This document shows positions 1-64,000 of a stretch of 64,000 nucleotides of DNA, one piece after another (the first letter of the stretch is position 1; each line of letters opens with the position of its first letter). Made by a program: the position numbers and the translations under genes. The notes under the pieces are model-generated. The model made no database searches. It saw only the letters and a list, made by a program, of their open reading frames with translations, and had not been told where the DNA came from. Origin of the DNA: Amycolatopsis sp. 195334CR (GTDB lineage Bacteria > Actinomycetota > Actinomycetes > Mycobacteriales > Pseudonocardiaceae). The stretch covers positions 558,001 to 622,000 of the forward strand of contig NZ_JAFJMJ010000001.1 of NCBI RefSeq assembly GCF_017309385.1, written 5' to 3'.

Positions 1-966
1 CGGCGGCGGTGGCCGCTGCCGGTGCTGGGCGTGGTGGTGCTGGGCTCGTTCGCCGCGATCCTGCTCGACCTGACCAGGGAACCGCTGCTGCCGGTCGCGT
101 ACGTGCTCTACGCGGTCGGCTTGCTGGTGCCGGCGGCCCGCGCGGTCCCCGCACTGGTGACCACGCTGATCGCCACCGCGTCGCTCCTGCTCGCCGCTCC
201 GCCGAACTCGCTGGCCGACACCCCCGGTACCGGCCTGGCCGCCTCGCTGGTGCTCTGGCTGTTCATGTCCATGGCCTGGGGAGCCGGGCGGATGATGCGC
301 GTGCTGCGTGCCCGCGAAGCCCGGCGGGAGGTCCAGCGCGCGGAGGAAGCGCTCAGCGGCGAACGCCTGCGCATCGCCCGCGAGCTGCACGACGTGGTGG
401 CGCACAGCATGAGCCTGATCGCGGTGAAGGCCGCGGTCGCCAACCACGTGGCCGAGCAGGACCCCGGCGAGGCCCGTGACGCGCTGCGGATCATCGAGGA
501 AACCAGTCGCGGCACGCTCACCGAACTGCGCCGCCTGCTCGGCGTGCTCCGCAGCCCGGACGGCGCGGAACTGGCGCCCACGCCCGGCATCGACGATCTC
601 GGCAAGCTCGCCGACCACGCCCGCGAAGCCGGGATCGAGGTCACGATGCGCGTGGACCGGTCCGAGCTGCCGGAGAGCCTGCGCCTGTCCGTGCACCGGA
701 TCGTCCAGGAGGCCCTGACCAACGTGGTCAAGCACGCCGCCGCGAAGCACTGCGAGGTGGTGGTTTCGGTGGACGAGCGCGACCTCCGGATCGAGGTGAC
801 CGACGACGGCCGCGGTCCCGGTGCCGGTTCGGGTGGGCACGGGCTCATCGGCATGCGCGAACGCGTGATGATGTACGGCGGTGCCTTCGAAGCGGGCGCG
901 GCACCGGGCGGCGGTTTTCGCGTCAGCGCCCGCCTTCCCCGCGATCCGGACGAGGTGCGACGGTGA
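1..966 (+). CDS. NarL-type sensor histidine kinase, 5' end outside window
   Basis: The frame is already open at base 1, so the N-terminus is missing; 321 residues are visible. They begin with hydrophobic membrane segments (about visible residues 5-85), then a HisKA_3 dimerisation helix with the motif ARELHDVVAHSMS (phospho-His near visible residue 129), and end with a HATPase_c domain with the glycine-rich stretch DDGRGPGAGSGGHGL. This is the standard layout of actinobacterial NarL/DesK-type kinases, which autophosphorylate and pass the phosphate to a LuxR-type regulator. Its stop overlaps the GTG of the response regulator (GTGA), so the two are translationally coupled. The stimulus cannot be told from the sequence. 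Confidence 0.9.
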   Translation, partial: RRRWPLPVLGVVVLGSFAAILLDLTREPLLPVAYVLYAVGLLVPAARAVPALVTTLIATASLLLAAPPNSLADTPGTGLAASLVLWLFMSMAWGAGRMMRVLRAREARREVQRAEEALSGERLRIARELHDVVAHSMSLIAVKAAVANHVAEQDPGEARDALRIIEETSRGTLTELRRLLGVLRSPDGAELAPTPGIDDLGKLADHAREAGIEVTMRVDRSELPESLRLSVHRIVQEALTNVVKHAAAKHCEVVVSVDERDLRIEVTDDGRGPGAGSGGHGLIGMRERVMMYGGAFEAGAAPGGGFRVSARLPRDPDEVRR

Positions 967-1619
967 TCCGAGTGCTGGTGGCCGACGACCAGGCCCTGCT
1001 GCGCGGCAGTTTCCGCGTGCTGGTGAACAGCGCGCCGGACTGCGAGGTGGTCGCCGAGGCGGGCAACGGCGCGGAGGCGGTCGAGCTGGCCGTGCGCGAG
1101 CGGCCGGACGTGGTGCTGATGGACGTGCGCATGCCGGAGGTCGACGGGATCGAGGCCACCCGCCGGATCAGCCAGGAGACCGAGGGCGTGCGCGTGCTCA
1201 TGCTGACCACCTTCGACCTGGACGAGTACGTGTTCGCCGCGTTGCGCGCGGGCGCCAGCGGGTTCCTGCTCAAGGACACCCCGCCGGCCGACCTGCTCGC
1301 CGCCATCGGCGTGGTCGCGGCGGGCGACAGCCTGCTCGCCCCGGCCATCACCCGCAGGCTGATCGAGGAGTTCGCCCGGCAGGCCAGCCCGGCGCGGCGC
1401 CCGTCCCGTGAACTCGACCTGCTCACCGCGCGCGAACGCGAGGTGCTGACGCTGATCGCCCGCGGCCTGTCCAACACCGAACTCGGCGAGCACCTGCGTG
1501 TCAGCCAGGCCACCGTGAAAACCCACATCGGGCACCTGCTGAGCAAGCTGCACGCCCGGGACCGGGCCCAGCTGGTGATCACCGCCTACGAAAGCGGCCT
1601 GGTCACCCCGGCGCGATGA
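963..1619 (+). CDS. NarL/FixJ-family response regulator
   Basis: A 218-residue DNA-binding response regulator, partner of the overlapping kinase. The receiver domain has the acidic pair D8-D9 and phospho-acceptor D54 in VVLMDVRMPEVDG. The C-terminal LuxR-type helix-turn-helix (about residues 150-215) begins LTAREREVLTLIARGLSN and carries the recognition helix segment SQATVKTHIGHLL. The GTG start at 963 overlaps the kinase stop. Its 3' end overlaps the convergent methyltransferase gene by 17 bp. Its targets are unknown; ABC exporters are common targets of such pairs, but the ABC ATPase at 4.6-5.4 kb lies on the other strand and is not obviously linked. Confidence 0.93.
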   Translation: MIRVLVADDQALLRGSFRVLVNSAPDCEVVAEAGNGAEAVELAVRERPDVVLMDVRMPEVDGIEATRRISQETEGVRVLMLTTFDLDEYVFAALRAGASGFLLKDTPPADLLAAIGVVAAGDSLLAPAITRRLIEEFARQASPARRPSRELDLLTAREREVLTLIARGLSNTELGEHLRVSQATVKTHIGHLLSKLHARDRAQLVITAYESGLVTPAR

Positions 1620-2775
1620 CCTCGGCGCGGCAGAGGAAGGCGAACGGCGACCGCCCGATCCTCGTCAGCACCACGCTCGCCTCCTCGGTGCCGTTCAGCT
1701 TCATCCGGCGCCGCAACGGGTCCGGGTCGACATCGAGGCCGCGCACCAGGATTTCCAGCCTGCCGATCTCGTGCCGTCGCAGCATCGCACGCAGGCTCTT
1801 TTCCTGGTACGGCCCGTGTTCGACGACGCGGAACGCGCGCACGCCGGCCGGTGGCCGATCACCGGTGAGGTAGGCGATCCGCTCGTCGAGCTGCCAGAGG
1901 CCGTGCCGGGCGCCGTAGTGCCGCACCAGACCGGCCCGCACCACCGCCCCGTCCGGGTCGACGATCCACTCCCCCACCGCCGCCACCGGGACCTCGTCCG
2001 GTTCCTCGTCGGTGATCGTCCACTGTGTACCGTCCGAGCGCAGCACGCTGGCCCGGCGCTTCACGGTCGCCGGTGTTCCCGCCCAGAGGCAGGCTTCGCG
2101 GACCTGGCCGTCGAGCGAGACCAGCTCGATCTCGTCCGCCCACGGCACCACCTCGGGCGGCAGGCCCGGCGCGCACTTCACCACCAGGTCGCGCCCGGCA
2201 TACGCGGCGGCCAGTCCGTCCAGCGGCGGGGCGAAGTCTTCGGGCTTCCAGGTACGGCGTCCCGACGAATCCCGCCGAGCCGGATCCGCGACCACCACGG
2301 CGTTCCCCGGCCGCGGCCGCAACGCGTCCGCCCGGAGGAGTTCCACGCCGGAGTCGGCGCAGTTGTGCCGCGCCATCTCCAGCCGCACCTCGTCGAGGTC
2401 CGATCCGGTGCAGGCGCTCGCCGTCTTCGCCAGTTCGACCAGATCCGCGCCGATCGAGCAGGTGACGTCGTGGACCTCGCGGCCCTCGAGCCGCCGCGCC
2501 CGGTGCCTCGCCACCAGCGACGCGCTCGCCTGCTGGAGCGAGTCCGAGGTGAACAGCCAGTTGCCCGAACCGTCCACTTTGGTCACCGCTTTGCGCCGGA
2601 GCAGCACGGTTTCCAGCACGGCCGCGTAGTGCTCGCCGACCACGCGCTTGGCGGTGGCCACGTCGGCGATCCGGGTGCGCTCGGTCAGCGGCAGTTCCGC
2701 ACAGCGCGACAACGCCGCCTCCCCGGCGCCGGAGCGCAGGAAGGCGACGTCGTCGAGGCTGAACGAATAGGCCAA
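1603..2775 (-). CDS. class I SAM-dependent methyltransferase, THUMP-like
   Basis: 390 residues. The N-terminal helical part is followed by a Rossmann methyltransferase core with the SAM-site region VHDVTCSIGADLVELA (about residues 100-115) and a motif-IV-like VVADPARRDSSGRR (about 160-175), resembling the DPAR signature of actinobacterial THUMP-like methyltransferases. Substrate unknown; RNA is plausible by family. It starts directly after the stop of the upstream methyltransferase gene and is third in a tight minus-strand run (enoyl-CoA hydratase, methyltransferase, this gene). The shared transcription may reflect compact packing rather than a common pathway. Confidence 0.8.
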   Translation of the reverse strand: MAYSFSLDDVAFLRSGAGEAALSRCAELPLTERTRIADVATAKRVVGEHYAAVLETVLLRRKAVTKVDGSGNWLFTSDSLQQASASLVARHRARRLEGREVHDVTCSIGADLVELAKTASACTGSDLDEVRLEMARHNCADSGVELLRADALRPRPGNAVVVADPARRDSSGRRTWKPEDFAPPLDGLAAAYAGRDLVVKCAPGLPPEVVPWADEIELVSLDGQVREACLWAGTPATVKRRASVLRSDGTQWTITDEEPDEVPVAAVGEWIVDPDGAVVRAGLVRHYGARHGLWQLDERIAYLTGDRPPAGVRAFRVVEHGPYQEKSLRAMLRRHEIGRLEILVRGLDVDPDPLRRRMKLNGTEEASVVLTRIGRSPFAFLCRAEVIAPG

Positions 2776-3753
2776 CTACAGCCCGGTCGCGGCCGGCGGC
2801 TTGGTGCCGGTGATCATCACGTTGTAGAACAGCTGCCGCGGCAGCACCTTCGCCAGCACCTTCTTGTCCACAGCGGACAGCCGCAGCCACAGGTGGTAGG
2901 CGAACAGCCGCCAGCGCACGGTCAGCTTCTCCTGCGGCACCGCCGCTTCGAAGGTCCGGATCGGCCAGCCGGCCAGCGCCGCGGCGAACTCCTCGGTCAC
3001 CGCGCGCACGTCCACCGCGCCCGCGCCCAGCGCCATGCCCTCCAGCTCGGCCGGGTCGAAGGTGTGCAGGTCGACCACGGCCTCCAGGGCCGCCGCCCGC
3101 GAGGACTCGTCCAGTTCCTCCTGCGGACGCCGCCAGCCGGACAACGCGGGCAGCTTGGTCACGTTGGTGGTCAGCCACCAGGTGAGCTGGCCGAGCCGCC
3201 GCGCGTAGAAGTTGCCGATCTTGGTCGGCTCCCCGGCGAAGACGAACTTCCCGCCCGGCTTGAGCACCCGCAGCACCTCGCGGAAGGCGGCGGGCACGTC
3301 CGGGATGTGGTGCAGCACCGCGTGCCCGACCACCAGGTCGAAGGTGTTGTCCGGGTACGGGATGCGCTCGGCGTCGGCCACCCGGCCGTCCACGTCCAGG
3401 CCCAGGTTCTCCGCGTTGCGCAGCGCCACCTGCACCATGCCGGGCGAGAGGTCGGTGACCGACCCCTTCTTGATCACCCCGCCCTGCATCAGGTTCAGCA
3501 GGAAGAAGCCGGTGCCGCTGCCCAGCTCCATCGCGGTCGGGTACGGCGAGTCCTCCTCACCGGCCACCGCGCGGAACACGTCGGTGGCGTAGGTGATGCA
3601 GCGCTCGTCGTAGGAGATGGACCACTTCTCGTCGTAGGTCCCGGCTTCCCAGTCGTGGTAGAGCACGTTGGCCAGCTTCGGGTCCGCGAACGCGGCCTTG
3701 ACCTCTTCCTCGGTCGCGTGCGGGTGCGGCGCCGGGTCGTTCACCTCGGTCAT
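2776..3753 (-). CDS. class I SAM-dependent methyltransferase (type 11)
   Basis: 325 residues with a classical Methyltransf_11 core: motif I AMELGSGTGFFLLNL near residue 78, an acidic-loop region around DLSPGMVQVALRNAE, motif II/III around NTFDLVVGHAVLHHIPD and LRVLKPGGKFVFAGEP. The C-terminal 120 residues are helical and may form the substrate cap. It starts 8 bp after the enoyl-CoA hydratase stop and ends at the start of the next methyltransferase, so the three are probably one operon. Small-molecule or lipid methylation is likely from the family; no specific substrate is suggested. Confidence 0.85.
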   Translation of the reverse strand: MTEVNDPAPHPHATEEEVKAAFADPKLANVLYHDWEAGTYDEKWSISYDERCITYATDVFRAVAGEEDSPYPTAMELGSGTGFFLLNLMQGGVIKKGSVTDLSPGMVQVALRNAENLGLDVDGRVADAERIPYPDNTFDLVVGHAVLHHIPDVPAAFREVLRVLKPGGKFVFAGEPTKIGNFYARRLGQLTWWLTTNVTKLPALSGWRRPQEELDESSRAAALEAVVDLHTFDPAELEGMALGAGAVDVRAVTEEFAAALAGWPIRTFEAAVPQEKLTVRWRLFAYHLWLRLSAVDKKVLAKVLPRQLFYNVMITGTKPPAATGL

Positions 3754-3760
3754 CTGGCTG

Positions 3761-4540
3761 CTACTTCCCCTCGAAGGTGGCCTTGCCGGGGCCGTTCTCG
3801 ATGAACGACTTCATCCCGGCGGCCTGGTCCTCGGTGGCCCACAGCCCGGCGAACAGCTGGGTCTCCAGCTTCAGGCCGTTGGCCAGGTCCTGGTCGAGCC
3901 CGCCGTCGATGGCCGCCTTCGCCGCCCGCAACGCCACCGCCGGGGCGTTCACGAACTGCGCGGCCCACTTGTGCGCCGCCGCGTACACGTCGTCCGGCGC
4001 CACGACCTCGTCCAGGATGCCCAGCGCGAGCGCCTCTTCGGCCTTGACGAACCGTCCGGTGTAGACGAGGTCCTTCGCCTTGCTCGGGCCGATCAGCCGC
4101 GCGAGGCGCTGCGTGCCACCGGCACCGGGGATCACGCCGAGCTGGATCTCCGGCTGGCCCACCTTGACGTTGTCACCGGCCACCCGCCGGTCGGCGGTCA
4201 GCGCCAGTTCGAGCCCGCCGCCGAGGGCGTACCCGGTGATCGCCGCGACGGTCGGCTTCGGGATGCCGGCCAGCAAGCTGAGCGAGGTGGACAGCGCTGT
4301 GCCGAAGGTCACCATTTCCGGGTAGGAGCGGGCGGCCATCTCCTTGATGTCCGCGCCACCGGCGAAGGTCTTCTCCCCGCCGTAGAGGATCACCGAGCGG
4401 ATGTCGGCGCGCTCGGACACCTCCCTGGCGGCTTCCGCCAGCTCGGCCTGCACCTGGTTGTTCAGCGCGTTGACCGGCGGGCGGTCCAGCCGGATCGTGC
4501 CCACCCCGGCGTCGACCTCGACAGATACGAACTCTCCCAC
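3761..4540 (-). CDS. enoyl-CoA hydratase/isomerase family protein
   Basis: A crotonase-fold protein of about 259 residues that would hydrate or isomerise acyl-CoA double bonds. The oxyanion-hole stretch is GEKTFAGGADIKEMA and the second signature is ALGGGLELALTADRRVAG; one catalytic Glu is placed in IQLGVIPGAGGTQRLARL. Start choice: a perfect AGGAGG lies 6 nt before the GTG at 4540; the ATG at 4546 sits directly against that Shine-Dalgarno and the TTG at 4558 precedes it, so GTG (MGEFVSVEV) is preferred. First gene of a three-gene minus-strand run with two methyltransferases. The real substrate is not evident; such genes are numerous in actinomycetes. Confidence 0.88.
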   Translation of the reverse strand: MGEFVSVEVDAGVGTIRLDRPPVNALNNQVQAELAEAAREVSERADIRSVILYGGEKTFAGGADIKEMAARSYPEMVTFGTALSTSLSLLAGIPKPTVAAITGYALGGGLELALTADRRVAGDNVKVGQPEIQLGVIPGAGGTQRLARLIGPSKAKDLVYTGRFVKAEEALALGILDEVVAPDDVYAAAHKWAAQFVNAPAVALRAAKAAIDGGLDQDLANGLKLETQLFAGLWATEDQAAGMKSFIENGPGKATFEGK

Positions 4541-4599
4541 GCCCATCCTCCTCGGCAAGCTTGACTGGATTCCAGCAGGCTACCGGGCAGTACGCGGTC

Positions 4600-5412
4600 T
4601 CAACGGCGACGGGCGAAGTAGCGGTCGCCCCAGCCCTCCAGCACCAGGTCCTGTGCGAAGGTGGCGGACAGGTTCTCACTGGTCAGCACGTCGTCGATCA
4701 GCCCGGAGGCGACCGCCCGGCCGTCGCGCAGCAGCAGCGCGTGGGTGAAGCCCGGCGGGACCTCCTCGACGTGGTGTGTGACCAGCACCATCGCCGGGGC
4801 GTCCGGGTCCATGGCCAGCTCGGACAGCCGGGCCACCAGGTCCTCGCGGCCGCCGAGGTCCAGCCCGGCCGCGGGCTCGTCGAGCAGCAGCATCTCGGGA
4901 TCGGTCATCAGCGACCGCGAGATGAGCACGCGCTTGCGCTCCCCCTCCGACAGCGTGCCGAAGGTCCGGTCGGCCAGGTGCTTGATCCCCATCGCGCCGA
5001 GCAGTTCCTCGGCGCGCTCGGTGTCGAGCGTGTCGTACACCTCGCGCCAGCGGCCGAGCACCGCGTAGCCGGCGCTGACCACCACGTCCCGCACGGTCTC
5101 CTCCGCGGGCACGCGCGACGCGAGCGCCGCCGAGGTGAACCCGATGCGCGGGCGCAGTTCGAACACCGAGACCTTGCCGATCCGCTCGCCCAGCAGGTCC
5201 ACCGCGCCGGTGGTCGGGTGCAGTTCGGCGGCGGCCAGGCGGAGCAGGGTGGTCTTGCCGGCCCCGTTCGCGCCCAGCACCACCCAGCGTTCGTCGAGTT
5301 CCACCGACCAGTCGAGGTCGGCGAGCAGATCGTTCTGGCCGCGCCGCACCCCCACGCCGCTCATCCGCACCACGAGATCGTCAAGTTCGTTCGGCTGCGT
5401 CAGCTCGGTCAC
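4600..5412 (-). CDS. ABC transporter ATP-binding protein
   Basis: About 270 residues from the GTG at 5412 (the frame is open to 5487, but the upstream part is low-quality sequence). Walker A is GANGAGKTTLL, the ABC signature is TLSEGERKRVLISR, Walker B is MLLLDEPAAGLD, and the switch His is in LVTHHVEEVP. It contains one nucleotide-binding domain and no membrane part, and no permease gene adjoins it. It resembles the stand-alone ModF/YlmA-like ATPases; export or a regulatory role cannot be decided. It is divergent from the sulfur operon at 5.5-6.7 kb. Confidence 0.85.
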   Translation of the reverse strand: MTELTQPNELDDLVVRMSGVGVRRGQNDLLADLDWSVELDERWVVLGANGAGKTTLLRLAAAELHPTTGAVDLLGERIGKVSVFELRPRIGFTSAALASRVPAEETVRDVVVSAGYAVLGRWREVYDTLDTERAEELLGAMGIKHLADRTFGTLSEGERKRVLISRSLMTDPEMLLLDEPAAGLDLGGREDLVARLSELAMDPDAPAMVLVTHHVEEVPPGFTHALLLRDGRAVASGLIDDVLTSENLSATFAQDLVLEGWGDRYFARRR

Positions 5413-5567
5413 GGCGCCATTGTCACCGACGCGGCCTCGCCCGCGCGCAACGGCCTCCCCCACCGCGTCCACCGCGTGGAACACCACGCCGGAGCCGGCC
5501 GATCTGTGGCAGTATCCCTGGTGTGATCAGGCCGACAACCGCATGGCGCCGCACCGGGTGGCGCAAC

Positions 5568-5642
5568 ATGTGGTCCGACCTGACCGTGGATCTCCTGCTC
5601 GTCGCCTCGTGCGGATGTACCACCGCGCGGCACGGCGGCTGA
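5568..5642 (+). CDS. candidate Cys-containing leader peptide of the cysteine dioxygenase operon
   Basis: A 24-codon ORF reading MWSDLTVDLLLVASCGCTTA and ending RHGG-stop, 93 bp before the cysteine dioxygenase ATG. It has the LT-VDL-VAS-C pattern of the short actinobacterial leader peptides found before sulfur genes, where cysteinyl-tRNA supply is thought to set attenuation (family knowledge). The frame is also open upstream to a GTG at 5523, and a TATCCC -10-like hexamer at 5513-5518 would put the transcript start close to that GTG, so a leaderless 39-residue form is possible. Two Cys codons (TGC, TGT) lie near the end. Inference only. Confidence 0.5.
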   Translation: MWSDLTVDLLLVASCGCTTARHGG

Positions 5643-5735
5643 CGCCTCTTTCCTTCTTCTTCTCGTCCGGGTCCAGCCCGTGCCGCGCGCAGTGCCGTCG
5701 TTCATCCCTTTTCCGCACGCGCCGGAGGTACCGCC

Positions 5736-6281
5736 ATGACCCAGTCACTCGTTCGTCCCGACATCGAGATCCACCCCCGCCTCACCGACCCCTTGCTCGC
5801 CGACCTGCTGCACCCGGAACGGCAGCTCTGGACCCCGCGCGAGCTGGCCGACCTGACCAGGACGGTGACCAGTGAGCTGACCGGGAGCCTGCGCTCGCTA
5901 CTCCGGTTCGACGAGGAACAGCGGTGGTGGGCACGCCTCGCCCTGACCGACGGGGTCGAGCTGTGGCTGCTGTCCTGGTTGCCGGGCCAGCACACCGCCC
6001 CGCACGACCACGGCGGCGCCGCCGGTTCGTTCACCGTGTTACAGGGCGAACTGGCCGAGGAGTACCGCTACCCGGGCGGCCCGATCCGCCGGCGCGCCCA
6101 CTTCGCGGGCGACGGCATCGGCTTCGGCGCCGGCCGGGCGCACCAGGTGACCGGCGCGGGCGCCACCCCGGCGGCCAGCGTGCACGCGTACTCGCCGCCG
6201 CTGGTCCCGACACGCACCTACGCCAGCCTGGACGAAGTGCCCGCCCAGATCCCGGCACTTCCTGTCACGCTGAACCGATGA
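5736..6281 (+). CDS. cysteine dioxygenase (type I) family protein
   Basis: 181 residues. Cysteine dioxygenases oxidise L-cysteine to cysteine sulfinate with a mononuclear iron held by three His. Two candidate ligands are in the cupin motif PGQHTAPHDHGG, and the third in the downstream strand GRAHQVTG. The bacterial type lacks the long C-terminal extension of the mammalian enzyme. A GGAGG Shine-Dalgarno precedes the ATG by 7 nt. The stop overlaps the ATG of the rhodanese gene (ATGA), so cysteine oxidation and sulfane-sulfur transfer are coupled. Thiol dioxygenases with other substrates, such as 3-mercaptopropionate, share the fold. Confidence 0.85.
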   Translation: MTQSLVRPDIEIHPRLTDPLLADLLHPERQLWTPRELADLTRTVTSELTGSLRSLLRFDEEQRWWARLALTDGVELWLLSWLPGQHTAPHDHGGAAGSFTVLQGELAEEYRYPGGPIRRRAHFAGDGIGFGAGRAHQVTGAGATPAASVHAYSPPLVPTRTYASLDEVPAQIPALPVTLNR

Positions 6282-6670
6282 GCATCGAAGACGCGCTCGC
6301 CGCCGCCCGCGCCACCCTGACCAGAGTGGACCCGGCGGCGGCCAGCCGCCTGCAGGCCGACGGCGCCCTCGTGGTGGACATCCGCCCGCACGTGAACCGC
6401 GCCGAGGAGGGCGAGATCCCCGGTTCGGTGCCGGTGGAGCGGATCCACCTCGAATGGCGCCTCGACCCGGCGAGCGAGCACCGCCTGCCCGAGGTGCACG
6501 CCGACCTGCCGGTCGTGGTGGTGTGCAACGAGGGCTACGCCTCCAGCCTCGCCGCCGCCGACCTGAAGCGGCTCGGTCTGCGCCAGGCCACGGACCTGAT
6601 CGGCGGCTACCGCGCCTGGCGTGCGGCGGGCCTCCCGGTGGAACCGGGCGGCCGCCCCGCGGTTCCCTGA
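6278..6670 (+). CDS. single-domain rhodanese-like sulfurtransferase
   Basis: 130 residues, one rhodanese domain. The CH2A-like region is GALVVDIRPHVNRAEEGEIPG and the active-site loop is VVVCNEGYASSLAA, with the catalytic Cys at about residue 81 and a six-residue loop CNEGYA of the size typical of sulfur-accepting enzymes. The ATG overlaps the stop of the cysteine dioxygenase. The pair probably deals with excess cysteine or sulfane sulfur, as in other actinomycetes where these genes sit behind a Cys leader peptide. A weak GC-rich hairpin (6690-6706) follows. Confidence 0.87.
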   Translation: MSIEDALAAARATLTRVDPAAASRLQADGALVVDIRPHVNRAEEGEIPGSVPVERIHLEWRLDPASEHRLPEVHADLPVVVVCNEGYASSLAAADLKRLGLRQATDLIGGYRAWRAAGLPVEPGGRPAVP

Positions 6671-6771
6671 CCGTCACCCGATCAGCTTTCCGGGGCCGAA
6701 CCCCGGATCCCGGCGGCACAGCGTGTCGTCCCAGTCGCCGAAGGTCATCGACCCGGCGAAAGGGAGGCACT

Positions 6772-7320
6772 GTGTCCGATGTGGACTTCGGCGCGGTGGT
6801 GCCGAGAGCGGTCACCGGCGAACGCGGCGCGCTCGACCTGCTCGCGCGGGCCTGCGTACGGCTGGCCCTGCGGGTCGCGCGGGCCCACCGGCTCACCGAC
6901 GCCGACGCGTGGGACGTCGGCCAGGACACCTGGATCGCGCTCGCCGCCCGCCTCGGCACGGTCCGGGAACCGAGCAGGCTGCCCGGCTGGCTGATCACCA
7001 CCGCCCGCCGCCGCGTGCTGCGGATGCTCGCCGGTCGCCGCCGCGAAGTGCTCGGTGTACTGCCCGACCGTCCCGACGAAGCGCCGACCCCGGAAGCCCG
7101 CCTGCTCGACGCCGAGCGCAGCCGGGTCTTCTGGGGCGTGGCGGGGCGGTTGCCCGCCCGCTACCACCGGCTGTTGCGCCTGCTCGCCGACCGCCCCGAG
7201 CTGACGCACGCCCAGCTCGCCGCCGAACTCGGCATCGCGGTCGGCAGCGTCGGCCCACTGCGACGGCGGTGCTTCGACCAGATGCGCCGCCTGCTCACGG
7301 CCGAGGGCTTCCGTCCGTGA
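6772..7320 (+). CDS. ECF-type RNA polymerase sigma factor
   Basis: 182 residues from a GTG preceded by AGGGAGG (6761-6767). Region 2 is recognisable around DADAWDVGQDTWIALAARLG with the following RLPGWLITTARRRVLRML, and region 4 around LPARYHRLLRLLADRPELTH and AVGSVGPLRRRCFDQMRRLL. It has only the sigma2 and sigma4 domains and is short, as expected for extracytoplasmic-function sigma factors. No anti-sigma gene is adjacent: downstream lies a decayed regulator on the other strand. It therefore may be controlled by other means, such as its own transcription. Regulon unknown. Confidence 0.82.
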   Translation: MSDVDFGAVVPRAVTGERGALDLLARACVRLALRVARAHRLTDADAWDVGQDTWIALAARLGTVREPSRLPGWLITTARRRVLRMLAGRRREVLGVLPDRPDEAPTPEARLLDAERSRVFWGVAGRLPARYHRLLRLLADRPELTHAQLAAELGIAVGSVGPLRRRCFDQMRRLLTAEGFRP

Positions 7321-7369
7321 ACAGCTTGTTCGAGACGGCAGGCCCCCGTTCCGGCAGCCGTGTGCTCGC

Positions 7370-7918
7370 CCGGAGCGCACCGGTGGGGGAGCTACCCGGC
7401 AGACCGAGGTCATCCGCCCCAGCGAGCACCACCCGCTCGGCGGGCACCGCGAGGGCGACACCGCCCCTGTTCGAGCAGGGTGCGGTCCCGCACCATCCGC
7501 TCGGCCTCGAACACCGCGCGCAGCTGCCGCGACACCGGCGCGATCGCCACCTCGTGGAACCGCGTCATCGCGCCGACCAGGTCCCCCAGCCCGGTTTCGG
7601 TCACCCACCTGGTGTGCTCCCAGCGCTGATCACCGAGCAACCGCAACTCCGCCTCGACCCGTTCGGCCGGCGTGTCCAGCAGCGTGCGCACCCCCGCGTC
7701 GAGCGTGGTCTCGCCCCTGGTCGGGGTCAGGAAATCCGGGAAGTACCCGCGACTGGGCAACACCGTGGCCAGCCGGTGCACCGCTTCGCGCCCACCCGGC
7801 GTGCGGGACACCTGACCACCGGCCCAGGTCCGCCAGCCACCGAGCGCGGTCGAGCCGTCCGCGGCGCGAAGCCGTTGCAGGCCGAGCAAAGCGTTCCACC
7901 GAGCGCCGCCGCGGAGGA
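7370..7918 (-). pseudogene. remnant of a DUF5937/ArsR-type transcriptional regulator
   Basis: The minus-strand frame from 7918 encodes RWNALLGLQRLRA, then PSRGYFPDFLTP, LDTPAERVEAELRLLG and VSRQLRAVFEAERMVRDRT, which match the N-terminal half of a known actinobacterial winged-helix regulator family (FPDFLTP is its hallmark). There is no start codon with the usual N-terminus, because the frame runs straight into the end of the SGNH hydrolase gene at 7919, and the C-terminal DNA-binding part is missing. After EQG the reading frame changes: another frame continues GVALAVPAERVVLAG. Both ends are lost and a frameshift is likely, so it is treated as a relic. This fills 7.32-7.92 kb, which otherwise has no gene. 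Confidence 0.55.
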
Positions 7919-9151
7919 CTACAACTGCTTCATATCCACCACCGCCGCCATCGCGTGGTACCCGGCGTCGTTCGGGTGCAGCCGGTCGCCGCTGTCGTAG
8001 GCGGCCAGCATGGTGTCCTGGTCCGCCGGATCCGCCAGCGCCCGGTCGAAGTCGACCACGGCGTCGTACTCACCCGAGGTCCGGATCCACTGGTTCACCT
8101 CGTCCCGCACCGCTTCCCGTTCGTCGCTGTAGTAGAACGAGCCCTTGAACGGCGTCAGCGTGCCCCCGATCACCCGGATCCCGGCCGCCTTCGCCTGCTT
8201 GATCAGCTCCCGGTGCCCGGCGATCAGGTCGGCCGCGCTCACCCACGGCGTCGCCCCGAGGCAGTCGTCCGGCGGGAAGGCGCTCATCCCGATGTCGTTG
8301 ATGCCCTCCAGGATGATCACCGACCGCACGCCCGGCTGCTCCAGCACGTCCCGCTCGAACCGCGCGGTCGCCTTCTCCCCCAGGCAGGTCGAGTCGGTGA
8401 GCACGCGGTTGCCGCCGATCCCCGCGTTCAGCACCGGTCGCTTCCCGCCGAACCGCTCGGCCAGTTCGTCCGGGTACCGGTTGTCAGCGTCCACAGTGGA
8501 CAAAGCGCCCTCGGTGATCGAGTCGCCGAAGGCCACCACCCCGCGCTTGCCCGGTGCCAGCACCTCCACCCCCGACAGCAGGTACCAGGAGGCGGTGCTC
8601 TCGGTGAACGCCGTCGCCGCGGTGTCGGACCGGTGGTCGCCGCTCGCCCGGAAACTGGTCGCGTTGGCGTTCAGGTGTGAGGTGACCGGACCGCTCGGCT
8701 CGCGGAAGTAGAGCGTGATCGTCAGTTCCTCCAACGGAGCCACCAGCAACGGCAGCGGATCGCTGCGCAACTCGCCCCCGGCCGGGATCTCCGCCGACCG
8801 CGCACCGTGGAACCGCAGCTCCCGCACCGAACCCGGTTTCACCGCGGCGCCCTCACCGGCCCGCGCCACCGTCGCACCGGTCAACCGCACGGCTTGGTCG
8901 CCGTAGTCGTTCGACAACCGCACCCGCGCGGAAACCCCGCCCGAAGCCACCCGGACGACCTGGCGCACCGACTGGTCGGTGAACCCGGCCTCCGACCAGT
9001 TCGGCACGATGCCGATCGAGGGCTGCTGGACCGCTGTCGCCCAGGTACCCGTCCAGAGCCCCGAATCCGGTGCGGCCACCGCCGTCGGCGCCGTGCCGAT
9101 CGCGGCCGTGGTCACCACGCCCAGCACCAAGCCGAGCAGTCTTCGTTTCAT
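7919..9151 (-). CDS. secreted SGNH/GDSL hydrolase
   Basis: 410 residues with a Sec signal peptide (MKRRLLGLVLGVVTTAAIG, cleavage after about residue 27 near AVAA). An N-terminal beta-rich domain (about 40-200) precedes the SGNH core: block I VVAFGDSITEG with the nucleophile Ser, block II Gly-Asn in GIGGNRVL, block III IILEGINDIG, and the catalytic Asp/His in DRLHPNDAGY near the C-terminus. All four catalytic blocks are present. Family members deacetylate polysaccharides or cleave esters outside the cell. A GGGAGGA Shine-Dalgarno precedes the ATG. The gene stands alone, back to back with the regulator relic. Confidence 0.9.
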   Translation of the reverse strand: MKRRLLGLVLGVVTTAAIGTAPTAVAAPDSGLWTGTWATAVQQPSIGIVPNWSEAGFTDQSVRQVVRVASGGVSARVRLSNDYGDQAVRLTGATVARAGEGAAVKPGSVRELRFHGARSAEIPAGGELRSDPLPLLVAPLEELTITLYFREPSGPVTSHLNANATSFRASGDHRSDTAATAFTESTASWYLLSGVEVLAPGKRGVVAFGDSITEGALSTVDADNRYPDELAERFGGKRPVLNAGIGGNRVLTDSTCLGEKATARFERDVLEQPGVRSVIILEGINDIGMSAFPPDDCLGATPWVSAADLIAGHRELIKQAKAAGIRVIGGTLTPFKGSFYYSDEREAVRDEVNQWIRTSGEYDAVVDFDRALADPADQDTMLAAYDSGDRLHPNDAGYHAMAAVVDMKQL

Positions 9152-9215
9152 CGGACCCGTCCTCCCAGTCGTCAGTGGGGCGAACGCTAGCGAAGGGGTC
9201 CGACAAAAACGAGGT

Positions 9216-11774
9216 TCAGGCGTGGATCACGCGGCCGAGCTCGGCGGGCGTGGCGAGCAGGCCGTGGCGCGGCAGCACCCGGACGGTGTAGCCGAGCGAA
9301 CCCGCGTACGGCAGGCGGAGCTTCGCCGCGAACGCGCCGATGCCCGCCGGTTCCATCGACGCGGTCACCGCTTCGGCCAGGTCATCGGTGTCGCCCACCT
9401 TGCCGACCACCGCCTGGATGTCCACTTCGGACGGATCGAGGCCTGCCAGGTCGATCCGCGCGGTGACCAGCACCTCGGTGCCGACCACGAGCGTGTCCGG
9501 GGCTTCCACCTGCAGATCGGTGTCGAAGATGGTCAGCCGCGGCCAGGCGATCTCCACCTTCGTCCGGTACTCGGCCAGCGAGCGCGCGCCGCGGTAGCCG
9601 TCCGCGATCGCGCCGTGCACCGTCTCCACCGCCGGGCGGTAGCCCGTCTCCACGTACTCCCGCACCATGCGCGAGGCCTGCAGGCGCGGCCCCAGCGTCT
9701 CCAGCGTGTGCCACACGCGCGACAGCCAGCCCTCCGGCGTGCCACCGGGTCCGCGGTCGTAGAACAACGGCACGATCTGCAACTCCAGCAGGTCGTACAG
9801 GGCGGCGGCTTCCAGGTCGTCGCGGCGCAGCGGGTCGAGCACGCCGTCCGCGGTCGGGATGGCCCAGCCGTTGCTGCCGTCGTAGCACTCGTCCCACCAG
9901 CCGTCCCTGATCGACAGGTTCAGCCCGCCGTTCAGCGCGGACTTCATCCCGGAGGTCCCGCAGGCCTCCAGCGGCCGGGTCGGATTGTTCAGCCAGACGT
10001 CGCAACCCCGGTAGAGGTACCGCGCCATCGCCATGTCGTAGTCGGGCAGGAAGACGATCCGATGCCGCACGCGCGCGTCGTCGACGAACCGCACGATCTG
10101 CTGGATCAGCGCCTTGCCGCCCTCGTCGGCCGGATGCGACTTCCCGGCGACCACCACCTGCACCGGCCGGTCCTCGTCGAGCAGCAGCGCGCGCAACCGC
10201 TCCGGGTCGCGCAGCATCAGGGTCAGCCGCTTGTAGGTCGGCACGCGCCTGGCGAAGCCGACGGTCAGCACGTCCGGATCGAAGACCTGGTCGGTCCAGC
10301 CGAGTTCGAGCGCGGAGGCACCGCGCTGCAGCCACGCCGCCCGCACCCGGCGGCGCACCTCCATCACCAGCTTCTGGCGCAGGTCCCGGCGCAGCGCCCA
10401 GAGCTGCTCGTCACTGACCCGGTCGCGGATCCCGGACCAGTTGTCCGAATCCCCGTCGTATCCCCATTCCTCATGGCTGCCGCCGAGCAGCGCGCTCAGC
10501 TCGCGCGCCACCCAGGTCGGACCGTGCACGCCGTTGGTCACCGACGAGATCGGCACCTCGCGCTCGTCGAACCCGGGCCACAACCGCGCGAACATGCGGC
10601 GTGAAACCCGTCCGTGCAGCGCGGACACCCCGTTCGACCGCTGCGCCAGCCGCAATCCCATGTGCGCCATGTTGAACATGCCGGGGTTCTCCTCGGCCCC
10701 GAGCGCGAGCACGTTGCGCAGGTCCACGTCCGGCACCAGCCTGCCGTCGCCGAAGTAGCGCTGCACCAGGTCGACCGGGAAGCGGTCGATGCCCGCCGAA
10801 ACCGGGGTGTGCGAGGTGAACACCGTCCCGGCGCGGACCGCGGACAGCGCCTGGCCGAACTCGAGGTGCCCGTCGCGCATCACCTCGCCGGCGCGTTCGA
10901 GGCCGAGGAAGCCGGCGTGGCCCTCGTTGGTGTGGAAGACCTCCGGCTGCGCGTGCCCGGTCAGCTCGCAGTACTGGCGCACCGCCCGCATGCCGCCGAT
11001 CCCGGCGAGGATCTGCTGGCGGATGCGGTGGTCGGCGTCGCCGCCGTACAGGCGGTCGGTCACCCCGCGCAGGTCGTCGTCGTTGACGTCGGTGTCGGTG
11101 TCCAGCAGGAGCAACGGGATCCGCCCGACCCGCGCCTTCCACACCTGCGCCAGCAGTTCGCGGCCGCCGGGCATGGCCACGGCCACGTGCATCGGCGTGC
11201 CGTCGGTGCCGGTGACCAGTTCCAGCGGCAGGCCGATCGGGTCGATCACCGGGTAGTGCTCGACCTGCCAGCCGTCCAGCGAAAGCGCCTGGCGGAAGTA
11301 CCCGGCGCGGTAGAGCAGGCCGACACCGACCATCGGCACGCCGAGGTCCGAGGCGGCCTTGAGGTGGTCGGCGGCGAGCACCCCGAGGCCGCCCGAGTAG
11401 TTCGGCAGCGCTTCGGTGACGCCGAACTCCATCGAGAAGTAGGCGACCGCGGCGGGCAGCGTGCCCTCCCCCTCGTGCGCCCGGCGCTGGTACCAGCGCG
11501 GTTCGGTCAGGTAGTGCTCGAGGTTCTCGGTCGCGGCCCGCGCGGCGGCGAGGAATTCGTCGTCGAGCGCCAGCTCCTCCAGCCGGGCCGGCGGCAGCGC
11601 GGTGAGCAGCCGCAGCGGGTCGCGGATCTCGTTGAAGAGCTTGGCGTCGATCGAGGCGAACAGGTCCCGCGTGGGCGGGTGCCAGGTCCAGCGCAGGTTG
11701 GTGGCCAGCGCGCGGAGCCCGGCCAGCGGCTCCGGCAGGCTCGGTCGGACGGTGAACCGGCGGACTGCTCTCAT
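9216..11774 (-). CDS. glgP: glycogen/alpha-glucan phosphorylase (GT35)
   Basis: 852 residues, the actinobacterial GlgP type that begins with a DUF3417-like N-terminal domain (RWTWHPPTRDLFASID) before the phosphorylase fold. It releases glucose 1-phosphate from alpha-1,4-glucan using PLP. The PLP-binding region is CGTSGMKSALNGGLNLS (Lys near residue 610), with glucan/PLP-pocket motifs SMEFGVTEALPNYSGGLG and VFHTNEGHAGF. Translation is probably leaderless: TAGGGT (11781-11786, minus strand) lies 6 nt before the ATG. It is monocistronic and next to no other glycogen gene. The call is firm; only substrate chain length is open. Confidence 0.95.
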   Translation of the reverse strand: MRAVRRFTVRPSLPEPLAGLRALATNLRWTWHPPTRDLFASIDAKLFNEIRDPLRLLTALPPARLEELALDDEFLAAARAATENLEHYLTEPRWYQRRAHEGEGTLPAAVAYFSMEFGVTEALPNYSGGLGVLAADHLKAASDLGVPMVGVGLLYRAGYFRQALSLDGWQVEHYPVIDPIGLPLELVTGTDGTPMHVAVAMPGGRELLAQVWKARVGRIPLLLLDTDTDVNDDDLRGVTDRLYGGDADHRIRQQILAGIGGMRAVRQYCELTGHAQPEVFHTNEGHAGFLGLERAGEVMRDGHLEFGQALSAVRAGTVFTSHTPVSAGIDRFPVDLVQRYFGDGRLVPDVDLRNVLALGAEENPGMFNMAHMGLRLAQRSNGVSALHGRVSRRMFARLWPGFDEREVPISSVTNGVHGPTWVARELSALLGGSHEEWGYDGDSDNWSGIRDRVSDEQLWALRRDLRQKLVMEVRRRVRAAWLQRGASALELGWTDQVFDPDVLTVGFARRVPTYKRLTLMLRDPERLRALLLDEDRPVQVVVAGKSHPADEGGKALIQQIVRFVDDARVRHRIVFLPDYDMAMARYLYRGCDVWLNNPTRPLEACGTSGMKSALNGGLNLSIRDGWWDECYDGSNGWAIPTADGVLDPLRRDDLEAAALYDLLELQIVPLFYDRGPGGTPEGWLSRVWHTLETLGPRLQASRMVREYVETGYRPAVETVHGAIADGYRGARSLAEYRTKVEIAWPRLTIFDTDLQVEAPDTLVVGTEVLVTARIDLAGLDPSEVDIQAVVGKVGDTDDLAEAVTASMEPAGIGAFAAKLRLPYAGSLGYTVRVLPRHGLLATPAELGRVIHA

Positions 11775-11849
11775 GCCGAGACCCTAGCGTTCCGTGCACG
11801 GTTCGGCCGGTGGCCCACTACAGCCGGTCACCTGCCGCACAATGGGGGT

Positions 11850-13247
11850 ATGCGCACGCCCGCGACCCTGCTCGCGCTCGCTCTCACCGTGGTGTCGCTC
11901 GCCGCCTGCGCCACGGCGGTGCGCGGGACCGCGGTCCGCAGTCCGGCGGTGATCGCCGAGGACCTCGCCCGCAGCACGAAGACCGTGGTCGAACCCGACT
12001 TCGTGAACGGGACGGACGGCAGCGACGTGGACCGGCTGGCCGCCACCTCGATCACCGACATCCAGGCGTACTGGACGGAGAACTTCCCCTCCGTGTTCGG
12101 CGGCCAGTGGGAGGACCTGCGCGGCGGCTTCTACTCGGTCGACACCGCCGACGCCGACGCCAAAGCACCGCCGTGCACCGAGTCGGCGGCCACCATCAGC
12201 GGCAACGCCTACTACTGCTCGAACGGCGACGTGATCGTCTGGGACCGCGCCGCCCTGCTCCCGGTGCTCGCCGAGCGCTTCGGCGGGGGCGGCGTGGTGC
12301 TCGTGCTGGCCCACGAGATGGGGCACGCCGTGCAGCAGCGCACCGGGCTCGGCCGCGGCGGCGACCGGGACAGCGCCGCGCTCTACCCCGGCATCGTGAT
12401 CGAGGCGATGGCCGACTGCTACGCCGGTGCGTTCGTCCGCTGGGTGGTCGACGGCAACGCCGAGCACCTGCGGATCGACGCGGGTGAGCTGGACTCGCTG
12501 ATGCGCGCGCTGATCACCTTCCGCGATCCGCTCGGCACCTCCCACCGCGAGGAGTCCGCCCACGGCGACGCCTTCGACCGCGTGTCCGCCTTCCAGGACG
12601 GCTACGACTCCGGCCCCAAGCTGTGCGCCGACCTCAACGCGACGAACCGGGCGTTCACGCAGCGCGCGTTCACCAGTGCCGAGGACGAGGCCCGCGGCGG
12701 AAACCTGCCCCTGCCGGACCTGCTGCCCGCGATCTCCGGCGATCTCGGCACCTACTTCTCGCGCGAGCTGTCCGCGGCGGGGCACGAGTGGTCGCCGCCC
12801 AAGATCGAGCAGGTGGCCGACCAGCCGCGCTGCACCGGCGGTGAGCAGGGCGCGGTGGCCTTCTGCCCGGACCAGAACTCGGTGCAGGTGCGCGAGGAGG
12901 GCACGCTCGGCGACATCCACACCAACATCGGCGACTTCGGCACCGGGACCGTGCTGGCCAGCCGGTTCGCCCTGGGCGCGCTCGGCGCGGCCGGGAAGCC
13001 GACCACCGGCGAACCGGCGCAGCGCGGCACGCTCTGCCTGGCCGGCGCCTACACCGGTTCGCTGCTGAAGCCCCAGGGCGACTTCACCGTGTCACCCGGC
13101 GACCTCGACGAGGCCGTCCAGGTCCTGCTCGGCTACGACTACCCGGCCCGCGACGTCGACGGCGGCTCGATCAAATCCGGCTTCGACCGCGTGTCCGCCT
13201 TCCGCGGCGGCGTGGTCGGCGGCGCCAAGGCGTGCGATCTGGGGTGA
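11850..13247 (+). CDS. neutral zinc metallopeptidase lipoprotein (copy 1)
   Basis: 465 residues with a lipoprotein signal (MRTPATLLALALTVVSLAAC, lipobox LAAC). The catalytic helix is LAHEMGHAVQQRTG (HExxH) at about residue 152, and the downstream Glu ligand is likely in IEAMADCYAGAF, the E-AD-C-AG pattern of the YpfJ/neutral zinc metallopeptidase family. The C-terminal half repeats Cys-containing motifs (CLAGAYTG; SPGDLDEAVQVLL). A paralogue follows at 13338. The start is the ATG at 11850, where the signal peptide begins. It should act on the outer face of the cytoplasmic membrane; the substrate is unknown. Confidence 0.88.
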   Translation: MRTPATLLALALTVVSLAACATAVRGTAVRSPAVIAEDLARSTKTVVEPDFVNGTDGSDVDRLAATSITDIQAYWTENFPSVFGGQWEDLRGGFYSVDTADADAKAPPCTESAATISGNAYYCSNGDVIVWDRAALLPVLAERFGGGGVVLVLAHEMGHAVQQRTGLGRGGDRDSAALYPGIVIEAMADCYAGAFVRWVVDGNAEHLRIDAGELDSLMRALITFRDPLGTSHREESAHGDAFDRVSAFQDGYDSGPKLCADLNATNRAFTQRAFTSAEDEARGGNLPLPDLLPAISGDLGTYFSRELSAAGHEWSPPKIEQVADQPRCTGGEQGAVAFCPDQNSVQVREEGTLGDIHTNIGDFGTGTVLASRFALGALGAAGKPTTGEPAQRGTLCLAGAYTGSLLKPQGDFTVSPGDLDEAVQVLLGYDYPARDVDGGSIKSGFDRVSAFRGGVVGGAKACDLG

Positions 13248-13337
13248 TCCTCGCGCGGCGCCGGTACCCGCTTAGTAGGGTGCGCTGTGCCGGACTTGGT
13301 TCAGCCCTGGTGAGGGCCGGAAACGAAACGAGCGACG

Positions 13338-14783
13338 ATGGGTAAGAACTGGGGGCGGGGGGCCCTGATCGCGCTGGCCGCCGTGCTCACGCTGAGCGCG
13401 TGCAGCGGCAAGGGCGATGGCCCTGGTGCCAACGAGGACAAGACCACCGAAGGCAACGTCGCCGGGCTGCCGGTCACGCACTTCGAAAGCGGCCTGAAGC
13501 CCGAGGCCCCGGCGCCGAACCTCAACGTCAAGAACGCCACGGACAGCGTCGAGGACAAGATCGCCATCGCCTCGATCGCCGACGTCAGCGACTACTGGAC
13601 CCAGGAGATGCCCGCCCACTTCGGGCAGCAGTTCGAGCCGGTCAAGCAGCTGCAGTCCTACGACCCGACCACCGACCGCGAAGAGGTCTGCGGGGCGTCG
13701 CTCAAGGAAGCCGCGATGAACGCGTTCTTCTGCCCGCCGGAGGACCTGGTCGCCTGGGACCGCAAGCAGCTGCTGCCGCTGCTGAACGAGGAGTTCGGCC
13801 CGATGGCCATCGTGACCGTGCTCGGCCACGAGTTCGGGCACGCGGTCCAGTACCGCCTCGCCGAGAAGGCCGGGATGACCAAGAACACCTCGACCCTGGT
13901 CAAGGAGCAGCAGGCCGACTGCTTCACCGGCGGCTACTTCCGCTGGATGGCCGAGGAGAAGAGCAAGTACTTCCGGGTGTCCACCTCGGAGGGCATCAAC
14001 CAGGTGCTCGCCTCGCTGTACATGATCCGCGACCAGGCCGGTCAGTCCGCCAAGGACAAGTCCGCGCACGGCACCGCCTTCGACCGGACCTTCGCCTTCC
14101 AGCTGGGCTTCGAGAAGGGCGCCAAGGAGTGCGCCGGGATCAACCAGCAGAACGTGGACGAGCGCATCACCGAACGCCCCTTCGACAAGCAGGACAAGGG
14201 CGAGGGCGACGCGAAGATCGACATGACCACGATCGGGCACCTGCAGGAGAGCCTGGACAAGGCCTTCGGAAAGGCGGGCGCGCAGCCGCCGAAGATCGTC
14301 GACGACGGCGGCTCCTGCCCCGGCGGCCCGGCCACCCCGCCCGCGTCCTACTGCCCGGACTCGAACACGGTGAGCATCGACCTCAAGGGCCTGAACGAGC
14401 TGGGCCGCACCGGGGACCGCAAGGCGGAGTTCGAGGGCGAGGACCCCGGCGGCCTCGGTGACTTCGCGGCGTTCGCGGAGATCGCCTCGCGGTACACGCA
14501 GGGCATCCAGAAGGGCGTCGGCGCCTCGATCGACAACGCCAACGCGGGCCTGCGCACCTCGTGCCTGGTCGGCGCCTGGGCCGCGGAGACGAACAAGCCG
14601 ACCGCGGAACTGCGGCTTTCCTCGGGTGACCTCGACGAGGCCATCGCGGAACTGCTGCAGCCGAAGAGCGTGATCGCCGCCGACGTCAACGGCAAGCAGG
14701 TCGAGAACGGGTTCGAGCGGGTCGAGTCGCTGCGCCGCGGCTACCTCGAAGGCTCGGGCGTCTGCACCCAGAACTACGGCTGA
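13338..14783 (+). CDS. neutral zinc metallopeptidase lipoprotein (copy 2)
   Basis: 481 residues, a paralogue of the gene just upstream. Lipobox signal MGKNWGRGALIALAAVLTLS-AC. The catalytic helix is LGHEFGHAVQYRL, and the third ligand region is KEQQADCFTGGYFRW. The C-terminal pattern matches copy 1 (CLVGAWAAE; SSGDLDEAIAELL). Both open with the same theme of a prepeptide and a YWTQEMPAHFG/YWTENFPSVFG segment, so a tandem duplication is evident. A near-perfect 22-bp hairpin follows the stop. Ninety bases separate the two genes, with a possible promoter (TAGGGT at 13275-13280), so they may be expressed separately. Confidence 0.88.
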   Translation: MGKNWGRGALIALAAVLTLSACSGKGDGPGANEDKTTEGNVAGLPVTHFESGLKPEAPAPNLNVKNATDSVEDKIAIASIADVSDYWTQEMPAHFGQQFEPVKQLQSYDPTTDREEVCGASLKEAAMNAFFCPPEDLVAWDRKQLLPLLNEEFGPMAIVTVLGHEFGHAVQYRLAEKAGMTKNTSTLVKEQQADCFTGGYFRWMAEEKSKYFRVSTSEGINQVLASLYMIRDQAGQSAKDKSAHGTAFDRTFAFQLGFEKGAKECAGINQQNVDERITERPFDKQDKGEGDAKIDMTTIGHLQESLDKAFGKAGAQPPKIVDDGGSCPGGPATPPASYCPDSNTVSIDLKGLNELGRTGDRKAEFEGEDPGGLGDFAAFAEIASRYTQGIQKGVGASIDNANAGLRTSCLVGAWAAETNKPTAELRLSSGDLDEAIAELLQPKSVIAADVNGKQVENGFERVESLRRGYLEGSGVCTQNYG

Positions 14784-14790
14784 TCCCTGA

Positions 14791-14835
14791 CGCGAAAGGG
14801 GAGCTTCGCCCGCGGGCGAAGCTCCCCTTTTCGCG
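14791..14835. terminator. bidirectional rho-independent terminator
   Basis: An inverted repeat of 22 bp (14791-14812 against 14813-14835, one extra A in the right arm) with essentially no loop and runs of AAA/TTTT at its sides. It lies between the convergent metallopeptidase and thioredoxin genes and can serve both. Confidence 0.85.
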
Positions 14836-14841
14836 TTGTGC

Positions 14842-15813
14842 TCAGAACAGGGCGGAGGCCAGGTTCCGGCGGGCCTTGAGCACCCGCTCGTCACTGGCGT
14901 CGAACAGCTCGAACAGCCCGACCAGGTGCTCGCGCACGCGGTTGCGGTCGTCACCGGCGGTCCGGCGGACCGCGTCGATCAGCCGGTTGAACGCCTCGTC
15001 GACCTGCATCTGGGACAGTTCGAAGTCCGCCGCGGCGAGCTGGGCGTCGATGTCCTTGGGGTCGGCATCGGCCCTGGCCACCGACGACGGGTCCACCTGG
15101 GCCGACCGCTCGGCGAAGGTGACCTGCACCAGCGCCGCCTTGGCCTGCTCGTTGGCCGGTTCGGCGTCGAGGATGCGCTGGTAGGCGGCCTTGGCGGCGG
15201 CGAAGTCGCCGCGCTCGAAGGCGTCCTCGGCCTCGGTGAACCGGGTGTCCTCGGGTTCCTCGACCGGCTCGCCGCCCGCGTCCGGGATGCCGGGCAGCTT
15301 GTCCTTGAGCGCGTCGAGCAGGGACTTGATCCATTCGCGGATCTGCGGCTCCGGCAGGGCGCCGGAGAAGGCGTCGACCGGCTGCCCGCCCGCGATCGCC
15401 ACGATCGTCGGGATGGACTGCACGCCGAACAGCTGCGCGATCCGGGGGTTGGCGTCCACGTCGACCTTGGCCAGCGCCCAGGCGCCACCGGACTCGGCGG
15501 CGAGGCGCTCCAGCACCGGGCTCAGCTGCTTGCACGGGCCGCACCACTCGGCCCACAGGTCGACCACCACGAGCTGCTTCAGCGAGCGCTCCACGACGTC
15601 GGCCTGGAAGGTGGCCTCGCTGACCTCCAGCACCGCTCCGGCGGCGGGGGCGGGCGGACCGTCGCCGCCACCGGCGGGCGGGGGCGAACTCGGCGCCGGG
15701 CGCTGCTGTCGCGCCGCGTCGGCGCGGGCCTTGAGCGCGGAGAGGTCCACCGCGCCGGACAGCGCGGCGGAAAGGGCTGCTGACTTGGCTGCGGATCCGC
15801 GTGGGTGTGTCAC
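14842..15813 (-). CDS. thioredoxin-TPR fusion protein (CnoX/YbbN-like)
   Basis: 323 residues. A Pro/Ala-rich N-terminus is followed by a thioredoxin domain (about 60-170) with the redox motif [12 protein letters not shown] and the cis-Pro SIPTIVAI, then a TPR_20 region (about 190-320) with repeats such as [18 protein letters not shown]. This layout is that of YbbN/CnoX, a holdase that protects proteins under oxidative stress and hands them to chaperones. Here the CxxC is complete, so redox activity is possible. GTG start; CAGGAT 6 nt upstream (15820-15825) suggests a leaderless transcript. Shares a terminator with the convergent metallopeptidase. Confidence 0.88.
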
Positions 15814-15844
15814 GGTTCCATCCTGGCACGCCCTGGCCCCTGCT

Positions 15845-16135
15845 TCACCGCAGGTGCTGCTCGAGCCGGTCGACCTTGCCGGTGAGTTCGCCGGTGTGGC
15901 CGGGCCGGATGTCCGCCTTGAGCACCAGCGACACCCGCGGGGCCTCGGCCTGCACCACCTCGGTCGCCCGTTTCACCACCGCCATCACTTCATCCCAGTC
16001 CCCTTCGATCAGGGTGAACATGGCGTTGGTCTCATTCGGCAGGCCCGACTCGCGGACCACCTGGACCGCCTTGGCCACCGCCTCGGCGACGCCGTCCGAC
16101 TCACCGAGCGGGGACACGCTGAACGCGACGATCAT
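15845..16135 (-). CDS. MTH1187/YqgV-family thiamine-binding protein (DUF77)
   Basis: 96 residues, a small ferredoxin-like alpha-beta protein. It starts [20 protein letters not shown] and contains [20 protein letters not shown], matching the DUF77 family, whose members bind thiamine or a related ligand. The long open frame upstream is not coding: a GGAGG Shine-Dalgarno lies 7 nt before the ATG at 16135. It lies 31 bp from the thioredoxin-TPR gene and may follow its own promoter. Divergent from the MarR gene. The function in the cell is not established for the family. Confidence 0.85.
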
Positions 16136-16223
16136 GGAACTACCTCCGAAAGGGGTGGGGAACCGGCTGAATAAGCACCACCCTGCCCCACCACCGCGGT
16201 ACCCGCTGGTAACTTCGGCAGCC

Positions 16224-16724
16224 ATGAACAGCCCGCTGCCCTTCGACCCGATCGCCCGCGCCGCGCAGCTGTGGGAAGAGCGCATCGGCGACTCCGGCAC
16301 GATGGCGGCGGTGACCGGGATCATGCGGGTCCAGCAGATCATCCAGTCCGCTGTGGACGGAGCGCTGAAGCCGCACGGCCTGACCTTCGCGCGCTACGAG
16401 GCGCTGGTCCTGCTGACCTTCGCGAAGCGCTCGAGCCTGCCGATGCGCGTGATGGGCGAGCGCCTGCAATTGCACCCGACGAGCGTGACGAACATCGTGG
16501 ACCGGTTGGAGAAGGACGGGCTGGTCAAGCGGGTACCGCACCCGACCGACCGCCGGACCACCCTGGTGGAGATCACCGACGAGGGCCGCACGCGCCGGGA
16601 ACAGGCCACCGAAGCGGTCACCGCGATCGGGTTCGGCCTGAACGGGCTCACCGACCGGCAGACGCAGCAGCTGATCGAACTGCTCACCAAGGTCCGCAAG
16701 GCCACCGGCGACTTCACCGAGTAG
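16224..16724 (+). CDS. MarR-family transcriptional regulator
   Basis: 166 residues. The winged helix-turn-helix lies at about residues 50-125: [20 protein letters not shown], the recognition helix [20 protein letters not shown] and wing [21 protein letters not shown]. Flanking helices form the dimer interface. Such repressors usually respond to phenolic or lipophilic ligands. It is divergent from the DUF77 gene over 88 bp with no strong palindrome that I can see. A terminator follows 13 bp after the stop. Targets unknown. Confidence 0.9.
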
Positions 16725-16737
16725 TTCCACCGGACAG

Positions 16738-16773
16738 CAAACGGGGGCCGCCGATGGCGACCCCCGTTTGTTG
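16738..16773. terminator. terminator between marR and DUF3817 gene
   Basis: A 15-bp stem (16738-16752 / 16756-16770, one G-T pair) with a 3-nt loop and TTG tail. It separates the convergent MarR and DUF3817 genes and can work in both directions. Confidence 0.75.
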
Positions 16774-16788
16774 CTCGTTGTCGTTGGC

Positions 16789-17154
16789 TCAGGCCGCGAC
16801 GGGCTCGCCCTTCTCGGCGAACAGGCCGGTGCCACCGTGCGCGACCAGCTCGGGGCCGTCCAGCTTGCCGGTGCGCAGCGCCCACTTCTCGAAGGCCCAG
16901 GTGGCCAGCGGCGGGATGCTGGAGACCAGCGCCAGCAGCAGCGTGCCCGCCTTCCAGCCCAGCGGCTTGGTGACCAGGAGGGAGGTCAGCAGGTAGACCA
17001 CGAAGACCACGCCGTGCACCATGCCCAGCACCGGCACGCCGCCGTCGCCGGACTCGACGACGTACTTGAAGAACATCCCGATCAGCAAACCAGCCCAGGA
17101 CAGCGCCTCGGCCACGGCGGCCACGCGGAACAGTACAGCGGCCTTGCTGGACAC
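16789..17154 (-). CDS. DUF3817 integral membrane protein
   Basis: 121 residues with three clear membrane helices: FRVAAVAEALSWAGLLIGMFF, VHGVVFVVYLLTSLLV and AGTLLLALVSSIPPLATWAF. The EALSWAGLL...GMVHG pattern is that of DUF3817, a small family widespread in high-GC Gram-positive bacteria, without known function. In other proteins the same domain is fused or adjacent to nucleotide-sugar or GMP synthase genes, which are absent here. Upstream (17182-17215) are two overlapping inverted repeats, CCGTAC/GTACGG and GGCAGGA/TCCTGCC, in the promoter region. Confidence 0.8.
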   Translation of the reverse strand: MSSKAAVLFRVAAVAEALSWAGLLIGMFFKYVVESGDGGVPVLGMVHGVVFVVYLLTSLLVTKPLGWKAGTLLLALVSSIPPLATWAFEKWALRTGKLDGPELVAHGGTGLFAEKGEPVAA

Positions 17155-17316
17155 GACTTCCTCCTATAAGTCGAAAAAACGTCCGTACAACGGGTACGGC
17201 AGGAAAGCTTCCTGCCCACGTCAACCGCGTTGTCGGACGATGTGATCCCAGTGTGAGCCGTGATCGCCATCACCGGAACACCGGGGGTGCGTGATCACGC
17301 TCACGACCAGCACCCC

Positions 17317-17404
17317 GACAACCTTGTCAGTCGCTGGGCGGATCCGGGTATTGACAGTGCGCGGTGAGCTGGTGTGCAATTCCGGCCACTATGACAACGT
17401 TGTC
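17317..17404. promoter_or_regulatory. LacI promoter with two operators
   Basis: Two copies of the palindrome GACAAC(C/G)TTGTC lie at 17317-17328 (one mismatch) and 17393-17404 (perfect), 76 bp apart centre to centre. Between them is a sigma-70-like promoter, TTGACA at 17351-17356 and TGCAAT at 17375-17380, spacing 18. The second operator overlaps the lacI-family ATG. This is the usual form of a LacI-family autorepression site with possible looping. Confidence 0.7.
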
Positions 17405-18425
17405 GTCTCCCGGCCGGGGCAGTGCCCGCCGAGCCACGATGAGCGATGTGGCGCGGCTCGCCGGCGTGAGCATCAAGACCGTGTCGCGCGTGGTGAACGA
17501 CGAGCCCGCGGTCCACCCCGACACCGCCGAGCGGGTCATGGCCGCCATCGAGCAGCTCGGCTTCCGGCGCAACCTCGGCGCGCGCAACCTCCGCCGGGGT
17601 TCGACCACCGGCACCATCGGCCTGATCGTCGAGGACGTCGGGAACCCCTTCTACTCCGAACTCAACCGCGCCGTGGAGCGGATCGCCGGCTCCTATGAGC
17701 GCCAGGTGCTGACCGGCTCGTCCGAGGAGAACCGCGAACGCGAGCGTGAGCTGGCTCTCGAATTCTGCTCGCGGCGGGTGGACGGCCTGCTGATCGTGCC
17801 GGCCGGCATGCAGCACGGCTACCTCGTGCCCGAAATGCGGGCGGGCACCCCGGTGGTGTTCATCGACCGCCCGGCCGGCGACATCGTGGCCGACACGGTG
17901 CTGGTGGACAACATCGGCGGCACCGTCGAAGCGGTCACCCACCTCGCCGCGCACGGTCACCGCCGCATCGCCTTCCTCGCCGACAGCGCCGGCATCTACA
18001 CCGCCAGCGAGCGCCTGCGCGGCTTCCGCGAAGGCTGCGCCCGCGCGGGCATCCGCTACGACGAGCGCCTGGTGATCATGCGCAAGCCGACCGAGGAGAG
18101 CGTCGGCGAGGCGATCCGCACCCTGCTGGCCGGCCCGGAACCGGCCACCGCGGTGGTCGCCGGCAACAACCGCGTCACCGTGCACCTGCTGCGCGCGCTG
18201 GCGCACCGCCCGGACCGGCCCGCGCTGGTCGGCTTCGACGACTTCGAACTCGCCGACCTGCTGGACCCGCCGGTCAGCGTGATCGCGCACGACGTCAGCG
18301 CGCTCGGTGAGGCCGCGGCCAATCTGCTGTTCGCCCGGGTGCAGGGCGATCAGTCCACCCCAAGAAAGGTAGTTCTCCCCGTGCGTCTTGTAGCCCGCGG
18401 TTCCGGCGAGGTGGCACCTCGATGA
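17391..18425 (+). CDS. LacI-family transcriptional regulator of the sugar operon
   Basis: 344 residues. An N-terminal HTH begins MSDVARLAGVSIKTVSRVVN (about residues 17-36), with the hinge region NLGARNLRRGSTTGTIGLIV, and then a periplasmic-binding-protein-like effector domain to the end. The ATG at 17391 is used because the promoter and operator fit it; an internal ATG at 17439 starts right at the HTH and is possible. The stop overlaps the ATG of the isomerase gene. It is first in a five-gene sugar operon and most likely a repressor released by the imported sugar. Confidence 0.88.
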   Translation: MTTLSSPGRGSARRATMSDVARLAGVSIKTVSRVVNDEPAVHPDTAERVMAAIEQLGFRRNLGARNLRRGSTTGTIGLIVEDVGNPFYSELNRAVERIAGSYERQVLTGSSEENRERERELALEFCSRRVDGLLIVPAGMQHGYLVPEMRAGTPVVFIDRPAGDIVADTVLVDNIGGTVEAVTHLAAHGHRRIAFLADSAGIYTASERLRGFREGCARAGIRYDERLVIMRKPTEESVGEAIRTLLAGPEPATAVVAGNNRVTVHLLRALAHRPDRPALVGFDDFELADLLDPPVSVIAHDVSALGEAAANLLFARVQGDQSTPRKVVLPVRLVARGSGEVAPR

Positions 18426-19456
18426 GCGCTTACGCTCCGCTCCGGCTCCCCGCGAACCAGCCGCCGCAGTTCTACCGGGGTGGCGACGCCATCGCGGGTC
18501 TGCGCGGGCTCTCCGCGTCCGCGAGCGACTTCGGCCCGGAAGACTGGGTCGGCTCCACCACCACCCTGTACGGCCAGGACACCAACGGCCTGACCAAGCT
18601 CGACGACGGCCGCTGGCTGCGCGACGCCGTCCGCGCCGACCCCACCGGCTGGCTCGGCGCGAAGCACGTCGAGGCGTTCGCCGATTCGACCGGCCTGCTG
18701 GTGAAGTTGCTCGACGCCGGGCAACGCCTCCCCGTGCACTTCCACCCGACCGACGCCTTCGCCCAGAAGCACTTCGACTCGCACTTCGGCAAAACCGAGG
18801 CGTGGATCGTGGTCGGCACCTACGGCGACGACCCGCGGGTCTACCCCGGTTTCCGCGAGACGCTGAGCAGGCAGACCATCGACGAATGGGTGCGCGAGCA
18901 GGACACCCCGTCCATGCTCGACGCGCTGAACAGCGTGCCGGTCACCCCCGGGGACACGGTCTACATCCCGGCCGGCCTGCCGCACGCGATCGGCGAGGGC
19001 GTCTTCGTGGTCGAGCTCCAGCAGCCGACCGACTTCTCGCTGACCATCGAATGGCGCGACTTCCTCGCCAGCCCCGAAAAGGGTCACCTCGGCATCGGCT
19101 TCGACACCGCGCTGGAAACCCTGGACACTTCCGGCTGGGACAACGACCGCCTCGAGACCATCATCCGCCGCACCGCGGGCGCCGAAGGGTCCACTGTGGA
19201 CCTGCTCGCCGACGGTTCCGGCGAGTTCTTCCGCGCCGACCAGCTCCGCCCCAGCACCCCGCTGGCGCTGGACCCGTCGTTCGCGGTGCTGGTGGTGATG
19301 GACGGTGCGGGCACGCTGCGCACCGAGCAGGGTGACGAACTGGCGTTGCGCAAGGGCGAAACCCTGGTGGTGCCCCACGGCGCCGGCGCCACCGAACTGT
19401 CGGGGGATGTGACCCTCATCCGCTGCCGCCCGCCGGCCCCGGAAAGGAGGCCCTGA
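18422..19456 (+). CDS. class I mannose-6-phosphate isomerase-like cupin enzyme
   Basis: 344 residues. The metal-binding region is LPVHFHPTDAFAQKHFDSHF-GKTEAWIV (about 98-126) with the later strand VYIPAGLPHAIGEG and ELQQPTDFSLTIEWRDF; the C-terminal cupin half ends with LRKGETLVVPHGAG. The GKTEAW motif is shared with phosphomannose isomerases, which interconvert mannose 6-phosphate and fructose 6-phosphate. Position in a LacI/ABC operon suggests a first step in using the imported sugar or its phosphate, for instance mannose, fructose or a rarer aldose. It overlaps lacI (ATGA) and is followed after 2 bp by the ATPase gene. Confidence 0.8.
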   Translation: MSAYAPLRLPANQPPQFYRGGDAIAGLRGLSASASDFGPEDWVGSTTTLYGQDTNGLTKLDDGRWLRDAVRADPTGWLGAKHVEAFADSTGLLVKLLDAGQRLPVHFHPTDAFAQKHFDSHFGKTEAWIVVGTYGDDPRVYPGFRETLSRQTIDEWVREQDTPSMLDALNSVPVTPGDTVYIPAGLPHAIGEGVFVVELQQPTDFSLTIEWRDFLASPEKGHLGIGFDTALETLDTSGWDNDRLETIIRRTAGAEGSTVDLLADGSGEFFRADQLRPSTPLALDPSFAVLVVMDGAGTLRTEQGDELALRKGETLVVPHGAGATELSGDVTLIRCRPPAPERRP

Positions 19457-19458
19457 AC

Positions 19459-20223
19459 ATGAGCGAACTCCTGCTCGACGCCCAGGACCTGGTCAAGCGC
19501 TACGGCTCGGTCGAAGCCCTGCGCGGGGCCTCGTTCCAAGCCCACGCCGGCGAGGTCACCGCCCTGATCGGCGACAACGGCGCGGGCAAGTCCACCCTGG
19601 TGAAATGCCTGTCCGGGGCCGAGCAGCCGACCTCGGGCAAGATCGTGCTGGGCGGCGAGGAAGTCACATTGGACTCCCCCACCACCGCCCGTCGGCTCGG
19701 CATCGAGACGGTGTACCAGGACCTCGCCGTCGCCCCGGAACTCGACCCGGCGGCGAACCTGTTCCTGGGCCGGGAAATCCACCGCAAGGGCCTGCTCGGC
19801 AAGCTCGGCATGATCGACAAGGCGGAAATGCGCCGCCAGGCGGTCGAACACTTCCAACGGCTGGGCGTGAACCTGCAGAGCACCGAGGTGCCCATCGCCG
19901 CTCTCTCCGGCGGGCAACGCCAGAGCGTGGCGGTGGTGCGTTCGGTGGTGTGGGCCAGCAAGGTCGTGTTCATGGACGAGCCGACCGCCGCCCTCGGCGT
20001 GGTGCAGCGCGAACGCGTGCTCGACGTGATCAAGAAGGTGCGTGACCAGGGCATCGCGGTGGTGCTGATCAGCCACAACATGCCCGAGGTGCTGTCGGTG
20101 GCCGACCGCGTCGAGGTGCTGCGACTGGGCAAACGGGTCGCCCGGTTCCAAGGTGCGGACACCAAGCTCGAAGACCTCGTCGCCGCGATGACCGGTGCCC
20201 TGACACAAGAGGAGGCGGCGTGA
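19459..20223 (+). CDS. sugar ABC transporter ATP-binding protein (FrcA-like)
   Basis: 254 residues with one nucleotide-binding domain, unlike the double-domain RbsA. Walker A is GDNGAGKSTLVKC, signature AALSGGQRQSVAVVRSV, Walker B KVVFMDEPTAALGVVQ and the H-loop VVLISHNMPEV. Single-domain ATPases of this CUT2 branch are found in FrcBCA-type fructose importers. An AAGGAGG Shine-Dalgarno overlaps the end of the isomerase gene. Its stop overlaps the permease GTG. It would energise uptake as a homodimer with the permease that follows. Confidence 0.9.
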   Translation: MSELLLDAQDLVKRYGSVEALRGASFQAHAGEVTALIGDNGAGKSTLVKCLSGAEQPTSGKIVLGGEEVTLDSPTTARRLGIETVYQDLAVAPELDPAANLFLGREIHRKGLLGKLGMIDKAEMRRQAVEHFQRLGVNLQSTEVPIAALSGGQRQSVAVVRSVVWASKVVFMDEPTAALGVVQRERVLDVIKKVRDQGIAVVLISHNMPEVLSVADRVEVLRLGKRVARFQGADTKLEDLVAAMTGALTQEEAA

Positions 20224-21281
20224 GCATGACGACTGATCCCGCCAAGTCCACCGTCCAGTCCGATGTGGACGGAACCGGCGGCTTCGCCAAGCGCTCGGTG
20301 GGCGCCCGCCTGGTTTCGGCGAACACCTTCTGGATCGCGCTGGTGCTGCTCGCGTTGTGCGTGGTGTTCACCATCGCCGCACCCGGCGAGTTCGCCACGG
20401 TGTTCACCTTCCAGACCCTGCTCATCGAAACCGCGGTGCTGCTGGTGCTGTCGGTGGGCATGACCTTCGTGATCATCACCTCGGGCATCGACCTGTCGGT
20501 CGGCTCGGTGCTGATCTTCGCCGGCATGGTGTCGGCGAAGACCATGGAGGCGCTCAGCCCCGACGGCACGGCGACCAACGCCGGCTGGGGCGTGATCTCG
20601 GTGGGCCTGCTCACCGGCGTGGTGGCGGGCACGGTGTGGGGCCTGATCAACGGCCTGCTGATCGCGGTGGCGAAGATCCCGCCGCTGATCGTCACGCTCG
20701 GCACGATGGGCGCCGCCCTCGGCGCGGCGTACCTGCTCAACAACGGTTCGGACGTGCGCAGCGTGCCGACCGCGCTCAACAACACGCTCGGCTACGGCAC
20801 CTGGTTCGGCATTCCGAACCTGGTGCTGGTGGCGGCGGTGATCACGCTGATCGGCGCGTGGCTGCTGCACACCACCAAGTTCGGCCGCTACACCTACGCG
20901 GTCGGCTCCAACGCCGAGGCGGCGCGACGCTCCGGCATCGGGGTGACCGCGCACCTGCTGAAGGTGTACACGCTCACCGGATTCCTGGCGGGCGTCGCGG
21001 GCTTCATGTCGCTGGCCTACTACGCCTCGACCACGATCTCCGCGCACACCACCGACAACCTCAACGCCATCGCCGCCACAGTGATGGGCGGGACCAGCCT
21101 CTTCGGCGGCATCGGCTCGGTCCTCGGCACGGTGATCGGGGTGTTCATCCCGGCGGTGCTGAAGAAGGGCTTCAACATCACCCAGGTCCCCGACTTCTGG
21201 CAGATGATCGCGGTCGGCGCGGTGCTGATCGCGGCGGTCTGGTTCGACCAGCGACGCCGACGGCTGCGCAACAGCCGCTGA
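20220..21281 (+). CDS. sugar ABC transporter permease (RbsC/FrcC-like)
   Basis: 353 residues with about ten hydrophobic helices, of the BPD_transp_2 family (CUT2 importers). Typical conserved loop motifs are SGIDLSVGSVLIFAGM near residue 90 and AVMGGTSLFGGIGSV-like (TVMGGTSLFGGIGS) near residue 285. GTG at 20220 overlaps the ATPase stop (GTGA); an ATG two codons later is an alternative, with AGGAGG 10 nt upstream. It forms the membrane channel with the ATPase and lipoprotein genes on either side. Confidence 0.92.
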   Translation: MSMTTDPAKSTVQSDVDGTGGFAKRSVGARLVSANTFWIALVLLALCVVFTIAAPGEFATVFTFQTLLIETAVLLVLSVGMTFVIITSGIDLSVGSVLIFAGMVSAKTMEALSPDGTATNAGWGVISVGLLTGVVAGTVWGLINGLLIAVAKIPPLIVTLGTMGAALGAAYLLNNGSDVRSVPTALNNTLGYGTWFGIPNLVLVAAVITLIGAWLLHTTKFGRYTYAVGSNAEAARRSGIGVTAHLLKVYTLTGFLAGVAGFMSLAYYASTTISAHTTDNLNAIAATVMGGTSLFGGIGSVLGTVIGVFIPAVLKKGFNITQVPDFWQMIAVGAVLIAAVWFDQRRRRLRNSR

Positions 21282-21317
21282 TCCCGGTTCCCCGCAACAG
21301 CACAAAGAGGTGCACCC

Positions 21318-22319
21318 ATGAAGTTCAACCGCAAGACCTTCGTCGCCGCCGGTTCGGCGCTCGCCATCGCCGCACTGGTGACCGCCTGCGGCGGCTCAGG
21401 GCAGGTCGGCCAGAGCAACGACGCCGGCGGTCAGCCCGCGCAGAACAACAAGAAGCTGACCCTGATCCCCGGCGTGCAGGCCGAGCCGTTCTACATCTCG
21501 ATGCAGTGCGGCGCCGAGGCGGAGGCGAAGAAGCTCGGCTACGAGCTGAACACCTCGGCCCCGCAGAAGTTCGACGCCGCGATGCAGACCGAGAAGGTCA
21601 ACGCGCTCGGCTCCGCCCCACCGGCCGGGCTGCTGATCGCCCCCACCGACGACACCGCGATGCTCGCCCCGATCCAGCAGGTGAAGAACCGCGGCACCAA
21701 GATCGTCGAGGTGGACACCGCGCTCAAAGACACCGGTGTGGCCGTCTCGTCGATCTCCTCGAACAACGCCGAGGGCGGCAAGCTCGCCGCCCAGACCCTG
21801 GCCAAGCTGGTCGGCGACAAGCCGGGCTCGGTGCTGGTGCTCGACACCATCGCGGGTACCTCCACCACCAACGCCAGGGCCAAGGGCTTCGAGGACGAGC
21901 TGAAGAACTTCCCGAACCTGAAGTCCGCCGGCGTGCAGTTCACCCAGAACGAGCCGGACCAGGCCGCCTCGAAGGTGACTGCGGCACTCGCCTCCACCCC
22001 GGACCTGGTCGGCATCTTCGCGACCAACCTGAACACTGGCGAAGGCGCCGCCACCGGCCTGCGAAACGCCGGCAAGATCGGCCAGGTCAACCTGGTCGGC
22101 TTTGACGCCAGCCCGTCCGAGGTCGAGGGCCTGCGGAAGGGCGAGTACCAGGGCCTGATCGCCCAGGACCCGGCCTCGATCGGGCAGCAGGGCGTGCAGC
22201 AGGCGGTCGCCGCGCTGGAGGGCAAGCCGGTGCAGCGCAACATCACCGCCGCCCTGCACTCCATCACCAAGGACGACATGGACGCCAACCAGCAGTTCTT
22301 CTACAAGCAGCAGTGCTGA
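21318..22319 (+). CDS. sugar ABC transporter substrate-binding lipoprotein
   Basis: 333 residues. The lipoprotein signal ends with the lipobox LVTAC-GGSG (Cys near residue 24). The mature part is a Peripla_BP_4 / RbsB-like fold: LTLIPGVQAEPFYISMQCG at the first strand, KIVEVDTALKDTGVAVSSIS, and GIFATNLNTGEGAATGLR around the ligand. It should deliver the sugar to the permease and ATPase encoded upstream. A typical RBS (AAAGAGGTG) precedes the ATG. A short G+C hairpin (22325-22340) follows; the operon meets a convergent gene 58 bp on. Ligand not predictable beyond a monosaccharide. Confidence 0.9.
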   Translation: MKFNRKTFVAAGSALAIAALVTACGGSGQVGQSNDAGGQPAQNNKKLTLIPGVQAEPFYISMQCGAEAEAKKLGYELNTSAPQKFDAAMQTEKVNALGSAPPAGLLIAPTDDTAMLAPIQQVKNRGTKIVEVDTALKDTGVAVSSISSNNAEGGKLAAQTLAKLVGDKPGSVLVLDTIAGTSTTNARAKGFEDELKNFPNLKSAGVQFTQNEPDQAASKVTAALASTPDLVGIFATNLNTGEGAATGLRNAGKIGQVNLVGFDASPSEVEGLRKGEYQGLIAQDPASIGQQGVQQAVAALEGKPVQRNITAALHSITKDDMDANQQFFYKQQC

Positions 22320-22376
22320 CCTGACCCCGCGGCGGGGCTGTTCACCACCGTCTACTGTGGACGCCCCGCCGCCGGT

Positions 22377-23099
22377 TCAGCCCAGGTCCGCGAGCCGTTC
22401 CGCCAGCCAGACGCGCGCAGCCCGCCAGAGCCCGGCTCCCAGCGAGATCCGCGCCGCCCCCAGTTCCGCCAGCTCCGCACGCTGCGGCCCACCCGGCCAC
22501 AACGTGGCGTTCACCGCCGCCGGACTCACCGCCGCCACGAACTCCCGCAACACCTCGGGCGACCGCACGAGGATCGGGTACACACAATCCGCCCCGGCCT
22601 CGAGATACGCCCTCGCCCGCTCGACAGCCTCGTCGAGCACGGCCTTCTCATTCTCCGCCCCGAGGAACACGTCCACCCGGGCGTTGATCACCAACCGGTC
22701 ACCCGCCGCCGCACGAACCGACCCGAGCAGCTCGGCCTGCTCCGCCACCGGCCGCACTCCACTTCCGGGCACCGTGTCCTCGAGGTTGCAGCCGACCGCT
22801 CCGGTCTCCAGCAACCGCCCCGCCAACTCGGCGGCACCAAGTCCATACCCGGCCTCGGCATCCACGGTGACCGGAACGTCGACCACCCGCGTGATCCTGG
22901 CCGCCGCCGCGAACATTTCCGCGATCGGAGCCTCTTGGCCATCCGAGTAACCAAGGGACTCCGCGATCGCCGCGGAACTGGTCGCCACCACCGGGAAACC
23001 CGCCTCTACCACCAGGCGTGCGCTGTCGGCGTCCCAGGCGTTCGGCAACACCAGCGGACGGCCCGGGACGTGCAGTTCCCGGAGTTTCGCCGCCGTCAT
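22377..23099 (-). CDS. isocitrate lyase/PEP mutase superfamily protein
   Basis: 240 residues of the ICL/PEPM TIM-barrel family: LVLPNAWDADSARLVVEAG at strand 1, the metal-binding VPVTVDAEAGYG (Asp near residue 80) and the entry ETGAVGCNLEDTVPG. It lacks the KKCGH loop of true isocitrate lyases. Members cleave or form C-C or P-C bonds of alpha-oxo acids (oxaloacetate, 2-methylisocitrate, phosphonates). The reaction here is open. Its start overlaps the stop of the AhpD-like gene by 4 bp, so the two form an operon divergent from a MocR regulator. Confidence 0.85.
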   Translation of the reverse strand: MTAAKLRELHVPGRPLVLPNAWDADSARLVVEAGFPVVATSSAAIAESLGYSDGQEAPIAEMFAAAARITRVVDVPVTVDAEAGYGLGAAELAGRLLETGAVGCNLEDTVPGSGVRPVAEQAELLGSVRAAAGDRLVINARVDVFLGAENEKAVLDEAVERARAYLEAGADCVYPILVRSPEVLREFVAAVSPAAVNATLWPGGPQRAELAELGAARISLGAGLWRAARVWLAERLADLG

Positions 23100-23548
23100 C
23101 GGGGCAGCGGCTTACGACTGGTGACGCCGAGCCGGTTCCAGGCGTTGATCAGCACCACGGCCCAGCACACCGCGCGGTACTGGTCCTCGGTCAGCACCTT
23201 GGTCGCCTGTTCGTACACGTCGTCGGGCACATCCTGGTGCTCGGCCAGCTTCGTCATCGCGTCGGTCAGTGCGAGCGCTGCCCGCTCCTGTTCGGTGTAG
23301 AGCTCGGTCTCCCACCAGGCACCCAGCAGGCAGATGCGTCGTTCGTCCTCACCCAGCTTGCGCGCGTCGCGGCTGTGCAGGTCCAGGCAGTACGCACAGC
23401 CGTTCAGCTGCGAACCGCGGATCTTGACCAGCTCGATCAGCTTCTGGTCCAGGCCCGCCGCCGCGGCCGCCTGTTCCACCTCGGTGTGCAGGGCCAGCAG
23501 CGATTTGTAGAGCGTGGTGTTCGCGGACAGTTGGATTCGCTTCGTCAC
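23096..23548 (-). CDS. carboxymuconolactone decarboxylase/AhpD-like protein
   Basis: About 150 residues from the GTG at 23548 (MTKRIQLSANTTLYKSLLAL). The CMD domain carries a CxxC redox pair in SQLNGCAYCLDLHSRDARK (Cys pair and a following His), as in AhpD-type alkylhydroperoxidase-like proteins, whose pair gives peroxidase or reductase activity. The frame is open to 23596, but the usual N-terminus of the family begins at the GTG. First gene of a two-gene unit with the PEP-mutase-like gene, and divergent from the MocR gene over only 46 bp. Confidence 0.87.
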   Translation of the reverse strand: MTKRIQLSANTTLYKSLLALHTEVEQAAAAAGLDQKLIELVKIRGSQLNGCAYCLDLHSRDARKLGEDERRICLLGAWWETELYTEQERAALALTDAMTKLAEHQDVPDDVYEQATKVLTEDQYRAVCWAVVLINAWNRLGVTSRKPLPR

Positions 23549-23582
23549 GACCGCCACGCTACCGACAACTGGTTCACGACTA

Positions 23583-23616
23583 TGGTCCAGTTTCATGGCG
23601 GTTTTGTGGTCCAGTT
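23583..23616. promoter_or_regulatory. direct repeat, candidate MocR operator
   Basis: TGGTCCAGTT occurs twice in the same direction, at 23583-23592 and 23607-23616, 24 bp apart, around the MocR start codon. MocR/PdxR-type regulators often bind direct repeats near the start of their own genes (family knowledge). Confidence 0.5.
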
Positions 23617-25004
23617 CCCGCGACCTTCACCTCGACTGGCAACCGGGCTCCGGCCAGCGCGGACTGGCCGAGGCGATCCGCCGGGCGATCCGGTCCGGCA
23701 GGCTCGAGACCGGTACCGCCCTGCCCTCGACCCGCGCGCTGGCCGAAGACCTCGGTGTCGCCAGGGGCACCGTCACGAAGGCCTACGCCCAGCTCGCGGT
23801 CGAGGGCTACCTGCGCACCACCCAGGGAGCGCCGACCAGGGTGGCCGCGATCGCCGCGCCGCAGGCATCACCGGCGCGGTCCCGGCCGAGCAGCGAGGCT
23901 CCAGCTGACGCCCGCTGGAACCTGCTGCCCGGCCGACCGGATCTGGCCGCCTTCCCGCGCACGGAATGGTTGGCGGCCACTCGAAAGGTGCTGCAGCAGG
24001 CACCTCCCGACGTGTTCGGATACACCGACGACCTTGGTGCGCCCGTGCTGCGCACCGCACTCGCCAGATACCTCGCCCGCAGCCGGGGCGTGGTCGCCGA
24101 CCCGGACCGGATCCTCGTGTGCGGGGGCTTCGCACAGGCCATCTCGGTACTCGCCGCGGCCCTGCACCACCAGGGCGTGCACGAGATGGCCTTCGAGGAT
24201 CCGTCCCTGCGCCGCTTCCGCGACCTGGCCTCGGCCGCGGGGCAGCGCATCGTCGGCGTTCCGGTGGACGGGGCCGGTCTCCGGGTGTCCGATCTGGACA
24301 GTCCGGTCGCCGTGGTGACGCCCGCCCACCAGTTCCCGTTGGGGGTGACGCTCGCCCCCGAGCGCCGGGCCGAACTCGCCAGGTGGGTGACGAGTTCGGG
24401 AGCGTTCGCCGTCGAGGACGACTACGACGGCGAGTTCCGGTTCGATCGGGAACCGGTGGGCGCCCTCCAGTCGCTCGCTCCCGAGCGCTTCATCTACGCG
24501 GGCACGGCGAGCAAGACCCTGGCGCCCGCGCTGCGCCTGGGCTGGCTCGTGCTCCCCCGTGCCCTGGTGGATCCCGTCCGGGCCGTGATGGCCGACCGTG
24601 GTTCGCGTCCGCCGGCGCTCAGCCAGCACGTCCTCGCCGAAATGCTCGAATCCGGCAAGTACGACCAGCACGTGCGCCGTCGTCGCACGGTCTACCGCAA
24701 CCGCAGGGACCGGCTGCTGTCCCTGCTGCCACAGCCGCTGCAACCATCGGGGATCTCCGCGGGACTGCACCTGCTCGTCCCACTGCCCGCCGCCGGGCCG
24801 GATGAAGCGGTGGTGCTCGACCACGCACGACGGCATTCGCTCGCGCTCGAGACACTCCGCAACACCTGGATCTCCCCTGGCCCTCATCCACAAGGCATCG
24901 TCGTCGGCTATGCCGCGCCGGCCGACCACGCCTTCACCCCGGCCATCGACGCCCTGATGGCCACTCTTCGAGGCGCCGGCATCAGTTGGTCATCGGGAAG
25001 CTGA
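23595..25004 (+). CDS. MocR/PdxR-type regulator (GntR HTH plus aminotransferase domain)
   Basis: 469 residues. An N-terminal winged helix (about 15-80: GLAEAIRRAIRSGRLETGT and ALAEDLGVARGTVTKAYAQL) is joined by a Pro/Ala linker to a class-I aminotransferase-like domain (about 110-465). The PLP Lys lies in FIYAGTASKTLAPALRLGWL and the PLP-phosphate Asp/Tyr region in VEDDYDGEFRF. It likely senses PLP or an amino-compound and controls the divergent AhpD/PEP-mutase operon. If the target were vitamin B6 synthesis, pdxST would be expected nearby, and they are not seen. Confidence 0.9.
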   Translation: MAVLWSSSRDLHLDWQPGSGQRGLAEAIRRAIRSGRLETGTALPSTRALAEDLGVARGTVTKAYAQLAVEGYLRTTQGAPTRVAAIAAPQASPARSRPSSEAPADARWNLLPGRPDLAAFPRTEWLAATRKVLQQAPPDVFGYTDDLGAPVLRTALARYLARSRGVVADPDRILVCGGFAQAISVLAAALHHQGVHEMAFEDPSLRRFRDLASAAGQRIVGVPVDGAGLRVSDLDSPVAVVTPAHQFPLGVTLAPERRAELARWVTSSGAFAVEDDYDGEFRFDREPVGALQSLAPERFIYAGTASKTLAPALRLGWLVLPRALVDPVRAVMADRGSRPPALSQHVLAEMLESGKYDQHVRRRRTVYRNRRDRLLSLLPQPLQPSGISAGLHLLVPLPAAGPDEAVVLDHARRHSLALETLRNTWISPGPHPQGIVVGYAAPADHAFTPAIDALMATLRGAGISWSSGS

Positions 25005-25014
25005 CCTCACCTGC

Positions 25015-25827
25015 TCACAACGCCCTCGCTTTCCGCCAGCCCTCGATCTTCTGCTCGACGGCCGTCACCATGCCGTCGAAGATCGCCTCGCCCACCAACA
25101 GCCGCAACGGCGGTTCCTCAGTGCCGACCACCTTCAGCACCGCTGCCGCGACCTCGGCCGGGTCACCTTCCACGAAGTCGCCGTGATCGGCCGCCAGCTC
25201 CTCGCGCACGACGTCATACGCGGGATTGGCGACGGCGAGCTTCATGCTCGACCCGCCCCAGTCGGTGGCGTAGCCGCCCGGTTCGACCAACGTGACCTTG
25301 ATGCCGAACCGGCCGACCTCGTGGGCCAGCGCCTCGCTCATTCCCTCCAACGCGAACTTGCTCGCCGCGTACAGACCGGCGGTGCCGAAGGTGGCCACCC
25401 CACCGACACTGGAGATCTGCACGATGTGCCCCGAGCCCTGGGCACGCAGTTGCGGTAGCACGGCCTGGGTCACCCAGAGCGCACCGAAGAAGTTGGTGTC
25501 CAGCTGCGCGCGGGCCTCCTTCTCGGTGATCTCCTCGACCGCGCCGAGCAGGCCGTAGCCCGCGTTGTTGACCACGACGTCGAGCCTGCCGAACGCCGCG
25601 ATCGCCTTGCCCACCACGTCGAAGACCGCCGTCCGGTCGTCGACGTCGAGTGGCAGGACGACGAGGCGTTCCTGGTGCTTCTCGACCAGATCGTCCAGCG
25701 AGGACGGCTTCCGCGCCGTGCCGACGACCTTGTCCCCGGCCGCCAGGGCGGCCAGCACGAACTCACGGCCGAAGCCCCGGCCAGCGCCCGTGATGAACCA
25801 GACGCGTGGTGAATCCGCTCGAGTCAT
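25015..25827 (-). CDS. SDR-family oxidoreductase
   Basis: About 270 residues from the ATG at 25827, preceded by a GGAGAAG Shine-Dalgarno; the frame extends to 25872 without a better start. A classical short-chain dehydrogenase: cofactor motif ITGAGRGFGREFVLA, NNAGYG, and the catalytic Ser and YxxxK in GLYAASKFALEGMSE. NADP preference is suggested by the Arg/Lys after the glycine motif. It is divergent from a TetR gene across a promoter with two identical 12-bp palindromes, so that TetR very probably controls it. Substrate unknown. Confidence 0.9.
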   Translation of the reverse strand: MTRADSPRVWFITGAGRGFGREFVLAALAAGDKVVGTARKPSSLDDLVEKHQERLVVLPLDVDDRTAVFDVVGKAIAAFGRLDVVVNNAGYGLLGAVEEITEKEARAQLDTNFFGALWVTQAVLPQLRAQGSGHIVQISSVGGVATFGTAGLYAASKFALEGMSEALAHEVGRFGIKVTLVEPGGYATDWGGSSMKLAVANPAYDVVREELAADHGDFVEGDPAEVAAAVLKVVGTEEPPLRLLVGEAIFDGMVTAVEQKIEGWRKARAL

Positions 25828-25850
25828 GTTCTTCTCCTTCTCCCACGAGA

Positions 25851-25915
25851 CGAGACGTCTCGTTGTCCGCACAGCATGACCGACAGAATTCGACCTGTCA
25901 AGACGAGACGTCTCG
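25851..25915. promoter_or_regulatory. paired TetR operators
   Basis: The palindrome CGAGACGTCTCG is present twice, identical, at 25851-25862 and 25904-25915, centres 53 bp apart (about five helical turns), in the divergent promoter between the SDR and TetR genes. They are the obvious binding sites for the TetR protein. Confidence 0.75.
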
Positions 25916-25940
25916 GTTCGTCACGTGCTACAGTGAAGTC

Positions 25941-26534
25941 ATGAGTGAGGCCCGGGGCCCGGATCCCACGCGCCGAAGTGAACGTTCGCGGAAGGCGATC
26001 CTGTCCGCCGCGATGGAACTGGTGACCGAGAGCGGATACGCGAAGACCTCGATCGAAGGGATCGCCGCGCGAGCCGGCGTCGGCAAGCAGACGATCTACC
26101 GCTGGTGGCCGTCGAAGGCGGCGGTCATCTTCGATGCGCTGCTCGAACTGACCGCCGGGCAGCAGGGGTTCAGCCTGCTGGACACCGGCGACCTGAGAGA
26201 AGACCTGAAGCAGGCTCTGCGGGCCACCGCGGAGGAACTGGCCAATCCGAAGTTCGACATTTCGTTCCGGGCACTGGCGATCGAGATTCAGTACGACGCG
26301 ACGCTGGCAGGCCATTGGCGGGAGAAGATGCTCGGCCCCGCCTTGGACGCCACCAAGGACAGGCTGCGCAGCGCGCAGCACAGCGGTGAGATCGACGCCG
26401 ACCTCGATCTGGACGTGGCCGTGGAGATGCTCTACGGACCGCTCTACCACCGCTGGCTGTTGCAGACCGCTCCGGTGAGCACCCAGCACGCGGACGCGGT
26501 GGTCGACCTGGCCGTCCGGGCGATGAGCCGATAG
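25941..26534 (+). CDS. TetR-family transcriptional regulator
   Basis: 197 residues. The N-terminal HTH (about 18-65) reads RKAILSAAMELVTESGYAKT then IEGIAARAGVGKQTIYRWWP, followed by a TetR_C_16-like ligand-binding domain. It is divergent from the SDR gene. A TACAGT hexamer (25929-25934) lies 6 nt before the ATG, so the transcript is probably leaderless. The two CGAGACGTCTCG palindromes upstream indicate autoregulation and control of the SDR. Confidence 0.92.
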   Translation: MSEARGPDPTRRSERSRKAILSAAMELVTESGYAKTSIEGIAARAGVGKQTIYRWWPSKAAVIFDALLELTAGQQGFSLLDTGDLREDLKQALRATAEELANPKFDISFRALAIEIQYDATLAGHWREKMLGPALDATKDRLRSAQHSGEIDADLDLDVAVEMLYGPLYHRWLLQTAPVSTQHADAVVDLAVRAMSR

Positions 26535-26591
26535 CTGCGCTGTCGGCGAACTCGCCCGCCGGTACCGGGAGCGCTGCCTACTGTCGGCGGC

Positions 26592-27287
26592 ATGGAGATG
26601 ATCGAGGTCGTCCCGGACCTGTACCTGCTCAGGTTCGCGGTCGGTCAGGCGTACCTGTGGCGAGATGCTGACGAACTGACGTTGGTGGATACCGGCTGGG
26701 CCGGCGACGGAACGAAGATCACCGAGGCGATCAGGGAACTCGGGCTCGACCGGGAAAACCTGGTTCGCATTGTGCTCACCCACTTTCACGAGGATCACGC
26801 CGGAGCGGCCGCCGAGCTCCGCGCATGGGCGGACGCTCCGGTCGTCGCGCACCGGCTGGACGCACCCGTGGTTCGCGGCGACGTACCACCGCCCGAGCCG
26901 AAGCTCGCCGACTGGGAACGACCGCTGTACGAACAGGTGGCGAGTGGGCAGCTCGTCGGCCCACCATCGCCGGTGGATCAGGAGGTCGAGCACAACGACG
27001 TGCTCGACTTCGGTGGTGGCGCCCGAGTGCTCTCCATTCCCGGGCACACGGACGGCAGCATCGCCCTCTACCTGCCGGAGCGAGGCGTGCTCTTCACCGG
27101 GGACACGATCGCCGAGCACGAAGGACAGGTGATTCCCGGCGTGTTCAACCTGGACGTGGAACGAGTGCACCGCTCGTTCCGGGAGCTGGCCGCCTTGGAC
27201 GTCGAGGTGGCGTGCTTGGGGCATGGCGGTCCGTTGACCGTGAATGCGGACCAAGTCCTACGAAGCGCAGCCGAGAGGCTGGGCTGA
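26592..27287 (+). CDS. MBL-fold metallo-hydrolase
   Basis: 231 residues with the metallo-beta-lactamase fold. The metal ligands are in LTHFHEDHAGAAAEL (HxHxDH near residue 66), the Asp in LFTGDTIAEHEG, a His in SIPGHTDGS and the last His in CLGHGG. The size and motifs resemble glyoxalase-II-like and quorum-lactonase-like enzymes rather than antibiotic lactamases. Likely leaderless: TACTGT at 26579-26584, 7 nt before the ATG. It follows the TetR gene by 57 bp with its own promoter. Substrate unknown. Confidence 0.88.
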   Translation: MEMIEVVPDLYLLRFAVGQAYLWRDADELTLVDTGWAGDGTKITEAIRELGLDRENLVRIVLTHFHEDHAGAAAELRAWADAPVVAHRLDAPVVRGDVPPPEPKLADWERPLYEQVASGQLVGPPSPVDQEVEHNDVLDFGGGARVLSIPGHTDGSIALYLPERGVLFTGDTIAEHEGQVIPGVFNLDVERVHRSFRELAALDVEVACLGHGGPLTVNADQVLRSAAERLG

Positions 27288-27345
27288 ACCAGAAGGGAGT
27301 TGATTGAGGAAGCTAGCGTTCCGCGATACCACCTAGTTTCGGCTC

Positions 27346-28473
27346 ATGACGACGATGAGCCGAGCCCCGCAGAAGAAAACGTCGACGGACGGCGAAGTGC
27401 TGAGCCTAACTGCGCTGAACCGGGCGACGCTGGCTCGTCAGCACCTGCTCGCCAGGAGCTCGATGTCCGCCGCGGCGGCGCTCAGGCATCTGGTCGGCAT
27501 GCAAGCCCAGCGCCCGAAGTCGCCGTACTTCGGGCTGTGGACGAGGTTGGCCGGGTTCCGGCCCGAGGAGTTGTCGCAACTGCTGCTCGATCGGCAGGCA
27601 GTGCGAGTACTTCTGATGCGCGGCACGATCCACCTGGTCACCAGCGACGACTGCCTGGCGCTGCGGCCGGTGGTCCAGCCCATCATGAACCGCGAGCTGG
27701 CCACGAATTCGCCGTTCAGCGGATGGCTGCGCGGCTTGGACCTCGCCGAGGTGGCACGTGCGGCACGTGAACTGATGGCGGAAAGCCCGCGAACGCCCGC
27801 GGATCTCGGCAGGCTGCTCGCCGCGCAGTGGCCGGACCGCGAGCCGGAAGCGCTGGCTTTCGCCGTCCGTGGCTCGCTGCCGTTGGTGCAGGTGCCACCG
27901 CGTGGACTGTGGGGCCGGAGTGGGCGAACGACCTGTGTTCCCGCCGACCTCTGGCTAGGACGGGAGCAAGGGACCGAGACGGCGCCGGACGAGCTACTCC
28001 GGCGTTATCTGGCGGCGTTCGGGCCAGCGAGTGTCGCGGACATGCAGGCGTGGTCGGGACTGACCCGGTTGCGCGAAGTGGTGGATCGGCTGCGGTCGGA
28101 GTTGGTCACCTTTGTCGACGAGAACGGCACCGAGCTGTTCGATCTGCCGGAGGCGCCTCGCCCCGGTGCCGGGGTTCCGGCGCCGCCGAGGTTCCTGCCG
28201 GAGTTCGACAACCTGCTGCTCGCCCATGCCGACCGGCGGCGGGTGCTGCCGGATGAGCATCGGGAACTGGTCATTGCCGGTAAGTGTGCGTTCCTGATCG
28301 ACGGCAGGGTCGCCGGGACGTGGCGGATCGCCAAGGAGAAGAAGACTGCGGTGTTGGTCATCGAACCGTTCGCGGTTATGTCCACAAAGGATCGTCGTGA
28401 ACTCGCTGAGGAAGGGCGGCGGTTGCTTGCCTTCGCCGAGCCGGAGGCGGAGAGGACGGAGATCAGGTTCTGA
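27346..28473 (+). CDS. winged-helix HTH_42 protein, AlkZ-like
   Basis: 375 residues of the HTH_42 (DUF1006) superfamily, which includes the DNA glycosylases AlkZ and YcaQ that unhook interstrand crosslinks. The N-terminal region has LNRATLARQHLL and GMQAQRPKSPYFGLW; the Q-A-Q matches the catalytic QxQ element of that family. Later motifs are LLMRGTIHLVTSDDCLALR and LLAHADRRRVLP. A TAGTTT box (27334-27339) lies 6 nt before the ATG. If active, it would excise bulky N7-alkylguanines, which would suit an antibiotic-producing actinomycete; a second base-excision gene (AlkA-like) lies at 42.7 kb. Confidence 0.8.
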   Translation: MTTMSRAPQKKTSTDGEVLSLTALNRATLARQHLLARSSMSAAAALRHLVGMQAQRPKSPYFGLWTRLAGFRPEELSQLLLDRQAVRVLLMRGTIHLVTSDDCLALRPVVQPIMNRELATNSPFSGWLRGLDLAEVARAARELMAESPRTPADLGRLLAAQWPDREPEALAFAVRGSLPLVQVPPRGLWGRSGRTTCVPADLWLGREQGTETAPDELLRRYLAAFGPASVADMQAWSGLTRLREVVDRLRSELVTFVDENGTELFDLPEAPRPGAGVPAPPRFLPEFDNLLLAHADRRRVLPDEHRELVIAGKCAFLIDGRVAGTWRIAKEKKTAVLVIEPFAVMSTKDRRELAEEGRRLLAFAEPEAERTEIRF

Positions 28474-28478
28474 GGGGC

Positions 28479-29444
28479 TCAGGCGCGGAGATCGTCGATC
28501 AGGCGCTCGGCCGCGGCGTAGGGATCCAGCTCGCGGCCGGCGACTGCGTCGGCCAGTTCGGCGAGCCGGTCGCCGCCGCGCAGGTCGACCAGTTCGGCCC
28601 GGAGGCGTTGCAGGGCGATGGCTTCAATCTCGCCGGCGGCGCGGGCAGCGCGGCGGCGGTCGAGTTCGCCTTCGGCTGCCAGCCAGTCGTGATGTTCGTC
28701 GAGTGCTTTGAGCACATCCTCGGCGCCCTCGTCGTGGGAGGCGACGGTGCGCACGATGGGCTGGCGCCAACTGGGGCCACGCATCTCGCGGCGGCCCATC
28801 GCGATCATCTGCTTGAGCTCACGCACGGTCGCGTCAGCGCCTTCGCGGTCCGCCTTGTTCACCACGAAGACGTCCGCGATCTCGAGCACGCCGGCCTTCG
28901 CCGCCTGGATGCCGTCGCCCATGCCAGGCGCCAGCAGCACCACTGTGGTGTCGGCCAGCCGGACGACGTCCACTTCGGACTGTCCAACACCGACGGTCTC
29001 GATCAGCACGATGTCGAAACCGGCGGCGTCGAGCACGCGGACCGCCTGTGGGGTGGCCCAGGCGAGGCCCCCGAGATGACCGCGGGTGGCCATGGACCGG
29101 ATGAACACGCCGGCGTCGGTGGCGTGGTCACTCATCCGCACCCGGTCACCGAGCAGGGCACCACCGGAAAACGGCGAGGAGGGATCGATCGCCAGCACCC
29201 CAACGCGCTTGCCCGCCGCACGCAGGGCGGTGATCAGCATCGAGGTGGAAGTCGACTTGCCGACCCCTGGTGGGCCGGTGAGCCCGATGAGCCGGGCCCG
29301 GCCGGTGTGCGGGGTCAGCGCGGCCGCGACCTCGCGCAGCTGCGGATGGGCATCCTCCACCAGCGAGATCAGTCTCGCGATGGCGCGTGGGACCCCATCC
29401 GCAGCGCGTGCGACGAGTTCGCCGACGTCGACCTGGACGGGCAA
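28479..29444 (-). CDS. meaB: methylmalonyl-CoA mutase-associated GTPase MeaB/ArgK
   Basis: 321 residues. G1 is GLTGPPGVGKSTSTSML, with the G3 region in IVLIETVGVGQSEVDV and G4 NKADREGAD. MeaB protects and reloads adenosylcobalamin in methylmalonyl-CoA mutase. Start choice: the TTG at 29444 follows the thiolase TGA by one base; the frame is open further upstream inside the thiolase gene but has no MeaB-like sequence there. It is therefore the second gene of a thiolase-meaB operon, opposite to methylmalonyl-CoA epimerase. The mutase itself is not in the window. Confidence 0.93.
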   Translation of the reverse strand: MPVQVDVGELVARAADGVPRAIARLISLVEDAHPQLREVAAALTPHTGRARLIGLTGPPGVGKSTSTSMLITALRAAGKRVGVLAIDPSSPFSGGALLGDRVRMSDHATDAGVFIRSMATRGHLGGLAWATPQAVRVLDAAGFDIVLIETVGVGQSEVDVVRLADTTVVLLAPGMGDGIQAAKAGVLEIADVFVVNKADREGADATVRELKQMIAMGRREMRGPSWRQPIVRTVASHDEGAEDVLKALDEHHDWLAAEGELDRRRAARAAGEIEAIALQRLRAELVDLRGGDRLAELADAVAGRELDPYAAAERLIDDLRA

Positions 29445-29445
29445 C

Positions 29446-30645
29446 TCAGGCCTTGGGCACCGAGAGCAGCAGCGCGTCGCCCTGGCCACCGCCACCGCAC
29501 AGGGCGGCGGCACCGAGTCCGCCACCGCGGCGACGCAGCTCGTGCACCAGGTGCACGACCAGCCGGGCACCGGAGGCACCGATCGGGTGGCCGAGCGCGA
29601 TGGCGCCGCCGTCGACGTTGACCTTGTCGTGGTCGAGGCCGAGCTGCTTCGCCGAAACCAGGCCGACGGCGGCGAAGGCCTCGTTGATCTCAACGAGGTC
29701 GAGAGCGCCGACGTCCAGCTTGGCCTTGGCCAGCGCGGCCTTGATCGCGTTGGACGGCTGCTCGTGCAGGCTCGCGTCCGGGCCGGCGACCACACCGTGC
29801 GCGCCGATCTCGGCGAGCGGCGTGATGCCGAGTTCCTCGGCCTTGGCGCGGCTGGCCACCACCACGGCCGCGGCACCGTCGGAGATCTGGGAAGCGGAGC
29901 CGGCGGTGATGGTGCCGTCCGCGGCGAAGGCGGGGCGCAGCTTGGCGAGGCCGTCGGCGGTGGTGTCGGCGCGCACGCCCTCGTCGGTGTCGAAGACGAT
30001 GGGGTCCTTCTTGCGCTGGGGGATCTCGATCGGCGCGATCTCCTCGGCGAAGCGCCCGGCTTCGATCGCGGCGGCGGCGCGCTGGTGCGAGCGTGCGGAG
30101 AACTCGTCCTGCTCTTCGCGGGTCAGGCCGTAGCGCTCGTTGTACTTCTCCGTCGACGAGCCCATGGCGACCTGGTCGAAGGCGCAGAAGAGGCCGTCGT
30201 GCGCCATGTGGTCGACCAGGGTGGTGTCGCCGTACTTGAAGCCGGAGCGCGACTTGGGCAGCAGGTGCGGTGCCTGGGTCATCGACTCCTGACCACCGGC
30301 CACCACGAGGTCGAACTCGCCGGCGCGGATGAGCTGGTCAGCCAGCGCGATGGCGTCGAGGCCGGAGAGGCACACCTTGTTGATCGTCAGCGCGGGCACG
30401 TCCATCGGGATGCCGGCGGCCACGGCGGCCTGGCGGGCCGGGATCTGGCCGGCGCCAGCGGTGAGGACCTGGCCCATGATCGTGTACTGCACCGCATCGG
30501 GTGAAACGCCGGCGCGCTCGAGCGCCGCCTTGATCGCGATTCCGCCGAGTTGCGCGCCGGAGTAGTCCTTCAGCGAACCCAGCAGCCTGCCGATCGGGGT
30601 CCTTGCCGCGCCCAGGATGACCGAGCTGGACTGTGTTCCGGACAT
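29446..30645 (-). CDS. acetyl-CoA C-acetyltransferase (thiolase)
   Basis: 399 residues from the ATG at 30645. The nucleophilic Cys is in [15 protein letters not shown] (about residue 90), the His in [17 protein letters not shown], and the acid/base Cys in [10 protein letters not shown]. This is the biosynthetic/acetoacetyl-CoA thiolase type. It is upstream of meaB with 1 bp between them, and divergent from mce (methylmalonyl-CoA epimerase), with ccr 2 kb away. The group fits acetyl-CoA to acetoacetyl-CoA, then reduction to crotonyl-CoA and ethylmalonyl-CoA. Ordinary fatty-acid or ketone metabolism is the other option. Confidence 0.93.
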
Positions 30646-30771
30646 GAGCAGCCTCCAACGGCGAACGACGGCGGTCCGTTCGACCATACCGGGCGGTGTG
30701 GCTTCTTGAATGAGTCAGTGTGAGCTGACGCACGACGCCTTTTCCGCGAACAGGACCTATTGTCGCTTCTC

Positions 30772-31230
30772 ATGAATGAAGCGCTGAAGCCGTTCGTCAC
30801 GACGATCGATCACGTCGGCATCGCGGTCGCCGACCTCGACGCGGCGATCGCCTTCTACGCGGAAACCTTCGGCCTCGAGGCGACCCACACCGAGACCAAT
30901 CACGACCAGGGTGTCCGTGAGGCGATGCTGCACGCGCCCGGCGACCACGACGGACCCGCCATCCAGCTCCTCGCGCCGCTGTACCCCGACTCGACCATCG
31001 CGAAGTTCCTCGACAACCGCGGGCCGGGGCTCCAGCAGCTCGCCTACCGGGTGTCCAATGTGGAAGAAGCGATGGCCGCGCTGAAGGCGAAGGGACTGCG
31101 GGTCATCTACGACACGCCGCGCCCGGGCACGGCGGGTTCGCGGGTGAACTTCGTCCACCCGAAGGACGCCGGTGGCGTGTTGATCGAACTCGTCGAGCCC
31201 GCGAAGACCAGCGGCGACGCGGAAGGCTGA
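30772..31230 (+). CDS. mce: methylmalonyl-CoA epimerase
   Basis: 152 residues of the VOC/glyoxalase fold. The metal ligands are expected at the His of TTIDHVGIAVADLDAAI, at IQLLAPLYP, in GLQQLAYRVSN and at the Glu of GGVLIELVEP. It interconverts (R)- and (S)-methylmalonyl-CoA. The ATG at 30772 follows TATTGT (30758-30763) by 8 nt, giving a leaderless transcript. It is divergent from the thiolase-meaB operon over 126 bp, with a small inverted repeat GTCAG/CTGAC (30714-30729) between them. Confidence 0.93.
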   Translation: MNEALKPFVTTIDHVGIAVADLDAAIAFYAETFGLEATHTETNHDQGVREAMLHAPGDHDGPAIQLLAPLYPDSTIAKFLDNRGPGLQQLAYRVSNVEEAMAALKAKGLRVIYDTPRPGTAGSRVNFVHPKDAGGVLIELVEPAKTSGDAEG

Positions 31231-31245
31231 GCACGCAGCCGCAGG

Positions 31246-31282
31246 CGGCGAGCCTCAGAGCCAGTCGGCGAGCCTCAGAGCC
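31246..31282. repeat. short tandem repeat after mce
   Basis: CGGCGAGCCTCAGAGCC occurs at 31246-31262 and again at 31266-31282, and TGGAGAGC occurs twice just after. Nothing else is seen in the 129 bp between mce and the convergent TetR gene. Confidence 0.5.
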
Positions 31283-31359
31283 TGCTGGAGAGCTGGAGAG
31301 CTGACCTATCAGCCGGAGGCGTGACGGCGGGCGGCGCGACCAGGGCGCTCGAGAAGTGG

Positions 31360-31953
31360 TTACGTCGCCGGGGCGGCTCGGAAGGTCAGGGCCCTGGCGA
31401 TGAAGTTGAGCTCCCGCTCCATCTGCTCCGGCTGGTCGTCTTCGGCGTGGCGCGCGACCGAGTGCCGGTAGCTCACCGCCAGCGCGAGCAAGCCAGCGGC
31501 GCTTTCCACGTCGGTCATCGCGAGGCCGCCGACGCCCGCGGCCAGGATGACCGCCTCGACCTGGCGTACCAGCAGCTTGAATCGATCCTGAAGCGCGTCG
31601 CGCACCGCGTGGTGGGTGTCGGCTTCGCGCCACAGCAGATGAGACAACACCTGCGAGGCGCCCAGTCGCTGGTCCAGCTCCGAGACCAGGCGGCGCAGGC
31701 TCTCCGCGAGATCGCCGGGGACCACCACCCTGGACGGCTCCACGTGCTCGTCCGGCAGGCGCTCGACCAGTGCGCTCAGCAAATCCGTCTTGCGCTTGAA
31801 GTAGTAGTGCACCAGGCCCTTCGGCACGCCCGCCCGTTCGGCGATGCGGGAGGTCGGGGTGGCGTCGAAGCCGGACTCCGCGAAAAGTTCCTCGGCAGCG
31901 GTGAGGATGCGCTCCTTCGCCGAAGGGTCCTCGCCGGTACTACCCCGTGCCAC
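31360..31953 (-). CDS. TetR/AcrR-family regulator
   Basis: 197 residues from a GTG at 31953 (MARGSTGEDPSAKERILTAA). The HTH is TAAEELFAESGFDATPTSRI and AERAGVPKGLVHYYFKRKTD. The C-terminal domain is the usual helical ligand domain. A GGGGTGGGG stretch upstream of the GTG may act as the Shine-Dalgarno; longer in-frame starts are not needed. It stands convergent to mce. It might regulate the neighbouring acyl-CoA genes, but there is no operator that I can point to. Confidence 0.88.
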   Translation of the reverse strand: MARGSTGEDPSAKERILTAAEELFAESGFDATPTSRIAERAGVPKGLVHYYFKRKTDLLSALVERLPDEHVEPSRVVVPGDLAESLRRLVSELDQRLGASQVLSHLLWREADTHHAVRDALQDRFKLLVRQVEAVILAAGVGGLAMTDVESAAGLLALAVSYRHSVARHAEDDQPEQMERELNFIARALTFRAAPAT

Positions 31954-32021
31954 CGAACCCCACCCCTTCCGCGTGCGCCGGGCCTCACCGTAACGTGGCC
32001 AGGCCCGGCCCACGCGAATTG

Positions 32022-32393
32022 TCAGTGCTGCCCGGCCGTGCGGTCGTGGGCGGCGTTGGCCACCGGCAGCGCGGTCGCGCCGGCGATCATGGTCAGCCCG
32101 CCGATGATCCACGAGGACCAGGCGGCACCCATCATGTCCGAGTAGCCGATCACCCACGGCGAGATGAACAGCAGCGCACCCAGCACGATCTGGATGCCCT
32201 CGCCGTACACCAGGCCCGGCATGGCCAGCGAGACCAGGCCGTCGATGGCCACCAGTGCGCCCAGCACGATGAGCGTCCACATGGCTGCCGTCTCGGTCTC
32301 CATCCACAACGGCGTCAGCACCGCCACCACCCCGAGCACGACCTCAGCCCAGTCGTGCGGACGGGTCCACGGGCTCGTCGACATCTCGCGCAC
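32022..32393 (-). CDS. SPW-repeat membrane protein
   Basis: About 123 residues, four predicted membrane helices arranged as two SPW units (VLTPLWMETETAAMWTLIVL and LLFISPWVIGYSDMMGAAWS). The SPW family is found in actinobacteria and rhizobia and has no known function. Start: GGAGG (RC of 32402-32406) is 8 nt from a GTG at 32393; the ATG at 32384 would be 17 nt away, so GTG is preferred. The 200 bp to the divergent ccr gene contain an inverted repeat GAACCG/CGGTTC and CCGGG/CCCGG, but no clear promoter. Confidence 0.8.
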   Translation of the reverse strand: MREMSTSPWTRPHDWAEVVLGVVAVLTPLWMETETAAMWTLIVLGALVAIDGLVSLAMPGLVYGEGIQIVLGALLFISPWVIGYSDMMGAAWSSWIIGGLTMIAGATALPVANAAHDRTAGQH

Positions 32394-32609
32394 CGAGATC
32401 ACCTCCGTTTGCCAGGAGAACCGTGTGTTTCGCGGTTCACCCCGATGGTCCTCCTTGGTTGGCCGGCCGGTCAAACATCTGCGGGTCACGAACGCGTGTA
32501 GGGGCTACGCCCGTCGGGGGACTTCGGCGTGGTCGAAGTCTCTTCCGGGTTGAGCCCGGCGTTACTCGCCAGTAGTTTCTAGCGAACCGCGCCGACCCAC
32601 GGAGGTTCG

Positions 32610-33950
32610 ATGAGCGAGATCCAGCAGATCACCCAGGCTGTGCTGTCCGGGGAGCCGGGCGAGGTGGCGTCGATCGCGGTGCCGGAGAGCTACCGGGGCA
32701 TGACCGTGCACGCCGACGAGGTCGGCATGTTCGAGGGGCTCGCCAGCCGCGACAAGGACCCGCGCAAGTCGCTGCACCTCGACGAGGTCGCCACCCCCGA
32801 ACTCGGGCCGGGCGAGGCGCTGGTCGCGGTGATGGCCAGCGCGATCAACTACAACACCGTCTGGACCTCGATCTTCGAGCCGATCCCGACGTTCAAGTTC
32901 CTGCAGCGCTACGGCAAGCTTTCGCCGCTGGCCAAGCGCCACGACCTGCCGTACCACGTGGTCGGCTCCGACCTGTCCGGCGTGGTCCTGCGCACCGGGG
33001 CCGGCGTGCACACCTGGAAGCCCGGCGATGAGGTGGTCGCGCACTGCCTGAACGTCGAACTGGAGAGCCCGGACGGGCACAACGACACGATGCTCGACTC
33101 GGAGCAGCGCATCTGGGGCTTCGAAACCAACTTCGGCGGACTCGCCGAGATCGCGCTGGTGAAGGCGAACCAGCTGATGCCGAAGCCGAACCACCTGACC
33201 TGGGAAGAGGCCGCTTCGCCGGGGCTGGTCAACTCGACCGCCTACCGCCAGCTGGTCTCGCGCAACGGCGCTGACATGAAGCAGGGCGACGTGGTGCTGA
33301 TCTGGGGCGCGTCCGGCGGGCTCGGCTCGTACGCCACGCAGTTCGCGCTCAACGGCGGCGCCATCCCGGTCTGCGTGGTGTCCAGCCCGGAGAAGGCGGA
33401 GATCTGCCGGAAGATGGGTGCCGAGCTGGTCATCGACCGGAACGCCGAGGGCTACAAGTTCTGGAAGAACGAGCAGGAGCAGGATCCGAAGGAGTGGCAG
33501 CGGTTCGGTGCGAAGATCCGCGAGCTGACCGGCGGCGAGGACCCGGACATCGTCTTCGAGCACCCGGGCCGCGAGACCTTCGGCGCCTCGGTCTACGCCG
33601 CGCGCAAGGGCGGCACCATCGTCACCTGCGCCTCGACCTCCGGTTACCTGCACCAGTTCGACAACCGCTACCTGTGGATGAACCTCAAGCGGATCATCGG
33701 TTCGCACTTCGCGAACTACCGCGAGTCGTACGAAGCGAACCGGCTGATCGCGAAGGGGCTGATCCACCCGACGCTGTCGAAGACCTACCCGCTCGCCGAG
33801 ACCGGGCAGGCCGCGCTCGACGTGCACCGCAACGCCCACCAGGGCAAGGTGGGCGTCCTGTGCCTGGCCCCGGAAGAGGGACTGGGCGTTCGTGATCATG
33901 AACTGCGGGCGAAGCACATAGCTGCGATAAACACCTTCAGAGGTGTGTGA
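32610..33950 (+). CDS. ccr: crotonyl-CoA carboxylase/reductase
   Basis: 446 residues, the right length for Ccr, which reductively carboxylates crotonyl-CoA with NADPH and CO2 to ethylmalonyl-CoA. MDR/zinc-less ADH architecture: the NADPH loop is VVLIWGASGGLGSYATQ. Residues reported to hold CO2 in the family are matched: the Asn in INYNTVW, the Phe-Glu pair in IWGFETNFGG and the His in STSGYLHQFDN. It supplies ethylmalonyl-CoA for polyketides or the ethylmalonyl-CoA pathway. mce, meaB and a thiolase within 3 kb support an acyl-CoA carboxylation module. An inverted repeat ACACCT/AGGTGT (33932-33947) at its end may terminate it. Confidence 0.95.
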   Translation: MSEIQQITQAVLSGEPGEVASIAVPESYRGMTVHADEVGMFEGLASRDKDPRKSLHLDEVATPELGPGEALVAVMASAINYNTVWTSIFEPIPTFKFLQRYGKLSPLAKRHDLPYHVVGSDLSGVVLRTGAGVHTWKPGDEVVAHCLNVELESPDGHNDTMLDSEQRIWGFETNFGGLAEIALVKANQLMPKPNHLTWEEAASPGLVNSTAYRQLVSRNGADMKQGDVVLIWGASGGLGSYATQFALNGGAIPVCVVSSPEKAEICRKMGAELVIDRNAEGYKFWKNEQEQDPKEWQRFGAKIRELTGGEDPDIVFEHPGRETFGASVYAARKGGTIVTCASTSGYLHQFDNRYLWMNLKRIIGSHFANYRESYEANRLIAKGLIHPTLSKTYPLAETGQAALDVHRNAHQGKVGVLCLAPEEGLGVRDHELRAKHIAAINTFRGV

Positions 33951-33972
33951 CGCCGCGGGCTAGGGTGGACCA

Positions 33973-35481
33973 ATGAGTCTTGGCGACGACAGGGAACTCG
34001 TCCCACTGGGAGCCGGCTTCGACCTGGAGAAGCGGGGCTATCACCGCGCCCAGGTCGACGACCACCTCGAGCGGCTCGACGGTGAGCTCAAGATGCTCAC
34101 CTCGGACCGCGACGCGGCCATCTCGCAGGCCGGGGACCTCGCCCGCCAGCTGGAGATCTCCCGCAGCGAGATCGCCGAACTGCGTGGTCAGGTCGAACGG
34201 CTGTCGCTGCCGCCCACCACCCTCGAAGGCCTTTCCGAGCGGCTGCAGCGCATGCTGCGCCTGGCGCAGGACGAAGCGTCGGACACGCAGGCACGCGCCG
34301 AGGCCGAGGCCGCGCACATCCGGGCCAAGGGTGAGTCGGACGCGGCGGCGCTGCGTGCCGAGCACGAGGTCCGGCTGAAGCAGCTCGACGAGCGCCGTGA
34401 GGAGATGGAGCGCGAGCACCGCGGTGTTCTGGAGACGGCGCGCGCCGAGGCGGAGAAGATCACGCAGGCGGCGAAGGACGAGCGCGACCGCCTGGACAGC
34501 GAAGCCGAGCAGCGGCGCACCCAGGTCGAAGAAGACTTCGAGATCGCCATGGCGGCGCGCCGGACCGAGGCCATGCGGACGCTCGCCGAGCAGGAGGCGA
34601 CCAGCAAGGCGGAGGCCGAGCGGCGGCTGCGCGAGGCGACCGAAGAGGCCGCGAAGATCCGCGCGAAGGTGGCCGAAGAGGAAGCCGCGGCGAAGGCGGA
34701 CATCGAGCGCCGCCAGCGGGAATCCGTCGAGGACGCCAACAAGCGCAAGCAGGACTCGACGAACGAGGCGAACGCGCGGCTCACCGAGGCCGCCGACGAG
34801 GCTCGGCGCCGGGTTCGGGAAGCAACAGAGGAAGCGAACCGCCGGATCAACCACGGCCTCGAGCGCGTGGAGGCCCTGCGCAAGCTCCGCGAGAGCATCG
34901 CCAGCCAGGTGCAGGCCGCGCGCCAGGTGCTTTCGGAGGCCGAAGCCGTGCTGCACCAGGATGCCGGGGGTGCCACGGCGGTGGCACCGAAGCCGCACCA
35001 GCCGGGCGGTCCCAACCGGCCGGGCGGACCGAAGCCCGAGGGGTCCAACCAGGCCGCGGGGCCCGATCAGCCGACCCGGCCCGCCCTGTCGACCGGAGCC
35101 AACCAGGTCGCCGGGTCCGGCCAGACGGCCGGAGCCAACAAGTCGACCGGCCCCGGTCAGGCGAGCGGCTCCGGTCAAGCAGGCGGGGCCAACCCAGCCG
35201 CCGGGCAGGCAGCCGGGTCCGGCCAGGCAGGCGGACCCGGCCAAGCAGGCGGACCCGGCCAAGCAAGCGGACCCGGCCAAGCAAGCGGACCCGGCCAGGC
35301 AGGCGGACCCGGGCAGGCCGGGTCGAAGCCGGGGGCGAAGCAGGCTGGACCTGGGAAGTCGTCAGGGTCCGGGGAGTCCGGGGCCGAGGCGACGGTCAAG
35401 CTCCCCAAGCCCACGCCCCAGCCGGCCCCCCGCAAGCCGGCGCCGGGTCAGCGGCCTGCGCAGGCCCGTCAGAAGCCCTAG
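33973..35481 (+). CDS. DivIVA/FilP-like coiled-coil protein with GGPGQA repeat tail
   Basis: 502 residues. A DivIVA-like N-terminus (GFDLEKRGYHRAQVDDHLER, residues 15-34) is followed by about 300 residues of near-continuous coiled coil rich in Ala, Glu and Arg. The last 170 residues are a low-complexity Gly/Pro/Gln/Ala tail with five GGPGQA-type repeats. Proteins of this kind organise polar growth or the cytoskeleton in actinomycetes (Wag31, Scy, FilP). TAGGGT (33961-33966) lies 6 nt before the ATG, so the transcript is leaderless. It is followed after 33 bp by a universal stress protein gene. Confidence 0.75.
   Translation: MSLGDDRELVPLGAGFDLEKRGYHRAQVDDHLERLDGELKMLTSDRDAAISQAGDLARQLEISRSEIAELRGQVERLSLPPTTLEGLSERLQRMLRLAQDEASDTQARAEAEAAHIRAKGESDAAALRAEHEVRLKQLDERREEMEREHRGVLETARAEAEKITQAAKDERDRLDSEAEQRRTQVEEDFEIAMAARRTEAMRTLAEQEATSKAEAERRLREATEEAAKIRAKVAEEEAAAKADIERRQRESVEDANKRKQDSTNEANARLTEAADEARRRVREATEEANRRINHGLERVEALRKLRESIASQVQAARQVLSEAEAVLHQDAGGATAVAPKPHQPGGPNRPGGPKPEGSNQAAGPDQPTRPALSTGANQVAGSGQTAGANKSTGPGQASGSGQAGGANPAAGQAAGSGQAGGPGQAGGPGQASGPGQASGPGQAGGPGQAGSKPGAKQAGPGKSSGSGESGAEATVKLPKPTPQPAPRKPAPGQRPAQARQKP
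35227..35316 (+). repeat. five tandem 18-bp repeats in the tail of the coiled-coil gene
   Basis: Units GCAGGCGGACCCGGCCAA at 35227, 35245, 35263, 35281 and 35299 differ by only one or two bases. They encode A(G/S)GPGQ. The near-identity at DNA level suggests recent slippage or unequal recombination, so length may vary among strains. Confidence 0.9.
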
Positions 35482-35514
35482 TCTCAGCACCCACCGATCG
35501 CAGGAGGAAGACGA

Positions 35515-35964
35515 ATGAGCGCCTACCAGACCGTGGTCGTCGGCACGGACGGTTCCGACTCTTCGTTCGCCGCGGTGGACCGGGCGGCGGCGGTCGCCGG
35601 GGACGCCGGGGCCACCTTGGTGATCGCCTGCGCCTACTACCCGGCGAACAAGGCCGACGTCGAGAAGGCCCAGGACGTGCTGCGCGACGAGGCCTACCAG
35701 GTGGTCGGCTCCGCCCCCGCCGAGGACACGCTGATCTCCGCGCGCGACCGCGCGGCCAAGGCGGGCGCGGAGAAGATCGAGACCGTCGCGCTGGTCGGCG
35801 AGCCGGTCGAGTCGCTGCGCAAGGTGGTTTCCGAGCGCTCGGCGGACCTGCTGGTGGTCGGCAACCGCGGGCTGAACACGCTGGCCGGGCGCATCCTCGG
35901 CTCCGTGCCGTCGGAAGTGGCGCGCAAGTCCGGCGTGGACGTGCTCATCGTGCACACCACCTGA
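35515..35964 (+). CDS. universal stress protein (UspA family)
   Basis: 149 residues, a single Usp domain. The nucleotide-binding motif is LVVGNRGLNTLAGRILGSV-PS (the G-2x-G-9x-G-S/T pattern), and the N-terminal strand is YQTVVVGTDGSDSSFAAV. ATP binding is therefore likely. The Shine-Dalgarno is AGGAGG. It is followed by the adenylate cyclase GTG with 1 bp between, so stress signalling and cAMP synthesis are coupled in one transcript. Confidence 0.92.
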   Translation: MSAYQTVVVGTDGSDSSFAAVDRAAAVAGDAGATLVIACAYYPANKADVEKAQDVLRDEAYQVVGSAPAEDTLISARDRAAKAGAEKIETVALVGEPVESLRKVVSERSADLLVVGNRGLNTLAGRILGSVPSEVARKSGVDVLIVHTT

Positions 35965-35965
35965 G

Positions 35966-37072
35966 GTGCCGACCGACGCGGGTGATCCCGGCGAACTGCA
36001 GCAGCGCCTGGAAAAGGTGCTGCTCGGCGGCAGGCGCCGGTACACCCGCCTGCAGGTGGTCGAGAAGGCGGGCGTGCCCGAGGACCGGGCGCGGCGGCTG
36101 TGGCGGGCTCTCGGCTTCGCCACCGTCGAGGACGACGAGGTGGTCTTCACCGACGCCGACGTCGAAGCGATGCGCACGGCCGACAACCTGATCAAGGCCG
36201 GCCTGGTCGACGCGCGCGTGGAGACCGCGGTGACCAGGGCGCTGGGCCAGCACCTGTCGCGGCTGGCCGAGTGGCAGGTCCACATGCTGTGGGAGCTGAT
36301 CACCGAGAACCCCGAGCTGGGCCGGAACGAGCGCCAGATCGCGCGGCTGGTGGACCGGCTGCTCCCCGAACTGGAGCGCGTGCAGAGCTTCGTCTGGCGA
36401 CGGCACCTCGCCGCGTACGCCGGGCGCGCGCTGGCCACGCCCGACGAGGACCTGGAGTCGCGCAGCCAGGTCGTCGGCTTTGTGGACATGGTCGGCTTCA
36501 CGCGGCTGACCAGGCGGATCGACGAAACCGAGCTCGACGGCATCCTGGACGCCTTCGAGACGGTCGCCTCCGAGGTGATCGCCGAGCACCACGGCCGGAT
36601 CGTGAAGATGATCGGCGACGAGGTGCTGTTCGTCGCCGACACCTCGGCCGACGCGGCCGAGATCGCGTTGACGTTGAACGAACGCGTCGAGGCCGATTCC
36701 TCCCTCCCCTCGGTCCGTGCCGGTATGGCCGCGGGGCGCATCCTGAGCCGGTTCGGCGACGTCTACGGTTCGGTGGTCAACCTCGCCGCCCGGCTCACTT
36801 CGGTGGCCAAGCCGGGCACCATCGTGGTCGATCGCGAACTGGCCGCCGACCTGTCCGGCGATCCGGCCTACGAACTGCGGTCGAGGCGGGCGGTTTCTGT
36901 CCGGGGGTACAGCAGGCTCAAACCGTGCTCGTTACGCCGGGCGCGTGAACGGCCCGGAAACCGCTTCGAAAGCAGCCAGCAACTCGCCGCCGAGATGCTT
37001 GGCCTGCGACAAGCCCGTGCCGAGGGCGTCGAGAACAGCCTGGACGAGGACTTTCCCGGCTACCGCAAGTAG
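35966..37072 (+). CDS. class III adenylate cyclase with Rv1264-like regulatory domain
   Basis: 368 residues. The N-terminal 170 residues match the autoinhibitory adenylate-cyclase regulatory domain of Rv1264 (RRRYTRLQVVEKAGV... RLWRALGFATVEDDE), which senses pH in mycobacteria. The catalytic domain (about 175-345) keeps the metal-binding Asp residues in VVGFVDMVGFTRL and MIGDEVLFVA, the adenine-selecting Lys in GRIVKMIGDE, and the Asn/Arg pair in GSVVNLAARLTS. All key residues are present, so it should make cAMP from ATP as a homodimer. GTG start, 1 bp after the usp stop. No membrane helix. Confidence 0.9.
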   Translation: MPTDAGDPGELQQRLEKVLLGGRRRYTRLQVVEKAGVPEDRARRLWRALGFATVEDDEVVFTDADVEAMRTADNLIKAGLVDARVETAVTRALGQHLSRLAEWQVHMLWELITENPELGRNERQIARLVDRLLPELERVQSFVWRRHLAAYAGRALATPDEDLESRSQVVGFVDMVGFTRLTRRIDETELDGILDAFETVASEVIAEHHGRIVKMIGDEVLFVADTSADAAEIALTLNERVEADSSLPSVRAGMAAGRILSRFGDVYGSVVNLAARLTSVAKPGTIVVDRELAADLSGDPAYELRSRRAVSVRGYSRLKPCSLRRARERPGNRFESSQQLAAEMLGLRQARAEGVENSLDEDFPGYRK

Positions 37073-37212
37073 TCGACTCGCGTGCGCTAAGTATCCCCCA
37101 AATTTCTTATTTCGCCTACGTCGGAGCACGCGTAGAGTGACTCCGCGCACTCAAACGGACACTCTCAGCTCTCATCCTGTTGAGCTAGCCCATTTCCGAG
37201 GAGGTGAAACCT

Positions 37213-38226
37213 GTGCGCGCCGACCCCGGCAGAGACGGGAAACGGACGCGAAGCCCGCTCCAGGAGATCTTCTGGACGCGGACCAGCCTGCTCCTGCTCG
37301 TCCTGGTCGTGGTTTCGATCACCTGCCTGTTCCTGGCCAGCGGCATGGATCCGGGGAACGGCAAGAACTTCGTCAATTCGGTCGGCACCGGCACGATGAT
37401 CTCCGCGGTGGTCGGTTTCGGGCAGACGCTGATCACGGCGGCCGCCTCGCAGCGGGCCCTCGTGGCACCGGTGATCGACGAGAGCAGGCGGGCACTGGAG
37501 AAGCTCGCCGCCGAATACCGGTCGCTGAACAGGGAGTTCTTCCCCACCGACGTGTTCGAGGCGACCCCCGAGCCGGACCCCCGGTTCAACGAGTTGATGA
37601 TGCGGGACCTCGCGGGCAGCAGGCAGTACTTCTTCCGCGGGTTCTCCGGCCGGTTCGCCGCCGCCAGGTTGCTGCTCTCCCACGCCGAGTGGGAGATGCG
37701 GGCGGTGCTGGCCGACCCCAGCGACCCCACCACGATCAGCGGCCGCGCCCGTTACCTGCTGCGCCAGGAAGGCCCCGAAGCGGACTACGAAGCGATCCAG
37801 CGGCGGCTGCAGGACGAGATGGGCATGGGGCTGGTCGGGTTGTTCCTGGCCAGGAGCCGCTGCACGCGGATCGACCTGACCGTGGTCACCGATCCCCCGC
37901 TGGACCGGCTGGAGATCTTCGACGACTGCGTGTGGGTCACGCTCTACAGCGACGTCGGCCCCGAAAGCGCGCTGTACCCGCGAACCCTGCGGTTCTCCGA
38001 GGGTTCGTTCGTCTACAACATGGAACGTGCCGAGTTCCTCCGGCTCGGCGGTGGCCGGAACGGCAGGCACTTCCAGATCACCCCGGAGACCACCCGGGCG
38101 GATTTCATCGCACTGTTCGGCCGGGCCACCGGCCGGCCGTTGTCCGAGGAGCAGTTCAGTGAGCTGGAGGGCCGGTTCCGGTCCTTCTCCCAGGAATTCT
38201 CCACCGCCGCTGGGCTGAGGAGCTGA
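37213..38226 (+). CDS. two-helix membrane protein with PLD-like cytoplasmic domain, unassigned
   Basis: 337 residues from the GTG at 37213 (GAGGAGG 8 nt upstream; a GTG at 37204 sits against the Shine-Dalgarno). Two membrane helices near the N-terminus (SLLLLVLVVVSITCLFLASG and a weaker one in TGTMISAVVGFGQTLITAA) are followed by a 250-residue soluble domain. The part MRDLAGSRQYFFRGFSGRF... ISGRARYLL... DDCVWVTLYSD recalls degenerate phospholipase-D-like domains of signalling proteins, but no HKD motif is visible, so this is weak. Upstream (37073-37203) is unusually A+T-rich. First gene of a trio with a cupin-like and an HD gene. Confidence 0.6.
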   Translation: MRADPGRDGKRTRSPLQEIFWTRTSLLLLVLVVVSITCLFLASGMDPGNGKNFVNSVGTGTMISAVVGFGQTLITAAASQRALVAPVIDESRRALEKLAAEYRSLNREFFPTDVFEATPEPDPRFNELMMRDLAGSRQYFFRGFSGRFAAARLLLSHAEWEMRAVLADPSDPTTISGRARYLLRQEGPEADYEAIQRRLQDEMGMGLVGLFLARSRCTRIDLTVVTDPPLDRLEIFDDCVWVTLYSDVGPESALYPRTLRFSEGSFVYNMERAEFLRLGGGRNGRHFQITPETTRADFIALFGRATGRPLSEEQFSELEGRFRSFSQEFSTAAGLRS

Positions 38227-38229
38227 TAG

Positions 38230-38871
38230 ATGGTGTTGACCCGCACATGCCCACTCGCCGAGCTGGCCGCCGACGTGGCCGCTCGCCGGGTCGGCTCCGA
38301 CGACGACTGGCGGGCGCTCGCGGAGCCGTTCCAGCACTGGGCCGCCCGGCCCGGCCTGCGAGCCGAGCTGCGCGCGCACATCCAGTCGCTGCCGCCGGAA
38401 CCGGCCAGCGCGATGATCCGGCGATCCAGGGAGACGACCACGCACTTCGCCTGGTGCCTGCGCGACGAACGGGACGAGCCGTTCTCGTTCTGGCTGCACG
38501 AATACAAACCGCAACGGGATTGGCGGCACGGTTACGCCGATTCGGTGCACAACCACCGGTACCACTTCTGGACCACCATCCTCCGCGGCAGCTACCTGCA
38601 CGAGCGGTACGCCGCCACGCTGGATGTGGCCAGCGGCCTGATCACTTCGGCCCGGTTGATCCACGGTGACGACTACCCGGCGGGTACCACCGGGGTGCTG
38701 TTGGCCGACGAGTTCCACCGGATCCCGAAAGCGGCTGACAACACGATGACCTTTTTGGTGAAGTCACGACCAGTGAACGAATGGAGCGTTTCCTATGATC
38801 CATTGACCCGAACGAGTCACCGGCACGTTCCGGTGGAGACCCGTTTGGGGGAGCTTCTGGAACGAATCTGA
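38230..38871 (+). CDS. cupin-like protein, unassigned
   Basis: 213 residues, 3 bp after the membrane-protein gene. A cupin-like metal site is suggested by SVHNHRYHFWTTILRGSYLH (HxH and a spaced His) and ADEFHRIPKAADNTMTFLV (the second His). The rest resembles no family that I recognise; cysteine-dioxygenase-like or 2-oxoacid-type cupins are the nearest in pattern. No signal peptide. Tightly coupled to the upstream gene and followed after 77 bp by an HD-domain gene. The three may form a single functional unit. Confidence 0.55.
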   Translation: MVLTRTCPLAELAADVAARRVGSDDDWRALAEPFQHWAARPGLRAELRAHIQSLPPEPASAMIRRSRETTTHFAWCLRDERDEPFSFWLHEYKPQRDWRHGYADSVHNHRYHFWTTILRGSYLHERYAATLDVASGLITSARLIHGDDYPAGTTGVLLADEFHRIPKAADNTMTFLVKSRPVNEWSVSYDPLTRTSHRHVPVETRLGELLERI

Positions 38872-38948
38872 AGTCGGACGTAGCGCACTAGCGATTACCA
38901 TTCACTCCACCCGGCTGCCTTCCCCAGCCGGTTCGGAGGGGATCGATA

Positions 38949-39641
38949 ATGCGCGCCCACCAAACCGTTGTCCACGCGACCTTCAACTCCGTGCCCGCCG
39001 CGGCGATCAACGCCGTCGAGCAGGCCGTGCGGCAGCTCTGCCTGCGCTACGCCGAGCGGCTGCCGTTCCACGGCTGGCACCACGTCAGCTTCGTCCGGTC
39101 GAAGTCCGTCGGTTTCGCCGAGCACAACGGCGCCGACGTGAGCATCGTCGAAACGGCCGCGCTGGTGCACGACGTCAACTACCTGGTCCGCCGGAACTCG
39201 CCGGCCGCCGAAGGCAGCGGCCTGCGCAGGGAACTGCTCGCCGACGCCGGCGTGCCGCTCCGCGCCGCCGAACGCATCGACGCGATCATCGACGAGGCCG
39301 AAATGGCCAATCGCGGACCGGACATTTCGCTCGAAGCGCAGGCGCTCAGCGATGCCGACACCCTGTTCAAAGCGCTGCCGGTGACCCCGGTGGTGCTGGC
39401 GCACAAGTACCTGCGCGAGAACGGGCTCAGCCTGCGCGAGCTGGCGAACAAGATCGTCGGCGAGCAGCGCGACGTGCACGACGAGGGTTACTACTTCTAC
39501 AACGCCGAAGCGGCCGCCGAATATTCGCGCTGGGCGCTGGCGAACCTCGAGCTGTGGCAGTGCATCAAGGAAGCGGTGGACGACCCGGCGGTCGAGGAAC
39601 TGCTCGACGCGGTCGACCAGGTCGACGTCGCGGCTTCCTGA
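38949..39641 (+). CDS. HD-domain phosphohydrolase-like protein
   Basis: 230 residues. The HD-superfamily ligands are in LPFHGWHHVSFVRS (His) and ETAALVHDVNYLVRR (His-Asp), with the downstream ALSDADTLFKALPVTP supplying the last Asp. Such enzymes hydrolyse phosphomonoesters or nucleotides. RBS GGAGG 9 nt before the ATG. It follows the cupin gene and may share its transcript, though 77 bp with a possible promoter intervene. The substrate is not known; a nucleotide second messenger or a phospholipid head group would suit the membrane partner. Confidence 0.75.
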   Translation: MRAHQTVVHATFNSVPAAAINAVEQAVRQLCLRYAERLPFHGWHHVSFVRSKSVGFAEHNGADVSIVETAALVHDVNYLVRRNSPAAEGSGLRRELLADAGVPLRAAERIDAIIDEAEMANRGPDISLEAQALSDADTLFKALPVTPVVLAHKYLRENGLSLRELANKIVGEQRDVHDEGYYFYNAEAAAEYSRWALANLELWQCIKEAVDDPAVEELLDAVDQVDVAAS

Positions 39642-39685
39642 ACCACTCCGCTACCGCGCACAGGGGCCAGTACGGGTGTGGATGC

Positions 39686-39699
39686 GTGAATTCATTCAC
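39686..39699. promoter_or_regulatory. palindrome upstream of RHH gene
   Basis: GTGAAT-TC-ATTCAC is a perfect 6-2-6 palindrome inside a wider imperfect repeat (39684-39703). It lies 133 bp before the ribbon-helix-helix gene and is A+T-richer than its surroundings. It is a candidate operator for that protein. The rest of the 190-bp gap shows nothing else. Confidence 0.4.
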
Positions 39700-39831
39700 A
39701 CGCGATGATGAACCTCCCGCACCCGGGTCCCGCCATTCGGACGGTTCTTCTCCCCACACGGCTGAATTCGCGCCACGAATAACCGGGCGCCACTATTGTG
39801 GCCGTGCAGGGCCATCGAATGGATAGGAGTC

Positions 39832-40026
39832 ATGGTGCCGGACAAGGTCGTGGCAGGACGAAGAGAACCGCAGCCCCAGGGCCTCAGCTCGCTGGGCAAG
39901 GACCTGCGGACCAGGGTCTCCAGCGACACCTACGAAGCCACCGAAAAGATTGCCAGGAAACGCGGGGTGAGCATGGCGCATATCGTGCGCCAGGCGGTGG
40001 AGAATTACCTGGAGAAGGCACGCTGA
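39832..40026 (+). CDS. small ribbon-helix-helix DNA-binding protein
   Basis: 64 residues. The C-terminal 38 residues (LRTRVSSDTYEATEKIARKRG-VSMAHIVRQAVENYLEKAR) look like a CopG/Arc ribbon-helix-helix: a beta strand, then two helices. The N-terminus is basic and flexible. An AGGAG (39825-39829) lies just before the ATG; the GTG at 39835 has better spacing. RHH proteins act as antitoxins or small repressors; no toxin gene follows, the next gene being proA on the other strand. A long inverted repeat ends the transcript. Confidence 0.65.
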   Translation: MVPDKVVAGRREPQPQGLSSLGKDLRTRVSSDTYEATEKIARKRGVSMAHIVRQAVENYLEKAR

Positions 40027-40031
40027 CACAG

Positions 40032-40069
40032 TGATGCGTTCGATGTCACAGTGGCCATCGAACGCATCA
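40032..40069. terminator. inverted repeat ending the RHH gene
   Basis: A perfect 14-bp stem (40032-40045 with 40056-40069) and a 10-nt loop, but no T-run after it. It lies between the convergent RHH and ProA-like genes and probably ends both transcripts. Confidence 0.65.
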
Positions 40070-40087
40070 GCTTAATTGAATATTGAA

Positions 40088-41329
40088 TCAGCGATCCGCG
40101 GGCAGTACCGCGTACTGGCGGACGTAGAGATCGGTGTAGGTGACCGGACCGCGCGGGCCGGGCACCTTGTCCAGGTTGATCCCGGTTTCCGGGACCCCGC
40201 GCAGTTTGAAGCCGTCGAGCAGGCGGGTGGGGGCGTTCCAGAAGACGCCGGTCCCGGTGTAGCCGTCGAAGAAGGCCTCGGCGGTGGCCGCGTTCTCGGT
40301 GGCGATGCCCGCCGCGAGCCCGGAGGTCTGCTCGTTGGCGATCCGCGTGGCCTCCTCGACGCCCGCCACGGTGGAGACGGTGACGGTGGCCTCGCGGTCC
40401 GAATCCAGGGCCCACTCGTAGCCGATGGCGTGCTCGTGGGGCGGCAGCGACGCGGTGACGCCGCGTCCGGCGAGTGCCTCGCTCACCACCGGCCACACCT
40501 TGTCGTGGATGGGCTCGTCGATCAGCAGCAGGTTCAGCCGGTTGCACACGCCGAGCCGGTCCAGGCTGCCCGAGACGAGCGCGCGCACCTTGTCCAGGTC
40601 CGCCGCCTCGTCGATGAAGAGCACACCACCGCCGTCGGCGTGCGCGAGCGTGCGCACCCCGTGCTGGGCGGCCTCGGTGGCGAGCGCGCGGGTGCTGTCG
40701 CCGCTCCCCCGCAGGATGACCAGCGGGATCAGACCGGGCTGCGCGACCAGTGCGGCCGCGGCATGCCGTTCGGCGCGCGGCACGAGTTGCACCGCGTCCT
40801 GGTCGATCCCGGCTTCGGCCAGCGCGGGCGCGATGACGATCTCGAGCAGGCGCTGCGCGGAGCCGAGCGCGGCGGAACCGGTGCGCAGGACCCCGGCGTT
40901 GCGGGACTTCACCAGCTGGGAGGCCACGTCCACGGTCACGTTCGGCCGGGCTTCGTAGTTGGCGCCGATCACGCCGACCGGACGGCGACGCTCCACCAGT
41001 CGCAGTCCACCATCCAAAGTGGACAGCGGGACGGTGCGCTCGGAGTGCGGTGCGGCGGCGAGCAGGCGGAGCTGCTCGGCCATGCCGGTGAGCCGCTCCT
41101 CGGTGATGGTCAGCCGATCCAGCAGGCCGGCGCTCATCCCGTCTTCACGGGCCTTGGCCACGTCGGCGGCGTTCGCCTCGAGCACGGCGTCGCGGTTCGA
41201 CAACAGGCGCTCGGCCATGCCGATGAGCGCCGCGTCGATCGCCTCGTCCGGCGCGGCGGCCAGAGACGGAGCGGCGCGCTTCGCCGCGCGTGCGCACTCT
41301 TCCACTGCCTTGGCCACGTCGTCGCTCAT
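40088..41329 (-). CDS. proA: divergent glutamate-5-semialdehyde dehydrogenase (ProA family)
   Basis: 413 residues, the usual ProA length. ProA reduces gamma-glutamyl phosphate to the semialdehyde in proline synthesis. The start MSDDVAKAVEECARAAKRAA, the motif GVIGANYEARPNVTVDVA and the catalytic Cys loop DRLGVCNRLNLLLID are family-like. However, the usual SGNAVILRGG is SRNAGVLRTGSAALGS and the C-terminal GISTQKLHARGPMG is replaced by TGINLDKVPGPRGPV, so it is a diverged paralogue. It may work on another phosphorylated acid. proB is absent. It is 26 bp from the M50 protease gene. Confidence 0.75.
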   Translation of the reverse strand: MSDDVAKAVEECARAAKRAAPSLAAAPDEAIDAALIGMAERLLSNRDAVLEANAADVAKAREDGMSAGLLDRLTITEERLTGMAEQLRLLAAAPHSERTVPLSTLDGGLRLVERRRPVGVIGANYEARPNVTVDVASQLVKSRNAGVLRTGSAALGSAQRLLEIVIAPALAEAGIDQDAVQLVPRAERHAAAALVAQPGLIPLVILRGSGDSTRALATEAAQHGVRTLAHADGGGVLFIDEAADLDKVRALVSGSLDRLGVCNRLNLLLIDEPIHDKVWPVVSEALAGRGVTASLPPHEHAIGYEWALDSDREATVTVSTVAGVEEATRIANEQTSGLAAGIATENAATAEAFFDGYTGTGVFWNAPTRLLDGFKLRGVPETGINLDKVPGPRGPVTYTDLYVRQYAVLPADR

Positions 41330-41355
41330 GGGACCAGTTTGCCGCACGCGTGAAC

Positions 41356-42069
41356 TCAGCTGAGCACGGGTTCGAGCAGCCAGCTCCCGCCCAGGAACAG
41401 GCTGCCGAACGCGAGCACACCGAGCACGAGCAGCCACAACGCCACCGGGACGCCGGTGAGCCTCGCCAGCTGGTCGACGTCGGAGTCGCGCGCGGCGCCG
41501 CGACGGCGTTTCGACTGCAGCTCGAAGACCGGGCGCACGCCGCCCAGCAGGAGGAACCAGGTGATCGCGTAGACGCAGACCGCCTGCACTCCGGGTGGCG
41601 CCAGCAGCGCGACGCAGCCGAGCCCGATCGCCGCGGCGACCACGGAGAACGCGCCGTAGGCGTTGCGGATCATCACCAGCACGCCCAGCAGCAGCAGCGC
41701 CGTGAGGCCGAGCAGCACCGAGATGCGGTCGGCGTTGATCAGCGCGGCGAAGGCCAGGCCGAGCAGCGCGGGCGCCGGGTAGCCGGCGAGCGCGGTCAGC
41801 ACCATGCCCGGGCCGGTCGGCTTGCCGCGGGAGACGGTGACGCCCGAGGTGTCCGAATGCAGCCGGATGCCCTGCAGGCGGCGGCCGACCAGCACCGCGG
41901 CGAAGGCGTGCCCGGCCTCGTGGACGATCGTCACCAGGTTGCGGGCGAGCCGCCACGGGGTGCCGGACACCACCAGGAGGAGCGCGGCCACGCCGGTGAT
42001 GAGCGCCACCAGACCCGGCGGATCCGGCTGTGCGTCGAACAGTCCCCAGAATCCGTCGGTGCCTTCCAC
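41356..42069 (-). CDS. M50-family membrane metalloprotease
   Basis: 237 residues, about six membrane helices. The zinc motif is NLVTIVHEAGHAFAAVLVGR (HExxH near residue 50). The second motif of site-2 proteases is not obvious. Many actinomycetes carry this short M50-like form of unknown substrate. The gene starts 9 bp after the end of the repeat protein gene (42079) and may be third in a run alkA - repeat protein - M50 - (proA). No PDZ domain. Confidence 0.82.
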   Translation of the reverse strand: MEGTDGFWGLFDAQPDPPGLVALITGVAALLLVVSGTPWRLARNLVTIVHEAGHAFAAVLVGRRLQGIRLHSDTSGVTVSRGKPTGPGMVLTALAGYPAPALLGLAFAALINADRISVLLGLTALLLLGVLVMIRNAYGAFSVVAAAIGLGCVALLAPPGVQAVCVYAITWFLLLGGVRPVFELQSKRRRGAARDSDVDQLARLTGVPVALWLLVLGVLAFGSLFLGGSWLLEPVLS

Positions 42070-42078
42070 GCGGACACC

Positions 42079-42648
42079 TCAGCACATGTGGAGTTGGATC
42101 GGTGTGACGCCCCCTTTCAGCGCTTCCGGTGAGGCGCCGCTCCTGGGTGGGGGCGGCGGGTGGCCGGTGGCGCGGGTTGCGGTGGTGAGGGGTGCGGCGG
42201 TGAGGGGTGCCGCCTCGGTATGGATAGTGGTCTCGGCAGGCACGAGGGTCTCGGCGGGCACGGCAGGCACGGTGGCTTCGGCGGGGATGACGGGCGCGGT
42301 AGGTGCACCGGGCACAGCAGGTGCGGTGACGCCGGAAGGCATGGTGACTTCGGCAGACGCCGTGGCTTCGGCGGGGAGGGCGGTCTCGGCGGAGGCGGCG
42401 GGCTCGGCAGGAAGAGTGAGCTCGGTGGTGAGGGCGGCCCCGGTGGGGGCGGTGGCAAGGGTGGCCTCGGTGGTGAGGGCAGCCGCGGCGGCGGCGAAGG
42501 TGGCGGGCTCGGCAGGAAGAGTGAGCTCGGTGGTGAGGGCGGCCCCGGTGGGGGCGGCGGCGAGGGTGGCCTCGGTGGGGGCGAAGGCGGCCTCGGTGGC
42601 GGCCTCGGTGGCGGCCTCGGCGGTGGCGGTGGCGGTGGCGGTTGGCAT
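42079..42648 (-). CDS. Ala/Thr/Pro-rich low-complexity repeat protein, unknown
   Basis: 189 residues, almost only Ala, Thr, Pro, Glu, Val, Leu. It begins MPTATATATAEAATEAATEA and contains ALTTELTLPAEPA twice, 35 residues apart, matching a 56-bp identical DNA repeat (42397-42452 and 42502-42557). No signal peptide or membrane helix; the end is SPEALKGGVTPIQLHMC. I favour this strand because the ATG is 8 bp after the alkA stop with GGTGAGG upstream, and third codon positions are nearly all G/C. The reverse strand in the same region is Gly-rich and less convincing. Function unknown. Confidence 0.5.
   Translation of the reverse strand: MPTATATATAEAATEAATEAAFAPTEATLAAAPTGAALTTELTLPAEPATFAAAAAALTTEATLATAPTGAALTTELTLPAEPAASAETALPAEATASAEVTMPSGVTAPAVPGAPTAPVIPAEATVPAVPAETLVPAETTIHTEAAPLTAAPLTTATRATGHPPPPPRSGASPEALKGGVTPIQLHMC
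42397..42557. repeat. 56-bp direct repeat, 105-bp period
   Basis: Bases 42397-42452 and 42502-42557 are identical. The period of 105 bp is 35 codons, so the repeat keeps the reading frame. Confidence 0.9.
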
Positions 42649-42655
42649 GGTCACC

Positions 42656-43555
42656 TCACCTTGACCGGGCGGTGGCGGCGCGGAAGAGGAAGCTGACCCA
42701 GCTTCGGTAGGGGCGCCACTTGTCGGCGATGCGTGCCAGCCCGTCGACGTCGGCGGCGTTGAGGCCGTAGGTGCGCGCCATTTCCGCGTGTAGGCGCGGT
42801 TCGTGGCGAGGGAAGACATCCGGGTGCCCGACGCCTCTGATCAGCACCAGTTCCGCCGAGAACGGGCCGATCCCCGGCAGTTTCCGCAGCCTGGCCAGTG
42901 CTACCTCACCGGGGAGGGCCCGTAGGCGGGTGGCATCGAGGTGGCCTTGTTCCGCAGCTGCCGTGAGACTCCTCAGCTGCTTCACCTTGGTCTCCGGCAG
43001 GCCCAACGGGCGTTCCAGCAGGCGCAACGCCTCCGGGCCCGGGAACGAGCTGAGCGAGTGCCCGTCAACGGTCAGCCGGGATCCGTGGCGCTCGGCTATC
43101 CGGCGCTTGATCCCGGCCGCCTGGACCTGGCGGATGCGCTGGCCGATGATCGCCCAGCAGGCGGCCTCGTAGGGCGAGTGGAACAACACCGGCCGCAGGC
43201 CGGCCGCGGCGGTGACCAAGCGCACGGCCAGCTCGTCCCGCTGGATCGCCGCCACGAACTCGGCGGCGTCGAAGTCGAGCGACAGGATGCGCTCGGCCTG
43301 CCGGCAGGCTTCGGCGGCCGACTCGCCTTCGGCCTCCACCTCGACCACGCCGTCGGCGTGCTGGCGCGCCACCACCCCGGCCGGCTTCCAGCAGCCGTCC
43401 ACCGGGAAGGCCAGCCGCAGCGTGCTCGGCTCCCCGGCCGCGTCCGGCCGCCCGGCGGGCACGAAGTCCTCCAGGAACCGCATCGAAGCCCGCAGGTCGA
43501 ACGGACCGCGCGGGGTGATCGACGCGGTCGCGCCCGGGCGCCAGCGGGTGATCAT
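42656..43555 (-). CDS. AlkA-type DNA-3-methyladenine glycosylase family protein
   Basis: 299 residues. An AlkA_N-like N-terminal domain is followed by the HhH-GPD core: YEAACWAIIGQRIRQVQAAG, hairpin LRKLPGIGPFSAELVLIRG and then HPDVFPRHEPRL. Members excise alkylated purines. The residue that aligns with the catalytic Asp of AlkA (second D of VFLPDD) is Glu here, in PRHEPRL. It may still be active or belong to a subfamily with another substrate. It is first of a run with the repeat protein gene (7 bp later) and the M50 gene. Confidence 0.82.
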   Translation of the reverse strand: MITRWRPGATASITPRGPFDLRASMRFLEDFVPAGRPDAAGEPSTLRLAFPVDGCWKPAGVVARQHADGVVEVEAEGESAAEACRQAERILSLDFDAAEFVAAIQRDELAVRLVTAAAGLRPVLFHSPYEAACWAIIGQRIRQVQAAGIKRRIAERHGSRLTVDGHSLSSFPGPEALRLLERPLGLPETKVKQLRSLTAAAEQGHLDATRLRALPGEVALARLRKLPGIGPFSAELVLIRGVGHPDVFPRHEPRLHAEMARTYGLNAADVDGLARIADKWRPYRSWVSFLFRAATARSR

Positions 43556-43647
43556 CTGCTACCTCCTCTTCGGTGATCGCGACGCTAGCGGGGACCCCCG
43601 ACAGTTCCGGGGCGAAAACCGATTGCGCGTGGTGCTACCTTCGGCGC

Positions 43648-43707
43648 ATGGGAGCTTTGTACATCTGCTGCGCTGTCGTCGCCCGGCCTTGGCCGTGGCG
43701 CGCCTGA
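43648..43707 (+). CDS. candidate leader peptide of the erm gene
   Basis: A 19-codon ORF MGALYICCAVVARPWPWRA ending 148 bp before the erm start. It is leaderless itself: TACCTT (43636-43641) lies 6 nt before its ATG. The I-x-x-A-V-V string recalls the IAVV/IFVI stalling segments of known Erm leaders, and the Cys pair and Pro-Trp cluster are unusual for chance. Macrolide-dependent stalling at this ORF could open the downstream hairpin (inference; induction not tested). Confidence 0.5.
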   Translation: MGALYICCAVVARPWPWRA

Positions 43708-43789
43708 CGCGGCGGCCGTCCCCCTCTTCACCGAGTTCCAGGCGCTGATCACCCGCGCCTGATCCGTCCGCGCGACCTCACCACTGCAC

Positions 43790-43855
43790 GGTCGCCGCGT
43801 CTCGACGTCCTCGCGTGCCTTCGCACGCCTTCCTTCGTCCTGACGTGGAGCGACC
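43790..43855 (+). promoter_or_regulatory. possible attenuator hairpin at the erm ribosome-binding site
   Basis: GGTCGC (43790-43795) is complementary to GCGACC (43850-43855), just before the erm ATG, with CGTC (43798-43801) against GACG (43842-43845) inside. The Shine-Dalgarno GGAG (43847-43850) lies within this stem, so initiation would be blocked until the stem opens. Nothing else is seen in 43708-43789. Confidence 0.45.
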
Positions 43856-44698
43856 ATGCCCGCCAACGGGTCCTGTCACCCTGCCCGGAAACACCCGTCC
43901 CCCAACCCTTCCGGCGTCCACTTCCTCGCCGCGCCCCGGATCGCCGACGAACTGGTGCGCTCGGCCGCGATCACCGAGACCGACCTGGTGGTCGACTTCG
44001 GCGCCGGCCTCGGTGCGATCACCGCGCCACTGGCCAGGACCGGCGCCGAAATCCTCGCCGTGGAACGGGATCCCGAGTTCGTGCGCAAGCTGCGCACGCG
44101 GCTCGCGGACGCGGCCAACGTCCGGGTCATCCCGGCCGACGCCCGCACCTTTTCCCTGCCCCGCAAGAAGTTCGCCGTGGTGGCGAGCATTCCCTACGCG
44201 GTGTCCACCGCACTCATGCGACGGTTGCTCAGCCCGACCGCCTCGGCACTGGACCGGGCCGCGCTGATCGTCGAATGGGGGTTCGCGAAACGACTCAGCG
44301 CGGCCAGCCCGCGCGACCTCGAAATCGCCTGGTGGGCGGCGAGGTTCGAGCTGCGGCTGGTGCGGCGCGTCCCGGCCAGGCACTTCAGCCCGGCGCCGAA
44401 GGTGGACTCGGCCCACCTGACCGTGCACCGGCGCGGCAAGCCGGACAAGCTCGTCGACCAAGCACTGTGGACACTGCTGCAGGCGGCCTACCGCACCCCG
44501 CGCGCCCCGGCGCGGACCGCCGTGGCCTTCCTCGGGCGCAAGCCCCACCGCCTGCTCAAGGCCAACGGCATCGATCCGGACCGTCCCGCCGCGACCGTGC
44601 CGCCCGCCGCGTGGACCGCGCTGGCCAGGCAGCTCGCCGCGGACCGCAGCCTGCACTGGCCGCCGTTGCCGAAGGCTTTGCGCGAGGACCGGCGCTGA
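43856..44698 (+). CDS. 23S rRNA (adenine-N6) methyltransferase, Erm family
   Basis: 280 residues. The N-terminal SGVHFLAAPRIADELVRSA matches the QNFL-like start of Erm/KsgA enzymes, motif I is VVDFGAGLGAITAPLA, the acidic motif ILAVERDPEFV, and motif IV is VVASIPYAVST, where the usual Asn is Ser. Erm methylates A2058 of 23S rRNA, giving macrolide-lincosamide-streptogramin B resistance. The C-terminal part, APKVDSAHLTVHRR, is also Erm-like; KsgA is less likely because of the short, basic C-terminus. The sequence has a leader ORF and a hairpin upstream. Monocistronic; the next gene has its own TACTGT box. Confidence 0.85.
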   Translation: MPANGSCHPARKHPSPNPSGVHFLAAPRIADELVRSAAITETDLVVDFGAGLGAITAPLARTGAEILAVERDPEFVRKLRTRLADAANVRVIPADARTFSLPRKKFAVVASIPYAVSTALMRRLLSPTASALDRAALIVEWGFAKRLSAASPRDLEIAWWAARFELRLVRRVPARHFSPAPKVDSAHLTVHRRGKPDKLVDQALWTLLQAAYRTPRAPARTAVAFLGRKPHRLLKANGIDPDRPAATVPPAAWTALARQLAADRSLHWPPLPKALREDRR

Positions 44699-44735
44699 CA
44701 TACTGTCGGTATCCCAACCGCCCTGGAGCCGCGTG

Positions 44736-45488
44736 ATGCCGACCGAGACCAGCCACCGCCGCCTGCTCGACCTGCTCGACGCCCCGCCCGTGCGGACCAC
44801 CGGCGGCTATCCCGACCTGCTCGGGGACCGCAGGCAGGCCGGTCCGCCGACCGGCCCGGCGCAGGTGCTGATGAGCGTGGACCTGGTGTCCTCGATCTAC
44901 GAGCGGTACTGGCGGCCGGCACTCGGCCGGATCGCGAAGGGCCTGCACGGCCCGAGCATGTCCGGCGAGGTCGACCTGGCCACCGACCTGCTGCGGCTCC
45001 GGCGTGGCCAGGTGGTGCTCGACGTGGCGTGCGGGACCGGCCGCTTCACCCGTGCCTTCGGGGAAGCGGTCGGTCCCACCGGGCTCGCCGTCGGCCTCGA
45101 CGGCTCGCGCACCATGCTCGCGCGGGCCGTCGAGGCGGGCGGGAACGACGCCGTCACCTACCTCCGCGCGGACGCCGTGCACCCGCCGCTGCGGCCGTCC
45201 ACTGTGGATGCCGTGTGCTGCTTCGCCGCGCTGCACATGTTCGGCGATCCGGAGGCAGCGCTGGATTCCTTCGCCTCGGTGCTGAAACCGGGCGGACGGT
45301 TGGCGCTGCTCACCAGTGCGCGCCGCGAGTGCCGCCCCGTCCGCGAGCTGGACACGCTGACCGGCCTGGCCAGCGGGCAGCGCATGTTCGACCGCGGCGA
45401 GGTCGGCGCCCTGCTGCGCGAACGCGGGTTCACCGAGATCAGCGAACGCTATTCCGGGGTCACCCAGATCGTCGGGGCGACGCATTAG
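44736..45488 (+). CDS. class I SAM-dependent methyltransferase
   Basis: 250 residues, Methyltransf_11/25. Motif I VVLDVACGTGRFTRAFGEA, the post-I acidic GLDGSRTMLARAVE, motif II region TVDAVCCFAALHMF and motif III LKPGGRLALLTSA. The N-terminal 45 residues are a helical extension. A Shine-Dalgarno (CTGGAG) lies before the start, and a GTG precedes the ATG directly. It follows erm by 37 bp; a TACTGT-like box (44702-44707) could be its own promoter. Substrate not known; it is not an Erm. Confidence 0.82.
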   Translation: MPTETSHRRLLDLLDAPPVRTTGGYPDLLGDRRQAGPPTGPAQVLMSVDLVSSIYERYWRPALGRIAKGLHGPSMSGEVDLATDLLRLRRGQVVLDVACGTGRFTRAFGEAVGPTGLAVGLDGSRTMLARAVEAGGNDAVTYLRADAVHPPLRPSTVDAVCCFAALHMFGDPEAALDSFASVLKPGGRLALLTSARRECRPVRELDTLTGLASGQRMFDRGEVGALLRERGFTEISERYSGVTQIVGATH

Positions 45489-45497
45489 CATGCGGCA

Positions 45498-46826
45498 ATG
45501 ACGGCTCCCCACCACGCCAGCCCCAGCCAGCCCGACGACGCCTACCTGCGCACCATCGTCGCCGACACCGCGGACGCGGTCGAAGCCGCCGAACCGCTCG
45601 GCTCGCCCCACCAGGGCGCGCCCGAAGATGTCCGGACCGAGGTCGGTGCCCTGATCGACGCCCGCGCGCAGGACCTCGTGTCGTTGAGCCAGGACCTGCA
45701 CGCGCATCCCGAAGAGGGCTTCGCCGAGAAGCGCTCGGTGCGCGCGCTCGCCGAACTCCTGCAGAACCACGGCCACCAGGCGACCGTCGGCGTCGGCGGG
45801 CTGGACACGGCACTGAGCGCGACGGTCGGCGAAGGTGGTCCGCACATCGCGCTGCTCGCCGAGTACGACGCGCTGCCGGGGATCGGGCACGGCTGCGGGC
45901 ACAACATCATCTGCGCCACCGCGGCCGGCGGTTTCCTCGGTGCCGCCGCGGTCGCCGAACGCCTCGGCGGGCGGGTCTCGCTGTTCGGCACGCCGGCCGA
46001 GGAAGGCGGCGGTGGCAAGGAAACCATGGCCAGGGCGGGCGTGTTCGACGACGTGGACGCGGTGATCATGCTGCACCCGTTCAGCCACGACATCGCGATG
46101 CACCCGTTCCTCGGCAGGCGCCAGCTCGAGATGGTCTTCCACGGCGTCGCCGCGCACGCCTCGGCGCAGCCGTTCATGGGCCGCAACGCGCTCGACGCCG
46201 CCGTCGCCGCGTACCAGGGCGTGGCCGCGTTGCGGCAGCACCTGCCCGGCACCGACCGCGTGCACGGCGTGTTCACCGACGGCGGGGCCCGGCCGAACGT
46301 GGTGCCGGACCGCGCGGCGCTGCTGTTCTACCTGCGGTCCGGGCAGCCGGAAACGCTGCGCGACCTGGCCGAGCGGATCACCGGGATCGCGCGTGGTGCG
46401 GCCGAGATGACCGGCTGCGGGGTGGAACTGCACTGGGACGAGCAGCCGCCCTACCTGCCGATCCGGTTCAACGGCGCGCTGGCCGGGCGGTGGGCGGTCA
46501 ACCAGGAGGGCTGCGGGCGCAAACCGTTGCCGCCCGGCATCGTGCCGGAGTTCCTCACCGGCTCGACGGATCTCGGGAACCTGAGTTTCCGGATGCCCGC
46601 GATCCATCCGATGCTGGCCGTGTCCGAACAGACGGTTGCCTTGCACACCAAGGAGTTCGCCGCGGCGGCCGGGTCACCGGCCGGTGACCGCGCGGTGGTC
46701 GACGGAGCGCTCGGGCTCGCGCTGACTGCGGCCGACTACCTGGCCGACGCGGACCTGCGGACGGCGGTGCACGAGGAGTTCGAGGCCGCCGGTGGCGCGT
46801 TGGACGTTCCGGCGTTCTTCGCTTAA
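45498..46826 (+). CDS. M20-family amidohydrolase/peptidase
   Basis: 442 residues of the AbgA/AbgB-like M20D branch. Catalytic region ALLAEYDALPGIGHGCGHNI (metal ligands), catalytic Glu in FGTPAEEGGGGKETMA, and ligand His in MLHPFSHDIAM. The dimerisation domain follows (GVAAHASAQPFMGRNALDA). These enzymes cleave N-acyl amino acids or aminobenzoyl-glutamate. TAGCAT (45486-45491), 6 nt before the ATG, overlaps the end of the methyltransferase gene, so the transcript is leaderless. Confidence 0.87.
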   Translation: MTAPHHASPSQPDDAYLRTIVADTADAVEAAEPLGSPHQGAPEDVRTEVGALIDARAQDLVSLSQDLHAHPEEGFAEKRSVRALAELLQNHGHQATVGVGGLDTALSATVGEGGPHIALLAEYDALPGIGHGCGHNIICATAAGGFLGAAAVAERLGGRVSLFGTPAEEGGGGKETMARAGVFDDVDAVIMLHPFSHDIAMHPFLGRRQLEMVFHGVAAHASAQPFMGRNALDAAVAAYQGVAALRQHLPGTDRVHGVFTDGGARPNVVPDRAALLFYLRSGQPETLRDLAERITGIARGAAEMTGCGVELHWDEQPPYLPIRFNGALAGRWAVNQEGCGRKPLPPGIVPEFLTGSTDLGNLSFRMPAIHPMLAVSEQTVALHTKEFAAAAGSPAGDRAVVDGALGLALTAADYLADADLRTAVHEEFEAAGGALDVPAFFA

Positions 46827-46913
46827 CCACAGGCGTTTCTCAGCTTATTCTTCTCAGAAAAGTCCCCGGGTAATCCACAGGTTGCTCACAAGCGGGCGCG
46901 CGAACCTGGGTGC

Positions 46914-47834
46914 ATGGACGAGAACCGGCAGAACCCGTTGTTCACCCCGCAGCAGCACGAGCAGCCCGCCGCGCCGCCGTTCTACCCGGCGCCGCCGGCG
47001 CCCGCCGCCCGCAAGCCGAAGCGCTTGGCCGTGCTGGTGAGCGCGGCCGCCGTCGCCGCCGCACTGGTCGGCGGCGTCGGCGGGGCCGCGCTCGTCGGCC
47101 TGACCGACCAGGCGCCGGCGAGCAGCAGCACCAGTGCGCTCGGCACGGCCACCGGTCAGACCGTTTCGAACTCCGGTTCGGACGTCAGTTCCGTGGCGCA
47201 GCAGGTGCTGCCGAGCGTCGTGCAGGTCAACACCACCACGCGCGAGGGCGAGGCGATCGGGTCCGGGGTGATCCTCTCGTCCGACGGCAGGATCCTGACC
47301 AACGCGCACGTGGTCGACGGCGCCACCGGGGACGTCACGATCACGCTGTCCGACGGCACGAAGTACCAGGCGACCGTGCTCGGCGCGGACACCAAGGCCG
47401 ACATCGCGGTGCTGCAGGCGAAGAACGCCAGCGGCCTGACCGCGGCGAAGCTCGGCGACTCGAGCCAGGTGCAGGTCGGCTCCGAGGTGGTCGCCATCGG
47501 TTCGCCCGCCGGGCTGCAGAACACGGTCACCTCGGGCATCGTCAGCGCGGTCGGCAGGCAGCTGTCCGACGTCGGGCAGCAGGAGCAGCCGCAGTCGCCG
47601 TTCGGGCGGACCAGCTCGCAGCAGCAACAGCAGGGGCCGAGCTACACCGCCATCCAGACCGACGCGTCGATCAACCAGGGCAACTCGGGTGGCCCGCTGG
47701 TCAACGCGAACGGGCAGGTGATCGGGATCAACTCGTCGATCTACTCACCGTCGTCGGGCGGGAGCGTGGGCATCGGCTTCGCCATCCCGATCAATGACGC
47801 GATCAAGATCGTGGAGCAGATCGAACAGGGTTGA
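46914..47834 (+). CDS. membrane-anchored HtrA-like serine protease without PDZ domain
   Basis: 306 residues. A proline-rich cytoplasmic N-terminus is followed by one membrane helix (about residues 40-65, LAVLVSAAAVAAALVGGVGG), a short linker and a trypsin-like domain. Catalytic triad: His in ILTNAHVVDG, Asp in KADIAVLQ and Ser in INQGNSGGPLV. HtrA/DegP proteins usually carry a C-terminal PDZ domain; this one ends at EQIEQG and has none, as in mycobacterial PepA-like forms. It likely acts outside the membrane in protein quality control. A strong terminator follows. Confidence 0.9.
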   Translation: MDENRQNPLFTPQQHEQPAAPPFYPAPPAPAARKPKRLAVLVSAAAVAAALVGGVGGAALVGLTDQAPASSSTSALGTATGQTVSNSGSDVSSVAQQVLPSVVQVNTTTREGEAIGSGVILSSDGRILTNAHVVDGATGDVTITLSDGTKYQATVLGADTKADIAVLQAKNASGLTAAKLGDSSQVQVGSEVVAIGSPAGLQNTVTSGIVSAVGRQLSDVGQQEQPQSPFGRTSSQQQQQGPSYTAIQTDASINQGNSGGPLVNANGQVIGINSSIYSPSSGGSVGIGFAIPINDAIKIVEQIEQG

Positions 47835-47845
47835 GCGAGGGGGGA

Positions 47846-47883
47846 AGCGGGTGGACCGGGGTCGGGGCGGTCCACCCGCTTTT
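47846..47883. terminator. terminator after the HtrA-like gene
   Basis: A perfect 12-bp stem (47846-47857 / 47869-47880), 11-nt loop and TTT tail. It touches the end of the convergent ArsR gene and can serve both. Confidence 0.85.
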
Positions 47884-48473
47884 CATGCCTGCGGCTGCTT
47901 GAGCTCCGGGTGGACGGCGACCACCAGGTGGTGCGTGCGGCCGCCGGTGGCCGAGTCGTCGTGGTACTTGGCGACCAGCGAGGTCACCGCGTCGGTGAGT
48001 TCCTCGGCGAAGGCGGCGCGATCGGCCGCGGAGGCGAAGCGCACGTCGCCGTCGATGGTGAAGGTGGCCAGCTTCTTGCCCGCCCGCTGCGCGCCGGTGA
48101 GCAGCTCACCGACGTCACGCACCAGGCGCGAGGCGACCGCGAGCAGCCACCGCGCGGAGAGCCGGTCCGGCGACTGCCGCGGGTCGGGTTCGACGGCGCC
48201 CAGCACGCTCGGCGAGATCACGTACGAAGAGGCTGTCGCCCGCAGCACGCGCTCGGTGACGTTGCCCTTGCGGCGCTCCTCCACCAGCGAGATCAGCCCG
48301 TGCTGCTCCAGCGCGCGCAGGTGGTAGTTGATCTTCTGCCGGGCCAGGCCGAGCTTCTTGGCCAGGGTGGTGGCCGAACCCGGCTCGGCCAGTTCGGCGA
48401 GCAGGCGGGCACGCATCGGGTCCAGCGACGCGCCGGCGGCCTCGGCGTCGTCGATCACCGCGATCTCGTTCAT
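47883..48473 (-). CDS. ArsR-type (HTH_20) transcriptional regulator
   Basis: 196 residues. The winged helix is in the first 90 residues: LDPMRARLLAELAEPGSATT and AKKLGLARQKINYHLRALEQ, then HGLISLVEERRKGN. The C-terminal 100 residues, ending HHLVVAVHPEL, are a START-like or ligand domain typical of this subfamily. It lacks metal-binding cysteines. It is downstream of a DUF3224 gene in one operon, with a GACAA-N6-TTGTC repeat 18 bp before its start and a second palindrome before DUF3224. Confidence 0.85.
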   Translation of the reverse strand: MNEIAVIDDAEAAGASLDPMRARLLAELAEPGSATTLAKKLGLARQKINYHLRALEQHGLISLVEERRKGNVTERVLRATASSYVISPSVLGAVEPDPRQSPDRLSARWLLAVASRLVRDVGELLTGAQRAGKKLATFTIDGDVRFASAADRAAFAEELTDAVTSLVAKYHDDSATGGRTHHLVVAVHPELKQPQA

Positions 48474-48490
48474 CCGCCAACGGTCTCACC

Positions 48491-48506
48491 GACAAGTTTT
48501 TTTGTC
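48491..48506. promoter_or_regulatory. inverted repeat upstream of the ArsR gene
   Basis: GACAA-N6-TTGTC lies 18 bp before the arsR start and overlaps the end of the DUF3224 gene. It shares GACA/TGTC halves with the palindrome at 48904-48922, so both may bind the ArsR protein. Confidence 0.4.
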
Positions 48507-48882
48507 AATCGAGGTGGTAGTCGAGTTCCAGCGTGTGGCTGCCGTCGTCGTGCTTGGCCACCATCGCGGAACCGGTGATGCCCGCCAGCTCCCCGACCCC
48601 GGAACCGGGCAGGATCTTCAGCTCGTAGCTGTCCGCGAAGGCGGCGTGCTGGAGCACGAACCCGCCCTTCCGCCCCTCGACCGAGACGTCGAACCGCTCG
48701 AAGGCCACGTACGCCTGCGCGGTTTCGGTGATCGCGCTGAGCATGGTGACCGTGCTGGCGCCCTCGACTAACCCGGTGAAGGTCTTGCTCAACCGCACCT
48801 GGCCCAGTTCGGCTCCTTCGGCCTCGTCGAGAGACGACGGCTCCCAGTTGTCCACGGTGAACGCTGCAGTGATCTTCGGCAT
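48505..48882 (-). CDS. DUF3224 protein
   Basis: 125 residues, a barrel-like protein of the DUF3224 family (allene-oxide-cyclase-like fold): FTVDNWEPSSLDEAEG, VRLSKTFTGLVEGAST and the end GSHTLELDYHLD. No enzyme activity is known. It is the first gene of an operon with the ArsR regulator (31 bp). A CCTGACA-N5-TGTCAGG palindrome lies 22 bp before the ATG. Confidence 0.85.
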   Translation of the reverse strand: MPKITAAFTVDNWEPSSLDEAEGAELGQVRLSKTFTGLVEGASTVTMLSAITETAQAYVAFERFDVSVEGRKGGFVLQHAAFADSYELKILPGSGVGELAGITGSAMVAKHDDGSHTLELDYHLD

Positions 48883-48903
48883 ACGCCGAGCTTCGCAGGC
48901 CTA

Positions 48904-48922
48904 CCTGACAAGGTGTGTCAGG
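48904..48922. promoter_or_regulatory. palindromic operator before DUF3224-arsR
   Basis: CCTGACA-AGGTG-TGTCAGG is a perfect 7-5-7 palindrome, next to the end of the HerA-like gene. It is the most likely ArsR binding site and would make the operon self-regulated. Confidence 0.6.
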
Positions 48923-48924
48923 TT

Positions 48925-50406
48925 TTAGCGGCGGCGGTTCCCGAACAGGCCACGCGTGACCTCGCGTCCCAGCGCACTCGCCGCCGAGCGCAGGAACGAG
49001 CGGACCGCCGGGTTGTCCATCGTCTTCTGGATGAACCCGGGGCCTTCCTGCTCGGCGGGCTTCTCCGGCTCGGTGGCGGCCACCTTCGCGGCGAGCTTCT
49101 CGTAGGCCGACTCGCGGTCGATCGTCTCGGCGTACTTCCCGTGCAGCTGCGACGACTGGGCCGAGGCACGCACGGCCTCCTCGCCGATCGACCCCATCTT
49201 CGACCGCGGTGCCCGCAACTTCGTCCACGCGACCGGCGTCGGCGCCCCGCGTTCGGACAGCACGGTGACCACCGCCTCCCCGATGCCCAGCGAGGTCAGC
49301 GCCTGCTCCAGGTCGTAGTGCGTGGTCTTCGGATAGGTCTTGACCGTCTTCGCCAGCGCCTTCTGGTCCTCGGGTGTGAACGCGCGGATCGCGTGCTGCA
49401 CGCGCGCGCCCAGCTGCGACAGCACGGCGTTCGGCACATCGGTGGACAGCTGCGTGCAGAAGAACACGCCCACGCCCTTCGACCGGATCAGCTTGACCGT
49501 CTGCTCGATGCTGTCCAGGAAGGCCTTCGACGCGTTGTCGAACAGCAGGTGCGCCTCGTCGAAGAAGAAGACCAGCTTCGGTTTGTCCAGGTCGCCCGCT
49601 TCCGGGAGTTCCTCGAACAACTCGGCCAGCAACCACATCAGGAAGGTGGAGAACAACGCCGGCTTGCTCTGCAGGTTGTCCAGCTCCAGGAGGGTGATCA
49701 CGCCCTCGTGCATCAGGTCGGCGACTTCGAGTTCCGGCTCCCCGAAGAACTCCTCGCCGCCCTGGGCCGCGAGGTTGACCAGCGCCCGCAGGATCACCCC
49801 GGCCGTCGCTGGGGACACCCCGCCGATGCCCTTGAGGTCGGCCTTGCCCTCGTCACTGGTCAGGTGCGTGATCACCGCGCGGAGGTCCTTGAGGTCCAGC
49901 AGCGGCAGACCGCGCTCGTCGGCCCAGTGGAAGATCAGGCCGAGGGTGGACTCCTGCGTCTCGTTGAGGCCCAGCACCTTCGACAGCAGGATCGGGCCGA
50001 ACCCGGTGATCGTGGCGCGCACCGGCACACCACGGCCTTCGGTGCCCAGCGAGAGGAACTGCACCGGGAAGCCCTGCGGCTGCCAGTCGTCGCCGAGTTC
50101 CTCCGCGCGTTTGGCCAGCTTGTCGGTCGACTCCCCCGCCTCGGCCAAACCGGACAGATCACCCTTCACGTCGGCCAGGACCACCGGGACACCCACCGCC
50201 GACAGCTCTTCGGCGAGCAGCTGCAGCGTCTTGGTCTTGCCGGTCCCGGTCGCGCCCGCCACCAGGCCGTGCCGGTTCAGCATGGCCAGCGGGAGGCGTA
50301 CGCCGGCACCCGGGCACACCTGCCCGTCGAGCACCACCGAGCCCAGCTCCAGCGCCGCCCCTTCGGTCCGGTAGCCCTCGGTGATCGCGGTTGCGTCCTG
50401 GTCCAT
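48925..50406 (-). CDS. HerA/DUF853-like helicase-family ATPase
   Basis: 493 residues. Walker A is GLVAGATGTGKTKTLQL (about residue 57), Walker B is LVFFFDEAHLLFDNAS, and a later arginine-finger region is QLGARVQHAIRAFTPED. Start: ATG at 50406 with GGGAGGGC upstream; the frame continues above it without homology. This DUF853 (YjgR-like) branch of HerA/FtsK ATPases is common in actinomycetes; no nuclease partner such as NurA or a defence gene adjoins it. It is divergent from orn, which may be chance. Confidence 0.88.
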   Translation of the reverse strand: MDQDATAITEGYRTEGAALELGSVVLDGQVCPGAGVRLPLAMLNRHGLVAGATGTGKTKTLQLLAEELSAVGVPVVLADVKGDLSGLAEAGESTDKLAKRAEELGDDWQPQGFPVQFLSLGTEGRGVPVRATITGFGPILLSKVLGLNETQESTLGLIFHWADERGLPLLDLKDLRAVITHLTSDEGKADLKGIGGVSPATAGVILRALVNLAAQGGEEFFGEPELEVADLMHEGVITLLELDNLQSKPALFSTFLMWLLAELFEELPEAGDLDKPKLVFFFDEAHLLFDNASKAFLDSIEQTVKLIRSKGVGVFFCTQLSTDVPNAVLSQLGARVQHAIRAFTPEDQKALAKTVKTYPKTTHYDLEQALTSLGIGEAVVTVLSERGAPTPVAWTKLRAPRSKMGSIGEEAVRASAQSSQLHGKYAETIDRESAYEKLAAKVAATEPEKPAEQEGPGFIQKTMDNPAVRSFLRSAASALGREVTRGLFGNRRR

Positions 50407-50499
50407 GCCTGCCCTCCCGTTACGCCGACCGGCCGAGCGTAACCGCGGGAACCGCAGGTCGCGCCCGCGAAAGTGCCCCGGAAGAGTTAGGGTGCCCGG

Positions 50500-51108
50500 G
50501 TGAACGATCGTCTTGTCTGGATCGACTGTGAGATGACCGGCCTCGACCTGGCCAAGGACGCCTTGATCGAAATCGCCGCCCTGGTCACCGACGCGGAGCT
50601 GAACGTCCTCGGCGAAGGCCTCGACCTCGTCATCCACTGCGATGAGGAAGCACTCGCCAACATGCCCGACGTGGTCCGCGAGATGCACGCCCGGTCCGGA
50701 CTCACCGAGGAGGTGCGGCAGTCCTCGGTCACCATCGAGGAAGCCGAGCAGCGCGTGCTCGAGTACGTCCGGGAGCACGTGCCCGAGCCCAACACCGCGC
50801 CGCTGGCCGGGAACTCCATCGCCACCGACCGCGGCTTCATCGTCCGCGACATGCCCGCGCTCGACGCGCACCTGCACTACCGGATGGTCGACGTGTCCTC
50901 GGTCAAGGAGCTCGTCCGGCGCTGGTACCCGCGGATCTACTACGCCAAGCCGGAAAAGGGCCTCGCCCACCGCGCGCTCGCGGACATCCGGGAGTCCATC
51001 GGCGAACTGGACTACTACCGGCGGGTGGCCTTCGTGCCGCAACCCGGGCCCACCACCGAACAAGCCCGCGCGGCCGCCGCCGAAGTGCTCAAGCAGCCCC
51101 GCGGCTGA
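50500..51108 (+). CDS. orn: oligoribonuclease
   Basis: 202 residues, the usual length. A DEDDh 3'-5' exonuclease that degrades short RNAs and linear pGp[21 protein letters not shown] (DE), [20 protein letters not shown] (D) and [15 protein letters not shown] (His and D). Essential or important in actinomycetes. GTG start; TAGGGT (50488-50493) lies 6 nt before it, so it is leaderless. It is immediately upstream of tRNA-His. Confidence 0.96.
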
Positions 51109-51168
51109 CCCCCGGAAGGGGCACGCTACGATAGTCGAGCCGAGGTGATCGTCAGACCGCCTCGCACG

Positions 51169-51244
51169 GTGGGTGTAGCTCAGTTGGTAGAGCACCTGGT
51201 TGTGGTCCAGGAAGTCGCGGGTTCAAGTCCCGTCACTCACCCCA
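51169..51244 (+). tRNA. tRNA-His (anticodon GTG)
   Basis: Full cloverleaf. Acceptor 51169-51175 pairs with 51234-51240; anticodon stem-loop CCTGGTTGTGGTCCAGG carries GTG; T-loop TTCAAGT. C73 pairs with a G at 51168 as needed for the extra G-1 of tRNA-His. The 3' CCA (51242-51244) is encoded. A TACGAT box (51127-51132) is a likely -10 element. A 10-bp hairpin (51250-51259/51279-51288) ends it. Confidence 0.97.
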
Positions 51245-51249
51245 TGTGG

Positions 51250-51288
51250 CCCATGCTGGTCGGTCGCTTCGCGGCCTCCCAGCATGGG
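51250..51288. terminator. hairpin after tRNA-His
   Basis: 10-bp stem CCCATGCTGG / CCAGCATGGG with a 19-nt loop. A short T-rich stretch follows. Confidence 0.65.
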
Positions 51289-51303
51289 CTTCGTCGTTCT
51301 TTC

Positions 51304-51349
51304 TGGGGGTCGGACCCCCAGGCCCCCGCCAGGGGGCGGAGCCCCCTGG
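51304..51349. repeat. G/C-rich hairpin pair (REP-like)
   Basis: Two perfect palindromes in a row: TGGGGGTC-G-GACCCCCA (51304-51320) and CCAGGGGGC-GGA-GCCCCCTGG (51329-51349). The layout resembles dispersed palindromic repeats seen in high-G+C actinomycetes. It fills the gap between tRNA-His and the L,D-transpeptidase gene. Confidence 0.55.
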
Positions 51350-51388
51350 ACCCCCATCGTGGCTGGGCACGTTGGTGTGTGAACGCCG

Positions 51389-51427
51389 AGAGGCCCTCGC
51401 ACCGGGGTGGGTGCGAGGGCCTCTTTG
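51389..51427. terminator. terminator of the L,D-transpeptidase gene
   Basis: Perfect 15-bp stem (51389-51403 / 51410-51424), 6-nt loop and TTT. It lies 10 bp beyond the convergent ldt stop. Confidence 0.85.
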
Positions 51428-51436
51428 TGGGTCTGG

Positions 51437-52669
51437 TTAGTTCTTTTTGCCGCCGGATTTCCAGTCGTCCCAGGACATTTGCCAGACGGACCAGCCGTCG
51501 GTGGCTTCCAGGGTCTGCGGGCCGCCGTTCTGCACGGTGATGATGTCGCCCTTCTTCGAGGTGTCCATCATCCACTTCGCGTTCTCGGTGGAGAGGTTGA
51601 TGCAGCCGTGGCTCACGTTGCGCTTGCCCTGCGAGCCCACCGACCACGGCGCCGAGTGGTAGAAGATCCCGCTGTTCGACATGCGGACCGCGTACTGCAC
51701 GAAGGTGCGGTACCCGGCGGCGCTGTCGGTCGGCACGCCGTAGGTGCTCGAGTCCATCGTGTACCCGGTGTGCTCGCTCATCACCGTGTAGTTGCCGTTC
51801 GGCGTGCTGGAGGACTTCTTGCCCATCGAGATGGGCATCACCTTGGCCTCCTGGTCGTTGATCGACACCTTCATCTGGAAGGTCTGCCCGTCGGCGACGG
51901 CCACCAGCTTGTCGCCGATGGTGAAGTTCGCCGCCCGGTCCTCCTTGCCGTAGGTGCCGTTGCCCAGGTTCTTGCCGTACACCGCGGCCTTCACCGAGAC
52001 CTTGGTGCCCGAGGGCCAGTAGTCCTTCGGCCGCCAGATCACCGAGGTGTCGCTGAACCAGTGGAACGCGCCTTCGACCGCCGGCTCCGACTTGATCTCC
52101 AGCGCCTTCTCCGCGGCGGCCTTGTCCCCCACCTTCATGCCGAAGGTGAAGATCAGCGGCATGCCGACGCCGACCGTCTCGCCGTCCTGCGCGTTGATCG
52201 ACACGGTGGTCTGCCTGGCCGGCTTCGCCGTGTTGAAGGCCGAGGTGGAGGTGGCGGGCTGGCCGTTGGTACCGGTGCCGGTGGCGGTCAGCGTGTAGGC
52301 CTTGCCGTAGCCGAGCGGTTCGGTGGACACCCAGCCTGCCCCGTCCGGGGCGAGCTGACCGGCCACGGCCTTGCCCTCGGCGTTGGTCAGCTTCACGTCG
52401 TTGATCTTGCCGTCGGTGGCGTTGACCCGCACCGGCTCACCGGGGGCCACGTCCGCCGCGCCCTGAGCCGGGGTCAGCGCCAGCGAGACCGGTTTCGGCG
52501 GGGCCGTCGAGGTCTCTTTCGGGGCTTCTCCACCGCCGGGCCCGGGTTCCGCACCCGGCGCCGACGTGCAACCCGAGATGATGAGCCCGGCCGCGACCGC
52601 CAGCAGCGACAACCGCACCCCAGAACGCCCGGTTATCGGGCGACGCCCCACTCCGCCCCGACCACTCAT
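51437..52669 (-). CDS. L,D-transpeptidase lipoprotein
   Basis: 410 residues. Lipoprotein signal with lipobox LIISGC (Cys near residue 34), two Ig-like domains (about 60-250) and a C-terminal YkuD domain with the catalytic motif KRNVSHGCINLSTENA (Cys nucleophile) and upstream His in GIFYHSAPW. L,D-transpeptidases make 3-3 peptidoglycan cross-links that do not need a D-Ala-D-Ala donor, which the van locus 0.35 kb away eliminates. Start: ATG at 52669; an upstream ATG at 52705 is possible. The promoter has TACAGT-like boxes. Ends at a strong terminator. Confidence 0.92.
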   Translation of the reverse strand: MSGRGGVGRRPITGRSGVRLSLLAVAAGLIISGCTSAPGAEPGPGGGEAPKETSTAPPKPVSLALTPAQGAADVAPGEPVRVNATDGKINDVKLTNAEGKAVAGQLAPDGAGWVSTEPLGYGKAYTLTATGTGTNGQPATSTSAFNTAKPARQTTVSINAQDGETVGVGMPLIFTFGMKVGDKAAAEKALEIKSEPAVEGAFHWFSDTSVIWRPKDYWPSGTKVSVKAAVYGKNLGNGTYGKEDRAANFTIGDKLVAVADGQTFQMKVSINDQEAKVMPISMGKKSSSTPNGNYTVMSEHTGYTMDSSTYGVPTDSAAGYRTFVQYAVRMSNSGIFYHSAPWSVGSQGKRNVSHGCINLSTENAKWMMDTSKKGDIITVQNGGPQTLEATDGWSVWQMSWDDWKSGGKKN

Positions 52670-52856
52670 GGAAGACCGTCCATTTCGCTTAGAAGAATGC
52701 CCCAAGTGTCCGGCTACAGTGTGCCCGACCGGGTTCCGGCGCGTGTGCGGGACTGGTCAACTGGGCCGAACCCGCTTCGGGGGACCCCCGTGAACGGCCC
52801 CCGAACCGCGTGCTAAAGTTTCTCTCGTTGGTGCGGGAGAGCGAGAAACCCGCCCG

Positions 52857-52932
52857 GCGCCATTAGCTCAATTGGCAGAGCAGCTGGCTCTTAACCAGCG
52901 GGTTCGGGGTTCGAGTCCCTGATGGCGCACCA
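52857..52932 (+). tRNA. tRNA-Lys (anticodon CTT)
   Basis: Acceptor 52857-52863 pairs with 52922-52928; anticodon stem-loop GCTGGCTCTTAACCAGC with CTT; T-loop TTCGAGT. CCA is encoded (52930-52932). A TAAAGT box (52813-52818) is a plausible -10. A strong terminator follows. The van locus begins directly behind it. Confidence 0.97.
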
Positions 52933-52942
52933 CCTGAAGGCA

Positions 52943-52979
52943 AAAGCCCACCAGTGTTTCTTTCACTGGTGGGCTTTGT
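52943..52979. terminator. bidirectional terminator between tRNA-Lys and vanY
   Basis: Perfect 14-bp stem (52943-52956 / 52964-52977), 7-nt loop TTTCTTT. It can end tRNA-Lys on one side and vanY on the other. Confidence 0.85.
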
Positions 52980-53016
52980 GCTGTGCGGGGCCGGTCCGCT
53001 GGTCGCTGTCGAATCG

Positions 53017-53523
53017 TTACCGCGGTGAGCCCCGCCGCATCCTCGGGTCCTGGGACGGGTCGGCGTACATCGGCGGGCAGCCGGATTCGACGGCTTCCGG
53101 GCGCAGTTCGTAGTGCCAGGGCTCGTTGCGGTAGATCTGGCACAGCCCGTACCCGGCGCCGTGCTCGGACAGCCACGCCCTGGCCGCGGGTGGTCCGATG
53201 TCGACGGCGTCGCCCGACACGTGGGCCGACGTGTCCGGGGTGGCCACCCACCGGGCGGCCTCCTTTTCCGAGCCGTACTTCGAAATCGCCCGGCGAAGCA
53301 GTTGTTCCTGGTATTCCGGCGAACGCCAGCCGCCGTTCACGACGAATTCGACGCCGTCGGCCGCGGCATCGGTCGCGGCCCGGCGCAGGGCGTCGAGCAG
53401 TCCGGGGTCCAGGTTGGCCACGGCCGGGCTGCCGTCATCGAACACGGTGACCGGTACGGGGACGGCGCCGTGCGCCTCGCCGAGAGCGTGCCGGACGGCC
53501 GTACCTGCTGCGGTGGGAGTCAT
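53017..53523 (-). CDS. vanY: D-alanyl-D-alanine carboxypeptidase VanY
   Basis: 168 residues, a soluble M15 carboxypeptidase without membrane helix, as in actinomycete VanY proteins. Zinc ligands are in TSAHVSGDAVDIG (His, Asp) and the catalytic Glu and last His in NEPWHYELRP. It removes the terminal D-Ala from peptidoglycan precursors that escaped VanX, leaving nothing for glycopeptides to bind. It is divergent from vanRS and shares with vanH a promoter of matching layout (see VanR box). Start ATG at 53523 fits the alignment with vanH. Confidence 0.9.
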   Translation of the reverse strand: MTPTAAGTAVRHALGEAHGAVPVPVTVFDDGSPAVANLDPGLLDALRRAATDAAADGVEFVVNGGWRSPEYQEQLLRRAISKYGSEKEAARWVATPDTSAHVSGDAVDIGPPAARAWLSEHGAGYGLCQIYRNEPWHYELRPEAVESGCPPMYADPSQDPRMRRGSPR

Positions 53524-53563
53524 ACCGCCAGTCAAGGCAAGGCGATGTTGCCACCACGTACGT

Positions 53564-53603
53564 GGTTTTCGATATGCCGACGATATGCGCGTGAACGTAG
53601 GTT
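53564..53603. promoter_or_regulatory. divergent vanY/vanR promoter with candidate VanR box
   Basis: GGTTTTCGATATGC (53564-53577) is identical to 59721-59734 before vanH. CGATATGC is repeated 11 bp on (53581-53588), a spacing usual for OmpR-type regulators. TAGGTT at 53598-53603 is a -10-like box 6 nt before the vanR ATG. The 14-bp box begins 41 bp upstream of vanY. Confidence 0.7.
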
Positions 53604-53609
53604 CGACGC

Positions 53610-54290
53610 ATGCGTGTGCTGGTCGTCGAGGACGAACCCTATATGGCGGAGGCCATTCGCGATGGACTGCGCCTGGAGGCGATCGCCGCGGACATCGCCG
53701 GTGACGGCGACACCGCGCTGGAGCTGCTGAGCCTCAACACCTACGCCATCGCCGTGCTCGACCGGGACATCCCCGGTCCCTCCGGTGACGAGATCGCCGA
53801 ACGCATCGTCGCCTCCGGCACCGGCATGCCGATCCTGATGCTCACCGCCGCCGACCGGCTCGACGACAAGGCCTCCGGCTTCGAACTCGGCGCCGACGAC
53901 TACCTCACCAAGCCGTTCGAACTCCGGGAGCTGGTGCTCCGGCTCAGGGCGCTCGACCGCAGGCGCGCCCACAGCAGGCCGCCCGTGCGGGAGATCGCCG
54001 GTCTGCGGGTGGATCCGTTCCGCCGCGAGGTCTTCCGCAACGGCCGCTACGTCGCGCTGACCAGGAAGCAGTTCGCCGTGCTCGAAGTGCTGGTCGCCGC
54101 CGAAGGCGGGGTGATCAGCGCCGAAGAGTTGCTGGAGCGGGCGTGGGACGAGAACGCCGACCCGTTCACCAACGCCGTGCGCATCACCGTCTCGGCCCTG
54201 CGCAAGCGGCTCGGTGAACCGTGGCTCATCGCCACCGTGCCCGGGGTCGGCTACCGCATCGACCCACAGGCCGGGGGCGACCGTGGATAG
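53610..54290 (+). CDS. vanR: VanR response regulator (OmpR family)
   Basis: 226 residues. The receiver has acidic residues at 7-9 (VVEDEP) and the phospho-acceptor D51 in AVLDRDIPGPSG, with the family Lys in DDYLTKPFELREL. The C-terminal winged helix shows TRKQFAVLEVLVAAEGGVIS and ITVSALRKRLGEPW. Phosphorylated VanR activates the van genes. ATG preceded by TAGGTT at 6 nt, so the transcript is leaderless. Its stop lies within vanS (8-bp overlap from the GTG at 54283). Confidence 0.95.
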   Translation: MRVLVVEDEPYMAEAIRDGLRLEAIAADIAGDGDTALELLSLNTYAIAVLDRDIPGPSGDEIAERIVASGTGMPILMLTAADRLDDKASGFELGADDYLTKPFELRELVLRLRALDRRRAHSRPPVREIAGLRVDPFRREVFRNGRYVALTRKQFAVLEVLVAAEGGVISAEELLERAWDENADPFTNAVRITVSALRKRLGEPWLIATVPGVGYRIDPQAGGDRG

Positions 54291-55401
54291 AGAGCCCGGG
54301 ATGAGCGTTCGCCTCAAGCTCACCCTCAGCTACGCCGGGCTCCTCATGTTCGCCGGTACCCTGCTGCTCGCCGTCGTGTGGGTGTTCCTGCTGCGTTACG
54401 TGCCCGAGGTGGTCGCCGACGGACCTCCTCGCCGCCCGGGCTCCGGGCCCGCCCAGCCCCACGTGCCGGACCGCTCCGACCTGCTGGAAGCCTTCGTCCC
54501 GAAGGCGATCGCGATGCTGGCGTTCCTGCTGCTGTTCAGCCTGGTGGGCGGCTGGCTGCTGGCGGGCAGCATGCTCGCGCCGCTGACCCGCATCACCAAC
54601 GCCACCCGCCTGGCCGCGAACGGCTCGCTCTCGCACCGGATCCAGCTGGAGGGCCGCGCGGACGAGTTCCGCGAACTCGCCGACGCCTTCGACACCATGC
54701 TCGCCCGGCTCGAAGCACACAACGCCGAACAGCAGCGGTTCGCCGCCAACGCCTCGCACGAACTGCGCACCCCGCTGGCGATCACGCAGACCCTGCTCGA
54801 CGTGGCCCGCAAGGAACCGCCCCGCGACACCGGCGAACTCGTCGACCGCCTCCAGCACGTCAACACCAGGGCGATCGACCTCACCGAGGCGCTGCTCGTG
54901 CTCAGCCGCGCCCACCAGCGAACCTTCGCCCAGGAGCCGGTCGACCTGTCGCTGGCCGCCGAGGAGGCCGCCGAAACCCTGCTCCCGCTCGCCGAAAGCC
55001 ACGGCATCACCATCGAGACCTCCGGTGAGCAGGCCCCGACCACCGGCTCCCCCGCGCTCCTGCTGCAGGTGACCACGAACCTCCTGCACAACGCGATCGT
55101 GCACAACCTCCCCGAGCAGGGCACGGTGTGGGTCACGACCGGCGTTCACGCCGGGAAAGCGGTGCTCACGGTCGAGAACACCGGCCAGCCGGTCTCCGCC
55201 AAAATGGCTTCCACGCTGGTCGAACCTTTCCAGCGCGGCACCCAGCGCGTCCGCACCGACCACGCGGGAGTCGGCCTCGGCCTGGCGATCGTCCAGAGCA
55301 TCACCCGGGCCCACGACGGCACCCTCACCCTCACCCCCCGCTCCGGCGGCGGGCTCCACGTCACGGTGCGGCTGCCCGCGGCCGGAGCGCAGCGCTCATG
55401 A
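54283..55401 (+). CDS. vanS: VanS sensor histidine kinase
   Basis: 372 residues from the GTG at 54283 (VDREPGMSVRLKLTLSYAGL; an ATG at 54301 is the alternative). Two membrane helices (about 15-40 and 75-97) flank an extracytoplasmic loop of about 35 residues, as in the short-sensor VanS of actinomycetes thought to bind glycopeptide directly. HAMP segment, then H-box NASHELRTPLAIT (His near 159), N-box TTNLLHNAIVHN and G-box VGLGLAIVQS. Overlaps vanR and meets the convergent murG2 gene by 6 bp. Confidence 0.95.
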   Translation: MDREPGMSVRLKLTLSYAGLLMFAGTLLLAVVWVFLLRYVPEVVADGPPRRPGSGPAQPHVPDRSDLLEAFVPKAIAMLAFLLLFSLVGGWLLAGSMLAPLTRITNATRLAANGSLSHRIQLEGRADEFRELADAFDTMLARLEAHNAEQQRFAANASHELRTPLAITQTLLDVARKEPPRDTGELVDRLQHVNTRAIDLTEALLVLSRAHQRTFAQEPVDLSLAAEEAAETLLPLAESHGITIETSGEQAPTTGSPALLLQVTTNLLHNAIVHNLPEQGTVWVTTGVHAGKAVLTVENTGQPVSAKMASTLVEPFQRGTQRVRTDHAGVGLGLAIVQSITRAHDGTLTLTPRSGGGLHVTVRLPAAGAQRS

Positions 55402-56496
55402 GGTGGTCCGGCGGCGCTCGGCGACCACGGTGAGCGCGTGCCGGGCCAGGACGGCGCCCGCGTCCGGCGCGCCGGTCGCCGACGCGCGGGCCGACATCGC
55501 CGCGATCCGTCCGGGGTCGGTGAGCAGCGGGATCAGGGTGCGCTCCAGCCACGCCGGGTCGAGGTCGCCGTCGTCGAGGAGCAGCGCCCCGCCGGCCGCG
55601 ACCACCGGCTCGGCGTTCAGCCGCTGCTCACCACCGCGATCCGGCAGCGGAACGTACACGGCGGGCAGGCCGACGGCGGCCAGTTCGGCGCACGTCATCG
55701 CCCCCGACCGGCAGATCGCGAAGTCGGCGGCGGCGTAGGCGTACCGCATCTCGTCGACGTAGGGAACGACCACGTAGGGCGGGTCGCCGTCCGGCACCTC
55801 GACGGTGTGCCGCGGCCCGGTGATGTGCAGCACCTGCACGCCCGCCGCTCGCAACGCCGGAGCCGCACCGGACACCGCGGTGTTGATCGTCACGGCCCCC
55901 TGCGAACCGCCGGTGACCATCAGCACCGGCCCGTCGGGGCGCAGGCCGAACCGCCGCCGGGCGGCGTCGCGCAGCGCGGGCCGGTCGAGCCCGGTGATCG
56001 ACGGCCGCAGCGGGATCCCGATGGCCGTGGCGTTCGCCAGCGGAACGGCCGGCGTGGCGGTGAACACGTGGGGCGTCAGCCGGACCGCCAGCCGGTTGGC
56101 CACGCCCGGCCGGGCGTTCGCCTCGTGGACCACGATCGGCAGGCGCTGCCTGCGCGCGGCGAGGTAGGCGGGAGCGGCGACGTAGCCGCCGAAGCCCACC
56201 ACGACTTCGGCCCGCACGCGGTCGAGCACCGCCCCGGCCGCCAGCACCGCGTCGCGAAGCCTGCCCGGCGTCTCCAGCGCGGCCCGGTTCAGCCTGCGTG
56301 GCAACGGGACCGGCGGGATGAGTTCGAGCGGGTAACCGCGGGCCGGGATGAGCGTGGTGTCCAGGCCGCGGACGGTGCCGAGTGCGGTGATCTCGGCCGT
56401 GGGCGCCAGCAGGCGCAGGGCGTCGGCGAAGTTCATCGTGGGCTCGATGTGTCCGGCCGAATGCCCGCCGGCCACCACGACACGCGGTGCTTTCAC
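55396..56496 (-). CDS. second MurG-type glycosyltransferase in the van operon
   Basis: 366 residues, GT28. Start GTG at 56496 with GGAGGG upstream. MurG motifs: VVAGGHSAGHIEPTM (G loop 1, normally GGTGGH), VVGFGGYVAAPAYLAA, VVHEANARPGVANR, VTGGSQGAVTIN and RSGAMTCAELAAVGLPAVYVPLP. MurG adds GlcNAc to lipid I. Here it is the last gene of the vanHAX operon (GTGA overlap with GNAT), so it probably handles lipid I ending in D-Lac. A chromosomal murG in the dcw cluster is to be expected elsewhere. Confidence 0.85.
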   Translation of the reverse strand: MKAPRVVVAGGHSAGHIEPTMNFADALRLLAPTAEITALGTVRGLDTTLIPARGYPLELIPPVPLPRRLNRAALETPGRLRDAVLAAGAVLDRVRAEVVVGFGGYVAAPAYLAARRQRLPIVVHEANARPGVANRLAVRLTPHVFTATPAVPLANATAIGIPLRPSITGLDRPALRDAARRRFGLRPDGPVLMVTGGSQGAVTINTAVSGAAPALRAAGVQVLHITGPRHTVEVPDGDPPYVVVPYVDEMRYAYAAADFAICRSGAMTCAELAAVGLPAVYVPLPDRGGEQRLNAEPVVAAGGALLLDDGDLDPAWLERTLIPLLTDPGRIAAMSARASATGAPDAGAVLARHALTVVAERRRTTS

Positions 56497-56981
56497 CCCC
56501 GCCCTCCCAGCCGGGCCACGTCGGAAGTGGTACTGAGGCCGGGGGTGTGCAGCTCGCGCACGAACCGGGTCGACCGCCCGGTCTGGTCGGTGTACCCGCG
56601 GTTCCGGTAGAACGCGTGCGCGTGCTGACGGCGGTCCGCGCTGGTGACCTCTATGCGCACGCACCCCCGGCTCGCGGCGAACAACTCCGCCGCGGTCACC
56701 AGTTCACTGCCGACGCCGCGCCCCCGTGCCCGCTCGGCGACGACCAGCGCCACGATCCGGCCCCAGCTGCCGGCGCGCTCGAAGAACGGGCAGCTGTACA
56801 CCGCGATCACGCCGAGCAGGTCGCCGCCGGCATCGGCCACGTAGGCCGCGCCCGCCGGATCCTGGTCCCAGCGGCCGATCCTGGCCGCCGTGGCGGTCGT
56901 GTCGTCCGGTGGGTACCCCAGCTGGTGCAGCAGCTCGCCGACGGCCGCGGCGTCGCTGACGTGTGCCGGTCGTATCCGCAT
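56493..56981 (-). CDS. GNAT-family N-acetyltransferase in the van operon
   Basis: About 162 residues from the ATG at 56981 (MRIRPAHVSDAAAV), with GGAAGAGG just before it; an ATG at 57002 after the vanX stop is also possible. The acetyl-CoA loop is ALVVAERARGRGVGSELVTA (Q/RxxGxG/A-type), and the fold continues to FYRNRGYTDQTGRSTRFV. Position between vanX and murG2 on one transcript suggests a cell-wall related substrate, but small-molecule or antibiotic acetylation is as likely by family. Confidence 0.8.
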   Translation of the reverse strand: MRIRPAHVSDAAAVGELLHQLGYPPDDTTATAARIGRWDQDPAGAAYVADAGGDLLGVIAVYSCPFFERAGSWGRIVALVVAERARGRGVGSELVTAAELFAASRGCVRIEVTSADRRQHAHAFYRNRGYTDQTGRSTRFVRELHTPGLSTTSDVARLGGRG

Positions 56982-57005
56982 GCCTCTTCCCGTGAACGAC
57001 ATGGC

Positions 57006-57614
57006 CTAGACGATGGGGAAGTCGAAGTAGGTGTCCGGATAGGGCTCGTCCTTCAGCACGTAGTGCCACCACTCGCGCTCGTAGGCGCGGAAACCGCAGT
57101 CCTCCATGACCGACCGGAGGTGCTGCCGGTTCTCCGCCTCCACCCGCGCGACCCCGGGCGCGCCGTGGTGGGAGATCGAATCCATCAGGTCGTGGTCACC
57201 GCCCATGGGCGCGAGTTCACCGGTGTCCAGGTGGTAGAGGGTCAGGTCGACCGTGCTTCCCCGGCTGTGCCCCGACTTCCTCGCCACGTACCCCTTTTCG
57301 AACATCTCGGCCCGGTCGATGTGCGGGTAGTGCCGCAGCTTCGTCCGGCCGTCCTCCGGCTGTCGCGCCCAGCGCACGAAGCAGTCCACGGCCCGTTGCG
57401 GGCGGTAACCGTCCCAGAGCAGCAGGCCGAAACCGAGGGAAGCGGCCTTTTCCCGCGCGTTCGCCAAGGCGCCGCACAGTACCTTCGTGCCGACGATCCG
57501 GTTCACCGCGTAGCCGTCGACGGGCTTGCCGGTGAAGTTGTCCCAGGTGGCGTACTTGGCGTCCCAACGCATTCCGGCCACGACCTCGTCCACGAAAGCA
57601 AAATCCTCGTTCAT
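57006..57614 (-). CDS. vanX: D-Ala-D-Ala dipeptidase VanX
   Basis: 202 residues, the exact size of VanX proteins. Zinc ligands and catalytic residues: GHSRGSTVDLTLYHL (His, Asp) and YEREWWHYVL (Glu, His). Also the dipeptide-binding region GLLLWDGYRPQRAVDCFVRW. It hydrolyses the D-Ala-D-Ala made by Ddl so that D-Ala-D-Lac is used. Its start overlaps the vanA stop by 4 bp (ATGA). The long frame above this start is not coding. Confidence 0.97.
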   Translation of the reverse strand: MNEDFAFVDEVVAGMRWDAKYATWDNFTGKPVDGYAVNRIVGTKVLCGALANAREKAASLGFGLLLWDGYRPQRAVDCFVRWARQPEDGRTKLRHYPHIDRAEMFEKGYVARKSGHSRGSTVDLTLYHLDTGELAPMGGDHDLMDSISHHGAPGVARVEAENRQHLRSVMEDCGFRAYEREWWHYVLKDEPYPDTYFDFPIV

Positions 57615-58639
57615 TGGAATTTCCCCGTCAACGTCAACGACACCATGCGGTCGATCACTTCGCCGAGCGGCACTCCGGCGGCCGCCATCATTCTCGGGTA
57701 ACGGCTGTAGGAGGTCATGCCGGGAAAGGTGTTGACCTCGTTGAGCACCACCGTGCCGTCCTCCTTCAGGAACATGTCCACTCGCGACAGTCCGGAGCAG
57801 CCCAGCGCGCGGTAGATGGCCTTGGCCGTCTCCTGCACGCGGACCCTGGTCGCGGCCGGGAGGTCCGCCGGAACGGTGATCGTCGAGTTCTCGGAACCGC
57901 TTTCCGGGTTGCTCTCCTGGTGGATCTTGAAGAACCCGTGGGAGAGCGAGATCTGGTCCACCTCGCCGGCGAACAGCTCCAGTTCGTTCCCCAGGATGGC
58001 GCAGCCGACCTCGCTGCCGACCACGGGCTCCTCGATCAGCACCTTCGAGTCGTACTGCCGCGCGGTCTCCACCGCGGTCGGCAGTTCCTCTTCGCTGGAC
58101 ACCTTGCTGACCCCGAAGGACGACCCCGACCGCGCGGGCTTGACGAACACGGGATAGGTGAGCGGGCCGGGGTCGACCGTCTCGTCCGCCATGACGATCC
58201 GGAAGTTCGGTGTCGGGATTCCGGCGGCGGCGGTGATGACGTAGGCGAGCGACTTGTCCATGCACACCGCGGAACTCTGGACGTCGCAGCCGACGTAGGG
58301 AATGCCGGCCAGCTCCAGCAGCCCCTGCATCGCGCCGTCCTCGCCGAGCTTGCCGTGCAGCACGGGCAGCACCAGGTCCGGGCAGAGCACGTCGAACTTC
58401 CCGCGCTCCAGCACGAGGAACCCGCGGATGCTCCGGTCCGGCGACAGCACGACCGGGCGGCCGGTCTCCGCCCAGCCCTCGTCGGGGCCGTCGCAGAGCT
58501 TCCAGGCACCGCTTGGGGTGATCCCGATCCAGTACGGTTCGTACTTGTCGGCGTCGAGGTGCTTGGCAATCTCCTGCGCGGACTTGACCGAGACGGGGTG
58601 TTCCTCGGAACTTCCCCCGAAGATGATTCCGATCTTCAT
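57611..58639 (-). CDS. vanA: D-alanine--D-lactate ligase VanA
   Basis: 342 residues. ATP-grasp ligase: MKIGIIFGGSSEEHPVSVKS start, VFVKPARSGSSFGVSKV, and C-terminal LNEVNTFPGMTSYSRYPRM. D-Lac specificity is shown by the omega-loop FFKIHQESNPESGSENSTI, with the His that VanA enzymes have in place of the Lys-Tyr of Ddl. It overlaps both vanH and vanX by ATGA junctions. It makes the D-Ala-D-Lac depsipeptide that glycopeptides bind weakly. Confidence 0.97.
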   Translation of the reverse strand: MKIGIIFGGSSEEHPVSVKSAQEIAKHLDADKYEPYWIGITPSGAWKLCDGPDEGWAETGRPVVLSPDRSIRGFLVLERGKFDVLCPDLVLPVLHGKLGEDGAMQGLLELAGIPYVGCDVQSSAVCMDKSLAYVITAAAGIPTPNFRIVMADETVDPGPLTYPVFVKPARSGSSFGVSKVSSEEELPTAVETARQYDSKVLIEEPVVGSEVGCAILGNELELFAGEVDQISLSHGFFKIHQESNPESGSENSTITVPADLPAATRVRVQETAKAIYRALGCSGLSRVDMFLKEDGTVVLNEVNTFPGMTSYSRYPRMMAAAGVPLGEVIDRMVSLTLTGKFQ

Positions 58640-59679
58640 ATCCAGTGCTGCTTTCTGCTTTCGAAGTTCAGGCAGTTGACAATGGAGTTCTCCACGGTGT
58701 CGCCAAGGGCGTGGTCCGTGTAGTAGGCGGTGTGCGGGCTGATGATCACGTTCGGGAGTTTCTGCAGTCGCAGCAGCAGATCGCTGTCCACCGGCTCGTT
58801 CCGGCGGTCCGCGTAGAAGATTCCGTCCTCTCCTTCGAGCACGTCCAGCGCCGCACCGCCCAGTTCGTCGTTCTCCAGCGCGTCGACGAGTGCCTCGGTG
58901 TCGAGCAGCGGACCGCGCCCGGTGTTCACCACGTACGCGCCACGCCTCATTTCCTTGATGCGCTGACGATCCAGCAGGTGGTGGGTGTCCGCGGTGAGGG
59001 GCGTGTGAAGCGTCACGATGTCGCTCTGCCGCAACAATTCGTCCAGAGAAACGTATTCGGCGGAGATCCCGGGACGGCTGTCGTGAGCCAGGATCTGGCA
59101 GCCGAAGCCCCGAAGCCGGTCCACGACGGCCGCGCCGATGCGACCCGTGCCGATGATTCCGACGGTCAGATCGCGCAGCTCTTTCCCGCGCACTTCGTGC
59201 AGCCGGTAGTCGTGGACGTCCGTGCGCCTGATCATGGATTTGGCGTTCCGCACGGACATCAACATCAGCATCAGCGTGTAGTCGGCCACGCTGTCCGGCG
59301 AGTAGGTGACGTTCTCCACGGAAATGCCGACGCTCTTCGCGTACGACACGTCGAGGTGGTTGTACCCGATGCTCCTGGTGGAGATGTAGCCCACACCCGC
59401 CTGGCTGAGCGCGAGCAGCGTTTCGTCGGTGATCCGGGTCTTGTGCCCCACGCTGATGCACCGATTTCCCGCCGCCAGCGCGACATTGGCCTCGGACACC
59501 GCATCCTCGACGATGGTCGGCCGGATCCCGAAGCGGGACGACATCTCCCGGAACAGGGCGGCCTCGTCCGGCCCGCACCCGTAAACCGTGATCCCCATCC
59601 CCGGCACGGTGGCGAAGGACCAGGCCCCCAGCGACCGGGTGCGGCGGGCCGCCGTTCGTGCTGGTTCGCGGTAGGTCAT
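58636..59679 (-). CDS. vanH: D-lactate dehydrogenase VanH
   Basis: 347 residues. NAD-binding motif VGIIGTGRIGAAVVDRL, with catalytic Arg in VVNTGRGPLLD, Glu in DVLEGEDG and His in ISPHTAYYTDHA. It reduces pyruvate to D-lactate for VanA. The 27-residue N-terminal extension (MTYREPARTAARRTRSLG) before MGITVYGCGPDEA is typical of actinomycete VanH; the first ATG is chosen because its distance to the conserved promoter box equals that of vanY. First gene of the five-gene vanHAX-GNAT-murG2 operon. Confidence 0.96.
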   Translation of the reverse strand: MTYREPARTAARRTRSLGAWSFATVPGMGITVYGCGPDEAALFREMSSRFGIRPTIVEDAVSEANVALAAGNRCISVGHKTRITDETLLALSQAGVGYISTRSIGYNHLDVSYAKSVGISVENVTYSPDSVADYTLMLMLMSVRNAKSMIRRTDVHDYRLHEVRGKELRDLTVGIIGTGRIGAAVVDRLRGFGCQILAHDSRPGISAEYVSLDELLRQSDIVTLHTPLTADTHHLLDRQRIKEMRRGAYVVNTGRGPLLDTEALVDALENDELGGAALDVLEGEDGIFYADRRNEPVDSDLLLRLQKLPNVIISPHTAYYTDHALGDTVENSIVNCLNFESRKQHWI

Positions 59680-59720
59680 GCGCCCCAGTCAAGACAGCGC
59701 GGCGTTGCGAGCGCGTATCC

Positions 59721-59734
59721 GGTTTTCGATATGC
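59721..59734. promoter_or_regulatory. candidate VanR box upstream of vanH
   Basis: GGTTTTCGATATGC, identical to the vanY/vanR box and 42 bp upstream of vanH. Between box and ATG both promoters share CCAGTCAAG and a GTTGC segment. A second half-site 11 bp on is poorly kept (GGATAAGT). Confidence 0.65.
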
Positions 59735-59760
59735 GCAGGATAAGTTACTGGCGAGTAGTG

Positions 59761-60345
59761 CTAGGTTTGATGGCCGATCATCGCGATCAGGGTCCCGACC
59801 AGGTCCTCGGGCGTGACCGCCCATTTGTGCGCGGCCAGGTGCCCGTTGACTTCCAGGTCCGTGATGCCGTGCGCGCTGGACAACAGCAGCGCGGCGTACC
59901 GCTGGGTGTGCTCACCGCCGACGACCCCGCCGACGATGGCGAGGAACTCGTCCATGGCGCGGTCGGCCGCTTCCGTTGCGGCCTGGACCGCGGCCGGGGC
60001 GCCGGCCGGGGTGGTGAACATGAGGCGGTACAGGTGCGGCTGGTGACGGCCGATCGTCATCAGGGCGCCCAAGCCGCGCCGCAGGGTGTCCGCGGCGGGT
60101 ACCTCGGGGTCGGTGCGCACGGCCCGCACCTGATCTGCGAGTCGTTCCAGCGCTTCGGCGGCGACGGTGGTCAGCAGGCTGTCCTTGTCCGGGAAGTGCC
60201 CGTACGGCGCCCCTCGGGTGACGCCGGCTCGGGCGCCGACCGCGCGCAGCGTCACCGCGTCCGGGCCGCCGCTGTCCAGCAGGTCGGCGGCGGCGTCCAC
60301 CAGGGCGCGCCGCGTCGCGGCGGCGGATTCCGCTCGGCTGGCCAT
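59761..60345 (-). CDS. TetR-family regulator
   Basis: 194 residues. HTH: RRALVDAAADLLDSGGPDAV and AVGARAGVTRGAPYGHFPDK, then a TetR_C_13-like domain. Start ATG at 60345: TAGGGT (60352-60357, minus strand) lies 6 nt upstream, so it is leaderless; the GTG at 60351 overlaps that box. Operators TGACACTGTCA and TGACAGTGTCA in the divergent promoter suggest autoregulation. It borders the van operon but belongs to the SDR unit. Confidence 0.9.
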   Translation of the reverse strand: MASRAESAAATRRALVDAAADLLDSGGPDAVTLRAVGARAGVTRGAPYGHFPDKDSLLTTVAAEALERLADQVRAVRTDPEVPAADTLRRGLGALMTIGRHQPHLYRLMFTTPAGAPAAVQAATEAADRAMDEFLAIVGGVVGGEHTQRYAALLLSSAHGITDLEVNGHLAAHKWAVTPEDLVGTLIAMIGHQT

Positions 60346-60361
60346 GGGCACACCCTAACGG

Positions 60362-60409
60362 TTGACACTGTCATCCGAGCTGCCTAGCCTCGTTCACATG
60401 ACAGTGTCA
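60362..60409 (+). promoter_or_regulatory. SDR promoter with two TetR operators
   Basis: TTGACA (60362-60367), 17-bp spacer, TAGCCT (60385-60390), then the ATG 7 nt later: a leaderless promoter. Palindromes TGACACTGTCA (60363-60373) and TGACAGTGTCA (60399-60409), centres 36 bp apart, cover the -35 and the start codon. Confidence 0.75.
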
Positions 60410-61255
60410 CATGAAACCGTGGTTGTTACCGGAGCGTCGACCGGGATCGGTGCGGCGAGTGCCCGCGAGCTGGCTCGCCGGGGGTTCCACGTGTTGGCGG
60501 GGGTTCGTCGGGAGCAGGACGCGGACGCGCTTCGCGGGCCCGGCATCGAGCCGGTCATTCTCGACATCACGCAGCCCGAGCACATCGCCGAGTTGGCCGG
60601 GCGCGTGAGTTCGTTGCGAGCGCTGGTGAACAACGCGGCGGTTCAGACCAACGCGCCGGTGGAAGCCCTGCCGTTGAGCGAATGGCGTCGCCAGTTCGAG
60701 GTCAACCTGTTCGGCCACATCGCGGTCACGCAGGCACTGCTGCCCGCGCTGCTGCGTCGTTCGGGCCGGGTGGTCAACATCAGCTCGGTCGGCGGGCGGG
60801 TCGCGATGGCCACGTACGGCCCTTACGCGAGCACGAAATTCGCCCTCGAAGCAGTCAGCGACTCGCTGCGGCGGGAACTGGCGCCGCTGGGCGTGCGGGT
60901 GGTCGTCGTCGAGCCGGGCGCGGTGCGCACGGAGATGCCGGACCGGGTGATCGCCGCCACGAAACAGCAGGCCGCCACCATGTCGCCGGAACACCGCGAA
61001 CGCTACGGAAAGCTGATCCAGGCGGCCAACGCGCACGCCGCCGCCCACATCCCGGGCGGCCGGTCCGCCGCCGACGCGGCCAAGGTGATCGCGAAGGCCG
61101 TGACCGCCGGGAAGCCGCGCACCCGCTACACCGTCGGCCGCGACGCGGCGCTGGGCACGCGGCTGGCCCGGGTGGTGCCGGACCGGTTGCTGGACTGGGC
61201 CCTCGCGGCCAGCTTGAGGCCGCACTACCCGAAGGTCAGTCCAGTTCCGCGGTGA
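60398..61255 (+). CDS. SDR-family oxidoreductase
   Basis: 285 residues. Cofactor motif VVVTGASTGIGAASARELA, NNAA, and catalytic YGPYASTKFALEAVS (Tyr-x-x-x-Lys after the Ser of INISSVGG). C-terminal extension to 285 residues. It is divergent from and most likely controlled by the neighbouring TetR, with very strong operators at its promoter. It overlaps the convergent TetR gene (61236) by 20 bp. Substrate unknown. Confidence 0.9.
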   Translation: MTVSHETVVVTGASTGIGAASARELARRGFHVLAGVRREQDADALRGPGIEPVILDITQPEHIAELAGRVSSLRALVNNAAVQTNAPVEALPLSEWRRQFEVNLFGHIAVTQALLPALLRRSGRVVNISSVGGRVAMATYGPYASTKFALEAVSDSLRRELAPLGVRVVVVEPGAVRTEMPDRVIAATKQQAATMSPEHRERYGKLIQAANAHAAAHIPGGRSAADAAKVIAKAVTAGKPRTRYTVGRDAALGTRLARVVPDRLLDWALAASLRPHYPKVSPVPR

Positions 61256-61802
61256 AGGCGCCGGTGAGGAGTTCTCGGGCGCGGGGCAGGGTGATGGAGC
61301 CGCTGAGCCAGCGTTCGCTGAGGCCTTCGACGAGGGCGGTCAGGCGTTCGGCGGCATCGGCCGGGTTGATGGTCGCGGAGACCCGGCCGACGGCTTGCGC
61401 CTCGCGGATCAGGGTTTCCGTGTCCGCCGACCAGGCCTCGGTGCTGTCACGCAGGGACTCGCGCAGGTCGTCCGAAAACACCGCGCTGGCACGGAGTTCG
61501 CCCCACGCGGTGCTGTTGGTGCGGACCTCGTCGGTGTCCTGGAGTTCCAGCAGCAGCATCTGCTCGAGGCGGGTGCGCGGATCGTCCGCGCTCAGCGCGC
61601 TTTCGGTGTAGCGCACGGCCCGGTCGTTGACGTGGTCCAGCGCCCGCCGGAGCACCCCGGCCCGATCCTTGAAGTGGTAGTAGATCAGCGCGGTGGACAC
61701 CTCGGCCTCGGCCGCGAGCTTCTCCACCCGCAGGCCGCGCACGCCGTCCTGGGCGATCACCCGGACCGCGGCCTCCAGGATCTGGGTCTGACGATCGGAC
61801 AT
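61236..61802 (-). CDS. TetR-family regulator of the agmatine deiminase unit
   Basis: 188 residues. HTH in QTQILEAAVRVIAQDGVRGL and AAEAEVSTALIYYHFKDRAG, followed by a BetI/TetR_C_6-like domain. It is 6 bp downstream of the agmatine deiminase gene and so in the same operon. A CCTGACTGAA-TT-TTCAGTCAGG palindrome before that operon and the divergent creatininase gene is its likely site. Its 3' end overlaps the SDR gene. Confidence 0.9.
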   Translation of the reverse strand: MSDRQTQILEAAVRVIAQDGVRGLRVEKLAAEAEVSTALIYYHFKDRAGVLRRALDHVNDRAVRYTESALSADDPRTRLEQMLLLELQDTDEVRTNSTAWGELRASAVFSDDLRESLRDSTEAWSADTETLIREAQAVGRVSATINPADAAERLTALVEGLSERWLSGSITLPRARELLTGAFTAELD

Positions 61803-61808
61803 GGATCC

Positions 61809-62885
61809 TCACTGTAGGGCCAGCGGCTGCTGCTGCGTGGTGCAGTGGATCCCACCCCCGCCCGCCGCGATGCCGTCGATGTCGAGTTGCACCACCTGGC
61901 GTCCGGGGAAGAGCCGCTCCAGGGTCGCGCGGGCGGCCGAATCCGCTTCGGGGTCCCCGAATTCCGGCGCGATCACCGCGCCGTTGCACACGTAGAAGTT
62001 GATGTAGCCGGCCGCGAAGTCCTCGCTGTCGTCCCGGACGTGCTCGGGGCCGTTGATCACTTCGACGCGCAATGGGCGGCCGTCGGCGTCGGTCGCGGTT
62101 TTGAGCAGGTCGAGGTGGCGGCGGGTGACGTCGTAGTCGTAGGACTCGGGGTCGTTGTCCAGTCCGGCGACCACCACGCCGGGGCCGGCGAACCGGGCGT
62201 AGAAGTCGGTGTGCCCGTCGGTGATGTCGCGACCGGCGATGCCGGGCAGCCAGATGATCTTCCGGAGGCCGAGCAGTTCGGCCAGCTCCGCCTCGACGTC
62301 CTGTTTGGACCAACCCGGGTTGCGGTTCCGGTTGAGCACGCAGCTTTCCGTGATGATCGCCGTGCCGTGGCCGTCGACCTCGATGCCGCCGCCTTCGAGC
62401 ACCAGCTCGGTGCGCACCACCGGAACCCCGGCGCGCCCGGCGACGAACTCCGCGACCTCGGCGTCGCGCGCGTGCTCCTGCTTGCCGCCCCAGCCGTTGA
62501 AGTTGAAGTCGACCGCGCCGCCGGTCACGAACACCGGGCCGGTGTCGCGCAACCACAGGTCGTCGAGCGGGGTGGGGACCAGTTCGACCGCGTCGCCGAC
62601 GAGTTCGCGGGCCAGGTCCAGTTCGTCCGGGCGGACGAGCATGGACACCGGTTCGAAGCGGGCGATCGTGGTGGCGATGGTGGCCAAGTTCCGCTGTACG
62701 ACGGGCACCTGGTCGGGCTCCCACACGCGGTCGCTGACGCCGAAGGCCATCCACGTCCGCTGGTGTGGCTCGGCCTCGTCCGGCATCAACCGGCGCTGCG
62801 CGGCGGGGGCCGGTTCTTCGCAGCCTGTCATGAAGGCACCTCCCAGCAGCGAGAGTCCCAGTTGGACGAAGTGGCGTCGGATCAT
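61809..62885 (-). CDS. agmatine deiminase/peptidylarginine deiminase-like lipoprotein
   Basis: 358 residues. A signal (MIRRHFVQLGLSLLGGAFMT) ends in the lipobox FMTGC, so it is exported, unusual for the cytosolic agmatine deiminases. Guanidino-modifying fold: WLRDTGPVFV, NGWGGKQE, DGHTDFYARF and the nucleophile Cys in GGGGIHCTTQQQP. It converts agmatine to N-carbamoylputrescine, or peptide Arg to citrulline in the related branch. TACAGT (62893-62898) lies 7 nt before the ATG. Operon with a TetR gene. Confidence 0.88.
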   Translation of the reverse strand: MIRRHFVQLGLSLLGGAFMTGCEEPAPAAQRRLMPDEAEPHQRTWMAFGVSDRVWEPDQVPVVQRNLATIATTIARFEPVSMLVRPDELDLARELVGDAVELVPTPLDDLWLRDTGPVFVTGGAVDFNFNGWGGKQEHARDAEVAEFVAGRAGVPVVRTELVLEGGGIEVDGHGTAIITESCVLNRNRNPGWSKQDVEAELAELLGLRKIIWLPGIAGRDITDGHTDFYARFAGPGVVVAGLDNDPESYDYDVTRRHLDLLKTATDADGRPLRVEVINGPEHVRDDSEDFAAGYINFYVCNGAVIAPEFGDPEADSAARATLERLFPGRQVVQLDIDGIAAGGGGIHCTTQQQPLALQ

Positions 62886-62898
62886 GCCCCGGACTGTA

Positions 62899-62920
62899 CC
62901 TGACTGAATTTTCAGTCAGG
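62899..62920. promoter_or_regulatory. TetR operator between agmatine deiminase and creatininase genes
   Basis: CCTGACTGAA-TT-TTCAGTCAGG, a perfect 10-2-10 palindrome, next to the leaderless -10 boxes of both divergent genes. Confidence 0.75.
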
Positions 62921-62946
62921 AAGCGCAATGTGACAGAATCGCGGTG

Positions 62947-63639
62947 ATGACGTGGCAGATGGTTCCGACGCACACTTCAGGGGAAGCCGCCGGTGCGGAG
63001 GTGGCGGTGTTGCCGGTGGGCAGCCACGAGCAGCATGGGGCTCACCTACCGCTGGCTACGGATACCGTGATCGCTTGCACGATTGCGGAGGCGGTCGCGG
63101 GGGCACATCCGGTGCTGCGCCTTCCCCCGGTCACCATTTCCTGTTCGCATGAGCACGCCGCCTGGCCTGGCACGGTCAGCATTTCGGCTACCACGCTCGC
63201 CGCGATCGTTACCGACGTGGCGGCGTCGCTCAAGGCGAGTGGCATTGAGAAGCTCGTGCTCGTCAACGGCCACGGGGGCAACTACGTGCTGAGCAACATC
63301 GTTCAGCAATCAAAGAAGATGGCGCTTTTCCCCACCATGGAGTGCTGGGACGAAGTGCGCGCCGAGGCCCGGCTGGAGACCGGCGCCTACAGCGACATGC
63401 ACGCCGGCGAGCTGGAGACCTCGATCCTCCTCCACGCCCACCCCGAGCTGGTGCGTCCCGGCTACGAGAACGCCGACGAGCTCGCCGAGGATCGCAGGCA
63501 CATGCTCACCACCGGGCTCGAGGCCTACACCAAGAGCGGCGTGGTCGGCCGACCCTCACTGGCCACTGCGGCAAAGGGCCGGGACGTGCTCGACCGGCTC
63601 GTCGTGGCGTTCGGTGACTGCCTCGCGTCGCTCGCTTGA
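62947..63639 (+). CDS. creatininase-family amidohydrolase (MftE-like)
   Basis: 230 residues. Metal ligands in LPVGSHEQHGAHLPLATDTV (Glu, His, Asp) and VLVNGHGGNYVLSN (His), and the catalytic Glu in DMHAGELETS. The family includes creatininase, the mycofactocin peptide amidase MftE and the FAPy deformylase ArfB. No other mycofactocin genes are near, so the role is open. CAGAAT (62934-62939) lies 7 nt before the ATG. It shares the divergent operator with the agmatine deiminase gene, so both may handle guanidino/amide compounds. Confidence 0.85.
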   Translation: MTWQMVPTHTSGEAAGAEVAVLPVGSHEQHGAHLPLATDTVIACTIAEAVAGAHPVLRLPPVTISCSHEHAAWPGTVSISATTLAAIVTDVAASLKASGIEKLVLVNGHGGNYVLSNIVQQSKKMALFPTMECWDEVRAEARLETGAYSDMHAGELETSILLHAHPELVRPGYENADELAEDRRHMLTTGLEAYTKSGVVGRPSLATAAKGRDVLDRLVVAFGDCLASLA

Positions 63640-64000
63640 TCGCCGTCCGAACACCAGCACGCCGGCCCCCGGCAGGCTCGCCACCGCGCTCAGCAGGCCG
63701 TACACCACCGCCACCGTCAGGCCCTGCGCGGCGCCGAGACCCGCCGCACCAAACGACAGCGCCGTGACGCCCTCGCGCGGGCCCCACCCGCCGACGTTCA
63801 CCGGCAGCCCCATCGCCAGCAGGGCCAGCAGGAAGATCGGCAACAACTCGAAGATCGGCGCATCGGTACCCGCCACGCGCGCGGCCACCAGGAACAACGC
63901 CAGGTGCCCGGCCAGCGCCGCCGCCGAGAGGGCGAGTACGCCCGGCCAGGTTCGAGCCGACAGCAGCCCGGTACGCACGTCGGCCACGGTGACCGCGACC
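63556..64000 (-). CDS. flippase/YbhN-like membrane protein, N-terminal part outside window
   Basis: The frame is open at the window end, so only the last 147 residues are seen. Three or four membrane helices are visible (GVLALSAAALAGHLALFLVAA, IFELLPIFLLALLAMGLPV, and TVAVVYGLLSAVASLPGAGV). The VNVGGWGPREGVTAL segment matches the conserved loop of lysylphosphatidylglycerol-synthase/YbhN-like flippases. Its C-terminal tail overlaps the convergent creatininase gene by 84 bp, more than usual. Lipid flippase role by family only. Confidence 0.75.
   Translation of the reverse strand, partial: VAVTVADVRTGLLSARTWPGVLALSAAALAGHLALFLVAARVAGTDAPIFELLPIFLLALLAMGLPVNVGGWGPREGVTALSFGAAGLGAAQGLTVAVVYGLLSAVASLPGAGVLVFGRRSSERREAVTERHDEPVEHVPALCRSGQ

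Follow-up and report, generated by a model that had tools for sequence, protein, structure and literature searches.

Does the van glycopeptide-resistance locus of Amycolatopsis sp. 195334CR protect a glycopeptide producer from its own product, or does it serve an organism that makes none, and which genes take part in the response? We addressed this in a stretch of 64,000 nucleotides (the window), in related loci and in the whole genome, an assembly of 9.93 Mb on 7 contigs with a completeness of 100%.

Gene content of the van locus

The initial annotation of the window described a complete set of six van genes, and vanY, vanR, vanS, vanX, vanA and vanH are indeed all uninterrupted between 53,017 and 59,679. 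Its gene list was nevertheless too short, as it overlooked two operon genes directly 3' of vanX, one for a GNAT acetyltransferase and the other for a paralogue of MurG (MurG2), which occupy the interval from vanX to the vanS end. The features of the locus are as follows.

53017..53523, minus strand: vanY, predicted cytosolic D,D-carboxypeptidase of 168 aa (Pfam VanY, metal-site motifs, start chosen by promoter spacing)
53564..53587, minus strand: predicted VanR box toward vanY, with core GCATATCGAAAACC at 53564-53577
53610..54290, plus strand: vanR, response regulator (profile matches)
54301..55401, plus strand: vanS, sensor kinase (profile matches)
55396..56496, minus strand: murG2, van-linked MurG paralogue of 366 aa, GTG start
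56493..57002, minus strand: GNAT acetyltransferase (profile matches)
57006..57614, minus strand: vanX, D-Ala-D-Ala dipeptidase (profile and motif alignment)
57611..58639, minus strand: vanA, D-Ala-D-Lac ligase (profile and motif alignment)
58636..59679, minus strand: vanH, D-lactate dehydrogenase (profile match)
59721..59744, minus strand: predicted VanR box toward vanH, with core GCATATCGAAAACC at 59721-59734

From vanH to murG2, successive genes overlap or stand 3 bases apart. The combination that marks a van operon of the D-Ala-D-Lac type, namely vanH, a D-Lac ligase and vanX together, is present with each protein above its curated NCBIfam cut-off (dipept_VanX, 400 bits against 320; D_ala_D_lac, 584 against 550; vanH_gen, 548 against 540). 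For VanA, VanX and VanY, alignment also bore out the key residues claimed at the outset. The omega-loop His of VanA is kept in FKIHQE, where the aligned stretch reads FRIHQE in the enterococcal VanA structure (1e4e) and FKIHQE in chain 3se7; VanX keeps SGHSRGSTVDL and EWWHY when aligned to 1r44, and VanY keeps SAHVSGDAVD and EPWHYE when aligned to solved D,D-carboxypeptidases. VanY is a VanY-domain protein whose VanY-N score is far under the cut-off (64 against 250). We detected no hydrophobic stretch at its N-terminus (best 19-residue mean 0.83), and its start at 53,523 is preferred over 53,535 given the conserved promoter spacing.

Two neighbouring features were considered and set aside. An L,D-transpeptidase gene (51,437-52,705) was tried as a partner of VanY, as tetrapeptides feed L,D-transpeptidation in N. 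gerenzanensis (PMC7325946), and was seen in none of 80 named loci, whose flanks extend up to 10 kb, with some contigs ending sooner. Integration at the neighbouring tRNA-Lys gene (52,857-52,932) was likewise rejected: the last 12-25 bases of either nearby tRNA have no second copy in the window, and among the loci of 23 relatives tRNA-Lys was found in none and tRNA-Ala in 3. We do not claim an attachment site for the van locus.

MurG2 is a separate, van-linked MurG

MurG2 has the fold and active-site features of MurG, with GT28 domains, conserved HE, GGSQGA and EQ..N stretches, a match to E. coli MurG 1f0k (E 4e-44) and retention of H15, E289, Q290 and N293. We predict that it works as a second enzyme transferring GlcNAc to lipid I. 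It falls under the TIGR01133 equivalog cut-off (232 versus 250 bits), as do all five tested relatives of MurG2 (230-240), while the housekeeping MurG of the same genome is above it (279). In a tree built without the van-linked MurG of Paenibacillus and Rhodococcus, the van-linked proteins form a single clade apart from housekeeping MurG (support 100/100). Sixteen group-specific columns set the clade apart, and fixed changes fall in its first glycine loop.

The distances between MurG2 proteins (8 to 11 genomes) track those of VanA (0.49), VanR (0.47) and VanS (0.57), without clear tracking of VanX (0.26), VanH (0.16) or VanY (-0.21), and do not track housekeeping MurG (-0.26). All 13 Amycolatopsis genomes carrying MurG2 have it no more than 0.52 kb downstream of vanX. 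A plasmid home was rejected: MurG matches turned up in 58 plasmid records, none of them reaching 60% identity to MurG2. MurG2 seems, from these sequence comparisons, to have been inherited with the van genes rather than with the host genome, and to be at times absent or decayed.

This pattern bears on a further reading, that murG2 and the GNAT gene are passengers travelling with the van genes and have no role in resistance. MurG2 is missing from 38 of the 51 sampled congeners with vanX, and is therefore not required for a van locus; one genome (G265) holds only fragments of it, and it is absent from all 11 van loci that have a Bbr regulator next to them. A passenger would not readily account for a mean pairwise identity of 86% across 11 genomes, which exceeds that of the same hosts' housekeeping MurG (74%), VanA (77%) and VanH (76%), nor for the retained active-site stretches and a position after vanX that is constant across orders. 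We consider the passenger reading plausible but unlikely. A slightly more doubtful proposal, which we offer tentatively, is that van-linked MurG is a resistance-specific, VanR-induced isoenzyme tuned through its first glycine loop to D-Lac lipid I.

The predicted VanR regulon

The best matches of VanR and VanS are VanR-O (459 bits, cut-off 505) and VanS-O (478 bits, cut-off 720), and relatives of this linked pair occupy matching positions in most loci compared. The promoters of vanY and vanH are near-identical, and the likeness extends to the start codons. The genome has just two exact copies of their 14-base core, GCATATCGAAAACC, one upstream of vanY and the other upstream of vanH, while the reversed core, used as a control, does not occur. 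Given this two-copy distribution, VanR likely has no direct targets other than vanY and the vanHAX-GNAT-murG operon. Of 62 rows that have vanRS close by, 45 show a vanH-upstream box with at most 2 mismatches, versus 34 of 1500 random stretches, the pattern having been derived from the same alignment in which the boxes were then counted, and the 62 rows including two repeats (L137 and L139 duplicate L052 and L077). Poor boxes, with at least 4 mismatches, occur in 8 of these 62 rows, and the promoter cores of several relatives are degraded.

We also considered whether the box is lost where a glycopeptide cluster adjoins. A box with at most 1 mismatch is present in 0 of 8 Bbr-linked Amycolatopsis loci versus 36 of the 62 vanRS rows (hypergeometric 0.002). 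Just 4 of 16 vanRS rows assigned by name to Amycolatopsis keep such a box, and two Bbr-linked loci outside the genus (L026 and L063) keep the box. Relatedness may account for the pattern, and we do not rely on this reading.

That VanR and VanS score under their nearest cut-offs could suggest that this strain no longer expresses the locus or that its genes have decayed. We find this very improbable, given the open reading frames and catalytic motifs that are kept and two promoter cores that are exact, unlike the degraded ones of several relatives.

No tested marker of glycopeptide synthesis in the genome

The initial annotation suggested resistance carried by a non-producer or, alternatively, at a second van locus. 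Only the former gained support. Profile PF02797, which detects the DpgA of A. orientalis used as a positive control (56 bits), had no match in the genome; there is no type III polyketide synthase and therefore no DpgA. The best genomic match to A. orientalis OxyB reaches 40% identity, within the range shared among OxyA, OxyB and OxyC themselves (38-44%), and nowhere in the genome do three P450 genes lie within 10 kb, the most being two. The markers of a dalbaheptide cluster, DpgA and Oxy P450s beside an NRPS, were thus not found genome-wide; type V clusters, without DpgA, lie outside this marker set. The genome search gave no other vanHAX: apart from VanX itself, a single M15 peptidase resembles VanX (about 40-48% identity), with no match to vanH or vanA in the surrounding 3.4 kb.

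NRPS genes abound in this genome, with 84 condensation-domain matches and NRPS pieces on contigs C5 and C6, and glycopeptide clusters are common in Amycolatopsis (a Bbr regulator stands beside vanHAX in 7 of 10 congener loci examined), yet, in the face of the DpgA, OxyB and P450 results, it is very improbable that the van locus provides self-resistance for a cluster lying at another genomic site or hidden by a gap in the assembly.

Relation to known van systems

Stand-alone van loci of this kind are not rare, and have already been published with murG and GNAT genes: van genes accompanied by both are described for non-producing Pseudonocardiales in section 2.1.1 of PMC8698665. Of 60 congeners sampled, 51 have a VanX above the cut-off, vanS is convergent on vanX in 35 of the 80 named loci, and the entire vanHAX-murG-vanSR-vanY layout of the window recurs in 10. 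Prauserella muralis DSM 45305 has vanHAX, MurG2 (83%), convergent vanSR and vanY in this layout; the window adds the GNAT gene between vanX and murG2, like three other loci (L017, L032 and L051). The vanO operon of Rhodococcus equi (Gudeta et al. 2014, as cited in PMC8698665) has vanHAX-type genes with orf2 and murG downstream. The window resembles it in that its VanR and VanS are nearest VanR-O and VanS-O, and differs from that account in having GNAT in place of orf2.

The vanHAX genes of the A. orientalis glycopeptide cluster are homologous to those of the window (VanX 80%, VanA 72%, VanH 75%). There and in similar loci, vanHAX is followed by vanY, Bbr and biosynthetic genes, with no murG2 or vanRS in 20 kb. 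The enterococcal vanA operon shares the D-Ala-D-Lac chemistry, and the window VanX is 66.7% identical to plasmid VanX-A; the enterococcal gene order is unlike that of the window, and that operon is not known to include a MurG. The claim that the arrangement differs from the best-known clusters therefore holds against the enterococcal operon, but the layout is not novel, since it recurs among relatives and in print.

Proposed mechanism and implications

We propose that this van locus very probably stands alone, the genome showing no tested marker of glycopeptide synthesis, and that a glycopeptide triggers a switch to D-Lac through two VanR promoters, with MurG2 supporting lipid II formation. 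VanS would sense the glycopeptide, and VanR would act at the two near-identical promoters of vanY and of the predicted operon vanH-vanA-vanX-GNAT-murG2. Judging from their families, VanH would supply D-lactate, VanA would couple it to D-Ala, VanX would degrade D-Ala-D-Ala, and VanY would cut back any precursors whose last residue is still D-Ala. The wall precursors would thus likely be rebuilt with D-Ala-D-Lac ends, which the drug binds poorly, and MurG2 may sustain the lipid II supply during the switch, through extra dose or better use of D-Lac lipid I.

The locus is one further genome in a well-described pool of non-producer van genes. Surveys of Actinobacteria and Paenibacillus report that murG can neighbour van genes (PMC8698665, PMC9689679); in their available text, one of the two describes the way in which MurG contributes as unknown, and PMC8698665 does not set van-linked MurG apart as its own subfamily. 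At the sequence level, the present comparison adds a MurG2 clade with fixed residues, its constant place after vanX and a two-copy core element. With actinobacterial MurG2 as one distinct clade with nameable residue changes, in a predicted VanR regulon, the point left open becomes testable. If van-linked MurG is indeed tuned to D-Lac lipid I, glycopeptide resistance in these actinobacteria would comprise a dedicated lipid II branch as well as new precursor ends.

Organization of the van locus

Our analysis confirms that the van genes of the window constitute a stand-alone van locus, laid out as follows.

Features of the van locus, in window coordinates
53,017-59,679, mixed strands: entire van locus
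minus strand: vanY
plus strand: vanR
plus strand: vanS
minus strand, in this order as read from the right: vanH, vanA, vanX, a GNAT acetyltransferase gene and murG2

The initial annotation correctly listed vanY, vanR, vanS, vanX, vanA and vanH, and left the GNAT gene and murG2 (encoding a van-linked MurG paralogue) unnamed. By their coordinates, vanH/vanA, vanA/vanX and GNAT/murG2 each overlap by 4 bases and vanX is separated from GNAT by 3 bases; given this spacing, the five genes from vanH to murG2 are likely transcribed as a unit. The tail-to-tail ends of murG2 and vanS overlap by 6 bases. vanH is flanked by a TetR regulator and a divergent short-chain dehydrogenase (window 59761-61255), which are probably neighbours only, as TetR-like matches occur at just 2 of 80 relatives' loci. 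An L,D-transpeptidase gene with a Big_10 domain (window 51437-52705), between tRNA-His and tRNA-Lys, also adjoins the locus, an arrangement seen at 0/80 relatives' loci.

The scores of VanX, VanH and the D-Lac ligase lie above the NCBIfam thresholds for these proteins. VanR and VanS match VanR-O and VanS-O best, with scores under the cut-offs of those two models. Motif alignments bear out the claim that key residues are kept in VanX, VanA and VanY: VanX aligns with 1r44 over nearly its full length, including SGHSRGSTVDL and EWWHY, the ligase has the omega-loop His ascribed to it, and VanY retains its metal-site motifs. VanY lacks a hydrophobic N-terminus (best 19-residue mean 0.83), and is thus predicted to act in the cytosol; among the 36 VanY-like frames compared, 9 have values above 1.6, and some of the 9 are over-extended. 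The VanY-like proteins of seven relatives' loci (L029, L050, L058, L014, L054, L065 and L074) have a hydrophobic N-terminal stretch, and VanY may work on different membrane sides in otherwise similar van loci.

Probable absence of a vancomycin-type glycopeptide cluster

The window corresponds to positions 558,001-622,000 of contig C1 in a 9.93 Mb genome of 7 contigs, in which 84 condensation-domain matches indicate that NRPS genes are plentiful. A genome-wide search with PF02797, a model that detects DpgA of A. orientalis, gave 0 matches. Type V glycopeptide clusters may lack DpgA. A. orientalis OxyB has its best match in the genome at 40%, within the range at which OxyA, OxyB and OxyC match one another (38-44%), and no 10 kb stretch holds more than two P450s. 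These results back the initial proposal of a non-producer. The alternative offered with it, a second locus, is not supported, as the genome search gives one vanHAX and the sole other VanX-like match is a lone M15 peptidase (about 40-48%), with no vanH or vanA matches around it within the 3.4 kb read. The strain thus probably makes no vancomycin-type glycopeptide and carries a single vanHAX. The M15 peptidase (L002; C1:3150776-3151429) has a signal peptide by eye, and many other members of the genus show comparable split matches.

Stand-alone loci of this kind are already known, and ours is an additional one. Of the 243 Pseudonocardiales genomes of one survey, 135 have van-like genes, with glycopeptide clusters in 30; the survey also describes murG after vanHAX in some loci and GNAT genes nearby, and states that MurG's contribution is unknown (PMC8698665). 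Other papers describe murG downstream in Paenibacillus van loci (PMC9689679) and glycopeptide producers (PMC7325946).

Distribution of the locus

VanX relatives were found at 190 loci in a scan of named genomes, and we examined every one of the 80 best. Among these 80, vanS converges on vanX at 35, MurG2 lies downstream of vanX at 15, and the entire layout of the window recurs at 10. Within Amycolatopsis, vanX is above cut-off in 51 of 60 genomes and MurG2 (at least 75% identity) is found in 13, in every case on the same strand and at most 0.52 kb downstream of vanX; the remaining 38 vanX-bearing genomes are without it. A family-wide draw yielded vanX over cut-off in 55/200 genomes. MurG2 was found in 0 of 11 rows with the Bbr regulator, a mark of glycopeptide clusters.

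One of the 38 vanX-bearing congeners counted as lacking MurG2 (G265, C1:791174-792634) retains a decaying copy, seen as two MurG2 fragments (69% and 65%; short frames) that immediately follow its intact vanX. Actinosynnema sp. ALI-1.44 carries two vanHAX operons (L017 and L036), only one of which, in the stretch compared, is accompanied by GNAT, murG2, vanRS and vanY. In two Jiangella loci (L051 and L065), MurG2 occurs alongside genes resembling vanK and murF, of the sort found in Streptomyces van loci, so that a single locus can hold extra Mur enzymes of two kinds. PMC8698665 also notes J. anatolica.

MurG2 as a separate lineage

MurG2 is its own lineage: 15 van-linked MurG are split from 17 housekeeping-type MurG by a branch with 100/100 support. 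All 15 named genomes with MurG2 also have a housekeeping-type MurG (49-62%), which comes in two pieces in two of them; in one (G011), MurG2 itself is cut off. The housekeeping MurG of our strain (57%) is on contig C3, beside genes read by eye as ftsW and murC. MurG2 falls under the curated MurG cut-off, as do 5/5 relatives tested, whereas the host's housekeeping MurG is above it.

Sixteen alignment columns distinguish MurG2 from housekeeping MurG by residues that are wholly or nearly fixed. Two differences stand out most: the first glycine loop reads GGHSAGH in MurG2 versus GGGTAGH in housekeeping MurG (G to H, T to S), and G-N is changed to R-G immediately before the EQ..N stretch. Among 120 database clusters (the best listed of 7,993 matches, including the window's own), the loop H is present in 116/116 that cover the loop, and R286, E289, Q290 and N293 in 120/120 each. 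In E. coli MurG, the lipid I diphosphate probably sits in the first glycine loop, and the sugar nucleotide at the EQ region. A literature search found, among the matches listed, no paper treating van-linked MurG as a separate subfamily.

MurG2 appears to travel with van genes. Its distances correlate with those of VanA (0.49, p 0.02; 11 genomes), VanR (0.47, p 0.02; 10 genomes) and VanS (0.57, p 0.01; 10 genomes), with no clear correlation for VanX, VanH or VanY and none with the same hosts' housekeeping MurG (-0.26). Mean identity is 86% for MurG2 versus 74% for housekeeping MurG, 77% for VanA and 76% for VanH. Cross-order transfer fits the tree, because the Pseudofrankia MurG2 pairs with that of A. 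taiwanensis (96/80) and the Jiangella anatolica MurG2 pairs, weakly, with ours (92/52).

Regulation and proposed role of MurG2

Alignment of upstream regions revealed an element that precedes vanH and recurs in reverse orientation in the vanY-vanR gap. With up to 1 mismatch allowed, its core, GCATATCGAAAACC, has two sites genome-wide, which are these two, and both are perfect matches; the reversed control has 0 sites in the whole genome. The vanH and vanY promoters are alike as far as the start codons, including CTTGACTGG, with core-to-ATG distances of 41 and 40 bases. Upstream of vanH, the core occurs with at most 2 mismatches in 45 of 62 rows with vanRS nearby and with at least 4 in 8; 34 of 1500 random stretches of the same loci have it at up to 2 mismatches, true sites included. 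We read it as a putative VanR site, an element named in no title or abstract opening found by literature search.

The gene set, its soundness, the gene spacing and the shared promoters are shown at the level of sequence. From their families, VanS would sense the glycopeptide, VanR would be activated and D-Lac precursors would be made. MurG2 may be an active, induced second lipid II synthase. Because glycopeptides act outside the membrane, MurG2 is unlikely to serve to shield MurG itself; a dose effect or a preference for lipid I with D-Lac ends is the likelier explanation. With a van-specific MurG lineage and a predicted two-site regulon, the role of MurG in resistance becomes testable.
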